Source: Erodium maritimum (lineage: Eukaryota > Streptophyta > Magnoliopsida > Geraniales > Geraniaceae). From it: a DNA stretch of 64,000 nucleotides. The translations under genes and the position numbers were made by a program. Below the pieces are notes generated by a model. It saw nothing but the letters and a program-made list of their open reading frames with translations, ran no database searches and was not told where the DNA came from. The stretch is from the NCBI GenBank assembly GCA_963921825.1, contig OY997594.1, positions 65,147,675 through 65,211,674 on the forward strand, read 5' to 3'. Below are positions 1 through 64,000 of this stretch, one piece after another; the stretch's first letter is position 1; every line of letters starts with the position of its first letter.

Positions 1-707
1 GTCCCCATTTCTCTGTAGGGGCGGTTTATAGGTTAATCACTCCCACCTTTGATAAGGTTAGTTGGGCCTCGGTTCTGTGGGTTAAGGGCCTCCCTCCCAA
101 ATTCTTCATGTTATTGTGGTTAGCCTTACATTCAGCTATTCCGACCATGACCTTTCTTGAGGAAAGGGGGTGCAGAATCTCTCTGAACGCCATGTTGTGT
201 CATTTCTGTAAGTCTTGTTTTGAAGACTTAAAGCATCTGTTTCTGCATTGTCAATTCTCTTGGAATTTTTGGGGCCTGTTGCATGATTGGTGGTCCTTAC
301 CCTGGGCCACGCTGGGTTCCTTTTTGGAGGCGTTCGAAGGTTGGTTCTGGGTGTCCGGCGGGGGGAAGGGCTCGGTTTGGGTGAAACTCTGTTATTTGGC
401 ATGTTGGTACATCTGGTTGCAACGTAATGCTGTGGTGTTTCGGAGTTCTATTTTGTCAGAGTTGCAGATGTTCACTAATTTTCAGCCTCATGCATTCAGT
501 CTGTTGAAGTTAGCAGGGGATCTTGTTCCTGAGGTTTCTTTTGAGCAATGGAAGGTGGCACCAGTTTCGTGTCAGCGCAGAAGGCGTGGAAGAGTAGTTG
601 GTGGGGTTATGTAATTTAATTTATCAGGCTTTCTTTGTAATTTTGTTTCGTTGCAGGTTTCCATCCTGGAACCCAGTTGAATAAAAATCGCTTATCAAAA
701 AAAAAAA
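1..707 (+). mobile_element. LINE (non-LTR retrotransposon), 3' end of ORF2 with poly-A tail
   Basis: Residues from about position 108 form the zinc-binding domain found at the C-terminus of plant L1-type reverse transcriptases (zf-RVT): a run resembling LWLALHSAIPT, then MLCHFC, then HLFLHCQFSWNFW. The reading frame closes near 614. A short 3' UTR follows, containing AATAAA (680-685) and ending in CGCTTATC plus a run of A to 707. The 5' part lies outside the window. The same terminal CGCTTATC-poly(A) is seen in the LINE at 20622-21392, so the two belong to one family or related ones. The family assignment is secure. Whether the missing upstream part is intact cannot be told. Confidence 0.88.
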
Positions 708-2560
708 CAACTTGGTTGAACTCGGATAACAACCTGGACTGTCCTGTAATGGAAATAATAAAAATTCATCAGATAATTTCATTTTTGTAAATGAAACATA
801 TCATATTGCTAAAACTTGAAAGTTGATTATCACACGTATCCAAATCAAGCATGAATAAGCGGGACACGCAAACTTCAACTTGATATGCATGCATGCATGG
901 CTACAACAAAAATAATTACATAATAATACCTACATATCAAGTTATGGTTTAATATAGAGTGAAGTGTCCCACAATCAAACCGAACATTATCAATTTGGAC
1001 ATAATATATTATATATTTACCCAAATTTCTTCGTTCTCAACCCTGCGAAGCTAATTTGTTTAGTCATTACAGCTAACCTTATTTCAATATTGTTTTAGTG
1101 AAAAATGTGGTTACTTTTCATGTTGATCTATTCAATGGGAAGTTGTGTCTTACAAATGACGTCGTTGAATTATCGCTCCCTTAGTGTTTACAGGACACAC
1201 CAAAGAATGCTGCACCTTGTGTGAGACACTATGAAGATATAATTCAGTTACTTCTATTTGAGAGATATGACATTCAAATTTGTGTTTCTCAAGTAAATTC
1301 TTTACGGAAAAATACGTTTATATGTGTCTCCCAATTGATACAGAAAGGAAAATAAACATGTCATGTTCAATATGTGTTCAGTATGTTCTAAACATGTTAT
1401 TTGAATTTCAGTTTACAGTTTCAGTAATTCTAAATACTCATTCGTTAATATTTTTAAATATTATCAAATCCAAATCATCTAAATGTTACAAAAAATATAT
1501 AAAAATAAATCATACAATGATGTCGGGTAATTGAACGTTGGCCCTAGCAAGATATGTCCTATCCGTGGTCTTTGTTCATTTATTTTCGAAATTCTCCTTT
1601 ATCCTCTCGTCAAGCTCTATTTCCAATTGCCTTTTCCTTTTCGGCCAACCGAGCTTCAACCTCCTCCTCCATGATTTTGGAGCATTTGCGTATCGTGGAG
1701 GTCTTGGTCTTCTTGTTTAGTACCCCACCCATTCCCCCATTCCTCGGGTGATGCGCAAACTTAAAATGATCAAGTATCTTCTAAGTGTTGGCACTTGTTT
1801 AGGAGACACATAATTCAAATGTTGTGTCTCCGAAGTAGAAAAATGGGAGTATTTGAGTCTCTCATCGGTCTTCGTCTTTTTCTTTGGTGCCCTCCACGCT
1901 CCTTTAGAATAAAGAAAGTCTCCGATAGAATCGAGATGAAAGAAAGCAGGCAATAACATAACAAAATCCTCGTATTGTGATTGCATATTTCAAACTGTTT
2001 GAAGCACTCTTTGATTGAATGTGCCCTTCTAGGTCGTTTTGTTCACAACTTTTTTAGTGAAGACCGGTTGACTAAGAAAAATTATTTTGTCGTTAATGCA
2101 AAGAAAAATAGCTCATCCCCACAACAATCTGTGATAGTACTTACAAAAATCAAGTCACGCTCATGTATGACACAATGAGAGTCGTACTATTTGCATCAGA
2201 AAGCACAATGGACATGTTCCTTGCATACAACAGTTCAACTACGTACTTGGGATTGTATAGTGTAGTAAGTCGTGTCAGTGATTTGAGTATCACCCCGTAA
2301 TTCTGAGTTGTTTTTTTTTATCTTGATTTTCGCTAACGAATTCTACCTCGTTCACATTATCGTATGTATACATTCATTTTAAAAGATCGTAACTTAACAA
2401 TGAGACCTACTCATTATGTTGGTCTGCATATACTATTTAAAGACAAATCATATATATTATGATTAAATATTAAAATAGAATTAAAACTTACAAATTGTTT
2501 ATGTGTAACTATGTAGAATGCAATTTTTATGAAACAATCTATATGGGTAAAAACAACATA
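708..2560. other. AT-rich intergenic DNA, no gene recognised
   Basis: No reading frame here resembles a known protein. The only local structure I noted is a 9-bp perfect inverted repeat, GGAGACACA and TGTGTCTCC, at 1802-1810 and 1823-1831, which could fold as a short hairpin. Confidence 0.5.
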
Positions 2561-2759
2561 TTGCTTGACATTGTTAGTGACGTGCGTGTTAGGGTTTAGT
2601 GGAGACTTCTTATTGTGTTTAGGAAATTCCTACTCTTACTTATATGTTTAGGTGAGAGATTTGGATAGGCAATTAGAAGATATTTACTAATAGGACTAGG
2701 GAACCTAATTCCTATCTATCCAGTCGTTGTCTTCCTTTATAATCAAGCAAGTAGTAATT

Positions 2760-3830
2760 GTTCCACGTTGTTATACCCCAAAAATTTATTATTAGAGCTC
2801 GGTTTGTGGCAAGTGGGAGAAATGGTAGAAGATGGAAAAGTTCGAATTGACAAGTTTGATGGGAACGATTTTGGATTGTGGAAGATAAAGATTGAGGATT
2901 ATCTATACCAAAAGAAGCTACACGAGCCCTTGTTAGGGACCAACCCAGAGAAGTTAAGTTCAACTGATTGGCAGTTGCTAGATCGACAAACACGTGGTGC
3001 GGTTAGGTTGATATTGACGAGAAATGTTGCCTACAACGTCATGAAGGAAAAAACTACCTACGAACTCATAAATGCGCTATCAAATGTGTACAAAACGTCG
3101 TCTGCATCGAACAAGGTATATTTGATTCGTCAATTAGTTATTACGAAGATGAATGGAGGCGGTAGTTTTACCAATCACGTGGATGAATTTAATACGATAC
3201 TATCAAGATTAATATCAGTAGACATTTACTCGATGATGAGGTACAAGTCATATTATTGTTATCTTCGTTACCTGATAGTTGGTTAGGAACCGTCACATCG
3301 GTTAGTAGTTCGTATGGGTCTACTACAATATCGTTCGAAAGGATAAGAGGATTGATTCTCGGTAAAATATTGGTAGAAAGAATTATGGTATATCAGACTT
3401 CATGTTGAACGTGGATGGAAGAGGTAGGTATCTTGAAATAGGGAAGAATAAAGGGCGAGGGAGATCAAAGTCTAGAAGGAGAGGATATTCTAAAAGTATA
3501 GTAGACGTGACTTGCTATAACTATCAAGAAACTGGTCACTTCAAGAATCAATTCCTGAACCCCAAGAAGGAGAGAAAAGAGAACAACTCAGTGAATGCAA
3601 CAAAGGAATGTGAAGATGTCGCTTTAATTTGTTGTGTAGAAAGCCCGATTGAGTCATGAATAAAGGATTCATGTGCTTCTATCCATATTACTCATTACAA
3701 AGACATGTTAGTGAACTTTAGACCTAAAAAAATGCATAGTTCATTTAGCTAATGAGCGGACGGAAGAAATTATGGGTATAATAGATGTGAATCTTAAAAC
3801 TCTCATGGATACAATAAGGAGGAGAATTAT
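2760..3830 (+). mobile_element. Ty1/copia-type retrotransposon fossil (gag and start of pol)
   Basis: The segment shows a copia-type Gag (UBN2-like): a start resembling IDKFDGNDFGLWKIKIEDYL and a stretch around LINALSNVYKT. Downstream is a CCHC-type zinc knuckle region (CYNYQETGHFKNQ) and a short protease-like stretch. A sequence ending in TTAGAGC near 2790 resembles the initiator-tRNA primer site usual after a copia 5' LTR, so a decayed LTR may lie at about 2571-2770. No 3' LTR, reverse transcriptase or integrase is visible. The copy is broken, with several breaks, and looks old. Confidence 0.75.
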
Positions 3831-4859
3831 GGCCATATGGAGTGCACACATCTATGGACAATGCGATACGAATGTTACAGATCTCATATGCAAATTGTGG
3901 GTGTTTCCTCTCTAACTCCTTGCAGGTTTTACCATAAGTTGGATGACGTAAAAAGTTAGGGTCTCTTATGTTATGTACATCTATTCGTATCACATTATCT
4001 GCTTGCCGATGTATATGTGTAGAAATAACCAACCTATAGAGTATGAGAGTTAATTGAAATCAATTTACTATCATCTTGAGAACCAATTTCTTCTGCTTCC
4101 CAACTTGTTTCTTTACATGCGTACAAATTATTCAAATCTTTCCCATCCTCGTGGAACAAGTAAAATCCAAAATAGTATATATCTTGTAATTCTTTCTCAC
4201 ACTCTTCAACACCCGCCTATCATCTTCCCACTTTATTGGGTATGTGCACTTTCCATCAAAATATTATGTATCGCCATAAGTCATTAAAACCTTCATTCGG
4301 CATGTTATAATGACATTCTTTCAAAGTGATCAACTCTAAATAGTTCTCAATTTTGTAATTGTATACGACCGAGTTTCTTGATTCATTATGAACTGATTGT
4401 AAGTTGCTAACACACATCAACCATTGTGTCAGCAACACTACTAGTTTCGCTCATTAAAGAAATATCATGTTGGGACGTCATCAATATATTCCAAAAATGT
4501 ATTAACGGGAACATCCTCCAAAGATTGAAGAACCGCACTATTTGATGCGATATTTCCATTTAGTTGTCTCGATGTAAGAAAAGGATTTAGAGTGCATAAC
4601 TAAAATATTGATAGATATGATTAGAATAAAAAAAGGACAACTCAGAATAGGATTATTTTTTACAACTTTGTAATTGTTTTCGATAACTATAAAAAAATGT
4701 ATAGGAGTTGACTTTTATTATTGTAATTTGTACAAACATTCGAAAACAACAATTTTATCCTTAAAAGTTCTAATTTAAAAAATTACAAGTAAAATACAAA
4801 AAAAAACAAATTTTTATAACCGTTACATTTACTTTTAATATGGTACAACAAAAAATAGA
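3831..4859. other. Intergenic DNA, no gene recognised
   Basis: This is moderately AT-rich sequence without recognisable coding signal. It could contain further decayed copia sequence, but I see no motif that supports that. Confidence 0.4.
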
Positions 4860-5181
4860 GGATGTAAATATTTAGATTTCATGAAGACAAGAATATTCCT
4901 AAAGCTTAGAGCATCTCCGATGGTTTGCCATGACTAGTATCAAGAAGGCATGATACGAAGTGATTTTTGGCTTTCTCTCTCCTCTCTACCATGGCTTCCT
5001 GCCATGATCTCTTTAATGGTTTGCCACGACTAGAGGCAGGAGCCATGGTAGCACATTTTTAATATTTCAACAAGCACCTCAAATATAAATACTAATTTTA
5101 TTTGAAGCCAAATATAAAATACATAACTACTATTTTTATTTAAAGCCAAATATAAAATACATTAAAATTGACAATTAATAT

Positions 5182-5694
5182 TTAACTGTGACCGCTATCT
5201 CCATATCTAGCCCAAATGTGTTCGATGAGATCATCGTGGAGTTGGTGATGAACATCCCGATCCCGAATCCTTGTTCTATGGCCCATGATTGTGTCCACGT
5301 TCACCGCTGGTGGTGGTCCTCTACGGATGTTTGGGTCCGGGACACCAATATCTGCAAACGGATCAGTGGGCCACGACCTCCGTTCATCCTCAACGATCAT
5401 GTTGTGTAGACTAACTCAAGAAGTCACGATCACTGCGAGTGTGCTCCTATCCCACATTCGGCCCGGGCGAGTGACGATGTGAAACCGGGCCTGTAGAACT
5501 CCAAAAGCTCGTTCGATATCTTTCCTACACGCCTCTTGGTATCTAGCAAAGCATCTGTGCTTCAGCGTTTGTGGAGCAGATACTGACTTCACAAATGTTG
5601 CCCAATCATGATAAATTCCATCTGAAAAGTAATACGGGGTTTCGTATTCTCTACCGTTGACCTTGAACTTTACATCTGAAGCGAAGCCTCGAAC
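5182..5694 (-). pseudogene. PIF/Harbinger transposase, C-terminal part
   Basis: On the minus strand the translation runs GFASDVKFKVNGREYE, FSDGIYHDWATFVKS, EACRKDIERAFGVLQARF and HNMIVEDERRSW. This is the characteristic C-terminal third of the plant Harbinger nuclease (DDE superfamily); the ERAFGVLQ block carries a catalytic acidic residue in this family. One in-frame stop lies just before HNMIVEDER (about 5416-5418), so the gene is dead apart from its insertion. It stops abruptly at 5694, where the gypsy LTR begins, and its N-terminal half continues beyond 12240. The product would cut and paste the element's own ends. Confidence 0.85.
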
Positions 5695-7225
5695 TGTCAC
5701 GCCCCAAATCCGGTTTAGGTCGGGCTCAAGACGTGACTAGAAGATAAAACAAAATATAACAATAAAAACGTCTCAAATCCAATAATCAAGCCTCCAAATA
5801 ATATTTTCCATCAAAATATCTCAGTGAAAGCTCCAAAATAAATTCTTAAAACATAAAGTTCATAATCCAAAATGGGACCATGGTCGTCTCTAAACATAAA
5901 GGCACCCGGACCCATCGAAGCTCCCGAGCCTCGAGTCCGCTATTCATCAAGCTAGCCTGTACAAACAGTAAACAACAATAGGGGTGAGCTTGCGCTCAGT
6001 AGGGAAAATCATAAACAGTTTAACCTCGATTTAGTAAGAAAACTGCTTTAGCATGACGACACATATTGCAATTAATACTTTAAATCAAAATGATGCTATA
6101 GACCGAGCAAGTTAAGAATAAATTCTCATTCTTAAAGATAACGGTCTTTAAGTTTAACAAATAGAAATTCACGCTTTCGTTCGGGCTTTATTGATACAGA
6201 GAACTAAGAAGATGTTGAAATACGGGAATAAAACGAGTATTTAACGCTTTCAAAGAGCCAGTAAAAATCATAGAAACTAAAGTAAACAATGCATTTATTA
6301 ATAATCAATAGAAGATAGAGCGTTTAAGTACTACCGTGGGACATGAAATCGCCACCCTCCGATCCACACTACTCTTTGTGTCATGTCGGATCCCATACTC
6401 CGAGTCTGATCCACAAGAATATTCGTGTCATATCAGATTTTCCCTCAGTCCAGAAGAGGCACATACATCGGGCTACCGGTAACAATCCCTGAGGGACGCT
6501 TATCGTCAGGATTCTCGGAAATGCCCCCAAAGGACCATATGTCATAGGGAACCAAGGTAATGCTCCCGCAGGACGCAATACACTTGGGTGAATCCATAAG
6601 CAATCGTCCCCGCAGGGTAAACCAACCAATGCCCCGCAGGGTCCATGTCACGCCCCAATTTCAGCGAACCGAACTCGGGACGCGAACTTTTAAAAACATG
6701 AACACTTGAAACCTGTTTTCAATAAAAGCTTTGACATTTCCATTTACTTCTCAAAATAATAGTATTTACAATACAAAAACGTCCCAACAAGTGGACAAGG
6801 TACAACATCCGTCACTAGACTCAACAAAAGTAAAGACCAGACTCCGCTACAAGCTCCATGAACTTCAAGAGCTAACCTAGTCCGTCCGGTGATCAGTACC
6901 TGTAGGAAAAGCAGCTAGGGGTGAGCGTTCGCTCACCTCCACGGATAACAGACTGACTATGGCATAATTAGCAGAAAAAGCCAGTAACACTAAAACCAAA
7001 CCCAACGCCGGGACTACAGTCCCCAACTCAAGTACTCAACTGACCCACAACCCGTCACCTTCCTCAACAGACTCGACACTCGATAAAAACAGTGTAGACC
7101 CGACACAACTATCGACGACCTCCTCAAGGACTCGAACGAAACGACACAACACCAAACAAGATCACAAAGGATCGCACACCAGCTGCTCAGTAACCAATCT
7201 CAATCAGGTCAGGGTTCGACCTATC

Positions 7226-7513
7226 GCAATTCCTCGACACGAAGTCGGATCAGGCTGTCGACCTTTCAAACTCGCAATTCCTCGACACTAAGTCGGATCA
7301 GGCTGTCGACCTTTAAAACTCGCAATTCATCGACACTAAGTCGGATCAGGCTGTCGACCTTTAGAACTCGCAATTCATCGACACTAAGTCGGATCAGGCT
7401 GTCGACCTTTAAAACTCGCAATTCATCGACACTAAGTCGGATCAGGCTGTCGACCTTTAGAACTCGCAATTCATCGACACTAAGTCGGATCAGGCTGTCG
7501 ACCTTTAGAACTC
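7226..7513. repeat. Tandem array, 6 copies of a 48-bp unit
   Basis: The unit starts GCAATTC(C/A)TCGACAC and contains GTCGGATCAGGCTGTCGACC. Six nearly identical copies lie head to tail inside solo LTR B. Because 48 is a multiple of three, the array is open on the minus strand and gives a repeating 16-residue peptide. I regard that as a by-product of the period rather than a gene. Confidence 0.9.
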
Positions 7514-7629
7514 ACCACCCCAGGTAACCACAATCACAATCACAGGCAAGTTCAATCACACAGGCACTCAAGGCCACTCAAGACACCTCAACAGTCAAGA
7601 CTCGGGTTCAACAACCCCACGGGCACTCG

Positions 7630-7805
7630 CTGCCACTCAAGACACCAAATTAAATACACGGCTCTCATGGCCACCCCGACTCAACAATTAAATACGGCTC
7701 TCAAGGCCACCCAAACTCAACAATTAAATAGGGCTCTCAAGGCCACCCAAACTCAACAATTAAATACGGGCTCTCAAGGCCACCCAAACTCAACAATTAA
7801 ATAAA
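7630..7805. repeat. Short tandem repeats of about 38 bp
   Basis: About four imperfect copies of a unit containing GGCTCTCAAGGCCACCC and CTCAACAATTAAATA lie in solo LTR B, downstream of the 48-bp array. Confidence 0.75.
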
Positions 7806-9598
7806 GCGCACGACAACCTCCGGCATACTCGATGCCTCCAACGGTCCTAAAATCACTAGTTTCACAAACAACCTCCGAGCATGGTCATATGCCTCCAGTA
7901 ATTCAATTATCGCTAAGTTCTCTGTTCCTACGACACTACTAAGTGTCACATGCTTTTCTCTTGAACGCTACAATCCCGTATCATGCTTTTCTAATAATTA
8001 AATAAATCTACTCAACCCACGACACCCCGGTGTCACATGCAATTCTACTATTAACTTTCCCTAATCAGGGCCGAGATCCGGCTACTTTTCCCTACCTCGT
8101 ATACAATCCCAAAAGCGCTCCAACAACACCCGAAGCACACTCAGTCACTCGCCGAGCTTCCCCTTGCCTTGGTCCGTAGCACGATCTAACAGAACACAAA
8201 TTCAAAGTACTTTTAAACTAGTACGAATAAGCCGAAAATTAACATACTTAACGCCCAAACGTAACCCCGACAATGCCGATCACTCCCAAACTTCCCCATT
8301 ACTCGATATTGCCGATAAAGGACCCGTAAGGGCCAGATTCGCCCGACATGGCGAATCTGCCCGGTTTTGGTTAATTGCCTTCCGGGGCCCCAAAAGCCCC
8401 CGTTTTCGTTTCTACGGTCTTAGAATAAATCAAGGAACTCAACGCACTTGACGGAATCGCATTCCGACTTCTAAATCAATTAATTAACGTTTAAAGTTTC
8501 CCAAAACCCGTTAATTACAACTTCTCCAATTTAATTCCAAAATTCGATTTGGTTTGGGATAGATGGTCCGAGGAACGTTTTAAACTACCCGAGTAATTAA
8601 AACACGAACAACCGAGCACGTGGGCCCCACCCAAAGGGCTTGGCCGTGCCCTAGGGTTTTAGGGAGGGGCTCGGCCACCAAGTGGTGGCTGCTGCCACCT
8701 CCGGCCAGCCACCACATGGCCGGCCGGCCACCACCCACGGTGGCCGGAGCTCCTCCCGAGCCTCCGGTCACCGGAAAACGTGAAATTTGTCTCCCAAACA
8801 CCTCTAAAACGTCTCCAACACCTCTCTAATCTCTACACAACCCTAAACCAAATTTTATAACCAAACCCTAGCTCTTGAAAATAATCAAAACGAGAATCGG
8901 TTCGGGTATTACCGTAGAGGAGAACGAGGGGAACGGGATTGCTCTTTGCTTTGACTCGATCCAAGGGCTCGATCACAAACCCTAGCTCAACCTCCCTTCT
9001 TCTCTCTTCTTCTCCTTCTCCTTCTCTCTCTAAAACCTCTCTTCTAATTTCTAATTTAATTAAACTAACAACAAAACTAATTTTCCTCCTTTAAAACCTC
9101 ATACTCGGCCAACTATTCCCATCCACCCATTTTCCCTCCAAAAATTACACCACCATATAATTGACAAGTGTCAAGGTGGGTCCCCCACCTTTTGGAAAAT
9201 ATCTACTTGATATTTTCCAATCAGATTCGCGAAAAACAGACGTTTCGGGCCCCGAACGGGCACTTTTCCCAAGAAATTTTTAAACTGGACGGGCTTCAAG
9301 GAAACGGCCCAACTAAGACCGCTACGACGACGGATAAGCTTTTCGAGTCCCAAACGGTCCTCGAATGGACCAAAACGTCGCTCGGGTGACTTTTCCAGCG
9401 AAGAATCAATCTTTCCCAAATTGGCCAGAAAGTTGCCCTGAGTCCCCCGTAACTCATTTTAGTCGATAACGGGGTCAACTTAAGTCCGGCATGACCCTCG
9501 GGGTCAATTTAAGTTAAGTTAAGTGTCTGTCTTAAAAAATTTTAAATTTTCCTGTTTTTCGCAGGTTTGACTGACGTTGACCAGAAGTGGTTATTACA

Positions 9599-9915
9599 GT
9601 CCATAACCATTGCCCGCAAGCTCAATAACCAATGCCCCGCAGGGTCCACAACCATTGCCCGCAAGCTCAATAACCAATGCCCCGCATGGTCCATAACCAT
9701 TGCCCGCAGGCTCAATAACCAATGCCCCGCAGGGTCCATAACCATTGCCCGTACGGTCAATAACCAATGCCCCACAGGGTCCATAACCATTTCCCGAAGG
9801 CTCAATAACCAATGCCCCGCAGGGTCCATAAACATTGCCCGCAGGCTCAATAACCAATGCCCCACAGGGTCCACAACCATTGCCCGCAGGCTCAATAATC
9901 AATGCCCCGCAGGGT
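9599..9915. repeat. Tandem array, 7 copies of a 45-bp unit
   Basis: The unit begins GTCCATAACCATTGCCCGCA and ends CCAATGCCCCGCAGG. Period counts by eye give starts at 9599, 9644, 9689, 9734, 9779, 9824 and 9869, with degenerate copies to about 9990. The array belongs to LTR A. Related units lie at about 6600-6645, on the far side of the nested solo LTR B, so B landed inside the array. Confidence 0.88.
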
Positions 9916-12249
9916 CTACTAATCAATATCCCACAGGATCTACCAAACAATTCCCCGCAGGCTCCGTAACCAAATCAATATCCCGCAGGATTAACCAAAA
10001 CACAAGAGACCCACAGGTCAACACATTGTACAATCAACTTAGAAGTTCATGGATTCACCAATACACACCACAGGGAAATCATACCCATAATCACACTTAC
10101 CATCATACTTACCAACCACGTTCCATTAGTCCATCGATCACCTGATCGTACCCTTTGGCACAATCAGTCATACTCGATCACCCATTCAATCATTCAATCA
10201 CCCAAGCATCCAATCACTCATTCAATCATTCAAGCATTCATTCTATCAATCAAGCATGCAATTTATCTAGTTTCGTTAGACCCTTAATTTATCTTAAACT
10301 AAGCAAACAATGCATGTGAGACAAACACAACTAATCCGAGGGCTCATCACGGCCTCTCTACCAGTAAAGCAATTTCCCCAGTATTGAAAGCGAGTTAACT
10401 AGTTGTTCACATCCTATGCATGCATACTAGACACGTTTGGTTATTAGTAATTGAAAGACGATTATTCTAGTTATTCGCATCCTATATGCAATTCTAGGAC
10501 CGTTCCGATTTTATTAACCTAATAGGCATACTAAGTATTGAATTGCACGAGGAGTTTAGTATTTCCCCTACCTTGTGGTCTTCCTCTAATACTTCTCCTA
10601 GCTGCTGACGACCGGGCCAACTCCGTCTTCTTGGGCGAAATCCAAGCTCTCGGGCGGAGTCCAAGTCTGAGTTTTTTTTTACAGTTCAAACTTACGATCA
10701 GAACAGGTTCGGTCCAAAATAAATTCAATACGTTGCCTTTTAAACCCGAACGGTCAAAAGCGGGATTATACGACGAATCGGGTTCGAGTACCCGAGCCCG
10801 ACCCCAGAACCCGATGCTCGTTTCCCGATGCATGGATCCCGAGGCACGAATCCCGAGGCACAATTTTCGAGGTCTGATTCAGCGTTCCCATTTTTGTCCC
10901 GTTCTAAGTCCGACTTAACGTCCACTTTATTCGTTCGGGTTTCAAAACCGTTTTTATCTAAATCTGTTTTTTCGCTTTAATTTAATTTTCTAAACCATTC
11001 TTTTATTTCCAACGATTTCAGTCCAAAAATCACAAAAATCAACTTTTAAATCAAAACTCGTTTTATTTTCTTTTCTGGAGTTACAGTTCTTCTTTTGTTT
11101 CTCGTTGAATAGATCCAAAAGAAAGAAAAAGAAACTCGGGACAATAAAAAAGGAAGGGGGAGAGTCTCGGGTTGAGAAATCCGATAGACCATTACGTCGA
11201 GAAGCTCACCGTGGAGGGAAGGGCAACAGCGGGGAGGTTTCCGGTCTGGGAGCGGCGGCGTACGGTTCGCTCAGATCCGGACGACGCAGATCTCGATGAT
11301 TTCGCGACGGATCTGTCTCGGTAGATCTCTCCGGGGCAACGCCGGCGTGTGTAACCGGCTAACGGCTGCCTGAAGCGACACGGGAGGAGACGAGGAGCTC
11401 GGCTACGCTCCGGGAAGAAGACGCGACAGAGGAAGGAGTTTGAGGGGGGATAAGGAGCTCGGAGACGCGAGTTGTTGTGTCGGAGGGTTTGTGCTGATCG
11501 GAGAGGAGGAATGAGGGTTCGGCGTTGGCAGGGGAAAGAGAGAGGAAGAGGCGGCCGTGTGCGAACGAGGAAGGAGAAGAGGACGCGAGGGAGTTGAGGG
11601 AGAGGAGTCGGGCATGGGGAGGCTGCGCGAGAATGGGGAACTGAAACGAAACCCTAAAAAAAAGGGTTAAGTAGCTGAGCATGTGGGCCGGGTCGAAATC
11701 TTGGGCCCGGGCTGCGGATCGGGCTTGGTCCGGCCGGTCCAACCCAAATTTTTTCCCTTTTTTTTGATTTTCTCTCTTTTCTTCTTCTTTTTTTTATTTT
11801 CCTTTTTGTTTCGCTCTCGGTTAAATTTTTCGCTCTGCTTCCCAACCCCGTCGTTTTAAAAAACCTTTAAAATTAGACCAATCAAATTTTCAGGTCTTTA
11901 CAGTCTACCCCCCTTAAAGGAATTTTGTCCCGAAATTTAAAACGAAACGCGTTCACTTGACCCCACTTTAGGGAACGTCTGACTAAAAACTCACAAGCGA
12001 GGGATCCGCGGTGTACTTCCGTAGTGGAAAACATGGAAGCCGATAGGCAACGGCTCCAATTGTGCCCAAAACCTCACAGATCCGGAAAGTCACGGGGTCA
12101 ACTTGCCTCCGTCGCGATCGAACCGCTAAAGGTCCTTCTTAGGCTCACTCTAAAAAATAACTGATCACCAATTGAAACTCAAGAGGCCTGCGCCTTTCAT
12201 CTGTATAACTCTTCTGTCGACTCTGCACGGTCTTTAACCGTTTCCGAAT

Positions 12250-13095
12250 TTACGCGACCTTCACTTTAACGTGCTTCACCCGGTGTAACAAGGTAGACCT
12301 ATTGAGCACGTTGATGGAGCCCGGTGTCCCAAAAAAAGAGTGCCAAATCCAAAGGTCTTGGGATGCAACGACTTCTAGCATGATTGTGGGGACGTTCCCG
12401 TGGTCCTTACTTGCGAACTGTGTAGACCATGCCACATGACAGTTCTTCCAATCCTAGTGCATGCAGTCCAGACTCCCTATCATCCCCGGAAAGCCGCGCT
12501 CTTCGTTGATTCACAAAAATCGTCTTGTATCTTCCTCGGTTGGGAGTCGTAGATATGTCCGCCTATAAACCTTGATGACGCCCAAGAAAAACTTCTTCAG
12601 GCAGTCCAACGAAGTGCTCTCCGTCATTCACAAATACTCATCGCAGGCATGTCTGGGACCTCCATAGCAGAGCTGACGAAGTGGTACCGTGCACTTATGG
12701 TGTGGAGAGAAAGAGGGCCTCCCCGTAGCATCCTTTTGGTTACGAAAGTGGGTGTACCGGTCACTCAAACCATTCATGATACATATGAACATTTCCCTCG
12801 ACATCCGAAACCGTCGCCAAAATTGTTGGTCGCTATACACCGGTCTAGGTGCGAAGTAGTCATGCACCAACCCTTCGTGTGCATCTTCTCGATCGCGCTC
12901 AATCACTCTCTGCTTTGGTCGCGGCGCCGACCCTGAGCCCTTGGCCTCATCATCATCCCGATCCCTTGGCAGTATCCCTGACATCACTTGATCGCGAATT
13001 GTTTCTACCGTTGCCGCAACCAGCCTACTCATCGCTTCGCCTATTTGTGTGGGATTCATTTGCTTCATTTCCTCTACCGTTGGAAAATTCTCCAT
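12250..13095 (-). pseudogene. PIF/Harbinger transposase, N-terminal and central part
   Basis: The frame opens at a Met at 13095 (MENFPTVEEMKQMNPTQIGE). It shows the helix-turn-helix-type region (FWRRFRMSREMFICIMNGL) and, after decay around 12500-12630, the blocks RGFPGMIGSLDCMH and AWSTQFASKDHGN-(16 residues)-DLWIWHSFFGTPGS. These are the order and wording of plant Harbinger transposases; the Asp in GSLDCMH is the usual first catalytic residue. An upstream Met at 13173 is possible, but the family normally starts near the chosen one. The gene breaks off at about 12243, where LTR element A begins, and resumes at 5694. Confidence 0.82.
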
Positions 13096-13737
13096 AAAAA
13101 AAATACATAAAGAAGAAAAAAAAACGAGAGAATTTGGAGAAGAAGAGAAGGAGAAAATGAGCTTGTGAAACAAGTGAAGGAGTACTTTTTTGGGTTGAGG
13201 TGAATCTGTATTTATAAAAAAATTTAGGTTTTTTTGAAATCGGCGCCGACACGTGTCTGCTTCTCACTGGCTCGCCGACTAGCCGTTGGTGCTGCCACGA
13301 CGCGTCGCGTCGTTGCAGGATGCTACAACGACCTCCTAACACGCCGCCCCTGACACGACGAGTCGTGACAGCACCTACTACGACACGCTCGCCACGACCA
13401 TTATGGATGTGAATATTCAGATTTCATGATGACAAGAATATTCCTAAAAACAGTTTTTTTTTGTGGTTGAGAGTGGGAGTGATGATTATGATCATAAGCC
13501 TCCACGTTTAACCCATACACACTCTACTCAACTACTCAAGCATGCATAGCTATATAAATCAAGCTTAAAATTAACACCAAGGCCATTGGAATACAAAGCC
13601 CAACATTTTCAGCCCATCTAATCGGGGCCCAAAGAGTAGAGCCTTATCAGTTAAAATCAAGATTATAAATTTCACAAATCAATCTCGGGTAAAGGCGCGT
13701 GGAAACGAGAAGCGTCAGCTCCAAGCCAAACAGGCAG

Positions 13738-13745
13738 TATAAATA
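13738..13745 (+). promoter_or_regulatory. TATA box of the DEAD-box helicase gene
   Basis: TATAAATA lies 81 bp upstream of the ATG at 13826, in a GC-richer leader. Position and sequence fit a plant core promoter with a leader of about 50 bp. The assignment is inferred from position only. Confidence 0.55.
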
Positions 13746-13825
13746 GCACCCGAGAACGAAAGGAACAGAATCACTGTTGCGTCTATTTACGGATCTACCC
13801 TTCCTTCTCCGACTCTGCAACTGCA

Positions 13826-16800
13826 ATGGCTGAAGCAAAGGCCACAACCGCCATTGCGCCACCTGAAGCCGAGAAGCTTCCAACGACGGACAGCGCCGCT
13901 GCAAAACTTCAGGCGGCGAAGGTAAAGTTCTCTTTGGCCGACCAAGCCGACGAGCCCGAGGTTTCGATCCCGCTTTCCACATCTGAAGATGAAGTCGTAT
14001 CAGAGCTCAATTTTGGGGCTCTGACGATCGGCGACACCAAGAAAACCAGTCAGTTTCTCGACGAACCCGAAGATTCCAGTATCCAATCTGTACTCTCTCA
14101 TTCTCTGTCTCTAGTTTAGTTAGTACATTTTGAATGCTGTGATTGAGTATTGTTTGGTTTTGGGGAAACTTAATTGTTGGAGTTTTGGAAAGTTTAGTAT
14201 TATGATTTTGAATGTTGTGATTAAGCACTGTTTGGTTTCTGAGAAAATTAATGGTTGGACTTTGGGGTTCAAAATTGGACAATAAGTCAGTACCAAGCAA
14301 ATTGTTGTCGTGATATCGTTCTGTTCTTGTTGAAGCAAATGTAGGTTAGAAAAGGAGTTAAGAATGCCTTCAGGTTGAATCAAATTTGTTAAAATTTTGG
14401 TTAGCAATAGAGGTTGAGAATCTAGTTCTGTGCTGCTCCTAATCTATGATGGGTTTGGTTTTGATATAGGTTACTTCTGGAGATACAATATACACATCTG
14501 CATGTACTTTTGAAGAGTTGAATCTGTCAGAAGAGCTCCTCAAGGGCTTATATGTTGAGATGAAATTTCAGAGGCCTAGTAAAATTCAAAAAACCACTTT
14601 GCCCATGATTCTGACTCCTCCAAACAAGGATTTAATTGCTCAGGCACATAATGGGTCTGGCAAGACTACCTGCTTTGTGCTCGGAATGCTGAGTCGGGTT
14701 GACCCAAAACTGAAGGCTCCTCAGGCACTCTGCCTTTGCCCTACAAGAGAATTAGCTCAGCAGGTAAAATCTATATGCTTTTGAGGAAGGGAAGCTGAGA
14801 AGATTGAAATTAGTTAATTACATGGTCTATAAGAAAAAATGTGTTCTTTGGTTGGAGATTGATTTGGGTGGGTGAATATTGCAGAATATTGAAGTTCTTT
14901 GGAAAATGGGGAAGTACACTGGGATAACTTCTGAGTGTGCTATTCCTGCTTATAGAGAGAATCCTAAATATGTGTCAATTACTAAACGACCACCAATTAT
15001 GGCACAAGTAGTGATTGGTACCCCTGGTACAGTAAAAAGCTGGACCTCAAAAAGAAAGTTGGGCTTAAGTTACCTGAAGATTCTTGTTTTTGATGAAGCT
15101 GATCACATGTTGGACCAGGTAACATATTTATGGGTGCTTTTCATGATTTCTGTCAAGTGTTTACGTCAGAGAACATTTTATCTATGCTTTGTCTTTCTGT
15201 GAGGTATTTCTAGATTACGCAAACTTCAGCTGGGAAGTAGAGAATATTTGAAATTTAGTATAAGGCAATCCCTATTAGGAATGATCGGTGTCTTAAAAAA
15301 AGGGTTAATTACCTTTAGTACCCCTTGTGTATTGGTAACACGCATGTAGTACCTTGATGTATTGGTAACGCTTTGGACAAAATTTTGGTCAAGTTTGCGT
15401 CATTTCGATGATCTGTGACCAATTCATAAGGGGTATTAAATGTTCTGTTATCAATACATAAGGGGTATGAAATGATCTGTGACTAATTCATAAAGGATAC
15501 TAAATGACAGTTACCAAAACAGATGGACTGTTATTGAACGTTACAAAACGCAGGGGTACAAAAGGTATGTTACCAATAGAAAAGGGTACAAAAATGTAAT
15601 TAACCCAAAAAGAATTCAAACCAAAAAATAAACGGATGCTTGTTAAGATTTGCCCATAGCTGCTCTTAGAAAATGAGTAACTAGTATGTATCTTTGCATA
15701 CTCTTGTCTAGGGAGTAAGACCAATTTCATGGTTATTCTGTATATGCTTTGTGTGTTTCCTGAATAAGCTTGAATAGGTTTCAGTTGTTGTTGACTATTA
15801 ATTTTTCATCTAATCATGCTGCTGCAGGATGGATTCAAAGATGATTCCCTGAGAATAATGAAGGATATTGAAAGGTTCAACCCTCACTGCCAGGTTTGTT
15901 GCATTGTGCTTTTGTTGAGGTAAATATAATTTGTGGTGATTGCAATAGATGCAAAATATAAATATTTTCTTTTCTCATCTATGGGTCTTCATCTTCATTT
16001 TGTGTGTGCTCTTGCTACAGAACAATTTTGATTTCCCTCTTTCCATGATCTCTCTGTAGGTTCTTCTGTTTTCAGCTACATTTAGTGAGACTGTCAAGGA
16101 ATTTATAAAAAGGACAGTTAAAAAAGATTGCAACCAACTTTTTGTGAAGAAAGAAGATCTATCTTTAGATGCTGTGAAACAATACAAGGTGGACTGCCCC
16201 GAAGAACTTACCAAGATTTTCGTAGTTAAAGACAGAATCTTTGAATTAGGAGAGAATTTGGGGCAAACAATCATATTTGTGCACTCAAAGCACAGCGCAG
16301 GCATATTGCACAAGGCACTTGTTGATCTTGGTTATGAAGTCACCACTATTCACGGTTCACTTTCACAGGACGTTAGGGATAAGATTGTCAAAGAATTCAA
16401 GGATGGGTGGACTCAAGTTCTTATATCCACTGATCTCCTTGCACGAGGGTTTGACCAACAGCAGGTATGCCTTTTTTTCCTATCAATTTCAACTTGACTT
16501 TCATCCGCCTTTCTAACTTGCTGTTCCTACCTTTAAGGTTAACTTGGTCATAAATTACGACCTTCCTGTGAAGTATGAGGAGGGTAGACAACAATGTAGA
16601 CGAGAACCTGATTTTGAGGTTTACCTCCATAGGATTGGCAGGGCTGGGCGATTTGGCCGTAAGGGTGAGTTTCTATTGCACTTTTTTCCTGTCATTCTTT
16701 ACCTTGTATTTAACATTGCTGCAACCGTAACTTAAAGCTGTTTCTACTTGAACAATTTTGCAAAGAGATATTTTAGTTCTTGTTGGTGAAGGTATAGTTA

Positions 16801-17786
16801 AATTGGATTGTGTGGTTGAAATACCTTATGTTCATGTGCTACTGATAAAAGTTGAGTACATTCTCAATTGTATGCACATCGTTTTTACACGCAACATGTT
16901 CTAGCACTATACTCGCTTCTTTTTGTTGTGTGGTTTTTAACTGAATCTTCATCTTCACAAGATTGACTACTGCCAACTCTAGAATGAGCTCATAGGTAGT
17001 AGTGGCCTTAACTTTGAGCTTCACCCATTGAACAACCATTTACTGAACTTGGCCTTTTACCCTTTTTAGCTAGCAAATATATGTTTATTTCTTTTTAAAG
17101 GTGTTTAGAATGGGCTTTTGGGAAGCTCATTTGCTTCTTGTAAGTTAAAGAGGAAGAACAAAATCCAGATTGAGCACTCTTTTTATTACTTTCTACTCAC
17201 GGGGTATCTTGATTTGCCACTGGATTCCATTGATGTCTTGATTAGGAGAATGAGTTTAAACCTGTGACTGATCGTCAGCTGTTATGAATCTAACGGTTCA
17301 AAGAAACAGTCAAGTGATGTGATTTTTTTGAAGGTTGTTCCATCACTATGCAAGTGAGGGGACTTTCTTGCCTTGCCTAATTTGCAGATGTTGATACGAT
17401 TGATTAAAATGTTGAATACAGAACTGACTCTGCTTGGCTCATATAGGTGCTGTGTTTAACTTGCTATGCGGCGAAAGGGATCATATACTCATGGATATGA
17501 TCCAGACCCACTTTGGCACCAAAGTGACTGAGGTACGCTCCTTTACATACTGATTCTTTTGATCGGCTATATATGTAACAAGATTTGGGCTTCAGTTGCT
17601 CATGGAGAAGCAATAGAGCAGCAAACTGATGATTCTTATCATGAGTTGGACTTGAAGCCTTACACACTGGTTTGAAATCCACTCCAAACCTTTTGCTTTG
17701 CAATGACATAGTCACTACCTTGTATGCAGGTTCGAAACACTTGTGAAGATTACACAGCTGCATTGAAGACAGCAGGTTTGCTTTAG
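13826..17786 (+). CDS. RH38: DEAD-box ATP-dependent RNA helicase, Dbp5/LOS4 (RH38) type
   Basis: Eight exons with GT-AG introns give 510 residues: 13826-14089, 14470-14763, 14885-15118, 15828-15893, 16060-16464, 16538-16664, 17447-17532 and 17730-17786. All helicase motifs are visible: Q-motif FQRPSKIQ, motif [24 protein letters not shown] (VFDEADHML), SAT (LFSATF), [17 protein letters not shown] and [10 protein letters not shown]. The N-terminal 90 residues are Ala/Glu-rich as in the plant family. The protein ends KTAGLL. Dbp5/LOS4 proteins remodel mRNPs at the cytoplasmic face of the nuclear pore during mRNA export, and in Arabidopsis LOS4 affects cold responses; this role is inferred by homology. 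Frame and phase agree at every junction, so the gene looks intact. A MITE sits in intron 3. Confidence 0.95.
15302..15606. mobile_element. MITE in intron 3 of the helicase gene
   Basis: The segment starts GGGTTAATTACCTTTAGTAC and ends GTACAAAAATGTAATTAACCC, giving imperfect terminal inverted repeats of about 20 bp around 305 bp of non-coding DNA with internal repeats of a motif like CATAAGGGGTA. Flanks are A-rich (AAAAA on both sides), so a target duplication cannot be measured. GGGTTAATTA ends suggest a Mutator-type MITE, but that is an inference from the terminus only. Confidence 0.7.
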
Positions 17787-18257
17787 AATCTATAACGTTG
17801 AAGAGTAGACAGATGGGTTACAGATGAGCTTAGCTTTTAACTTTGACAATTTTGCAGCTTGTCAAAAGGAATGGTTATAGCAGATTATTATTCTTGGATT
17901 TGGATAGATGATTATTAATTATTTATAATTATTTTTGGAATGTATGTGAAATTCATATTTGGTGCATGTCGAAACTCGATCTAAGTTATAATATCATATT
18001 AGAACCGATTTGGTGTATGCACCTAACCAATAATGAAATGGTTGGTGCAAAGTGATCAAAATATGTAATTGCTAAATGGATTGCACGTCTGGAGTTACTG
18101 CTCTTCCACTCATGCCCTTAACCTTAATATATAATAAGACCCTTCAATCCACCACCACCCCCATATATATGAGCACATTACACTTGTGCAAATCATTCGT
18201 AAAACAGACGTGCTAATTTGAGGGTTGGGGGAGAGACGAAAAAGGAAAAAGAAAATA

Positions 18258-19041
18258 ATGGGATCATCATCAGCTATTGATGTGAAGATGAAGGTGGTGA
18301 TGACAGGTTTACTGGTGGTGGCTGGTTTGGCCGGAGCTTGGGAGGAGGCTCCGGCAACAGGAGTGGTCCATGTTGGCGGAAAAGTACTCTGCCAAGACTG
18401 CACCCAAGGCTGGAACGAATGGGTTCAAGGTGCCAAGCCTATTCAAGGTACTCCTAATCCCTCTCTATTCCACTCGTCTGTTCAATCAATTGATATGTTA
18501 GAATATATTGTAAATGAGCCTTCAACTATTAGTTTGTTTGAGCTTTTAATTGAGTTGGTATTTTAATATAGTATTATAGGTTGATTTTTCACGGACTCGG
18601 GTTCGAGTCCCATTCTCTACAAAAATTCCGTAAAGAAGCTAGTTAAAATATAACTATAATAGGAGTACTAACTTGGTTGGTCTGGCAGGGTGCAAGGTAG
18701 CCGTAACATGCATGGACGAGAGGCGGAGGATCGTGTATTACGGAAGCGACGAGACCGATAAACAAGGGCAGTACGAAATGACCATTAACAAGTACATTAA
18801 CAGCAAGGAACTCAAACCCAAGTCATGCTCTGTCAGGCTGCTTTCGTCGCCGGACCCAACCTGCAACATTGCCACCGACTTCGCAGGCGGACTCTCCGGC
18901 GTCAAGTTGACCCGACCCACTTTGGTCTACCGCGAGTTGACCAAGTTTATGCTCCAACCCTTCTACTACACCACCCCTATGTGCGACCAACCCGACACCA
19001 ATGATTCTGACGAGGAAGAAGAAGAAGGATCCAAATATTGA
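18258..19041 (+). CDS. Pollen Ole e 1 allergen/extensin family secreted protein
   Basis: Two exons, 18258-18447 and 18689-19041, give 180 residues. The start is the first ATG; the upstream in-frame codons open from TTG only. Residues about 10-27 (MKVVMTGLLVVAGLAGAW) form a signal peptide. The mature part shows the Ole e 1 pattern: GKVLCQDCTQGW, GCKVAVTC, CSVRLLSSPDPTCN and a long acidic, glycine-poor tail (DSDEEEEEGSKY). Members are cell-wall or secreted proteins of pollen, root or vascular tissue, with no enzyme activity known. A candidate TATA (18163-18170) lies about 90 bp upstream. It appears intact. Confidence 0.9.
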
Positions 19042-19291
19042 TACGTCACATGAAAAAAACTTTATGTAACACTTGGCTTGTGGTCTTATTATCTGATGGT
19101 TCGATTGTTTTGTATTTAATACGGTGTAATTTAGAGTTTGAAATTCTTACAAAAGCATGTGTTATGATCCGATCTTTCGATGCTAATCCAAAACAGTGAC
19201 TGAGAATCTGCCTAGAGAGCCCAATATGTCAAATAAGAACGAAATTCAATTTAGGTTTTTAATTTTAAAAATAATAATAATTATTATTATT

Positions 19292-19840
19292 AGAAAATTT
19301 TTCAATATAATACTCTTCTAAACATTTATTTGTAATATAATACCATGTCAAACATTTATTAGCAAGATAATACTCGAGCATAATTTTTTTACAATATAAT
19401 ACACTGCCAAACATTTAACCACAATTTAGTACCTAACCGTTAACTTTATGTTATTTTTCTATCCAAAGAGTGTAAAAAATCCAAAATACCCCTCACCATG
19501 AAATATAAAAATTGCCCTTCATTCATCTTTCAATTTTCAAAATCTACTATACAACATCAATTTTGAAAATTTGAAGATGAATGAAGGGTAATTTTGACAT
19601 TTCATGGTGACGGGTATTTTGAAATTTTTACGCTCTTTGGATGGAAAAATAACAGAAAAATAACGGTTAGGTACCAAACTGTGGTTAAATGTTTGGCAGA
19701 GTATAATATTATAAACAAATTATGCTAGGGTATTATCTTACAAATAAATGTTTGGCAGAGTATAATATTATAAACAAATTATGCTAGGGTATTATCTTAC
19801 AAATAAATGTTTGACAGGATATTATATTAAAAAAATTCCC
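19292..19840. mobile_element. Foldback MITE of about 550 bp
   Basis: The two halves are inverted copies of each other: ATTTTTCAATATAATACTCT at the left pairs with the complement of ATTATATTAAAAAAATTCC at the right, and the arms continue for roughly 250 bp with inner blocks around AATGAAGGGTAATTTTGACA. There is no coding content. The right arm carries an exact 59-bp tandem duplication (19691-19749 and 19750-19808). Confidence 0.8.
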
Positions 19841-20001
19841 TTACTAGATGAGGCTTTTATTCATGGAGCTTTATAATTTACAGCAAGATAGGTTATCCAA
19901 CTCCTAAAATAGGGATCATCCCTAAAAGAGGACAAATCGGTTAGAAACCTCTTACTCATCAAATAGCACCCCGTTGACCCTTATCAAGATCATTGGATCT
20001 A

Positions 20002-20361
20002 TCAAGGTTGTGTAGCAGACTTCGCCTGATTGTGTGAGCCAAAAAAGGTACCAGATATCAAATCCTGGTCATCCTTAGTGGTGAGGCACCGCGTTCTAGC
20101 TATGATGCAAGTGGTACACTCGCTCTTGATTATAGTCGTGACAGCGCGGGATGATAGTACGAGGAATAGGAGAACCACCGCAGCAGGAAGTGGTGTATCG
20201 CCTCTGGAGATGCTTTGGCCTTTAGTCGCAACGATGCTAATATATGGAGGTGGAAGAGAGAGAAAAATAAGGGCTTCCAGGAGTAAGATCATGAAGCTTG
20301 CAAGGATCGCGTGTGATAGCATGATTCTGAGCGGCGATGAGTTCGACGATGACGTGAGCAT
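20002..20361 (-). CDS. Hypothetical small protein with hydrophobic segments
   Basis: An uninterrupted 119-codon frame starts MLTSSSNSSPLRIMLSHAIL. It has two hydrophobic stretches, about residues 14-35 (MLSHAILASFMILLLEALIF) and 60-72 (AAVVLLFLVLSS), with Cys pairs after them (CTTCIIARTRC), consistent with a small membrane or secreted protein. A minus-strand AATAAA lies about 140 bp past the stop (near 19857-19862), in the right place for a poly-A signal. I do not recognise the family. The frame on the opposite strand over the same bases is also open, so a chance ORF is a real alternative. Confidence 0.4.
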   Translation of the reverse strand: MLTSSSNSSPLRIMLSHAILASFMILLLEALIFLSLPPPYISIVATKGQSISRGDTPLPAAVVLLFLVLSSRAVTTIIKSECTTCIIARTRCLTTKDDQDLISGTFFGSHNQAKSATQP

Positions 20362-20621
20362 ACATGACGGTTAGGATTAAGAGCTCTCAACCTTAGTAGA
20401 GGTTATTACAAAGAGTTAGTATGATCCATAGACAATCATTTTGTCCTGATTATATCAATATGCATATCTTTATGATTGTACTTTTTTCTCTTTTTATGAC
20501 GAGCTCTAAATGAATGGTTACAATAGTAATTGAAATGAAGTAGAATTGAGGAGGAGACAAATTTGGGACCATTTCTAGTACCATAAAGCTACTCAATGTT
20601 ACAGTAATAATTGATATGTTT

Positions 20622-21392
20622 GAAATGTTCTCCTGATTCTCTTATCTGACTAAAAGCTGCTCGTTTTTCTTCTAAGGAGACATACATGCTCCTAACTCAT
20701 AGCCCCTCCCCTTCTCTATCATGGGCGAAATCTCTATGGATCAAACATTGGCCTCCCAAGTTTGGAATGCTTGTCTGGTTGATTTTGAATGGTGCAATAC
20801 CTTCTCAGGTTTTCCTAGAGAGTAGAGGTATTCGTATTTCACTTGCTGATATGCTATGTAAATCATGCTCTATAGTTTTTGAAGATGCAAACCATATTTT
20901 TCTTCATTGCGATTTTGCTTGGCAATTTTGGTCAAAGATCCAAACTTGGTGGTCTTTTTTCTGGTTAGTGTCTGCCTCAATAGCAGACTTGCTTGATGTT
21001 TGGTTGAACTCGAGAAAGAGTACGTTTTTTGGGAGATGGATAAGGATCAGTTATCTTGCTTTATGGTTGCTTTGGATCCGCATGAATTCACTTCTGTACT
21101 CGGGCTCTGCAGACTCACTACAGGAGCTGTTCATTAAGCTCCAAACACAAGCTTTTGGCCTCTTCAGATCGGCGGGAGTTCTGGATTCTTCTGCTTCTTT
21201 CGTGCAATGACAGGCTCTCCCGTCCAACTGCTTTATGTGATGTATTTCATAATCTCTTCAGTTTTCGTTTTACTGACTTGTTTTGTAAGTAATGTTTTTA
21301 CTGTTTTTCCCACATGATTGAGTTAATCTCTCCCGATTCTTTGTACCCTTTATAGTACATTGAATAAATTATCCTCGCTTATCAAAAAAAAA
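20622..21392 (+). mobile_element. 5'-truncated LINE with 10-bp target duplication
   Basis: The insert carries the end of ORF2: a stretch resembling SLWIKHWPPKFGMLVWLIL, then MLCKSCSIVFEDANHIFLHC (zinc-binding RT C-terminal domain), closing near 21210. The 3' UTR ends CGCTTATC plus poly-A. TGATATGTTT occurs at 20612-20621 and 21393-21402, directly outside the insert. Only about 770 bp inserted, the usual 5' truncation of L1-type retrotransposition. The terminal CGCTTATC-A tract matches the LINE at the left window edge. Confidence 0.9.
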
Positions 21393-21442
21393 TGATATGT
21401 TTTTTTAATAAAGAAATAAGCACTGGTTATGTTATAGAAACT

Positions 21443-21873
21443 AGGGTTATTTTCATCTCACTATCCTAACTATGTGTTTTTTTCATCTCACTACTTTAAT
21501 TATTTTTTGGGCACCTCAATACCCTAGAATGCATTTTTTTTCACTTTTATACCCTAACTATTTTTTGTGGCACCTCACTACCCTAAAATGCAGTTTTTGT
21601 GGCACCTCACTACCCTAGAATGCATTTTTGTGACATTAAAAACTATTTTTTAAAAGAAATTTTGCAAACCAATGGCATGTTTTTGAAAATTTGATTGTTA
21701 GTGAGGGGCATTATGGACTTTTTAATTGTTTTCATCCAAAAATGGATGGAAAATTGACGACGAGTATGAAAATGAAAAAAATGCATTCTAGGGTAGTGAG
21801 GTGCCACAAAAAATAGTTAGGTAGTGAGATGAAAAAAATCATATAGTTAAGGTAGTAAGATGAAGATAACCCT
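21443..21873. mobile_element. MITE, about 430 bp
   Basis: Imperfect terminal inverted repeats: AGGGTTATTTTCATCTCACT at the left and the complement of TAGTAAGATGAAGATAACCCT at the right. Inside are direct repeats of TGGCACCTCACTACCCTA. No coding content. The block TTGAAAATTTGATTGTTAGTGAGG near 21690 recurs in the MITE at 52165-52595. Confidence 0.75.
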
Positions 21874-22199
21874 ATCAACTATAATAGTAAATCATTAATA
21901 AGATTTGACAGGTACACTCTAGTACAACTTCTCAGTGTTTGAACCTAATTGTTAAACTTAGCATTTTCAGTGATAAACGACTAATAAGGTTTAATAATTC
22001 GACTTAAGAGTAAGTTTTATGTATTTCTCTCTGTTTTAAGTTCCGAACCATCTTTAACTTGAGTCGATTTGGATTCTTCTATTAACTATACTCTTTCTCT
22101 TCATCAATATTATTTTATTATTTCTCTCTCTTAATTTGTTTTTATCTTTTTCTCTAATCACTTCTTTACTCGAGCAAATTTCCATTATTGGAGCTGTTC

Positions 22200-23710
22200 T
22201 ACTTTTTTAGCGAAAGAAATAGCTTTATTGAAAATTAACTATAAACAGAAGAAAAATAGTGGGAGAGAGGACAATTTGTGGATAATCCTATGCCTAACCC
22301 TCTAAGCATAACCGAGGCATAAACGGTTATTTTGACATATCTAAATGTGAATCAAAATGTAACAAAACCAAAAAATAGTAAAACCAATCCCGACTCGACT
22401 TGATACTAGTCGTAGGTGCCTAGAAGTAGTTGGAGCCTCCTTCGAGACTCACTAAAAGTCTAGGTTAAGAGCTTGGCTTAGACAAGAACACAATAATTGG
22501 AGGAAGGACCCTACATAGGGTCGGGTTTCTATTTCTTCTTAACAACCTGAGGCCGAGAGTAAGCCTCATGGGCCCCGGTGAGGCCGTTTCCCAACCCTCG
22601 CCTGAACCCCCTCATGGTCTGTTGAGTCATCCGCCCTATTATCCACTAGGGTCTTCTTTGAATCAATGCATGTATGGAGGCCTTGTGACACCCCCCCTTC
22701 ATTGATGGTTCGACGACTTGTGGCATCTAAGAGAACCCTCCTGGAGAACCAGTTGGTTTTGTCCAACCTGCCGAGAGGTTAGGCATGATGTTGGTTGTCA
22801 TAACCAGCCACACATCTAGGTCCAAATCCTCCTCGATCTTTCCCAATGAGTTGGCGAGCCAAACAAAAGCAAATCCCCCCTTGAATGAGAAATTGCGGAT
22901 TTCTTAGGTAGAACGTTGGATGTCACGTTTGATCCCCGCTCACCTGAAGGTGATACATCCTAGACCATCAGCGGCGGAGACCTGATCATAATAAGCTCGC
23001 CCTTCCTCGTTTGAGAATACTTCCTGCCCCTTAAGAGTAGGAGGTCGCGAGCGAGAGTACCCGGACGCTGTCGAGGCCAAAGTCGGCCTCTACCTCCCAA
23101 GATATCAACCACTCAAGATCAAGTGGCGGTGTGGGAAGACGTCGCTGGATGGCCGGTTCCTATGGTCACCTATGACACCTAGTAGGGTAACATGGAAGGA
23201 GGGGCGGTAGTCTTGCATGGACCTTAGTCAAGGTAGCCCCTTGGTTGGATGTGGTATCCTCGTTAGGCTGGGCGGCGATCGACATGAGACTCTTTAGAAC
23301 GACGTTTGGTAAGGCCGTAGAGGCTATACCTTTTCTTATGGCGTCGAAAAAGTGAGTAGACGTAGGTACATTAGTAATGGCATGAACATTCACCTTGTGA
23401 GGGGCTAGTTTAAGATGTAGAACCTCATGGAAAGGTCGTGGTGGGGGAACAAAAGCCTCATTGGTTATCAGAAGCGATAGAGGCGTTGGAGACGAGGGCA
23501 AGGGAGAAGCTCTAAGGGTCCTTTTAATACCTCTAGGGGCACGTCGAGGTCTGACATACTCCATGGTGGAGTACATGGGCATCACCATTTGAGTGGATGC
23601 AATGCGCAAAGCCATGACGATAGTAGTATATAAAAGTAAGACGTGGTTGAGGAGCAGTGACGGAATGAAAGGGGAGGCCCCATGCGACATAGAAAAGAAA
23701 AACGAGAGCT
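22200..23710 (-). other. GC-richer island, probably decayed mobile DNA, with an unassigned ORF
   Basis: The composition differs clearly from the AT-rich flanks. A minus-strand frame of 174 codons (23166-23690; MSHGASPFIPSLLLNHVLLL) is open but resembles no family I can name. Further left are short open stretches without motifs. The size, isolation and lack of gene structure suggest a transposon remnant, but no diagnostic domain is visible. Confidence 0.35.
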
Positions 23711-24734
23711 TCTAGGGTTCCATTAGAGCTGCTTTAAGACAAAGAATATTTTACATTATCGTATTTTAAAAAATTAACGTCAGCTTCAAACAATATATTC
23801 ATTTATTTGTTAAGGCACATTTTTATATCCCGAGAATGAGTGTATTAGGTATTCAATAAATGAAAATATAAAATATGGGAAACTCTTTTACGGAAAAATA
23901 GGTATCAAAAGTCTGTTTGAGACGAACATAAGCTTAATAATCAAGTTATGGTAATGTTTTGCTCTGAATACCGAGTTTTTATACAAGAATATAGGGTTAA
24001 TTATATTTTACCCTACTTAAGAGACGAAATCCGCTAGAAACCGTGCTTAACGTGCGAACCGTGCGAACCGATCCGCGCCGTCCAGCAACGATGATCAACC
24101 GCCCAGAGCAACTGTCTCACACCTTCCTAAATTTCGTGTTTCTTATACTACCAAGGGTAAGATAGTAAATTCCCTTCCTAGCTTCTTCTTCCTCTTACAG
24201 TGCGATCGCGATCGCGATCGCAGACGCACAAACCTTGAGCTGATTTCACAGTTTTCTCTCAACAAAACACCGACAAATCAACAGCTCTCCATTCCTTTGA
24301 TCGATTATCGTAGAGTCAAATTCGAGCATTACAATCTGAAGATTCAGCCGAAATTCATAAATCGTGCTCTGTTTTTGCTTCTCCACTGTAAATCGCAAAT
24401 TCAATCCTTTTTTATCGCCTGATCAAGCTCAAAAACAGGTGAGAATTATCTAATAACTTGCTTCTATCATCAGTCAATCACATGATCGAAAAACCAGAAA
24501 ATATATGTCGATTTCAAAAAATATGAAAACGTGCTCTGTTCTAGGGTTTATCAAGTATGTTGTTAAGATTTATCGACTATTTGATGTGAATTAACCTCGT
24601 TTCTCAACTAATCAAGCATAAACAAGTACATTTTGAGATATACTCCAACAATCGTTGTTTATATCTCAAATTCGATAAGCAGAAATCAAACTCTGATAAC
24701 TCTTGTTCTTTAATAATTTGTTATCGGTTGCGTT

Positions 24735-25233
24735 GATAAAAGTACACTTTGTTGTTGATAAATCTAACGTCAAGCATTGATAAATTGTCTGTGACTAGAC
24801 GTTCCTGAGTTGATGCTCGTTCAAGGAACAAGTCGTGTTACTGGAATGTATTGATAAATCTTTATACTAACATTGATAAATCGTTCTAGTAGTCTTGATA
24901 AATCTTCCAACTAGTGTTGATAAATCTTTCTTGTTGTGTTGATAAATCTTTCTTCCAGTGTTGATAAATCTTTCTGCTAGTGTTGATAAATGTATGTTTT
25001 AGAGTTGACAAACTAACTGTCTGTGACCTTATCATTCCTGAGTTGATGATCGTTGTAGTCACACGTCGTGTAGTAGTTAGCATTGATAAAATTGCATTTT
25101 ATTGTTGGTAAAAGTTATGTTTAGAATTGATAAATGACTCTGACCAGGTCCCTTCCTCATTTGATAAGTCCAACAATTGTGTTGATAAAACCGGGTTACA
25201 GTGTTGATAAATCTTTCATGTTATATTGATAAA
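24735..25233 (+). repeat. Phased TTGATAAA array, left end of MULE
   Basis: GATAAA starts lie at 24735, 24757, 24779, then 24853, 24875, 24897, 24919, 24941, 24963, 24985 (and the variant GACAAA at 25007), then 25085, 25107 (variant), 25129, then 25163, 25184, 25206, 25228. Within each group the step is 22 bp, with one 21. Consensus is about GTTGATAAATCTTTCTT. Linkers between groups also repeat (TTCCTGAGTTGATG; CCAGGTCCCTTCCT). The array sits in what is probably a 5' leader intron just upstream of the transposase ATG. Confidence 0.9.
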
Positions 25234-25690
25234 TCTCTCTGACCAGGTCCCTTCCTGAGTTGGTACCATGGATCTTGACGATGCTTGCTTTGGATTCGAG
25301 TATGAAGATGTGGATCCTGTTCCACAACCTGTGGTCACAAAAAAGGTGTGGATTCCTGAATGTAGTGTTGATTTAAAGCCTCGAAAGGATATGAAGTTTG
25401 GTTCGTTGGAGGAAGGTATAATTTTCTACCAAACTTATGCATTAAATAGTGGGTTTGGGACACGTCGAGGGCCAGAGAAGAAGAAACCAAGGAGTAACAC
25501 AATCAATTTTAAATGCATGTATTGTGCAAGAGAAGGAGAAGCATTTGTCGATGATACCGAAGGAGAGACCAACGACAAGTTAAGAAAAAGATATAGAATG
25601 TTTACACGAACAGGCTGTATGGCGAGGATTTCTTTGAAACACACTGAAGATGGTTATACGGTGTATGAGTTTAGAGAAGACCACAATCAC

Positions 25691-28361
25691 TGTAAGACCC
25701 GCTTCCGGTCGAACCGGTGACTTCGGAAGTCACTCGGGACTTTTCTGGAAACCAAACGAAGTAGCCACTATCACGGTTGGCTTCAGGGGAGAAAACCCTT
25801 TCGTTTGAGTATAATATTGGATAAAGTCAATTTTGGTCAAAACGAGACTCTTTATCGACTAAAACTCCAATTTTAAAAGTGCTGGAATTTATATTGGAAA
25901 TTTAAATGACCTAGGGGAGGACACATGTCTATTTGTGGTTGAAGGAGAGAAAAAGGATAGTCATTGTCCCTTTTACCCTCCCAAGAGCTTCTACATGGGT
26001 TTCTAACTCAAGGGCTTTTAGTCATTTACTACTTCTAGGTATTATATTGGATTGGAGAAGCCAAAATCATTTTATTTTGCTTGTGGTAGCCGAAAATTGG
26101 AGAGGAAGAGAGGAAGAGGAGCTCTCATGGAAGCTTGAAGGAGAATCAAAGAAGAAGGAACCATTTGGAGTCATCCTCTAGCCTTCCACCCTCAAAAACA
26201 CTAGCATCCTCTTCATCTTCACATTCTAGAGGTAATGGAACTCTCTACTCATCTTTTCTCTTCATCTATTTCCTTGGGTTTTGGGTGAAAAATGGTTAGA
26301 TGATGTTGGGTTGAGTAGAAATGATGGGAGATGGTGTTGATGAAGGTTGATGAAGAGCTTGGTTAAGTTTTTGTGGACAAATCAATGGTGGTTGGAGATT
26401 TTGAAGTGGGTTTAATTTGATGAATCATTGGAAAACTTGTTTGTGTATTGATTCCTACCATGGGTAGAGGAGTATTGATGGATTTGGACTGTTTTGGGGG
26501 TTGGATTGGGGAAATTTCTGGGTTTGAAGGTGGATTTTCGGGGTTTTGGAGCTGGAGGTCGAAGAAGGGCGAATCTGTCCTGGTGCGTCACGGATCCGTG
26601 ACGGATCCCGTGACGGGCGACGTCACGGCTCCGTGAGGGAGACCGTGACGGCACTCGTCACGGCTCCGTGACGGTGACCGTGAGGGTTGCCATCACGGAT
26701 CCGTGACCAGGTCCGTGACCCACCAGTGTGAGGGTTTCTTAGGGGTTTTTCGAAGTGTTTACACCTTGGTTTTGAGCTGAACTTTGGAAGGGTTTTGGGG
26801 GTCTTTCTTGCTGTTTAAGGGGAACCTAATTAGTGTTTCTTTGTGTCCAAGACCTTGGGGATCGAGCTAGAGAAGCAAGGATCACATCGAGGCCCGAGGG
26901 AAGAGCGGGGTGGTGATCACCGGACTTCACCAAAGCGTTGAAGAGGAGGACCTTGAGGTAGGGAAAGCCTTAACCTCTCGTTTATGGTGCCTAGTATGCA
27001 TGCTAAGTTAATAAAATTGGAAAAGGTCCTAGACATGCATAAAGGATGTGAATAACTAGCTTAATCGTCTTTCAATTGCTAATAACCGGAGAGTCTAGTG
27101 GTGACCGATTAGGATGCCAATCACTAGTGTAATTCGCTTTTCAATACTTGGGATATGATTGTCTGGTAGAGGAGCCTTGGCAAAACCCTCAGATTAGTTG
27201 CGTGATAGGATCACATGCTTGGTTGTTGATTGCTTAGCAGATAGGCTAAAGAGTCTAATGAAACTAGCGAAATTGCATGCTTGAATGCTCTTTTGAAGGC
27301 TTTATGATTTAGTTGATCATACTCGTATTTGCTCGTTGATTGTATTCGAATGATTACTTGATTTACTTGATTGGTTGTTGGGGGTATCGAGTATGACTGG
27401 TTGTGCCGAGCGGTGAAATCAGGTGATCGATGCCCCGGTGGTTCGAAACTGGTAAGTGAACGGTAAGTTGGGATTGTGTATTTGGTGTGCTATGGTTGCG
27501 TGATTCGTGTGCTATGTGTTGTGGTGAATTGGCGATGGTTGAGCTGTGTGTGGATTTGGATTGGTGATGGTTGAGCCGTGTGTGGACTTGGGTTGGTGGT
27601 TATTGAGTTTGTATTACTTCGAATTTCTGTTGAGTGCATTATTCAATTATTAACTGCTTATTATTAAATTGCCCACGTGTGCGCTTCCTATGGGAGTATG
27701 GCCCTGGGTTCCCGATGACCTAAAATCCCTTGGAGACGTTTCTGAGACTTCCGATGATATGTGCCTTGAAGGGTGTTTCCGATAGTCTCAATGATATGCG
27801 TCTCCTCTGGATTGGAGGGAAAATCCGAGAGGACACGTAAGACGTGGATCGGAGGGTGGTGACCTCATGTACCACGACATTGTTTGGTTTATCTATTGTC
27901 TCCAATTGTTAAGAACTGCTTGTTAACTTTATTAATGAATTTATTTGTGATGTTATGGACTACCTTGTGGAACGTTCTGTGAATTGTGGATCTTGTGGGC
28001 ATTACCGTTGTTTCTTTGGAGTCTAAGGTTCACTATGTTATGTGTTTTCCCTACTGAGCGTGAGCTCACCCCTATGTTTCACTGTTGTGTCTACAGGCTT
28101 GATTGAGGAGTAGAAGCTTGGGCGCTTCTCGGCGGGGTACTTGTTAGAGGCTTCGGACTTTACTTTTTATGTTTTGAACCAAACTGTGGAGATTATTATT
28201 ATTACCCCCTTGAGGGTTATTTCATGTTTGAACTACGTTTTGTTGGATTCAAGTTATAGTATTGGAGTTTTATGGATTTTGATTTAATTGGTTATCTCCT
28301 TTGCTCTTATTTTACTAGTCATGCCTCGAGTCCGGGCAAGAACCGGATTTGGGGCGTGACA
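25691..28361 (+). mobile_element. Solo gypsy LTR C with perfect target duplication
   Basis: A 2671-bp segment begins TGTAAGACCC and ends GGGGCGTGACA, flanked by ATCAC at 25686-25690 and 28362-28366. It interrupts the FAR1 domain of the MULE transposase gene. It holds no internal gag/pol, so it is a solo LTR. Its last 324 bp match the LTR piece at 29439-29762 with one difference by eye, so both belong to one young family. Ends and some internal blocks (CTACTGAGCG..AGCTCACCCCTAT) resemble LTR A at 5695. Confidence 0.93.
26582..26720. repeat. Array of short imperfect palindromes in LTR C
   Basis: The word GTCACGG(A/C)TCCGTGA(C/G), a palindrome around CGGATCCG, recurs at least four times in about 140 bp, interleaved with GACCGTGACGG-type words. 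It lies in the first half of the LTR, likely upstream of the transcription start. Possible roles are a transcription-factor array or a structured RNA; neither can be decided here. Confidence 0.8.
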
Positions 28362-28813
28362 ATCACCCACTGCAATGTAAGCGTGATTTGCATTATCTGA
28401 GATCAAACAGGGATTTAACACCAAGGCATAAGCAATTTATCATAGATTGCTCAAAGGTTAATTTGGGAGCTACAAAAGCATTTAACCTTTACAGCCAAAT
28501 AGTTGGAGGTCCTACCAACGTAGGAGCGTGTCCAACTGATTTCAGAAACTTCCAGCGGGATCTGAAAGTTTACATTGGAGAGAGTGACGCTCAAATTACC
28601 ATTGACCAATTCCACACTAAAGAAGACTATTGTAGTGACTTCTTCTTTGAGTACAAAGTTGATGCTGGTGATCGGCTAAGCCACCTTTTCTGGGCTGATT
28701 CGATGTCGAGGAAGAATTATGAGCTATTTGGAGATACGGTGTCGTTCGATTCAACCTATAGATCAAACAGGTAAAGCATGTTGTATAACTTGACAATCTG
28801 CATCAGTTTGATT

Positions 28814-28863
28814 GATAAACCCTGCATGTAAGGTTGATAAATTGTATAATCACTGTTGATAAT
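28814..28863 (+). repeat. TTGATAAA triplet in transposase intron
   Basis: GATAAA starts at 28814 and 28836 and the variant GATAAT at 28858 have the exact 22-bp step seen elsewhere in the MULE. They lie within the intron 28771-28900. Confidence 0.8.
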
Positions 28864-28927
28864 TTATTTATCCTTGCTGCTTATGTTTTTGTTTGTTTAG
28901 GTACATGATGGTCTTTGCACCATTCAC

Positions 28928-29438
28928 TGGAGTAGACAACCACAACAAGTCGATCATCTTTGGTGCTGCTTTGTTAGCCAAAGAGGATGCTGAATCTTTT
29001 GTTTGGTTATTCCAAACATTCCTCAAAGCTATGAAGATGAAAGAGCCAAACTGTTTCATAACAGATCAAGACCCAGCGATGAGAAAGGCTTTTGAGGAAG
29101 TGTTCACACAAAGTAGGCATCGACTATGTATGTGGCACATAATGCAGAAGCTTCCTTCTAAGGTAAGTCCTGTTTTGAATTTATACATTTGTTAGTGATT
29201 TATGCTTGATAAAAGTTAACGTTAGGAGATAAATAATTTGTTCGTTTGATTGTGAGACAAATGTATACATTATTATTGCAGGTTCCTCACAATGTATACC
29301 ATGAGACAAATTTCAAGAAGAAATTTAAAGCATTGGTGTGGAGTAACTACACCGAAACAGAGGAGTTTGAGCTGACTTGGAAGGCTTTGATGGATGAATT
29401 CCAACTACACGATCACACTTGGTTGTCTTCTATGTTTG
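28928..29438 (+). repeat. 511-bp direct duplication, left copy
   Basis: This stretch of transposase exons and intron recurs at 35186-35696, at a constant offset of 6258, with only a few base differences (for example GTTTGATTGTGAG against GTTTGATGGTGAG, and CACGATCAC against CACAATCAC). The gypsy fragment lies exactly between the copies. Confidence 0.93.
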
Positions 29439-32400
29439 TTATGTGTTTTCCCTACTGAGCGTGAGCTCACCCATATGTTTCACTGTTGTGTCTACAGGCT
29501 TGATTGAGGAGTAGAAGCTTGGGCGCTTCTCGGCGGGGTACTTGTTAGAGGCTTCGGACTTTACTTTTTATGTTTTGAACCAAACTGTGGAGATTATTAT
29601 TATTACCCCCTTGAGGGTTATTTCATGTTTGAACTACGTTTTGTTGGATTCAAGTTATAGTATTGGAGTTTTATGGATTTTGATTTAATTGGTTATCTCC
29701 TTTGCTCTTATTTTACTAGTCATGCCTCGAGTCCGGGCAAGAACCGGATTTGGGGCGTGACAATTTGGTATCAGAGCCTGGTTTCATTTGAAACAGGTGT
29801 CTTTTGAACTGATTTTCAAACCTCGGACCGAAGTCAATTAGGTTGGTAGAGTTAGGAAGTGTGAGTCTTGAGTTTCTTTAAGGGTTGTCCTAATTGAAAT
29901 CTTGCACTACAATGTTTGCATTACTTGATTGGTATCCTCTCCCTAATGATCGGTGAGGCCGGATGGTTGAGATCAGAATTGGATTGACGGTCAATGACCG
30001 ACCCGCTATGCATACATGATAGTGTTAGCCAACAGTTAGTGGTGTTTGCCCTTTGGCGTTTTACTTCGGAAAAAAATTTCAAGTTGTGGTTGGGTCCGGT
30101 GCAAGTGTTTAATTGTGATTGATTGTTGAGATGGAGCATAAGTACTCCATGTATGCCATTATTGAGCGTTTTGGGTGGGGCACGAGCACCCTATATCCCG
30201 TTGTATGAGAACTATGAGTGGGTCGTCGAACCCGTGTCTTTGCCTTTGGTTGAGTGGCCATGAGAGCCGTGTGGTTGTTTGTGTCTGAGTGGCCATGAGA
30301 GCCGTGTGGTTGTTTGTGTTTGGGTGGCCATGAGAGCCTGTGTGCTAAGGGTGGTGTCGTTGGCTGGCCTCGGGGAGGTTGCGAGCATTCTTTGGCTGGC
30401 TTACGAGTTGATGACTCAGTAAGTTGCGAGCGTGGTTGATTGTTGATTTTGGGAAACGAGTATCCCCTATGCCCGCTGAGGTGGCGATTTTGGGACACGA
30501 GTATCCCCTATGCCCGCTGAGGTGGCGATCTTGGGACACGAGTATCCCCTATGTCCGATGAGGTGACGAATTTTGGAAACGAGAATCCCGTAGGCCCTTG
30601 TGTGGAGAGTTTGGGGCACGAGTACCCCGTGGTAATTGGGAGCACGAGAACTCCGTTTATTGATTGTGTTGTGTACCTTAGGAGCATGAGAACTCCGTTA
30701 TTTTGACTGTGTGTGAAGTCTTGAAAGAGCATGAGGACTCTGTGGATTTGTACCTTGTATTTTTTGTTTTGGTGGTTGTCCCGCTTAAGCGGAGGGTTGA
30801 GGGAAATACGAATGGGTCATGCCGAAATTTCAGTAGAACTAAAATGTTTACACCATCACGGGTTGACTCAGGGGCGCCACTGTAGTCAAGCGTGATGTTC
30901 GATGTCAAGTTGTTACAATGAGGTTTGGGGACGCCTGAATCAGATTGTAACCACATGAGATCGACATGAAAAGGTTTGAGTAAAAGTTAAGAAATGGGAA
31001 TTCATCCCTCGATCCATTCGGGATGATCGGCGCCAGCAGTTTCTGGATTTGCGTCAGAGGGGTTTGAGTGTTTCTGAGTATGCAGTGAGGTTCACCTCTT
31101 TGGCCCGCTTCGCGCCGGAGTTGGTACGGACTGCGGAGGACCGTTGCAGGAGGTTTGAGAACGGGCTCATCCCGTCGATAGCCGACAGGGTTATCGCTTT
31201 CAGGACCACAGATTACTCCACACTCTTGGATCAGGCTTTGGCTATGGAGAGGCATTTCAGAGATACTACCAGGGTGCGAGAGACCAGGCCTAGGCCGAGT
31301 GGCTTTTTGCAGCCGTCTGACCATCGAGACCGCCGCAGACAGAGAGTTGCAGGACACTTTCAGCCTCAGTTTCAGCAGGATGGCATACGCCGAGCAGGGG
31401 CCGTGGCGTCAGTTGGACCCGCCCCGGTGGCACAACTGTGCCCTCAGTGTGGACAGCAGGGTCACCTGGCACGAGATTGCCCGAGGGGTACTGGACCTGT
31501 AGAGCGTCATGTTGGCCGTCCCCAGGGGACCGGTGTTAGGCAGCCTAGTGCACCAAGGGGGTGTTTTCACTGTGGCAACACCGACCACTTCATGCGTGCG
31601 TGTCCTGAGGCAGCACAACTGAGAGGATGCTTCATGTGTGGTCGACCTGATCATTTCATCCGGGCGTGCCCTGAGATAGCTGGCAGAGCGCCTGCACCGA
31701 GGCCCCAGCAGACTCAGATTCGCCCTGTGGCCCCTGTCAGACCACGTCAGGCACCGCAGCAGAGAGCTCCGCGTCCAGCGGCGGGAGCAGCAGGTCAGAG
31801 GCACCAGCCGAGAGCTGAGCAGCGGGTGGCCCTTCCCCCACCACCTAGAGGAGGACCGCCGGCACGACAGGGCCGAGTCTTTGCCGTTACTGATTCCAGG
31901 ATTGAGAGGCCGTACGCCGGCCATGAGGCCACCCAGGGTACGTGTTTACTTTATAATGTGTGGACTTCATTTTTGTTTGATACGGGAGCTTCCCATTCGT
32001 TCATTTCTTCGTCTATTGCTTCTTCTTTGGGTTTGCGGGTTGAGACTTTGAGTCAGCCCCTTTGTTTGGAGACCCCGGTTACAGGTGCAGTGGTGTTGAG
32101 CACCGTCTGCAGAGACTGTGCGATTAGGGTGGCAGATTGCCCATTTCTGGGGGACTTACTCGTTCTTGACATGAGAGCCTTTGACGTGATTCTGGGTATG
32201 GACTGGCTCACGAGGTACCGGGCGACGATCGACTGCTACAGACGTCAAGTTACAGTGAGGTCAGGTGATAGAGTGTTCACGTGTGTTTTGGGTAGCAGGA
32301 GCGGGGTTCTCTTATCCGCTTTGACTGCGGAGTCAGAGGCAGAGATCGTGCGGAGTAGCAGTGAGCTACCGAGGGTAGTACGGGAGTTCCCGGAGGTCTT

Positions 32401-35185
32401 TCCGGAGGAACTATCAGGCTTGCCACCAGTGCGAGAGGTGGAGTTCAGGATCGATCTGATCCCGGGTACGGCGCCGATCTCGATGACGCCGTATCGGTTC
32501 GCACCAGCCGAGTTGGTCGAACTTAAGAGACAACTTGAGGAACTGCAGCAGAAGGGGTTCATCCGCCCGAGCGTGTCTCCGTGGGGAGCGCCCGCCCTTT
32601 TCGTGAAGAAGAAGGGTGGAGCCTTGAGGATGTGTATAGATTACAGGAAGCTGAACCGGGTGACAGTGAAGAACCGCTACCCGATGCCTAGGATTGATGA
32701 TTTATTCGACCAGCTGAGGGGAGCAAAGTACTTCTCAAAGATCGATCTTCGATCTGGGTACTACCAGCTGAGAGTCCGAGCTGAGGACGTAGAGAAGACA
32801 GCGTTCCGCACTCGTTATGGACATTTCGAGTTTTTGGTGATGCCGTTCGGTTTGACGAACGCGCCGGCCGCCTTTATGGACTTGATGAACGACATCTTCA
32901 GGCCTTATCTAGACCAGTTCGTGGTAGTCTTCGTCGATGACATCTTGATCTACTCGCCCAGTGAGGAGGCGCACGCGGAGCACCTACGGACCGTTTTGAC
33001 ACTCTTACGCACCCATCAGTTGTACGGCAATCTGGAGAAGTGCGAATTTTGGCTCTCTGAGGTGAAGTTCCTCGGTCACGTGGTATCACAGGAGGGCATC
33101 TTGGTCAACCCAGCCAAAGTTGAGGCAGTGTCGAAGTGGGCAAGACCCAGTAGTGTATTTGAGATTCGGAGTTTTCTCGGGTTGGCGGGCTATTACCGAC
33201 GTTTCGTTCAGGACTTCTCTCGCCTTGCCGCACCTATGACCGCTTTGACCCGCAAAGGAGCGGAGTACATTTGGACGGATGAGTGTGAGCGTTCTTTTTG
33301 CGAGCTAAAGGCTCGGTTGACTACCGCCCCGGTGTTGATCGTTCCAGATCGGGGAGTGGGCTATGACGTGTATTGTGACGCTTCTGGCGAAGGGCTAGGT
33401 TGTGTTCTGATGCAGGGAGGGAAGGTGGTTGCTTACGGCTCGAGGCAGTTGAAGGTACATGAGCGCAACTACCCCACCCATGATCTCGAGCTAGCAGCAG
33501 TAGTATTTGCGCTGAAGAGCTGGAGACATTACCTGTATGGTGAGCAGTTCAGGGTGTTTTCAGACCACAAGAGCCTCAAGTATATCTTCTCGCAGCGTGA
33601 TCTGAACATGCGCCAAAGGCGGTGGATGGAACTACTTGAAGAGTATGACTTCGAGTTACTTTATCATCTGGGCAAGGCGAACGTGGTTGCCGATGCTTTG
33701 AGCAGGAAGTCGAGTCACTGCGTTGCCAGTATGGCAGTCTGAGAGTGGGACATGTTGGAGCAGTTGAGCTCATTCAGACTGGAGTTGGAGGAGGTCACAG
33801 AGAGTATGGCCTTGTGTGCCTTAGTGGCTCAGCCCACACTTTTTGCTCAGGTGTTAGAGGCACAGACTGAGGATGCTGAGACAGCGGGGTTTCGGAAGAA
33901 GTTGATGGATGGAGTCGAGCTCGAGGGTTGGGAGATAGGCACCGATCAGGGTATCCGCTTTAGAGGACGACTGTTTGTACCCAGTGAGTGCAGAGACACT
34001 GTGTTGCGTGAGTGCCACCGCTCCCGTCTAGTTGTGCACCCCGGTGGTAACAAGATGTATAGAGACATGCGGCGACAGTTTTGGTGGAGTGGGATGCGTG
34101 GGGCAGTGGCAGATTTCGTTTCTAGATGCCTTACCTGCCAACAGGTAAAGGCCGAGCACATGCGTCCCGCAGGCTTGTTACAGCCTTTACCGATCGCTGA
34201 GTGGAAATGGGAGCACGTGACTATGGATTTTGTGTGTGGGTTGCCCAGATCGTCGAAGGGGCATGACGCTGTTTGGGTGGTGGTTGATCGACTGACCAAG
34301 TCGGCCCACTTTTTGAGTATGAGGATGACTGATTCTGTGGACATGTTGGCCCGCTTGTATGTCAGAGAGATTATTCGTTTACACGGTGTACCTGTATCAG
34401 TAGTATCGGATAGAGACCCCCGTTTCACATCCAGGTTCTGGAAGAGCCTACAGAAGGCCTTGGGCACTAAGGTACTGTTGAGTACAGCTTACCATCCTGA
34501 GACAGATGGACAGTCAGAGCGCACCATTCAGATTCTCGAGGACATGCTTCGGGCTTGTGTGCTTGACTTTCAGGGGTCATGGGAGGATCATTTGCCGTTG
34601 GCAGAGTTTGCCTACAACAACAGTTACCAGTCTAGTATCGGTATGGCGCCATTTGAGGCCTTGTATGGCAGACCTTGCAGATCGCCGGTGTGTTGGGCTG
34701 AGGTTGGAGACCGGAGCCTACTTGGACCAGACATGATCAGGGAGACGACCGAGAAGGTCACTTTGATTCGAGAGCGGCTAAAGACCGCACAGAGTCGGCA
34801 GAAGAGCTACGCAGACATGCGTCGTAGACCACTTGAGTTCATGGTCGGGGAACACGTGTTTCTGAGGGTTAGCCCGAAGAAGGGGCTTGTGCGGTTTAAC
34901 CGCAGCGGGGGAAAACTGGCACCGCGTTACATCGGACCATTTGATGTGTTAGAGAAGATCGGAGCTGTAGCCTATCGGTTGGCCTTGCCACCGCAGCTTG
35001 GGAACGTGCATAACGTTTTCCATGTGTCCCAACTGCGGAAGTACATAGCAGACCCTTCGCACATCATTGAGTGTTCTGACATCGAGATAGCAGATGATGT
35101 CACCTTTGGGGAGCAGCCCGTTGAGATTTTGGGTACGAAGGAGAAGATCCTGCGGAACAAGACAATTCCGTTGGTGCTAGTACAG
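29439..35185 (+). mobile_element. Ty3/gypsy (chromovirus-like) retrotransposon fragment
   Basis: It begins inside an LTR: 29439-29762 is the last 324 bp of an LTR of family C. A tRNA-Met-type primer site follows (TTGGTATCAGAGC, about 29765-29777). A long leader leads to gag with CCHC knuckles (about 31.0-31.7 kb), then protease (DTGASHSFI, near 31.98 kb), reverse transcriptase (FVDDILIYS, 32.5-33.1 kb), RNase H (33.3-33.7 kb), integrase (34.0-34.9 kb) and a chromodomain-like end to 35185. The 3' LTR and part of the 5' LTR are absent, and no 5-bp target duplication is present. Domain order fits the plant Tekay/Del-type chromoviruses. The fragment looks young; it is broken, chiefly by loss of both ends, with few further breaks. 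Confidence 0.93.
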
Positions 35186-35696
35186 TGGAGTAGACAACCA
35201 CAACAAGTCGATCATCTTTGGTGCTGCTTTGTTAGCCAAAGAGGATGCTGAATCTTTTGTTTGGTTATTCCAAACATTCCTCAAAGCTATGAAGATGAAA
35301 GAGCCAAACTGTTTCATAACAGATCAAGACCCAGCGATGAGAAAGGCTTTTGAGGAAGTGTTCACACAAAGTAGGCATCGACTATGTATGTGGCACATAA
35401 TGCAGAAGCTTCCTTCTAAGGTAAGTCCTGTTTTGAATTTATACATTTGTTAGTGATTTATGCTTGATAAAAGTTAACGTTAGGAGATAAATAATTTGTT
35501 CGTTTGATGGTGAGACAAATGTATACATTATTATTGCAGGTTCCTCACAATGTATACCATGAGACAAATTTCAAGAAGAAATTTAAAGCATTGGTGTGGA
35601 GTAACTACACCGAAACAGAGGAGTTTGAGCTGACTTGGAAGGCTTTGATGGATGAATTCCAACTACACAATCACACTTGGTTGTCTTCTATGTTTG
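35186..35696 (+). repeat. 511-bp direct duplication, right copy
   Basis: Second copy of 28928-29438. The transposase gene continues from this copy into 35697 onward, so this copy is the one in register with the downstream exons. Confidence 0.93.
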
Positions 35697-35831
35697 ATAT
35701 ACGGGATAGATGGATCCCTGCATATTTTAGGGGGGCTAAAAATGGGACTATTCCTTAGAACAACATCAAGATCAGAGAGTGAGAACAGTGCATTTGGTCA
35801 ATTCACTAACAGGTACCTTTATTTTGTGATT

Positions 35832-35983
35832 GATAAATGTTTCAATGAGGACTGATAAATTCTGCACTTTTGACTGATAAAAATATGTGTGGAGACAGTA
35901 GTGTTTTCTGATGATATAATTTATTCTGTTATGATAAATGTTTCAAGAAGAACTGATAAATTGTGAAGTCTTGACTGATAAAA
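35832..35983 (+). repeat. Two TTGATAAA-type triplets in the last transposase intron
   Basis: GATAAA starts lie at 35832, 35854 and 35876, and at 35933, 35955 and 35977. The step is 22 bp inside each triplet and 101 bp from triplet to triplet. They fill most of the intron 35813-35998. Confidence 0.88.
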
Positions 35984-36872
35984 AATGTTGTTGTTCAGGT
36001 GCCTTACCTTGGTTGAATTCATGTGGCGCTTCGATACAGTCGTTGAAGGTCAGAGACAGAAACAATTACAGCTGGACTTCCAATCAAGCACCTTAGCTTC
36101 CAATTTCATGGTATTATCTGAAATTGAAAAGGACGCTTGGAGGATTTACAGCCGCTCAATCTTTGACATCATTAAGAAAAGTGTTGTGGGAACAACCTTC
36201 AGGTGTGGGATCAAAACCTGTGTTGAAAAGGATGGAAATAAGATATATAACATCGCAAACAAACATGGGGACAAGACGTTTGTTGTTGTGCAAAGCTTAC
36301 CTGGGAACCATTGCACATGCACTTGCATGAGATTTGAAGGATTTGGCATCCCTTGTATGCATATTTTCTTAGCTTTGCAATCATCTATGGTTGATCAAAT
36401 ACCGGAGAGCTTGATCACGCAAAGATGGACAAATGATGTATGCAAGAATGCTGAAAACTCTGCAGATTCTGAAGAATTACAACCATCTGCCTACGGTGAG
36501 TGTAAGAAGATTATTGCAGATATATGCTCGATGCTTCAATCTTGTGCCCTCCATCCAGCAGTGAATGCTGCAAAGTTGAAGGAATTTGCAGAACAAGTAA
36601 AGGACTTCAAGAACAAGTTGAATGATGACGAAGTTGATGATTTTGCATCAAGCACAACACAAGAACGTCAGACTTTGACAGATCTTTCTAAACCTTCACA
36701 GGTTATTGTCAAGCTACCACATATATCAAGGACAAAAGGTTGTGGACAGAGAATTCAATCAGGGATGGAAAGGTCTATTGAAAAAGCTAAGAAAAGGAAG
36801 ATGACTTGCAAAGGATGTGGTCAACCAGGTCATGACATCAGAAACTGCTCCCCAAAAAAAGATGGCTGCAGT

Positions 36873-37273
36873 GATAAAACATTGAACTAGTGTTGATAAA
36901 TGTAGCACTTAAAGTTGATAAATAATTTCCACCTATTACTGACTCTATGAATTACAAGGTCATTCAGTACTGATAAAACATTGAATTAGGCTTGATAAAG
37001 TCTTCAAGTAAAGTTGATAAATCTAGTTTTTATTATTCCTAAGTCTGATTTACAAGGTCCTTCAACATTGAATATGTACACAAATTTAAGGGTGATAAAA
37101 GTTGTAACAAATGTTGATAAAAGCTTAGTACATCACTGATAAAAGGACCTTCGAAAGTACTTACCTATTGCTATTCAAAATAGCCATCCACAACAGTGAT
37201 AAACCATGAACACAGAATTGATAAAACTCTTCTATATATGTGATAAACCTGGTACATATAACAGATTGATAAA
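36873..37273 (+). repeat. TTGATAAA triplets between the two MULE genes
   Basis: Four triplets with an exact 22-bp step: 36873/36895/36917, 36972/36994/37016, 37094/37116/37138 and 37198/37220/37242, plus a single site at 37268. The first site lies just inside the end of the transposase frame; the rest cover the spacer to the 3' end of the Ulp1-like gene. Linkers repeat as ACAAGGTCCTTCA-type words. Confidence 0.9.
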
Positions 37274-37439
37274 CCCTGTCATTTCACATGCTTAAAAACA
37301 TCTATGCACATTTAGTATCATCTGTTTACCAAAAAATGCTAGAGTCATAAGAAGTTTGCAACTGATTACATCCTTTTTACCAAAAAAAGTAACTGCACAA
37401 AAGACCTAATGCTTTATACAGGTGTCTTGTCCAACAGTC

Positions 37440-40400
37440 CTATATAGTTCTTTCTGAAGAAGCAGGAGATAGCTCATCCCCTCCACTTGGTTGATTCCTC
37501 TGACAGTAGCTCCTCAGCTTTACCTCGTTCATGATCTTTGCGGTGTTGCTTGGATACGTGCACAATTGCATGACATATCGACGCCTCAGCTTCAATAATT
37601 GATCAGCCTATATACACAACAAAAAACCACCCAAATTAGTTAAACTACACACATAAAAACACATGACTTAAAAAGAACTGCACAAGATAAAAATGCTAGC
37701 TTACATTGTTCTTTGACATAGGGAAACCCCAAGTACTTCCAGATTCACCCATGTACCTCTCCATGTGAAACATGCAGTAGATGCCACAGTCAACCACATT
37801 ATCACTGCTGCTCCAATCTAGCTTCAAACCCTTTCCACGTCCATTTCTGATTCTCACAGAGAGCGTAGCATCAAGCCTTTCAAGGAACATCGAAAACCTA
37901 TTCCTCTGTCAATGATTAACAGAAAATACATACATTAGAAACACAAAAATGTACGTAAAATTAATAACTAAAATCGCAAATAAAAACTTACCAAATTAGT
38001 GATTCTGTTCCCGTATTTGCCTCTAAAGTTAGTCCCCTGCAAGTTGTCGAGGACAACCACTGTGTGTTTCTTCATGTAGAAACATACCAAGTAATAGTGA
38101 GACTTTGCATGAACTGGGAAAAACACCTGCCATAGAAGAACAAAGAAGACAATCATGGTTACACAAAACACAAACCTAATACTATAAAAATGATACATAA
38201 GCCTGAAAATGTGTGGGAGATCCTTACCAAATCCACAGTAGTGAGATTGACATCCGTGTACAACTCCAACTCGGTTTCAAGATCATCACGCCAGTTTTCT
38301 TTCTTCAGATCAATCAAGGATGTCTAATGATAAAAAACATGTAAAATGATAAACACATTCCCACCTTAGTATTATTAAAAAAAAAAGACAAAATTCACAT
38401 GAATAAAAAACACTCACGCTTGCAACTGTTGTGAAGAAAAACCTTGAAGGTTCATCCGGTGTTCTCTTCTCCTCCATCAAATTCATGTAAGCTACCCATG
38501 CATTAATAACACCCACCATTACTTCTGTCCCAACTTTCATCGATTATAAATCATTTTTCATCACACCTATACTGCCATCCATGATTTCAAAAACCATTTC
38601 CCTTCAAAAAACACAACACATCTGTGGTGATAAACCTATATCACATTGTTGATAAAACTAGCAGATAGAGTTGATAAAAATGTAACACATGGTTAATAGA
38701 TAAAAAACAATGTTTGCTAATGGTATACACATCAGTGGTGATAAACCTATATAACATTGTTGATAAACCTGACAGATAGAGTTGATAAAAATGTAAAACA
38801 TGGTCAACAGATGCAAAACAATGTTTGCTAATGCTATATACATCAGTGGTGATAAACCTATATAAGATTGTTGATAAACCTAGCAGATAGAGTTGATAAA
38901 AATATAAAGACAGGGTTAGGACAATACCACTGGTCTTCTCTATCGCCGTTCAGCAGCCATTCCATCCATAGTTGCTCTTCTTTTGTCAATGGAGCATTCA
39001 AATCTGTTTTCCTAGTTGATGGCCCTGCCTTTATAATTTTCTTCGTGGTTGGCTTTTTACTACTGCTTCTCGATTTCTTCTTTTCTTCTTTCTCTTTGCC
39101 CTTCTCTGTCCTCACAATATCTTCACATGCTTCCCTCCCTACATCAACATCTCCACATGCGTGCCTCCCTATGTCAGCAACATCTTCAAGACCGAGACTG
39201 AATGTAGGCATCCCACGACCTTGTGGCTCGCCTACATTGGTCTCCTCGGCATCCGCCGCAGACGTGATATTATCATCACCTTTTCCTTGTTCGACAACAT
39301 TGTTGCCTTCAGCTTCTTCAACAGCATTATCACATTTCCCTTGATCACCAGCATCATCACATTTCCCTCCCACAACACCTTCTACCTCAACGTCACAATC
39401 TCTTCCTAACTCCACTACCGGTTCAACCCCATCCTCGTGCTCCTCAGCAACCATATTATCCCTTCCAAGCCTAACAGAACCAGCTTTTGCCTTCTCTCTC
39501 TCTGCTACACAATCTTGGCCATCGTTCTCCTTACCGCTACCCTGGCTATTCACTTTAGTTGCAGCACTAAATGCTGCATCAATAGCCTTTATCACATCAG
39601 GATGCCTCCACCAACGATCTTGTGATGACTCTTCGATGTTGTGCTCTGATGGGCCCCCCACCATCTCATTCACAGCATCGTGAAGCCTCTTGACGGTGAT
39701 ATTGTCAGAAAACTTTGAAATGACTGTTCTAATGCTGTCCTTAAAAAGGACATAGCTATCAGCGAGATGCACTGCTTGTTCTGCCAGCTTTACGATGAAT
39801 TCCTACACATTACAAAAATACAAAAAATGTTACAGAAAAACACAAAAACTTATGACTTTAACACAAAAAAAATTTGAATATACCTCTTGTCCCAGATCAT
39901 CAATGACATCTTCAACTTCCTCAGTTACGTATGGGTCTTCCTCTATGTAACCTTCCCCGAATGACCCGTATTGCTTTTTAAGATACTCCCGAACTTTCAA
40001 GTCATCAGATGTCCACCCAATGAGAGAAGGTTGGGCCCTCTCCACAACTCTCTTCTCGAGCACAACCCGATCAACATAGTATAACTGCATAACACCAAAC
40101 AAAACAATTTAGAAACTGCTGACAGTGAAAATAAATTTGTTTATCAACACTACATGCATAAATTATCAACCTTATACAATACTTTTATCAATGCAACAAG
40201 GATGATAAAAAATTAAACTAACCATGAGAAATGTCAAAGGCCCAGCATAGAACTTCTCTTCTGTGGCTGACTTATCCCATTTTTTTTTGCTTTCAATCAG
40301 ACCATCAATGACAAAGCCACACCAGTCATATTCTGGGATGGCATTTACTTTGTCCATTGCGTACAACACAGAATTATTCACATAGCTCCCGCTCGTCCCT

Positions 40401-41386
40401 TCAACCATCACAGTTGAGAATAACACCGCAAAATTCCACTTGAACATTTCTTCATCTCCTCTTTGTTTCTTCATCACTTCAATCAGAGAAGAGATGCTCA
40501 CTCCAAAAAATGATTGAAGATTAAACTGCCGAAGCCAACGTGCAACAAGTCGACAAAAATCAGACCTCTCTGGGATGATCGCTCGTCCGCCACAGAAGAT
40601 CCCTAATGTTTCCTTAACATTTTCGCTGCTGATGTGTAAAAGTCGGTCTTGCGATAGCTTTATGCAAAGACTCCCGGTATGGATATTACTCACAAGCCAA
40701 AACCCAAGGGCTTGTGGTAAGTCCTTCACCTCCAGCAGCAAGATACTCCCAAACCCCATGTCCTGTACTGCCTTCTTCTACAAATCACTCATTCCCTCCA
40801 TGAAATTGACCAAGGACTTAGGTGATGTCCTGACCTTCAACCTCCGAAGACCATCACCTCTTACACGAGCCTGATCCTTCTTGGTCCTCTTTGGAATTGG
40901 GTTTGAAAGAGCATTGGCCTCCGGCTGTGGTCTCTTCTTTAGAGGACCTACGAATGCTTCCATAGATGAGCTTTGTCCTGCATCCTTTGTCGGATTAGGA
41001 GCAGGAGCAGCAGGAGCAGCAGTTGCAGATGAGCTATTTTCTGCTACATCATTTGCTGGGTTCAGAGGAGGAGCTATGACTGATCCCTCTGCTGGATTAT
41101 GAGGAGCGGGCATCAACAACTTTTGTCCTGCATCCTTTGTTGGATTAGGAGCAGCAGTCGCGGATGAGCTCTCTCCTCCTACAACATTGGCATGATTCGG
41201 AGGGACTTTGATCTTGATAACAGGACGTTTCTTCGCTTTGACTGCACAACACATTCAAAAACACAAAAAATCACCAATCATACTAAAAGCATATAATAAA
41301 AACAAAGTTTAAATTATTCTAAACCTTTTACCTGGGATCAAGTCCTTCAGGAGAAGTGAATCCTCATTTGATCTAGTCTTCACCAT
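37440..41386 (-). pseudogene. Ulp1-like (C48) cysteine protease gene of the MULE
   Basis: Start at 41386 (MVKTRSNEDSLLLKDLIP). Exons by splice sites: 41332-41386, 40223-41241, 39884-40084 and 38928-39802, then smaller exons near 38.4-38.6, 38.2-38.3, 38.0-38.1, 37.7-37.9 and 37.4-37.6 kb. The N-terminal part has Pro/Ala-rich repeats (NPTKDAGQ), then a DUF1985-like region (MGFGSILLLEVKDLPQALGF). The middle is acidic and Lys-rich. The C-terminal part carries the Ulp1 triad: His in AKSHYYLVCF, Asp in VVLDNL, Cys in VVDCGIYC. Ulp1 enzymes cleave SUMO or related conjugates; a role in transposition is unknown. One in-frame TAG lies at 40778-40780 before MGFGS, so this copy seems dead unless spliced around. 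It converges on the transposase gene. Confidence 0.78.
38629..38900 (+). repeat. TTGATAAA higher-order repeat inside the Ulp1-like gene
   Basis: Triplets at 38629/38651/38673, 38740/38762/38784 and 38851/38873/38895: 22 bp within triplets and 111 bp from triplet to triplet. The 111-bp unit (GATAAACCTATA-type start, then an ACATTGTTTGCTAATG-type linker) is a true tandem repeat. It lies in an intron of the minus-strand gene, so the motif is antisense to transcription here. Confidence 0.9.
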
Positions 41387-41446
41387 TTCTCTGAAACACA
41401 GACACTTATACATAAGAGTGTGAGCAAATCAAAGCTGAGTGTGTTT

Positions 41447-41738
41447 GATAAACCTAGATCACAGTGTTGATAAAAGCACAGGACAATTGTGATAAACACA
41501 CATAATAAGACTGATAAACACAGATCACAGTGTTGATAAAAGTACAATACAGTTGTGATAAACACATATACTAAGACTGATAAACCTACATCATAGAGCT
41601 GATAAAAAACAATGCAATGTTGATAAAAATGAATACAAGTGTTGATAACTCACAGAGTTGATACTTATTCAATACTAAAAACATAAGTGATAAATCTATC
41701 TCACAAAGTTGATAAATGTGAATGTCAGTGTTGATAAA
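41447..41738 (+). repeat. Phased TTGATAAA array, right end of MULE
   Basis: GATAAA starts lie at 41447, 41469, 41491, 41513, 41535, 41557, 41579, 41601, 41622 and 41644 (variant GATAAC), then 41689, 41711 and 41733. Steps are 22 bp with one 21. A 66-bp sub-period (about three sites) is visible: CACAGTGTTGATAAAAG recurs at about 41462 and 41528. The array lies just upstream of the Ulp1-like start, so it mirrors the left array in position but not in orientation. Confidence 0.9.
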
Positions 41739-42691
41739 ACACAGATACACCACCTCTCACACGTTCAACCCTCCCCAATTCAAACTTCAAATGCATACCA
41801 AGCTTCACTTCAGTCATGAAAACATTCTTTTACTCAAACAGAAAACACATTGTCATGCTTACCAATCGTGTACAACCACAAAACACATTATCTGAGATCA
41901 AACTTCGAAATCAGTACATGCTCACAAACATATCATCAAAAAATCAAAATCAACACGCATGCAAATGAAAATGAGACAATCAAACGCAGAATACAAGATA
42001 TTTACAAGTTTTAGACAAACAAAATGCACAATCAAACACAAAACCTAGATCAAACATCAACACACATGCAGTTAAGTTGAAAAATAACTAAAAACAGAGC
42101 ACAAAGCTTTCCAAACCCTGAATATATGTTCCTCCCTCCGGAAATCGCACACAAAAACGCTTTGAAGTAACAAAATAAACTATCGAACTCAAAAACTAGG
42201 TCAAAATCGACTGGATTTCAAAAATAAATCCCTAAATCAGTGAAGCTTATCACAACAAAAAATGATCAACACAATGAGAATCGGAGACCAAACCTCAATA
42301 TGATGCGTAGAACTCAACCGGAACTTTGGATTTTGCTTGAGATTGACGAAAAACACGAAGAAAACCGCACAAAAATGACGACCGAGCGAGAAGAAGAAGC
42401 TGAGAGCGAGAGCGAGTACGTGCGTGCGTGAGAGTTGTGTCTGATAGATCGGAACAGTCGCGTAGTTGAGAAGAACAAAATGAAATTACGATTTAACCCT
42501 CACAAAACTAAGGAATATTACAAAAATGCCACCGAATTGTGCTGTTTTTTTTTCTAACAGAAGTCAACAAGTCAACATCCTACTAATAATCTCAGCCATC
42601 CATTTGTGAAATGAATGGCTTGGGTTGGTTCACACAGTTTTTAGGTTAAGCTATGGTTTCTATTTGATTTTTTCTCCCCTACTTAATTATA

Positions 42692-42960
42692 AACATTTTT
42701 CATTTTATTCTATCCAACTACAAAATTTGTTTATCCTAGAATGTTTTTTCACTTTATCCTACCTAACTAACTGCGATGTTTTTTTTTACTTTACCTTACA
42801 TAATTGTGATCAATTTTCGTTAAGAACAGTACCGAAAAGAGTAAAGTGAAAAAAGTACATTTCATGATATGCAAACGAGTTACATATGATAAAGTGAAAA
42901 AAATAGTAAAGTTAAGTCCGTGTAGGGATGTAATTCATTGTAAATGGATCCTTATGTTGT
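42692..42960. other. AT-rich DNA with MITE-like repeats
   Basis: Repeats of CACTTTATCCTAC and, inverted, GATAAAGTGAAAAAA suggest a decayed MITE between the MULE end and the next retroposon. Ends cannot be fixed. Confidence 0.35.
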
Positions 42961-42976
42961 AAAATGTAAAAAAAAT

Positions 42977-44238
42977 CAAGCCGCAGCTCTGAAACCTAGG
43001 GTTTCAGAGTTTTGCGATTTCCACTCTAGAAGGATGACACCGCCGGTGGGTAATCAATCTGATGTGGATGGTGGTTTCGTCGTGGTGTTGCTCATGAAGC
43101 CCACGCCGGAATCGATGGAGAACGAGGGGGCGGCGATCCAATCGTGGTATAAACCGACCTCGGAACAGAGGCTCGATCGCGGGGCTCATCGAGGGTGCCT
43201 GCGACTACGGTGGAGAATCGGCCAGGGGGAGCTCGCATACCGGGACGACATCATGGGGATGTGTCGCCGGCAGGCCAGTGGTGGCTGGGTTGGCTTTGTG
43301 ATATGGTCATGGCTGTTGTGCTTGATTGCACAACAGCCATGACCATATCATGGTTGTTCAGTTTCATCACATGATCATGATCATGGATTGGGTGAGGTAT
43401 CACAGGATCATGTATGTGATCCCAGTGAAGAGGTGACACTTAATAAGAGTTTTTGGACTTTCATCTATATGCCTAGCCATTACTCCACATGGAAATTAAT
43501 CTGCGAATGGTCTATATTGTTTTGGTATGTGTTTATAGAGCTTCAGAGGACAATGGTTTCAACAGATAACAATGGGATGCTGGTTATCCGACAAGTACGA
43601 CAGAACCCTACCTATGGCGGCGGCGTCTATGTGGTACAATGGAGAATCCTTGAGGGTGGGTGTGCCCATGGAGGGAAACAAGCCGACAGACCCGTTGGGT
43701 TTGGGGCTTCGAGTGGTCAGGCTGGGCTGAGGCAGGATATGGACCCATGTGGGGTCGGGTCATACACAGCAGCGGCGGGGGCCACAAGCACCCCCGCCTC
43801 CAGGAATGAGTCCGTGGAGGTCCAGGGAGGGGTTGTTCGGCTGTACCACCTTCCTGGCTGATAGATGGCGTTGGTTCCATCACTAGTCGACATGATTCTC
43901 CCCTACCAGTACGGGGTCAGCAATCCCACGTTCAGGAGCCTTACACCTATCATTTAAGGGAGGACGACGCACGTTGACATACCGGGGGAGCTATCGGTCC
44001 ACCACTGTTCGATGTTCAACTGATATGCTCGATCAGTATTTATGGTTAGAGCATACTGCATCGGTATCCCTAGATGTTACCGCAGTCAACCCCCTCGACC
44101 GCCTCTATGCCTATGAGCACAATTTATTTCTCAGCACTCATGTTTATTTCTTTTCGAACTACTGCTTTGTAAGGGGTTCGTCGACAGACGAACACCTAAG
44201 TACCTTTATTTCTTAATGATATTTCCAGTTCCTCTAAA
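42977..44238 (+). mobile_element. Short retroposon copy 1 (16-bp target duplication)
   Basis: The 1262-bp insert is flanked by AAAATGTAAAAAAAAT at 42961-42976 and 44239-44254, as made by L1-type target-primed insertion. It is GC-richer than its surroundings. Its downstream part (from about 43770: GGGGCCACAAGCACCCCCGC, then CTCCCCTACCAGT and AGGGAGGACGACGCACG) matches copy 2 at 56210-56560. No reverse transcriptase is present. Short frames exist, but none is shared intact with copy 2. It may be a non-autonomous LINE derivative carrying ORF1-type sequence. Confidence 0.7.
43299..43350. repeat. Near-perfect 23-bp hairpin with 6-nt loop
   Basis: GATATGGTCATGGCTGTTGT plus GC (43300-43321) is exactly complementary to 43328-43349, with one more pair outside (43299/43350) and loop TTGATT between. 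It lies inside retroposon copy 1 and is followed by the self-complementary ATGATCATGATCAT near 43372. Confidence 0.92.
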
Positions 44239-44254
44239 AAAATGTAAAAAAAAT

Positions 44255-44639
44255 AAAGAACAAAAAGATGTAACATGAGGTCAAAAAACTTAAACAATAT
44301 ATATTGGGTTTAAATATTAGGTTCATATGTGTTACAGAATTTTGTGATTATTATTACAGATTACTTAAACCCGAAATTCGGAGTTACAGTTGCTTGATCT
44401 TTGTGTTACAATTTTTTTGTTCATGTTATTACTTTATTTTATATATTACAACATGAGGATCATTTACAACGATAGTGGCTCAGTACGTGTAATTTTCCCA
44501 CAAATGTAATTTATGTTTGTTGAATCTTTATATTACATTTTAAAGTCATGTAGTCCAATTTTTCTTGAATTTCTGTTTGTTGAATCTTTATTTTACTTTA
44601 TATTTTAAATCTAGATTTAGCATTTAAAATTATAGATTA
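44255..44639. other. AT-rich intergenic DNA
   Basis: No coding signal. A short direct repeat around TTTGTTGAATCTTTAT appears near 44516 and 44577. Confidence 0.45.
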
Positions 44640-46480
44640 TTAACCAATAATTTTAGAGCATAACCTAGCGTTAGCCCTGCGACTATGGTGCTCCCTAGAC
44701 CTATATCTACCGTCGACACCCTTGCTAACACTGTTGCTACAACCATTACCGGCCTTGCCATGTCTCGTCCAATGCAGCTCTCTCCCTCGAGGACTCCACT
44801 CTCTCCTGAAGCAACTCAGCCTTTAAAGGCCCAACGTAGGAAGAAGTCGAAGCAAACCCTATCCGGGATCGTCGTTGCGCCTCCTCCTCTCACGGTGGAT
44901 TCATCACGATCCTCAACCTCTACGATCTTGGTGCCTTTCGTGATAGGTGTATCCACACCGACCTCTAACGGAAAACCACGTCGTGGATGACCGGTGAGAG
45001 CTAAAGGTGTTGCTTCATTTACAAGCAACTCTCCCTTAGTTCCGTTTCCACCGCTTCTGGTCGTCCTTTCTCCTACTCTGTTTGTTCCTATTGGCCCTCC
45101 TCCTTTTGGTGAGGGTGGGTCTCCTCATCCACTGCAACGTGACCCGGCGCATGGGAAATATCCGATCGTCGATTTTCCGAGGTCGGTCATTGGAACGGTG
45201 GGATTAGAGCTTCAGTCTCCTAATGCGGATATGATTCCGTTTATACCCTCCCTTCTCACCGTCCCAGATAAAATGACTCATGGTCGACCGGTGGCTCAAT
45301 CCTCGAGGATCCACCATCACCCATTGTTTTGGCCGGACCGAATTCGCTGACTTCCATGGCGACGCTTCAAGACGGCCTTTCGTCCTGCTCCCTTGGGGGG
45401 TATGAGGAGGTGGAAATAGTGGTCCCATATTCCCCGATCAATTCCTCTATCCTTGCGGCCAACAGTTTGGGTTGACATTCAAGTTTGGGCCCCACGATCT
45501 CCCCGGAAGGAGATCCTCTTTCGTATCATCACCACCGCATGAGGGCGGTCTACGGAGGGCTTGGTTATCAAGAACCTCGGCCCATGTCTTTATGGCTTCT
45601 ATTTTAGGACGATGGAGGCTAAAGCCTAGGTCTAGGGCAACAAACCCTGGTGTTTCAACGAACGTCCGCTCTTGCTTGGGGACCTAGACCCTTGTGCTCG
45701 GGATCTTCCTGTGTTGGACCTTTTACAATTATGGGTTCATGCTCGAGGCCTTCCACCCCTGTTTCGGACGAAGGCGACACGTTGGGGTCATGTGTGGAAG
45801 TTCCTTACGACCAATGGGGGATGTGTTGGGGCAATGTTGTGAGGGTACGCTACTGGCACATGGTGGAACACCCTTTACGACGGGGATTGGCGCTTCAGTT
45901 CAAGGATTTCCCGGAGCACGTGAGGGTTGACCTCACATACACGAAGCTCCCAAACTTCTGCTTCACCTGTGGACGGATCGTCTATGTGGTGCGGGAATGT
46001 GAGCTGGAGTTGTAGGGTACCCCGAGGTATGATTCCCGATCCTGAAGTTTCAAAAGGACAAGCTGGTGAAGCCATATGCCACGGATTGGAAGGAGTCCTC
46101 ACCGTCGACTAGTCCATCAGGCTTTGGGTACTTATCCCCGAGCACTGTATCTAAGGGTTCCTCGTCTCAAGGGAGGAACCCATGTGTTTCCCCGAGCACT
46201 ATATCTAATGATACAAGACCTCGGGTGGGCACCCAGACCAGGAAGGTGGATCCCGATTGGAAAAAATTGGTGACCGGCTAGCTCTTTGGTGGTAGGGTCA
46301 CTGAAGTTTCAGCGTCCATTCCGCCTGGGCACATAGATAGTGGAGAAGCTGCTACTAGAGGAGTGAAGAACACTGCTGCTGGTGCTCCCCGGGATGATCA
46401 GGCGAGGGCTGGTAAACAGCCTCGCCAGAAGGAATGTTAGCCTCCTCAGGCTTCAGGGATTAGCTTTGGGAGGGGTCCCT
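44640..46480 (+). mobile_element. LINE ORF1 remnant (DUF4283/zinc-knuckle type)
   Basis: In several frames the translation shows plant L1 ORF1 features: a Pro/Ser-rich start (SPRPISTVDTLANTV-like), a central block with EHPLRRGLALQFKDF and LTYTKLPNFCFTCGRIVY followed by VRECE (the ORF1 zinc knuckle), and a Ser-rich tail. The frame changes several times, so this is a decayed copy. No ORF2 follows before the next gene, and I found neither poly-A nor target duplication, so its ends are approximate. Confidence 0.65.
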
Positions 46481-46937
46481 AGTGAATGTTTTGCCTCCTC
46501 CTACTAATGCAGTCCACACTCGAACTTTTTAAGCAAGACTTCCAGTTCCATCTTCTTTTCCCCCATATTTCCTTCCTGCCTATGCGGCGTATCAATACCG
46601 TATGTGACGGTTATGATATTACAAAAACTGCGAACATTTTTGTTCTAGGTCTATTTTTTTTAGCGGTCAAAGAGGAAGTTTGAATTCTGATTTTATATAA
46701 AATTGCCACTTTTAATCAAAAAATAAAAAAAACCACTAATTTTCAATTTTTATATTTAACATTTCACTCGTTCCTTTGATTCTCACTCTATTATCCCTGT
46801 TTGTTAAAAAAACGTCACTGTTGGTTCAAGAAAAATAATTGATGTTTTTTTATTGCGCCACGTGTAACAATTCAGTGCATAGAAGGGCTTCCTTTTATAG
46901 AATCAGCGGGAGCGAAGATCCAAACACCGGTTCGCCC

Positions 46938-48897
46938 ATGGCAGTTCGCTTCGTGAGGACGCTCGCGAGACCGTCGGATTATCTTTCGAAACAGATATCG
47001 ACGGTACCGGTGGTCGGCGGAGGTTTGATTGGCCTCAGGTGGGGATCTTCTTCTTCTTCGTCGTCTTCATCATCATCGTCTGGTACGGCTACGAAGACAG
47101 ATAAGAAGAAGCTAGGTGACCGTTTGTCGGCCGTGATAGACGCCGTTAAAGACCGCAAGCTACCTCCTGAGCTCCGGGGACAGCACAACAACGTCAGGTG
47201 TGTAATTCCAAGTCATATAATTGAGCCATCGTGATCTATGGACTATTGAATTAGAAACTGAAATAGCAATTGGGTGAATTGGAAACTTAGGGTTTAGGAA
47301 TATGGAGACAAATTTGGTACTCTGGAAGAGTTCTTGGTACTCATATGGTTGAAATGTCACCATTTGAATTTGGCAAGTGAAAAAAGAGAGGGGAAGAAGA
47401 GTCTGTATCTCATACAACATGACTAATTTTCCTTGGCTGAATTTAGTTTAGCTCGTTTTGGGAGCTAATTTATTACAATTCTTACTTGTTTTTTCACTCT
47501 GCTCATTGCTCAATATATGGATTTAGGTTAGACATTGAGTTTTAGGCTTTTAAATTTTTCTTGTTTCAAGTGGCTCTTTTAACATGAAAGTCAATATTGC
47601 TGCAATGGTGGAAGATTAGAGTAATAATGAACCTAAATCTCTCCTTCAACAGTAGGTATGAAGCAGTTATACTGAGAACCCATAAGAACTCAAATTCAAC
47701 TGTTTCATAAATATTATGCTATGGTGCAGAAACAAATGGGCTTATATGGTTTCTAAGGCCACACCCCTAAACAGCTGAGTATCATGACTAAGTCACCAAA
47801 TCAACCTTAACTCGGTTCGTATAGTGGAGGACTGTAGCTGGCCGCCTCCTGGCAGGTGATCCGTAGGTCTCTAGTTTGACTCCGCCAAGTCAGAATCCTC
47901 ATCTGGTTTAGTGATCTTTGCTTTCCTTAGTGAATAGACTTGCTCGAGTCTCACATCAAAAAGATGTGGATCCATAGACCAATGTAAATAACAAGTCTGT
48001 GCCTCCAACTATTAGTCGAGTTTTCAGGTGGGCTGGGCTTTGACATGGTTTCAAAGCTTGGTGGTCTTCAACCTTGCACCCCACGGGCCAAAGGCCTATC
48101 TAATGTTCTACATGTAGAGTCTCACGTAATGTGGATCATTTCAATCCGGCCTGCACATGAGAAGGGTTGTTAGTGACCCACATTAATAAAGAAGTGTATT
48201 CCTGCCACTGTGTGCTGTAACGTATTGTTAAGAGAATAACCCATTAGACTATCAGTCATGCTTGTTTTGAACTTTTAATGATACATGATCTTAGTGTTCC
48301 CTAACTGGCACTAAATCAGTGAGTTGTTGGTGCAAATTCTGGGTTCTGATCTTTGGTATAATTTGGGCAGGTCTGAAACTGATATAGTCAACATTGTTGA
48401 GCAAAGAATATGGCATTCCATGGAAGAAGGCGAATTTGAAAACTTACCAGGGAAAGGCAAGCCCCTGAAACTCGATACCAATCCTCACGTAGACCCAGCC
48501 GATGGCACGTTGTATAGAATCCTTGCCAAGAACGGTTGCGCCCCCGAGTGGGTTGAACTTAACAAAGAGATAAGGAGCAATGCTGCTGATTGGCGATTGA
48601 GCCTGAAAAAAGCTTGGTCAAATAGATGCAGAGGAAATGAATCGGACTGGATTGAGGATTCTGAGGCTCTGAAATTGCAGATGCACCAAATTAACAATAA
48701 GGCGAGTCATTTACTGCCTTTGGTATTTTATCTTTTGAAAGTTCTGTGTTGGTTGAGTCTGCTAATACGAAAGAATGGTGTTGATTGATTGATTGCAGGT
48801 CTTTAGGTATAACATCATCGTGCCATTTGGTCGTCAGATGTTTGGGTTGAAGTGGGAGAAAGAATTAGATCGATTAGAAGAACGAGAAGTAGATTGA
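46938..48897 (+). CDS. DnaJ homolog subfamily C member 28-like (DUF1992) protein
   Basis: Three exons, 46938-47197, 48371-48701 and 48799-48897, give 229 residues. The start MAVRFVRTLARPSDYLSKQI looks like a mitochondrial (or dual) targeting peptide. A run of 12 Ser follows (residues about 38-49), encoded by mixed TCN codons. The conserved domain is in exon 2 (VEQRIWHSMEEGEFENLPGK, NPHVDPADGTLYRILAKNG) and ends FRYNIIVPFGRQMFGLKWEK. Despite the family name, no J domain is present in this form. Its biochemical role is not established. The second intron starts with GC rather than GT (48702-48798). The gene converges with VPS37. Confidence 0.9.
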
Positions 48898-49591
48898 TTA
48901 GAAGAACAAATATAATGATCTCAATATGCTTTTCCTTTTCTGCTTTGTGATAATACTGATATTGCTATATATAGTTCTGTGTAGGTTATTGTAGAACAAT
49001 TCATATAAGCAAGTAATAGCTATTGTTTGTTTTCCTGTGATGTTGGATTACTTATTTACATTGCAAGCGAATACTAACAGAACATCTGGTAAACAGAGAT
49101 TTAAAATAGAGTACAAACAATAGTAATTACATGTACACTAGATAATAATTACACTTACACAGCATAATAATTGTAAAAACCCAAATAGCAAGTAAAAACT
49201 TTGAATGATATCTTCTTGTGTAATAATAAATTTGAAAAGATTTACATTTTTTTGGTGTGATTATTATGTGTTTATATTTTAAGAATATATAATTGTATTG
49301 AAATTTGATCCTATATATTATCTGGAATCAACAAGCTTAACTAATAGTTGACCACTTATTAGTTGTGTACCTCAACATATGTTACATATCCCTTATTTGC
49401 AACTAACAAGGTTAACCCACTTTACAAAACCACCGTTTACAATCATATAAACTGTCACATAATACTCTTTTGTGAAACTCAATCCGATTTATGTATGATT
49501 TAAATAAGATTTACAGGTAACAGAATATATGGATTTTGATCAGTAAAATTTACACGACAACATAATCAACCGTACATTTTTAGTATTCACA
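48898..49591. other. Intergenic DNA between convergent genes
   Basis: 3' UTRs of the DnaJ-C28-like and VPS37 genes plus AT-rich sequence. No further gene is seen. Confidence 0.6.
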
Positions 49592-51801
49592 TTAGACAAT
49601 TGATGTTTTGGCAGTGAGATGAGTGAGTGCTCGTCTATGGTAAGTTATCCTGAGCTTCTTGTATTTCTGAACAAAGGCTGCAAGACCAATATCTCCTTCA
49701 AGAAGCTCCTTGTGTAAAGTTTCAGACTCCTCATCTGTCTTATTCATTGCTTCTGCAAATCAAAGTTACTTCCTCAGCATCAAAACTAAATTTTCAAAGG
49801 TACCCTACCCATAATCTAATGACCCCGAGACAAGGTTATTGTACATGATTGGCATGTTATTTACCTTGAAGCCGTTGGAGCAGAGACATTGGTGAATAGA
49901 GCTTCAAGGCCTCTTCTTTCTGTTTCTCAAGCTCATTTACTCTCTCTTGTGCAGCAGCAAGCTCGGTCGTCCGAATTATCATGCACTGTGAGCACATAAG
50001 CAGAACATTATCAGTGTTCCACATTCCCACTCTCAAGTCATGTAATGAAAACTGCATAGAACTTCACCTGGTTCCGAAGCTCCATTATGTAAGGTTCCTT
50101 TTCCAGGTTCTCCCCTACAGTGCCATAAAAGTAAAAAGAGAAATTAGAGTTTATATCCTGAAGCAATTTCATATGGAGATGTTAATAAAGTCGGCAATTC
50201 AAGTACTCACTGGCAAGATGCAGAGTCTCCTTCAGAAGCTCGTCCTTAACCTGATGATGATTATCACCAAAAGAAAAAAAATAATCAGAATGGTCGTATA
50301 CTCTTCATACCAATTCCAATCATCCAATGTAATTTACAAGATGCAGTAGCCAGTGAGGAAGCTCAAAGATACGATAGAACCAATCATTGGGATGTGATCT
50401 TGTAGCCCATCAGAAGATGGCAAACACACATGTGACTTGAAATATTGCAATGTGCGTGGGTGAGTGCGTGAAGAGAGAGGAGGCTTAGCCCGTAAAAATA
50501 TTCAAACTCGATGGTAGAAGGATTGAGCCAAGAAGAAAAATGGGAAAATTTGAAGCTCAAAATGAAAATAAACCACAGGAAGAAGCTTACATTGTTTTGG
50601 ATTTTAACCTCATCAAGCGAGAATAAAAATTGTTGATAGGCATTCTTGTCTGCCAAAAGTTTCCGCAACTCATCAACACTATAAGAAAAGAAGGAAAATG
50701 ATCAGAAACAAGTGCAGAAACAGTAACATGCTATAATATTAAACTTCAACACATTAACAAAGTGGATCAGTACTGTGGATAATATATATCTTAAAAGTCT
50801 TTATTTGGTTTCTGACTAGGAAATTGTAAAGATGAATATGGAGATCATGCATCACGACCCGCACCTTTTGTCCTTTAGAACATTAATAATTCCCGCTACT
50901 CCAGCAGGTGAAACATGTGATGGAGACTGAGTCCTCTCAGCTGGCCTTTGCGAACTGAAGGCACCATAAGGGCTGCTACCTGGGGTTGAGGGACGAGAAG
51001 AAGTTGGAGTGCTAGCTACAGATGAAGAATACCAAGACTGTGATGATTCCTGCGGACGTGACTGAGCTTCTGGCTCTTGTGAGCCCCTGCATTATAATCA
51101 ATGTAACTTCAATCATTAGAGCATGACGATGCAGAGGGAAGTAGATATAAACCCCAAAACAAGTACCTAAAACGCAACAAAACCACTCAAATTGTGATCG
51201 TGTAGAATCATAGTTCAAGGACAAGTGAGAACACAAACTGTGCCACTGATGTATGAGCAGAAAATCGGAAAGCCTCAAGCAATTGGCTTCAAATTTGAAC
51301 TACCAAAACAGTAACAGATTTCAAAATCTGAATATGGTTCAGCATTTTGATACAAGTCTACAATGCTTTTTCAAGCTATCTCTAAACATTACTCAAAAGC
51401 ATATTTTAAGCTATCACAGACCAAATTAACAAAAAAATTAGAGACTAACTTTACATAAACAACAATTGAACAAAAATCTATCCTTGGTAATGAACTCTGG
51501 AGCTTAAAATGAAGCTCACATAATCTTTCAATCAAATATACCAAATAAATGATAAACTATTCAAAAATTACAATGCAAAAATATACATGAACTATAAACT
51601 CGCAAACACAACCCAATTAATCACAAATTAGTAAGCCCTAGCATCACAGAAATGACAAAAACCACCAAATTCGAGTTCGTCGTTCCAAACACAATCACGT
51701 CAATCCAACGAAGAAACCGATAAATCGATCATTGAATTGCAACATGCAGAATCCAGAAACAGTAGGAAAATACAATAAAAGCGATACCAGAACTTGAACA
51801 T
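49592..51801 (-). CDS. VPS37: Vacuolar protein sorting-associated protein 37 (ESCRT-I subunit)
   Basis: Seven exons give 230 residues: 51788-51801, 50865-51086, 50591-50678, 50211-50250, 50068-50114, 49865-49985 and 49592-49752. The first exon is only 14 bp (MFKFW), a plant VPS37 hallmark. A Ser/Pro-rich linker follows (SSSVASTPTSSRPSTPGSS), then the Mod(r) coiled-coil domain: VDELRKLLADKNAYQQFLFS, ENLEKEPYIMELRNQ, TTELAAAQERVNELEKQKEE and AAFVQKYKKLR. VPS37 joins VPS23 and VPS28 in ESCRT-I, which sorts ubiquitinated cargo at multivesicular bodies. All junction phases agree and the gene looks intact. An in-frame upstream ATG at 51939 would add 46 residues; family starts favour 51801. Confidence 0.94.
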
Positions 51802-52164
51802 CGCCTGAAGAATAGGTCGTCGATCGAAAAACTCGATAACGAGGGTCGAGAAATCAACAAAAAATATTATTCTGTAATCGTCTGAGCAATCGGGGCTCGG
51901 ATCGAAGACCTTCCCTTCAGGTCGTCCTCTTCTGTACAACTTGGAGTTTGATCAGACAAAGAAGCAAGCCTCAATGTCTTTTTCTTCCTCTCTTTTTTCT
52001 AAATGGTTTTGTAATTTCAACAAGAGGGTGTTTTCGTCTTTATCACATCCATGCGTGATTAATAAACGCGTAGCAGGAGCGTGGAGAAGATAACATCGCG
52101 GGAAATGAGGATAATATGTTACGAGTTCAGTTAATACCGTTAAAGTAAACTGATTTTTGTTTTA

Positions 52165-52595
52165 TACTACATATTATTCCATTTCACTATCTTAAAATTG
52201 TAGATTCTAAAATTATTAAGTCATTTTTTCTCTCTTTACTTTGGAGTTTTAAAATTTTCAAATTAGTACTTCTGTTCATTCAAATTCAGAAAATGGTCAT
52301 ATAAACTATACATGACCCTATTCTTTTTAAATGTCAGAAACGTACTTAAAGATTCAAACCTTAATATCCATCTTTCTTCTTCTTCTTCAATATCTTATTC
52401 TTCTTTTTTAATGACATGATTTTGAAAATTTGGTTGTTAGTGAGGATATTATAAACTTTTTACGTGTTTTTGAAGAAAATTAGCGCCGATACCTAAATTG
52501 AAACAAACGAAACTTTAAGATAGCAAAAAGAAAAAAAGATTTAGGGTATTAAATTTAGAATCCCATAATCGCAAGATAGTGAGATGGAATCATCT
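52165..52595. mobile_element. MITE related to the one at 21443
   Basis: Left end ATTCCATTTCACTATCTTA pairs with the complement of AGATAGTGAGATGGAAT at the right. The internal block TTGAAAATTTGGTTGTTAGT matches the MITE at 21443-21873. Microsatellite-like TTCTTCTTC lies inside. No coding content. Confidence 0.65.
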
Positions 52596-52976
52596 CTTTA
52601 TGTTACATCGATTAAGTTTTATTTTATTTGATTTTTTATTTATCATATGACACTAAATGTTACTTTAAATTTCATTAGAAACATATTGTTCAACTAGGAT
52701 TGAATGTATCAAAAGTTAATAAAAAAAAAGGTTCTTATTTCATTTCAAATTCTAACTATTGTCGGGTGTTCCAAAAATCGGCCTTAGGTGGGGATTAATC
52801 GACGCCTAAGCGAATATTTTTAGAACACCGACCTAATTTTAGCAAGTCCGACGACTTTAGGAGGATTTGAAAAAAGTGGGCCAGGTAGGCAGGGATTAAT
52901 CAGCGCTTAGACAAGAATTCTTACCACACTAGTCTTATTTATATATTTTTATCTTAAATATTTATTATTAGTCGTT

Positions 52977-53234
52977 TTATATATCTCTTATCATTATTAT
53001 TATTATTATTATTACATATCTTAAATATATGTAATTTTTATTCCTAAAATTAATCATAAAGCTAATAATTATAAATGATAGACACTTACTTCTTGTGGAT
53101 GAAAGCGTTGCGGAACTTCGACCAGTACTTCCCCCGACCTCGACGACGTTGACCCAGGTCAACACCAGATGCAACTCTTCATCGTCAGACCAAAAGGGAC
53201 CGGTTGCTGAAAAAGACAACGTCATTGCAAACAC
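52977..53234 (-). pseudogene. Harbinger-type Myb/SANT protein, N-terminal fragment
   Basis: On the minus strand a short frame reads FSATGPFWSDDEELHLVLTW, resembling the start of the Myb/SANT-like partner protein of PIF/Harbinger elements. It stops soon after, and no transposase is near. Assignment rests on about 25 residues. Confidence 0.45.
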
Positions 53235-53298
53235 GAGATAAATTTTAGAGAATTTGAGAGAGAGCTGGAGAGATTTTGAGAGGTGTGATTTTTTGAGA

Positions 53299-53314
53299 GG
53301 GGGGGGGGGGGGGG
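53299..53314. repeat. Homopolymer of 16 G
   Basis: An uninterrupted G run lies in the leader of the 52977-53234 remnant (a C run on that strand). Such runs are rare in AT-rich plant DNA and error-prone in sequencing. Confidence 0.9.
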
Positions 53315-53381
53315 CTTCATCGTGGCTGCGACGACGTGACGCATACTATTCTTCGAATAGTGTGCGTGTACGAAAACCAGA

Positions 53382-54738
53382 GCATCGTGAATTCGATAAA
53401 AAAAATTGAAAAAACGAAAAAACTTCAACTAATTTTATTGTTCATATTAAAAACTCGGTTACAACTTGTAGGCTATATCAGATAGACATCAAGCGTTTCC
53501 TTAGGCTTTCCATGATTGAGGCACGAGAGGACCGTTGCTTCGCGGTAATCTGCGAGGTATCTTGACTCTATAATGCCATCAACATTTGCATGATTTCTTC
53601 CTACATCATTTCTTTTCTTGTAGTGATCTGAGCTTGGGTCTTAGTCATTGCAGCCTGACGGTTTCCAAAGACTTGAAGGAACTGAACTGTTTCGGGTGCA
53701 ACGACCGAGTCCGCCTCCACTAGCAGTTTTCGTCTAACCTTGTATGTTTGGTTGCTTCACTTGCAGCGTCTAGGTCAATGTCAACATCACATTGCGGCGT
53801 CTTGCGGTTCTTCCACACCGGTAACCTCTTCACGTTTTCTCAAACATGCTTCGAAGCAAATTCGTGATTCTCCTCTTTCTTGTACGCCCTTTCACCGGCT
53901 GTCATGATGTTAGTGTCGCATCTCCCACTAACGACTGCGTCATCAAACCCTGAATATTTCTCTTAGAATTTAGTCAGTTTTCTGTTGATCGGATGCCAAT
54001 GGTCCTTGCAATTCTTCAAGGATCGGAATGGATCGGTTTCTTTCCTCGTCGACTCGAATTTAGCTCCGACCTTTTTCCAGTACGTGTCATTCTTTTGGTT
54101 CTTCCTTGTGATGCTATCCAGAGACTGGTTGAGCCACGCCCTCGCCAATCGTTCCTCCTCCTCGATGCTCCATTTCAGCCGCGGACATGGAGTCGGTGTG
54201 GTGCAAGCTTCTTCCCCTTCCTTTTCGGTTGATTGTCCGGAGCAGATTGCTCGTTCGGGCTTTGCAATGGTGGTCATTGGGAATGTTGAAGCGGGTTGAA
54301 CTGTGAGGGCATGGATTGGTTCGGTTGGAAGAGGGAGGAGTAGATTCGATGTGACATGTGAGCTTTTCTTGCGTGTGCACCGAGTCCTCGACGTTGAAGT
54401 CGTCCAAGATGAACTCAATGTTGGAGGGGTCGGTTATTGGGGAATCGATATAGAAAAAATTAGAGCAAAAGAAGAGAAGAATAGAAGAGAGAGTGTGTAG
54501 AAGAGAGGTATGAATTTGGGGTAGGGGTGATTGTGTATTTATAGAAAAAAATTATGTTTTTTTTAATTATGGCGTCGTCACGTGTTGGCGTGGGACATGC
54601 CCGACGACTAACCGTTGGGACAACGACGACACATCGTGTCGCTGTAGGATTCTGAGGCGACAAACTACGACGGATGTCCAAACCATAACTCCAACGACGG
54701 TTAGCCGTCACAACAACGACCACTAGAGTTGCTCTAGT
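53382..54738 (-). mobile_element. PIF/Harbinger element remnant with Myb/SANT ORF1
   Basis: The minus-strand frames carry KWSIEEEERLARAWLNQSLD, YWKKVGAKFESTRKETDPFR and NCKDHWHPINRKLTKF, the Myb/SANT-like DNA-binding protein that PIF/Harbinger elements encode beside the transposase. The N-terminal part is split between two frames. A minus-strand TATAAATA (54536-54543) precedes it, and the right end reads CGACCACTAGAGTTGCTCTA (about 54719-54738). The region beyond the TATA box (54545-54700) resembles the right end of the Harbinger element at 13217-13404, so the two look like one family. The left end AGAGCATCGTGAATTCG near 53381 is tentative. Confidence 0.7.
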
Positions 54739-54831
54739 GTCTAAAAATCCTCACCGTCCAATTAATGCTTAGTGCTCTTTATAACTGGGTCAAATGGAGG
54801 GTTTTAATTTATAAAAACCATTCAACATTTA

Positions 54832-56756
54832 AAATGACTAAATTACAAATACCTACCCCAAACTTGTAGCGTTTAACTGATACCTACTTTAAAGTATTTT
54901 ATAACTGATACATACTCCGATGTTTAGTTAAATAACAAATAGCCTAAGCTGTCAATTAAAATGACGAAAATGCCTTATTGATTTTTTAAATCAAACTGGA
55001 GTGATTATTTAAATAAAATTGAAGTGATCTAATAAATAAATATATATATAACAAAGTGATTTTTAAAATATTTTTTAAGTAATTATTGAAGCGTAGTTAA
55101 AGGTATTTTTATCATTTTAATTGATGATTTGGACTATTTGTTATATAACTAAACATCGTAGTAGTATAAAGTAACATTGACCGTGAAAGGGTGCAACCGC
55201 CGCACCTGTTGGTCCTGTTGGTGATCAATCACCATGGAGGATCTACGGGTTTGGTCTTGGATCTCTTGGCTTTGTTGGTGCTGTTTGCATGACTTGCTTG
55301 GAGCAGTTTTTGAGGGAGGCAAGCGGCGCTATGCCGCTGTTAGTTTGGGGATTAAGCACCCCAACATGTCTCCCTTTGGACGTCCGATCAAGGTGTGGGT
55401 GTTTTGTACTCTTTTGCAGGTTTTAACCAGCGAAAGGATGAGAGCTGCGATGAGAGCCGGCCTTAATTATGGTGTTTTGGGGTTGGAATCGGAGATTAAC
55501 AAACAATTGGGTTTTAGCATAATGACGCCGCAGGCTTTCCTCCCACTAGGGTTGGATGAGCTTTTGCAATTCCATGGCAGGGGAGCCAAGACAACCCTCC
55601 TTTCTGCTCATGTTTCCACGCCGGAGGGAGTAGGGCGGCTGTTGCAGTCTTCTCTCCAGTGCGTGGCCGCTCTCCCTCAGTGCCCAAAGCCAACGGAGAT
55701 CGAAGGCTCTACAGATGGGGCGGGGGAGGGTCTTGTGTATCTCGATAAGCCGGCGATGGTGGCCGGATCAGGAGATCCGGGAAAGAATGTTGTTGTCACA
55801 GATGGAGAATTATGGGAATCTAGTCGGGGTGAGACACCGGGGCAGAGGCAGTCTCGAACACCGGTGGTGGCCGACGGCTGGTCGCATACTATAGCGGCCC
55901 GGATTCGCTGGACGCCGGGGAGGGGTCCACGCCCTCGGTTTGGGAGGGGCGCGGGAACGGGACGGGTTAGGGCTGGAGGGGCAGACCCGTGGGGGTGGCC
56001 GGGAATGGTGCCGGGGACGACGACTCTTGTGCCGGTGGTGGAGGTGTCCTCGGACACGGAGGCCACGACGGAGGAGTCGGCGGCGGCGGTAGCTTGGCGA
56101 AGAAGCAAGGGCAAGGGAGTATTGCTAGAGAACCCTAACCCTAATGGGTCGACTCTGGGCCTTGGGGATGAGATGAGCGGTACGAATGGGCTCATGCAGG
56201 ATGATGTAGCAGCGGCGGGGGGCCACAAGCACCCCCGCCTCCAGGAATGAGCTTGAGGTGGTCCAGGAAGGGGGTGGTCGACTGTGACCCCTTCCTGGTG
56301 AGCAGATGGCGAGGGTACCATCGACAGTCGTATTATGTCTCCCCTACCAGTCCGGTGTCAGCATTCCCGCGTTCAGGAGCCCTAACATTATCAGTCAAGG
56401 GAGGACGACGCACGCTGACTCACCGGGGGAGATGGCAGTCCACCAGTATTCCCCTCTCACTCGGCTGGCTCGGGCAGTGCCATATGGTAGAAGCATGCTG
56501 TATCGGTTTCCAGGGTTCCGCTGGAAGCTACCGCAAATATCCCCCTTCAACCGCCCTTAAACATCGAGCAACTTTTACTTTATGTTATTGCTTTCTGTTA
56601 TTTAGTTAGAGTTTCTCCTGTAAGATGGGTACAATTATGTACTCATCACACTATTTTTTTTTCTTCAGAAAACATCGTAGTAGGTATAAGTTAAAAAAAA
56701 CTTTAAATTAAATATTAGTTAAACGTTATAAGTTTAAGTTATGTGTAATTTACTCT
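54832..56756. mobile_element. Foldback MITE split by retroposon copy 2
   Basis: Left arm 54832-55000 (ACTAAATTACAAATACCTAC; GTTTAACTGATACCTACTTT; TAACAAATAGCCTAAGCTGT) pairs with the complement of the right arm, which runs 55085-55164 and then resumes at 56670-56756 (TATAAGTTAAAAAAAACTTT; GTAATTTACTC). Without the insert the element is about 420 bp with long inverted arms and no coding content. Confidence 0.78.
55165..56669 (+). mobile_element. Short retroposon copy 2 (14-bp target duplication) with a 338-codon ORF
   Basis: The 1505-bp insert is flanked by AAACATCGTAGTAG at 55151-55164 and 56670-56683. An uninterrupted frame, 55234-56250, starts MEDLRVWSWISWLCWCCLHD and ends AAAGGHKHPRLQE. 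Its middle and end are Gly/Arg/Pro-rich (GRGPRPRFGRGAGTGRVRAG), as in LINE ORF1 tails, but it has no zinc knuckle or RT. The 350 bp after the frame match copy 1. It ends near a T-rich stretch rather than a clean poly-A tail. It is much GC-richer than its host MITE. Confidence 0.72.
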
Positions 56757-56957
56757 TTAAAAGAATAAAAAGGGTAAAAACTCTTGTTCCCTTCAGTTTT
56801 TCATTCTTCACAACTGGGCGACCTAATCTGCATCTTCCTGCATACAGAGACAACGAGCTCAACGACCGGCTTCCCCCAATTCCACTTCTTCTTCTCCGCA
56901 ACCCCCAATTCCAACAATTTGGCACCGGAAGCTTTCACGTCACGTCGTCGGAGATAG

Positions 56958-57316
56958 GTATTTCCCCTCAATTTTACTCCGCCCCTGTTATTTCGTTGTG
57001 TATCTGCTTGGCTGGTGTTCATTACTTAATTTGTGTTCTTAATCTATGAAAACATAGTCCAACGTTCAATTCCACTATTTCTAGAAATGATTCCAAGTCT
57101 ATTATGTTCTCTTACCCGTGCACAGCATTATAATTTATCATTTATCTTAAATTGTTCTACCTTGATGTTGAAAGTCAGTCCTTGCATTGTAGAAAATTTC
57201 ATGAACAAATTGTTCATGAGTTATTTACTTTTATTGTTGGTGATGCTTTTCATGATAGATGTCCATATTTTTCTGATCGATAAGTTTTGTTAATTTGTGT
57301 GCTCTCTGCTTGCCAG
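56958..57316 (+). other. Intron in the 5' leader of CWC15
   Basis: The leader exon ends GGAGATAG before GTATTT at 56958. The intron ends TTGCCAG at 57316, 23 bp before the start codon. It is inferred from splice-site sequence; leader introns are common in plant housekeeping genes. Confidence 0.6.
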
Positions 57317-57339
57317 CATCCTAAAATTTGTGAGAAGAC

Positions 57340-60038
57340 ATGACGACTGCAGCTCGACCCACATGGGCACCTGCAAAAGGTGGTGATGAACAAGGCGGAA
57401 CTCGAATTTTCGGCCCTTCTCAGAAATACTCTTCAAGGGACATCGCATCTCACACAACCTTAAAGCCCAGGTTAGTGTCTCTGTTTTCTCTTATGCATTA
57501 TGGTGATGTATTTCTGTAATAGTATCATTACATGACTATAACTCTCAAATATATCATGTACTTTATTTATTAATGTGCAAATAAAATTTGCAAAATCCTA
57601 AATTTGTTAGTGGAGTTTCTCCATATAAATATCCATGTGCATGCAATGCTCTCTGTTTGTGTGCCTGCTCATGCGTTTAGGGTAAAGAAGAGTCTCTAAA
57701 AGGCTAGCACATAGGATTCCCCAGTTGACCTTATTGCTCTGAACTACTGGTATTTTCTTGCTATCTAAGGAAACGGACTAAATTATCATCAACCTTGGTT
57801 CCGTGCCCTACATTTTCCTATTTCAAGCTCACTGCCCAAGCTCTCTTCAATTATCTGCAAGCTACTTCCCAAAAGTCCAATTATATCTTTCTATTTTTAT
57901 TGCTTGTAGACGTCTTTTTGGCGGTGTTCAGTAAATGGTGATCCTAGGAGATTAGGCTTTTACTTTAAAAAAATAATTCATTTGGTTAGTATTTGCATAA
58001 ATGAGAGACATGTTTAGCAAAGAAGAGATGAGGGACAGATCTTGAACAGTTTGTCAATGGAGGCAAAGTTATTAAAATAATGGGGTAATGGTGCAAAATT
58101 TTAAGTTAATGGGGGGATTTCAAAATAATTGTGGAGTCAACAAATTTTTCAAAACAATAAAGGATACATTTGGATTTTTTTGAGTGCATGCATATGCTGC
58201 AGATCTGTCCCTGGGGAGTGGACACTTTAGGTAGATATGTCAAACACCTTTCTTGTTGTTTTCAGCAGGTAGTAAGCCTCCTTCCGTTTTTAGGGAATGA
58301 TAGGACAAAGAGATTGTCAGAGTATAAGTTGCATACATATCACTGACTATTATAGATACATGCACATACATTTTTTTTTACTGCTTTTTGCTTGGTGAAC
58401 TGAAGTATGACAATTTCCATCAGAAACACTTTGATTTTGATAAGGATCAATTTGTATAGTCCGAACTAAGGATTCATTCAGGCATCTAATGCATCTGAAT
58501 CAAGGATCAGTTGTTTCATCATTCTAGACCACAACATTTGTCGTAATGTTAAATGTACGTAGTTGTTTATAAAAAGCACATGCATGTCTAGGTCTGGTTT
58601 GTAATATTCATGCTATTACATTACAGGAGGGAGGGACAAGACACTCAAGACGAGTTGCAGAAGAGGAATCTCCGAGATGAGCTAGAAGATCGTGAGCGAA
58701 GGCATTTTTCATCAAGGGACAAATCCTATAACGGTGGGATTCCTTGCTTATGATTATGTTCATACTGATTGTGGAGCCCCTTATAGTGCCTTCTTCCTTA
58801 CCATGGATTCCTCTTTTGTTGTTATTAAACCCTAAAATGTGCTTGTGTGTTTTTGGTTATAGATGATAGAGACAGAAGAAAGGGAGGACATCTGCTATTA
58901 GAGGGTGAGTGTTTTCTATTATCTGCTCGTCTGATGCCTGGAGTCACATATAGATGTATTTGTTATGTATACATTATGTTTAGAATAGATTAATAAGTAA
59001 TTGGAGCATTTCCTTATGGTATTGATGGCATGGGTTTACTTAGGTGCAAAGAGGGATGCTGAAGACCGCATTGTTCCTCGTAGTATTGATGCTGATGATT
59101 CTGATGTGGAGGTGAAAAGCGATGATGAAAGGTTCTTACCCTACCCAATGTATATTAATTATATTTTCTTGACTATTGATAATATGCATATTAATTCCAT
59201 TTGGTCATTGAGTTGTGTGGTGTGTCGTCTGATCACCTACTTCTATAGTTAATATAACCAAGGTTATCGAATTGAGGTTCAAATCGTGAACCGTTGGGTG
59301 TAATTTTTAAACCATTGGTTTGGGCATTTGGTCTCACTTTTTAACTGGGAAGGTGTTATGCAATATCTATCTTGGTGTATATAATCTACTTTTACAATGC
59401 TTCAACTTTCTAGTTATATTTTATGTGTTTCCGGAACATGTTATATGCATACAATTCCCTTCAATGTATAGTTGCTCAATATGCCAAACTTTGTTACATT
59501 TGTGGTTAGTGATGACGACGATGATGATGAGGATGACACAGAGGCACTCTTGGCCGAGCTGGAGCAAATAAAGAAGGAAAGACAAGAGGAGAACCTCCGC
59601 AAAGTAAGCATTATCAGAAGCTACCTTACCTTTTCTTACCATTTAAACAACATTTTTCACATTGTCGACATGTGCTATTTCCTTGTTTTTAATGTTAAAT
59701 GCCTTTGATACTTGATAAAGGAGCAACTGAGGCGGGAGGAAGAGCTTAAAGTCAAGGAAGCAGAACTCCTCCGAGGGAACCCTCTGCTGAACAATCCAAC
59801 AGCTTTAACTACTTTCAATGTGAAGAGAAGGTTTGTGTCCTGGAGGCCCAACTTGTTAATGTTTGGTTGAGAATTGAGATCATGTCATAGAACCTAAATG
59901 TGTGATTCTTTCAGGTGGGATGATGATGTGGTATTCAAGAACCAAACTCGTGGTGAAAGCAAGGCTCCCAAGCGCTTCATCAATGATACCATAAGGAATG
60001 ACTTTCACCGCAAATTTCTGCAGAGGTACATGAAGTAA
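57340..60038 (+). CDS. CWC15: Spliceosome-associated protein CWC15 homolog
   Basis: Seven coding exons give 231 residues: 57340-57470, 58627-58733, 58863-58904, 59044-59131, 59510-59603, 59721-59830 and 59915-60038. The start [20 protein letters not shown] is the conserved Cwf/Cwc15 N-terminus. The middle has an acidic run ([10 protein letters not shown]) followed by a coiled coil ([19 protein letters not shown]). The end is [32 protein letters not shown], the family's conserved C-terminus. CWC15 is part of the Prp19-related/NTC complex and helps form the active spliceosome in the nucleus. All phases agree; length matches the plant family (about 230). The gene looks intact. Confidence 0.95.
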
Positions 60039-60480
60039 ATATTTGCTTGGTTCCTGAGAACAGCCACACTACTGCATTTTCATCCTTGACTGGTCAAGAG
60101 TTATGTTAGCTGGATCTGTTTGTATGGTGACATGTAATAACAGTTAATCAAAAACAAAATACTCAGTTATTTTCATTTGAAGCATTATGTCGATCAGTAT
60201 TCTACTTGCTAAATGTCATTGTCTTTGAGAAGCCTTGGGTGCAGAACAGAGACTGTAGAATTTATCTGCTAGCCTGCTGATTTTTTTTTCTTTCTGTGGG
60301 TCATGTCTAAATTAGGATTATCTGGTTTTGAATTCAAGTAGTTAGCATAGAGCATGTACTTAACAGAGAGATGATAGTAAAGCTCGAGAAACGAAGATAA
60401 AAGGAATTTTTCTGACCTTCCCACTAAACAAATTCACCAAAAAGAAGCATATTTGGAACTGGCATGTAGACTCTTAGGTA
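60039..60480. other. Intergenic DNA downstream of CWC15
   Basis: 3' UTR of CWC15 followed by AT-rich sequence. No gene or repeat recognised. Confidence 0.5.
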
Positions 60481-60499
60481 TCAGATCAAATAAAGAGTG

Positions 60500-61790
60500 T
60501 AAAAGGAACATTGTTTGTAAGATCTTGAAATATTGTTCCAGAACAAATGTGAAATTTTAATGAAAAATTCGGTGTAAAAGATAGATTTATCGTAAATGAA
60601 AGAACAATATTAGAAAACATAATAGAATAAATATTGTTCCAAAACAAATGTAAAATTTTAATGAAAAATTCGGTGTAAAAGATAGTATTTATTGTAAATG
60701 GAAGAACAATATTAGCAAGCGTAATAGAATATGGAGAGAATGGAATAAATAGTTGTATTGTATTGACATCTCTCCATGTTTTACAATAGTCTCTATTTAT
60801 GACCGCATAATATATACATGAAAAGACATAACTTTAATGATATGTTAATACAACACACATTAATCTATATATAGGTAGAGGAAACGAAAAATCAAAGGAC
60901 TTATAACATAACTCTAGAAGCTTTATGAAAAAGTCATCCAACATATATATTCATAATACTTTTTATTTGGATGACACATACAAATATTATTATAACTCGT
61001 TAAAAATATTTTTAGGGAAAATCCAATGGAAAAACCCTAGAAGGAAGGAGTACACAATTTGTACAATACGTATACATGTTACCTCATTAAAAACCTTGTT
61101 AGGAAAACCTATTGGGATAAAACTTAAAGCAAGGGGAAAAGAGTGTAACACGTCTTTCTCTCCCTCATTACAACATCTCTATTTATTTCTTCATAAATCA
61201 CGGAGTTTTCTCATGCCGATATAGTAGACCAACTTTCAAAGGAAGTTGTATGAAGCGCTTTAGTGAACAAATTTGCAAGATTGTCACAAGAACGAATTTG
61301 ACAAACATCGATATCTTCATTTTTATGACGTTCATGAGTAAAGAAAAACTTAGGAGAAATGTGTTTCGTTCTATCTCCTTTAATGTAGGATCCTTTGATC
61401 TGAGCTGTACAAGTTGTATTATCTTCGTATAAGACAGTTGAACTTCTTTTATTTATTGAAAGATCGCATGATTCTCTGACATGATGGATCCAAGAGCTTA
61501 GCCATAAACATTCACAACTTGCTTCATGAAGAGCTATCAACTCAACTGATTTGAAGAAGTGGTTGTAAGGATCTGTTTTGTTGAGCGCCAAGATATAGCG
61601 GTGTCACCATATATAAATACATACCCATTTTGTGACTGCGCTTTGTGGGGATCAGGTAAATATCCGACATCAGGATATCCAATCAATTCAGACTTCGAGT
61701 TTTTAGAATAATATAACCCCGAGGAACATAAATTCCTCGGCCAAGTAATTTCAACACTGAGGAACATAAATTCTTCGGCCAAGAAATTTC
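60500..61790 (-). mobile_element. Ty1/copia-type retrotransposon fossil, 3' end
   Basis: On the minus strand, 61211-61780 carries the end of copia pol, the RNase H region (AISWRSTKQ; LHEASCECLWL; STVLYEDNTTC; DLANLFTKALH). To the left lie a 3' UTR and probably the 3' LTR (about 60.5-60.94 kb, starting TGTTGGATGAC on the minus strand). A second LTR, gag and integrase are absent, and the copy is broken, with a few breaks. Age is uncertain; it looks old. Confidence 0.8.
60532..60731. repeat. Two copies of a 100-bp tandem repeat
   Basis: ATTGTTCCAGAACAAATGTG at 60532 and ATTGTTCCAAAACAAATGTA at 60632 begin two roughly 90%-identical units sharing GAAAAATTCGGTGTAAAAGA. They lie in the presumed copia LTR. 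Confidence 0.85.
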
Positions 61791-61796
61791 AACACC
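61721..61796. repeat. Two copies of a 38-bp tandem repeat
   Basis: GAGGAACATAAATTCCTCGG at 61721 and GAGGAACATAAATTCTTCGG at 61759 start the units, followed by CCAAG(T/A)AATTTCAACAC. GAGGA...TCCTC inside the unit is itself an inverted repeat. Degenerate related copies follow to about 61930. Confidence 0.85.
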
Positions 61797-62012
61797 GGGG
61801 ATTCAAAAATAGGACAAATTTTCCTCGGACAAGAAAAAATTAAGCTATTCAAAGCTGACGAAACTTAGCCGAAGAATTTTGAATCATATTTCGACGGAAG
61901 AAACTTGACCGAGAAATATTATTTTGAGAAAATCCATTCCCTGGCCAAGTGGCTTACAACAGTAGAGATGTCACAACAGACACAAAAACAAACACAAATA
62001 AAACTCCCACTT

Positions 62013-62220
62013 TTTTTTTTGATCAACAATTTTTTTGTTTTATTAAAAACCAACAGTTACAAAGTGTAACGGAAGGTAAGGGCAAGCCCTCCACAGAACC
62101 ATACAACCAACAGGTCCACCCAACAAGGGGTGAACCGAACCAACTTACAACAGGTCTTAGAACCTAGCTACAACAAACTTGAAGAACAACTACACCAAAC
62201 AAACACCAACAAAACTCTGG
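62013..62220 (-). mobile_element. 208-bp SINE-like or truncated LINE insert with 11-bp target duplication
   Basis: AACTCCCACTT at 62002-62012 and 62221-62231 flanks a segment that on the minus strand ends TTGATC plus poly-A. No coding content. The tail ...GATCAAAA recalls, but is not identical to, the CTTATCAAAA tails of the LINEs in this window, so it may be the 3' end of a related LINE. Confidence 0.8.
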
Positions 62221-62447
62221 AACTCCCACTTAATTGTCATTCGAGAGAAGACCTCAAAAAAAGGGCCTAGAGTCTACGTTTATCAATTTTCTTGAACTTT
62301 TGTTATCTATTTTTGTTCTAGTATCATTCTAAATCACATGTTCATAACAAACACATCATATTATTTGAAATTGAAAGGAAAAAAAAAGGATAATGAACAA
62401 ACACATGGTATTAATGAATGAACTTTAGGGAATAGAAACCCAAACCA

Positions 62448-62714
62448 GTGAGTCTCGTACTTGGATGGTGTCTGTTAGGGTTTTCCAGTGGAGCCACCCT
62501 GAGCGGCAACGATGCGCCTGTCACCCCAGCGTCGTCGTCGTCACGTGCCCCCCTCCCGGGTTATGTCCAGCGTTGCTTTCTCGGTTGTGCCCCAACCCCG
62601 GGTCATCAAGCGCTCATCTTCCGACTTTTGTCCGGCGCCGTTGTGCCCCAGCGCCGCCGTCGCCAAGTGCCCATCTCCCAGCTTCTGTCCTTCGCCGCAT
62701 CCTCGGTTGTGCCT
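62448..62714 (+). repeat. GC-rich degenerate tandem repeat, left part
   Basis: Units beginning GTTGTGCCCCAGCGCCGCCG and containing AAGTGCCC..CTCCC..TTATGTCC recur at about 62583, 62639 and 62707, with spacings of about 56-68 bp. The array continues at 63601 past the hAT insert. Long frames exist on the plus strand, but the repeat structure, not a domain, explains them. Origin unknown; a LINE leader or ORF1 is possible. Confidence 0.6.
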
Positions 62715-63600
62715 AGGGGTGGGCATCGGCTGGGGCCCGACAATATTTTCATTATCCGTAACCCAAACCGGGAGGACCGGTTACTTGAAATCCATAAACG
62801 TCACCGCACCGGGTTCCAACGAGAAACTTAAAAACCGCCCGTCACGGAGTCGGCCGGTTACGGTTTTTAACCGGCCCATTGGCTTTCTTTTGGGCCTTCA
62901 ATTAAAGCCCAAAATAGAAGAAAAAACATCAATTTCTGAAACAACTAAAACAATAAAACCAATTTACAACAAAAACACAATAAGTTATTACTAGTAATTT
63001 GCTATTAACTTATTACATCAAGATTTTTTTAAAAAAAAAAGTCTTTAATGGTCTCTAAAAACAAAAACATTCAAGTTAAATACATGCCACAAATAATAAA
63101 TAAAGGATTAAAATGTATGTTCATTCAAGTACAAGAATTTAAATTCAAGTTAATTACAATCAAATAAACTTTGAATTTTAAAATCAAATAAATTCATTAA
63201 TACTAGAGTCAACATTTAATTTATTTTAACTTGAACAACCAACTTACTACATGATTGTTTATAGGCAAATTTATGATTAAAAGTAAATTAATCTCCTATA
63301 TTTTACCTATGTTACACTGTTAATCTAATACTAGTGTCAACATTTAATTTAAACCTCTTGTAATGCTATAACCATCAAATTAGTAAAACAAAAAATAAAC
63401 ATTGCTATAAACACACCTAAAGCCGGTCGGTCGGGTTTTTACCGTTTGGAAGATAAAAAACCGTACCCGCCCAAAATGCTACCGGATTGGTATTTTTTAA
63501 TCGTAACCATCGCCGGTGACACCGGTTCGGGTGATTCCGGTGATGGGGACGGTCGGTGACGGTCGGTTTTCGGTGATGGTCTGATATTTGCCCAGCCCTA
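62715..63600. mobile_element. Non-autonomous hAT transposon, 886 bp
   Basis: Terminal inverted repeats TAGGGGTGGGCA and TGCCCAGCCCTA (11 of 12 match) are directly flanked by a perfect 8-bp duplication GTTGTGCC (62707-62714 and 63601-63608), the size diagnostic of hAT. Inside, GC-rich subterminal blocks with CCGGTTAC/CCGGT words flank an AT-rich, non-coding centre. It needs a transposase from elsewhere. Confidence 0.93.
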
Positions 63601-64000
63601 GTTGTGCCCCAGCGCCGCCGTCGTCAAGTGCCCCCCTCCCGTCTTATGTCCGGCGCTGCTTCCACGTCTTGGGATCGTCTCTCTCCTATACCATCCTCGC
63701 CAATCTCGTTTGGTGGCTTGTCTGAGGTTCGACCTTCATCCATGATCCCTCGTCGGGTGGGGCGGGCATCGGGCTATCATTGGGACCGGCCAACTAGGTC
63801 GTCGCTTCGTCCATGTCAGGGATTCGCACGGGGGCGTTTCTGGTCTCCACGCACTGAGATCCTCTTCTGGCCTCCACGACGATTGGCCCAAGACCTTGCT
63901 CTGGGTTCCTTCCTTCGGCGTCTGATCCATGACCTTGCTCTGGGTCTTTTCTCTCGGCGTCCACGACGGCTGAATCATGACCTCGCTCTGAGACCGATGC
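63601..64000 (+). repeat. GC-rich degenerate tandem repeat, right part
   Basis: Continuation of the array at 62448, then a second repeat type with CATGACCTTGCTCTGGGT-like words at about 63890-63990. No protein family recognised. The sequence runs off the window edge. Confidence 0.5.

Follow-up and report, generated by a model that had tools for sequence, protein, structure and literature searches.

A 22-bp-phased motif array in a FAR1-type TIR MULE of Erodium maritimum as a candidate binding platform for the Ulp1-like protein that the element encodes

Results

The window, i.e. the whole stretch of 64,000 nucleotides of Erodium maritimum DNA analysed here, contains a MULE which measures about 9.7-10.2 kb after subtraction of two retroelement inserts. 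Its sharp ends at 24021 and 42676 are common to non-autonomous copies and are flanked by the 10-bp TSD CCCTACTTAA. The original prediction had placed the element between 24735 and 41738; these ends were replaced on the evidence of the TSD and of the TIRs common to the copies, and the left array in fact begins about 0.7 kb inward from the left end. The TIRs are imperfect and about 50 bp long. Aligned by themselves they reached a score of 33 compared with up to 35 in shuffled sequences, which is not significant; the left TIR was nevertheless called because the TIRs of the family identify it. A transposase with FAR1, MULE and SWIM domains, TIRs and a 10-bp TSD place the element among the FAR1/Jittery-type TIR MULEs, the TSDs of which range from 8 to 11 bp. 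The following features were assigned:

24021..42676, no strand: complete MULE, including two retroelement inserts; sharp ends, TIRs, TSD
24021..24069, + strand: left TIR, begins GAGACGAAATC; identified through family TIRs
24733..25233, + strand: 5' terminal array, 15 exact TTGATAAA
25268..36887, + strand: FAR1-type MULE transposase gene, broken by two inserts; open frames with Pfam domains FAR1 (25259-25717), MULE (28863-29192) and SWIM (35982-36887)
25691..28361, + strand: solo LTR lying within the FAR1 exon; its TSD of 5 bp, ATCAC, was found by eye (start set at 25692 for site counts)
28812..29213, + strand: array sites, 3 of them exact, spread over two introns of the transposase gene
29437..35182, + strand: incomplete gypsy element, bordered by duplicated transposase DNA (518 bp)
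35464..35982, + strand: 2 exact sites and 8 GATAAA in introns further along the transposase gene, two 101-bp units
36873..37273, + strand: intergenic array, in the spacer that separates the convergent genes; 7 exact TTGATAAA
37699..41254, - strand: Ulp1-like second gene, Peptidase_C48 match
38616..38916, + strand: intronic array within the Ulp1-like gene; 6 exact sites, with a 111-bp unit present 2.7 times
40140..40191, - strand: reversed group within the first intron of the Ulp1-like gene, 2 exact and 1 imperfect
41445..41738, + strand: array preceding the Ulp1-like gene on its 5' side, with 6 exact sites; 8 GATAAA at exact 22-bp steps, then further ones
42627..42676, - strand: right TIR; family TIRs, TSD

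Pfam matches to FAR1 (3.8e-14), MULE (9.4e-25) and SWIM (3.6e-05) in the transposase and to Peptidase_C48 in the second gene bear out the predicted pair of convergent genes. Among the matches listed (the best 120 of 501 were considered), the top six relatives of the transposase were 40-45% identical and came from Perilla, Cuscuta, Ipomoea and Lotus. The Peptidase_C48 match of the Ulp1-like protein scored 22.7 bits against a cut-off of 20.7. Residues H812, D829 and C887, which we take to be the catalytic residues of the Peptidase C48 domain, are invariant across three copies and unchanged in the window copy, which carries two in-frame stops; a Peptidase C48 domain with these residues is a feature of the second gene of the Ulp1-bearing MULEs (KI-MULE/KIU). 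Variable peptide repeats lie close to the N-terminus. Identity was 57-75% for the compared pieces of the Ulp1-like protein and 79-95% for transposase pieces (MULE, SWIM and middle), and the dN/dS values of the Ulp1-like pieces were 0.06-0.33, with one pair undefined. No Pfam match to DUF1985 or DUF287 was obtained in the scanned pieces, where the filters remove most matches above E 0.1. A homologue search with the protein gave one weak match, from Tanacetum (E 6.1e-12, 26% identity over 18% of the query), and a search with its three-row alignment gave none. A structure of the first-exon domain predicted without an alignment had a mean pLDDT of 46.6 and was discarded.

The array itself proved to be real and phased. 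In the MULE's own DNA (10,246 bp, inserts excluded) there are 39 forward and 3 reversed copies of the exact motif TTGATAAA, compared with a mean of 0.6 and a maximum of 4 in 500 first-order Markov sequences; the 45 kb flank holds one forward and one reversed copy, and the solo LTR and the gypsy insert hold none. The predicted near-uniform orientation is evident from these counts. Between 24735 and 41738 we counted 67 forward and 8 reversed GATAAA, 38 forward and 2 reversed exact TTGATAAA, and 77 forward sites with at most one mismatch; the predicted number of about 60 motifs fits GATAAA, but exact TTGATAAA falls short of it. The most frequent distance between GATAAA sites in this interval is 22 bp, with 38 pairs at exactly this step where the 500 Markov sequences gave a mean of 0.008 and a maximum of 1, and no such pair lies elsewhere in the window. 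None of the 42 exact sites falls into an exon as delimited by our own, approximate exon borders; the array consists of short motifs, almost all of one orientation, in non-coding DNA.

Most of the individual runs named in the prediction were recovered: the triplet 36972/36994/37016, the eight sites in a row from 41447 to 41601, the higher-order units of 101 and 111 bp, and the reversed sites near 40140-40200, of which two are exact and one is imperfect. The run of eight from 24853 to 25007 contains seven exact GATAAA, while the eighth reads GACAAA. A third exact reversed TTGATAAA of the MULE lies at about 24548, and the sibling element L021 has two exact reversed sites in the same place as the window's reversed group (7492, 7536).

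In six sequences from five full elements, 488 of 733 GATAAA pairs at most 160 bp apart showed distances of 0-2 modulo 11. The long-range period taken from the lag list is about 11.1 rather than 10.5 bp; it does not exactly match the 10.5 bp of B-DNA, which we count against our best explanation. Across 237 distinct GATAAA sites from five stretches (four elements), information is largely limited to (G)TTGATAAA and to the positions +22 and -22. A comparison of the window with L023, L024 and L016 in which motif columns were 92-94% and other columns 57-60% identical was inflated by aligning on the motifs and was replaced by a motif-masked alignment. There, window sites (n = 15) co-aligned with sites of L024 (4), L023 (6) and L016 (5); circular shifts gave averages of 0.5-0.6 and reached the observed values in 1.5%, 0.0% and 0.2% of cases, respectively. 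Diverged relatives keep the sites more than the spacers.

By the criterion given with the prediction, an array common in unrelated intergenic DNA of this genome would refute it, and this calls for a careful reading. The 22-bp pair is very frequent, with 13,984 occurrences in 763 Mb. Of 23 clusters listed, however, 19 were read, and 15 of these lie between matching TIRs of the family. Fourteen of these 15 are small non-autonomous copies, which were chosen by their array and in which the spacers are conserved too; L001 shows repeat units of 288 bp. All five full elements read of the window's transposase clade (the window, L016/L017, L021, L023 and L024) carry the TTGATAAA array.

Presence of the array follows the Ulp1-like gene. 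Arrays were found in seven of eight stretches with this gene and in none of four FAR1-bearing relatives without it. Of the transposase loci of at least 80% identity, 79 of 92 are followed within 30 kb by an Ulp1-like gene on the opposite strand, compared with 1 of 56 at 50-68% identity and neither of the two loci between 68% and 80% (scoring covered 150 of 1047 and 150 of 728 candidates, and the window counts twice through its transposase duplicate). The four relatives of 50-68% identity that were read all have a TIR-like left end, no detectable Ulp1-like gene and no array.

A more distant Ulp1-like gene, 32-48% identical over the compared pieces, occurs in L029 together with another motif: of its 36 CGCAAA, 35 lie outside approximate exons, the exact 22-bp step occurs in 18 pairs where 500 simulations gave 0.006 on average and 1 at most, and no FAR1 transposase match was found in its 10 kb. 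L030 (3.7 kb) has 18 TTTGCG versus one CGCAAA, with 10 pairs at 22 bp. In L029, L030 and the window alike, motif and Ulp1-like gene point in opposite directions. The motif differs between families with a diverged second gene, TTGATAAA in one and CGCAAA in the other. L028 contains both genes, the Ulp1-like one 32% identical over its first domain, and has neither TTGATAAA nor a convincing array of another motif; ATGTAA was considered as a third motif and dropped as too weak (28 versus 9.5 expected, weak phasing). The four array-less relatives probably belong to one subfamily, and L029 and L030 probably to one family, as two of its copies; either contrast may therefore go back to a single evolutionary event.

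Discussion

The Ulp1-like protein that the element itself encodes probably docks on the array; it would work like the VANC proteins of VANDAL MULEs and take VANC's part in this element. This reading builds on the confinement of same-orientation TTGATAAA at 22-bp steps to non-coding DNA, on the tie between array and Ulp1-like gene, on the persistence of sites beyond their spacers, and on the other motif which a diverged Ulp1-gene family shows at the same step. In agreement with the original prediction, the sequence supports a putative protein-binding array rather than an RNA feature. The Ulp1-like protein would bind TTGATAAA, several molecules would align along one face of the DNA, and the bound protein would clear silent marks from the whole element and also from non-autonomous copies sharing the array. 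Its Ulp1 protease fold suggests that it could in addition strip SUMO off silencing factors.

The prediction had named the FAR1-type transposase first among possible binders. In this rival reading the array would be needed for transposition, as the subterminal repeats of Ac or Spm are. FAR1 is a DNA-binding domain and changes faster than the remaining transposase, and the 14 small non-autonomous copies, picked by their array, retain both TIRs along with it. The sites, however, occupy introns and the central spacer in one direction instead of being inverted at both ends. The FAR1 transposase as first choice also lost its support through the FAR1 relatives which lack an array in four of four cases and through L029, which has an array and no FAR1 match, and we regard it as unlikely. 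As the FAR1 domain itself diverges (about 72% identity in L016 and L024, 37-38% in the array-less relatives), a transposase changing together with the motif could still play a role.

That the sites attract a host factor, be it a GATA-, MYB- or other type, for transcription, or merely act as silencing targets and siRNA source, appears quite improbable. Host factor sites commonly have GATAA at their core, but a host factor leaves unexplained why the array goes with the Ulp1-like gene and why the motif differs from one Ulp1-gene family to another while the 22-bp step stays constant. It is very improbable that the tandem repeats grew passively and without function: local duplication is evident in the 111-bp units of the window and the 288-bp units of L001, and non-autonomous copies conserve spacers as well, yet full elements keep core and step at many separate places between spacers that are near random, and exact sites are absent from exons.

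With docking of the Ulp1-like protein as the preferred reading, one may tentatively go further and regard gene and array as a movable anti-silencing cassette, independent of transposase type and of DUF1985, in which the docking geometry is fixed, the word is exchanged between families, and thousands of small TIR-plus-array copies use the protein of the autonomous element. This docking geometry would be one site per two helix turns, in one strand sense and opposite to the protein's own gene. If the docking reading is true, sequence-specific anti-silencing reaches beyond VANDALs to a FAR1-type TIR MULE. TTGATAAA and CGCAAA would be two natural protein-motif pairs under one spacing rule, which makes it testable which part of the protein reads DNA and why helical spacing matters, and would offer two new motif-protein pairs for targeted demethylation.

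Sasaki et al. (EMBO J, 2022) reportedly dealt with DUF1985, DUF287 and Ulp1 domains, with motif sequence, density and helical periodicity, and with non-autonomous copies. The VANA transposase of VANDALs is MuDR-type. VANC genes belong to non-TIR MULEs with VANA, whereas the window element has TIRs and a FAR1/MULE/SWIM transposase. Against a VANC-like role we note this difference in element type, the lack of DUF1985/DUF287 matches, the divergence of the FAR1 domain as well, and L028, which has an Ulp1-like gene and no clear array.

The original statement that no such array had been described for MULEs was wrong, because VANDAL21 with its VANC21 sets a direct precedent: in Arabidopsis, arrays of equally oriented motifs in the non-coding DNA of VANDAL MULEs are bound by VANC proteins, which remove methylation (PMC5735166). 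An earlier report of a TTGATAAA array in a MULE was not found, judged by titles and abstract openings. VANDAL21/VANC21 and VANDAL6/VANC6 resemble the window MULE in dense same-orientation arrays of short motifs at terminal, intronic and intergenic positions, in local tandem duplication and in a motif that varies by family; VANC and the Ulp1-like gene both have variable peptide repeats and diverge more than the transposase (PMC5735166; PMC10398659). The same accounts give the VANDAL motifs as YAGTATTAY and AGTTGT(C/A)C instead of TTGATAAA, describe DUF1985/DUF287 domains in Arabidopsis VANCs, which pieces of the Ulp1-like protein did not match, and demonstrate hypomethylation, whereas anti-silencing by the window MULE is putative (PMC5735166; PMC10398659).

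Among Ulp1-bearing elements, KI-MULE/Kaonashi is described as having an Ulp1 protease domain in a second gene reverse to the transposase, as in the window, but as non-TIR and with a mudrA gene (PMC13317346; PMC2528002). In a 2026 review (PMC13317346), VANDALs are likewise non-TIR MULEs, unlike the TIR MULE with FAR1-type transposase in the window, and some VANDAL VANC genes, those of KI-MULE/Kaonashi included, are said to have an Ulp1 domain, each type acting on its own kind of motif. Jittery-like transposases form part of the FAR1/FHY3 clade, and Jittery-like MULEs of grapevine and melon share with the window such a transposase and an ULP sequence downstream; the available part of that account mentions no motif array (PMC2528002).

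Results

The element is a Mutator-like transposon (MULE) whose two genes converge:

Features of the element in the window
24021-42676: Mutator-like transposon; 10-bp flanking duplication CCCTACTTAA; imperfect terminal inverted repeats (TIRs) of about 50 bp
Plus strand: transposase gene with FAR1, MULE and SWIM domains
Minus strand: second gene; Ulp1-type protease domain formed by the last exons (Peptidase_C48, 22.7 bits; cut-off 20.7)
25691-28361: solo LTR, 2.67 kb; 5-bp target site duplication (TSD) ATCAC; inside the FAR1-domain exon
28925-29442 and 35183-35700: direct duplicate of transposase DNA, 518 bp, 99.2% identical, flanking a partial gypsy element

The exact motif TTGATAAA, which contains the GATAAA core, was found 39 times forward and three times reversed in the 10,246 bp of the MULE itself, compared with a mean of 0.6 and a maximum of 4 in 500 first-order Markov sequences. 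The array belongs to the MULE, because both inserts, which serve as an internal control, contain no exact site. The 45 kb of flank held one forward and one reversed site. The 22-bp step was borne out, with 38 GATAAA pairs at exactly this distance against a simulated mean of 0.008 and a maximum of 1. None of the 42 exact sites was located in an exon (approximate borders).

Placement of TTGATAAA sites in the element
Left TIR to start codon: 15
Transposase introns: 5
Spacer between the 3' ends of the genes: 7
Ulp1-like gene: 6 in one intron, 6 upstream

The three reversed sites are split between intron 1 of the Ulp1-like gene (two) and the 5' terminal segment (one). The motif reads in the same direction as one gene and against the other; its orientation is set relative to the element and independent of transcription. 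As had been argued before, this speaks against a role at the RNA level. Of the GATAAA pairs no more than 160 bp apart, 488 of 733 in five full elements (six sequences, flanks included, the window and its sibling L021 being nearly alike) were spaced by 0-2 modulo 11, as were 875 of 1359 in 13 non-autonomous copies, which contain recent duplications. A second word, TTCCTGAGTTGATGnTCGTT...CGTGT, recurs at 24802-24838 and 25035-25071 (84% alike), in the gaps that separate groups of motifs within the 5' array. Aligned relatives contain similar words.

The window copy is broken by the solo LTR in the FAR1 exon, by the gypsy element in the transposase and by two in-frame stops in the Ulp1-like gene. 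Both inserts are absent from L021, whose transposase has stops of its own. The partial gypsy element consists of the 3' part of one LTR and pol frames, and includes a stretch which we take to be PBS-like; its LTR piece is 99.7% identical to the solo LTR over 328 bp. As the 518-bp duplicate rather than a short TSD flanks it, the structure suggests insertion during break repair.

The Ulp1-like protein is under constraint: dN/dS was 0.06-0.33 in 11 pairs and undefined in the twelfth. The H, D and C residues of the protease domain are invariant in three copies. Its N-terminal part (40972-41203, minus-strand exon 1) carries short peptide repeats that vary in number and sequence between copies.

In the genome (763 Mb, 40 contigs; window on contig C7), which judging by its genes is that of a flowering plant, we scored the best 150 of 1047 transposase candidates and the best 150 of 728 candidates for the Ulp1-like gene, a cut-off that Ulp1-like genes of low identity could escape. 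Among the scored transposase loci, an Ulp1-like gene lay downstream, on the opposite strand and no more than 30 kb away, in 79 of 92 with at least 80% identity (the window counting twice through its own duplicate), in 1 of 56 with 50-68% identity and in neither of the two in between. Gene and array occurred together in all five full elements of this transposase clade that were read (the window, the full element L016/L017, L021, L023 and L024). Four transposase relatives (L022, L025, L026 and L027; MULE exon 59-64% identical), probably one subfamily, gave no Ulp1-like match with E under 0.4 and lacked an array, none having more than one TTGATAAA. All four nevertheless carried a TIR-like match close to where the left end should lie (4-5 mismatches), which shows that an element can have that TIR without the array; for most, no right end was found. 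Their FAR1 domains are only 37-38% identical, compared with about 72% in L016 and L024, so that on this contrast alone the FAR1 domain would also be a possible counterpart of the array. L024 has two left-end TIR matches (45 and 207) 162 bp apart, possibly one element beside or inside another.

Overall, 22-bp arrays were present in seven of eight stretches bearing the Ulp1-like gene, five with TTGATAAA and two with CGCAAA. Among the diverged Ulp1-gene relatives, L029 contains no TTGATAAA and 36 CGCAAA (4.8 expected), 35 of them outside approximate exons, with 18 pairs at exactly 22 bp; no FAR1-type transposase was found in its 10 kb. L030, a second copy about 84% like L029 over aligned stretches (3.7 kb covered), carries 18 CGCAAA on one strand against a single one on the other, with 10 pairs at 22 bp. 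In both, as in the window, the motif is oriented opposite to the Ulp1-like gene. On the far upstream side of that gene, L029 also carries a near-perfect 22-bp tandem of opposite-orientation CGCAAA (9612-9813; block 9646-9796). The sole result against a strict tie between gene and array is L028 (2494-9790), which has the gene pair yet neither a clear array nor TTGATAAA. ATGTAA is enriched there (28 versus 9.5, several steps of 21-23 bp) and is possibly a third motif.

In 237 distinct GATAAA sites from five stretches representing four elements (window omitted as a near-duplicate), information was largely confined to (G)TTGATAAA and the +22/-22 positions; the high values in the central core follow from how sites were selected, whereas the +22/-22 peaks do not. 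Spacer positions carried little, at most about 0.2 bits. When the window's 5' region was aligned with diverged copies in the ordinary way, identity was 92-94% in motif columns and 57-60% elsewhere, a contrast inflated by motifs attracting each other. With motifs masked before alignment, 4 (L024), 6 (L023) and 5 (L016) of 15 window sites co-aligned, compared with an average of 0.5-0.6 when positions were shifted circularly; the observed values were reached by 1.5%, 0.0% and 0.2% of shifts, respectively. Array sites are thus in part retained and in part turned over, with density and step maintained.

Genome-wide, TTGATAAA-N14-TTGATAAA occurred 13,984 times (7153 forward, 6831 reverse) and the reversed control pattern twice. 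The first listed places, all on C1, form 23 clusters, 19 of which we read as 20 stretches of 10 kb. One, L016/L017, is a full element with both genes; in the other 18, nothing resembled the coding sequence of either gene of the window element at E 1e-4. A matching TIR (fuzzy pattern; null rate 11 per million bases) flanked the array on both sides in 15 of 19, a figure from which the share of TIR elements with an array cannot be read, since places were picked by array; two had it on one side (L011, L020) and two on neither (L009, L015). The 13 non-autonomous copies with measured ends span 1.2-3.0 kb and hold 6-41 exact TTGATAAA, none reversed; a target duplication was visible by eye in 11 (L018 and L019 unclear).

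Discussion

In Arabidopsis VANDAL MULEs, the anti-silencing protein VANC21 occupies YAGTATTAY motifs, which lie in one orientation and at high density in intron, intergenic and terminal non-coding DNA, and reduces methylation across its element; VANC6 reads different motifs (PMC5735166). According to a 2026 review (PMC13317346), an Ulp1 domain is present in some VANC genes, which target their own kind of motif. The array anatomy of our MULE is the same as that of VANC targets. Because of this anatomy and the Ulp1-bearing VANC genes, we regard the Ulp1-like protein as the putative binder and anti-silencing as the presumed purpose: the protein would bind the array motif, line one face of the helix and promote demethylation, and may act as a SUMO protease.

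We do not class the system as VANC, since DUF1985/DUF287 were not found in the protein pieces scanned with Pfam and the element combines TIRs with a FAR1-type transposase. The pairing of transposase and Ulp1-like gene is not new, as Jittery-like MULEs with ULP sequence are described for grapevine and melon (PMC2528002). Within the literature searched, what appears to be new is an array in such an element, the motifs TTGATAAA and CGCAAA, and a motif that changes while the 22-bp step stays fixed; part of this may be covered by the most closely related study, Sasaki et al. 2022. By analogy, array and Ulp1-like gene would operate like the VANC system.
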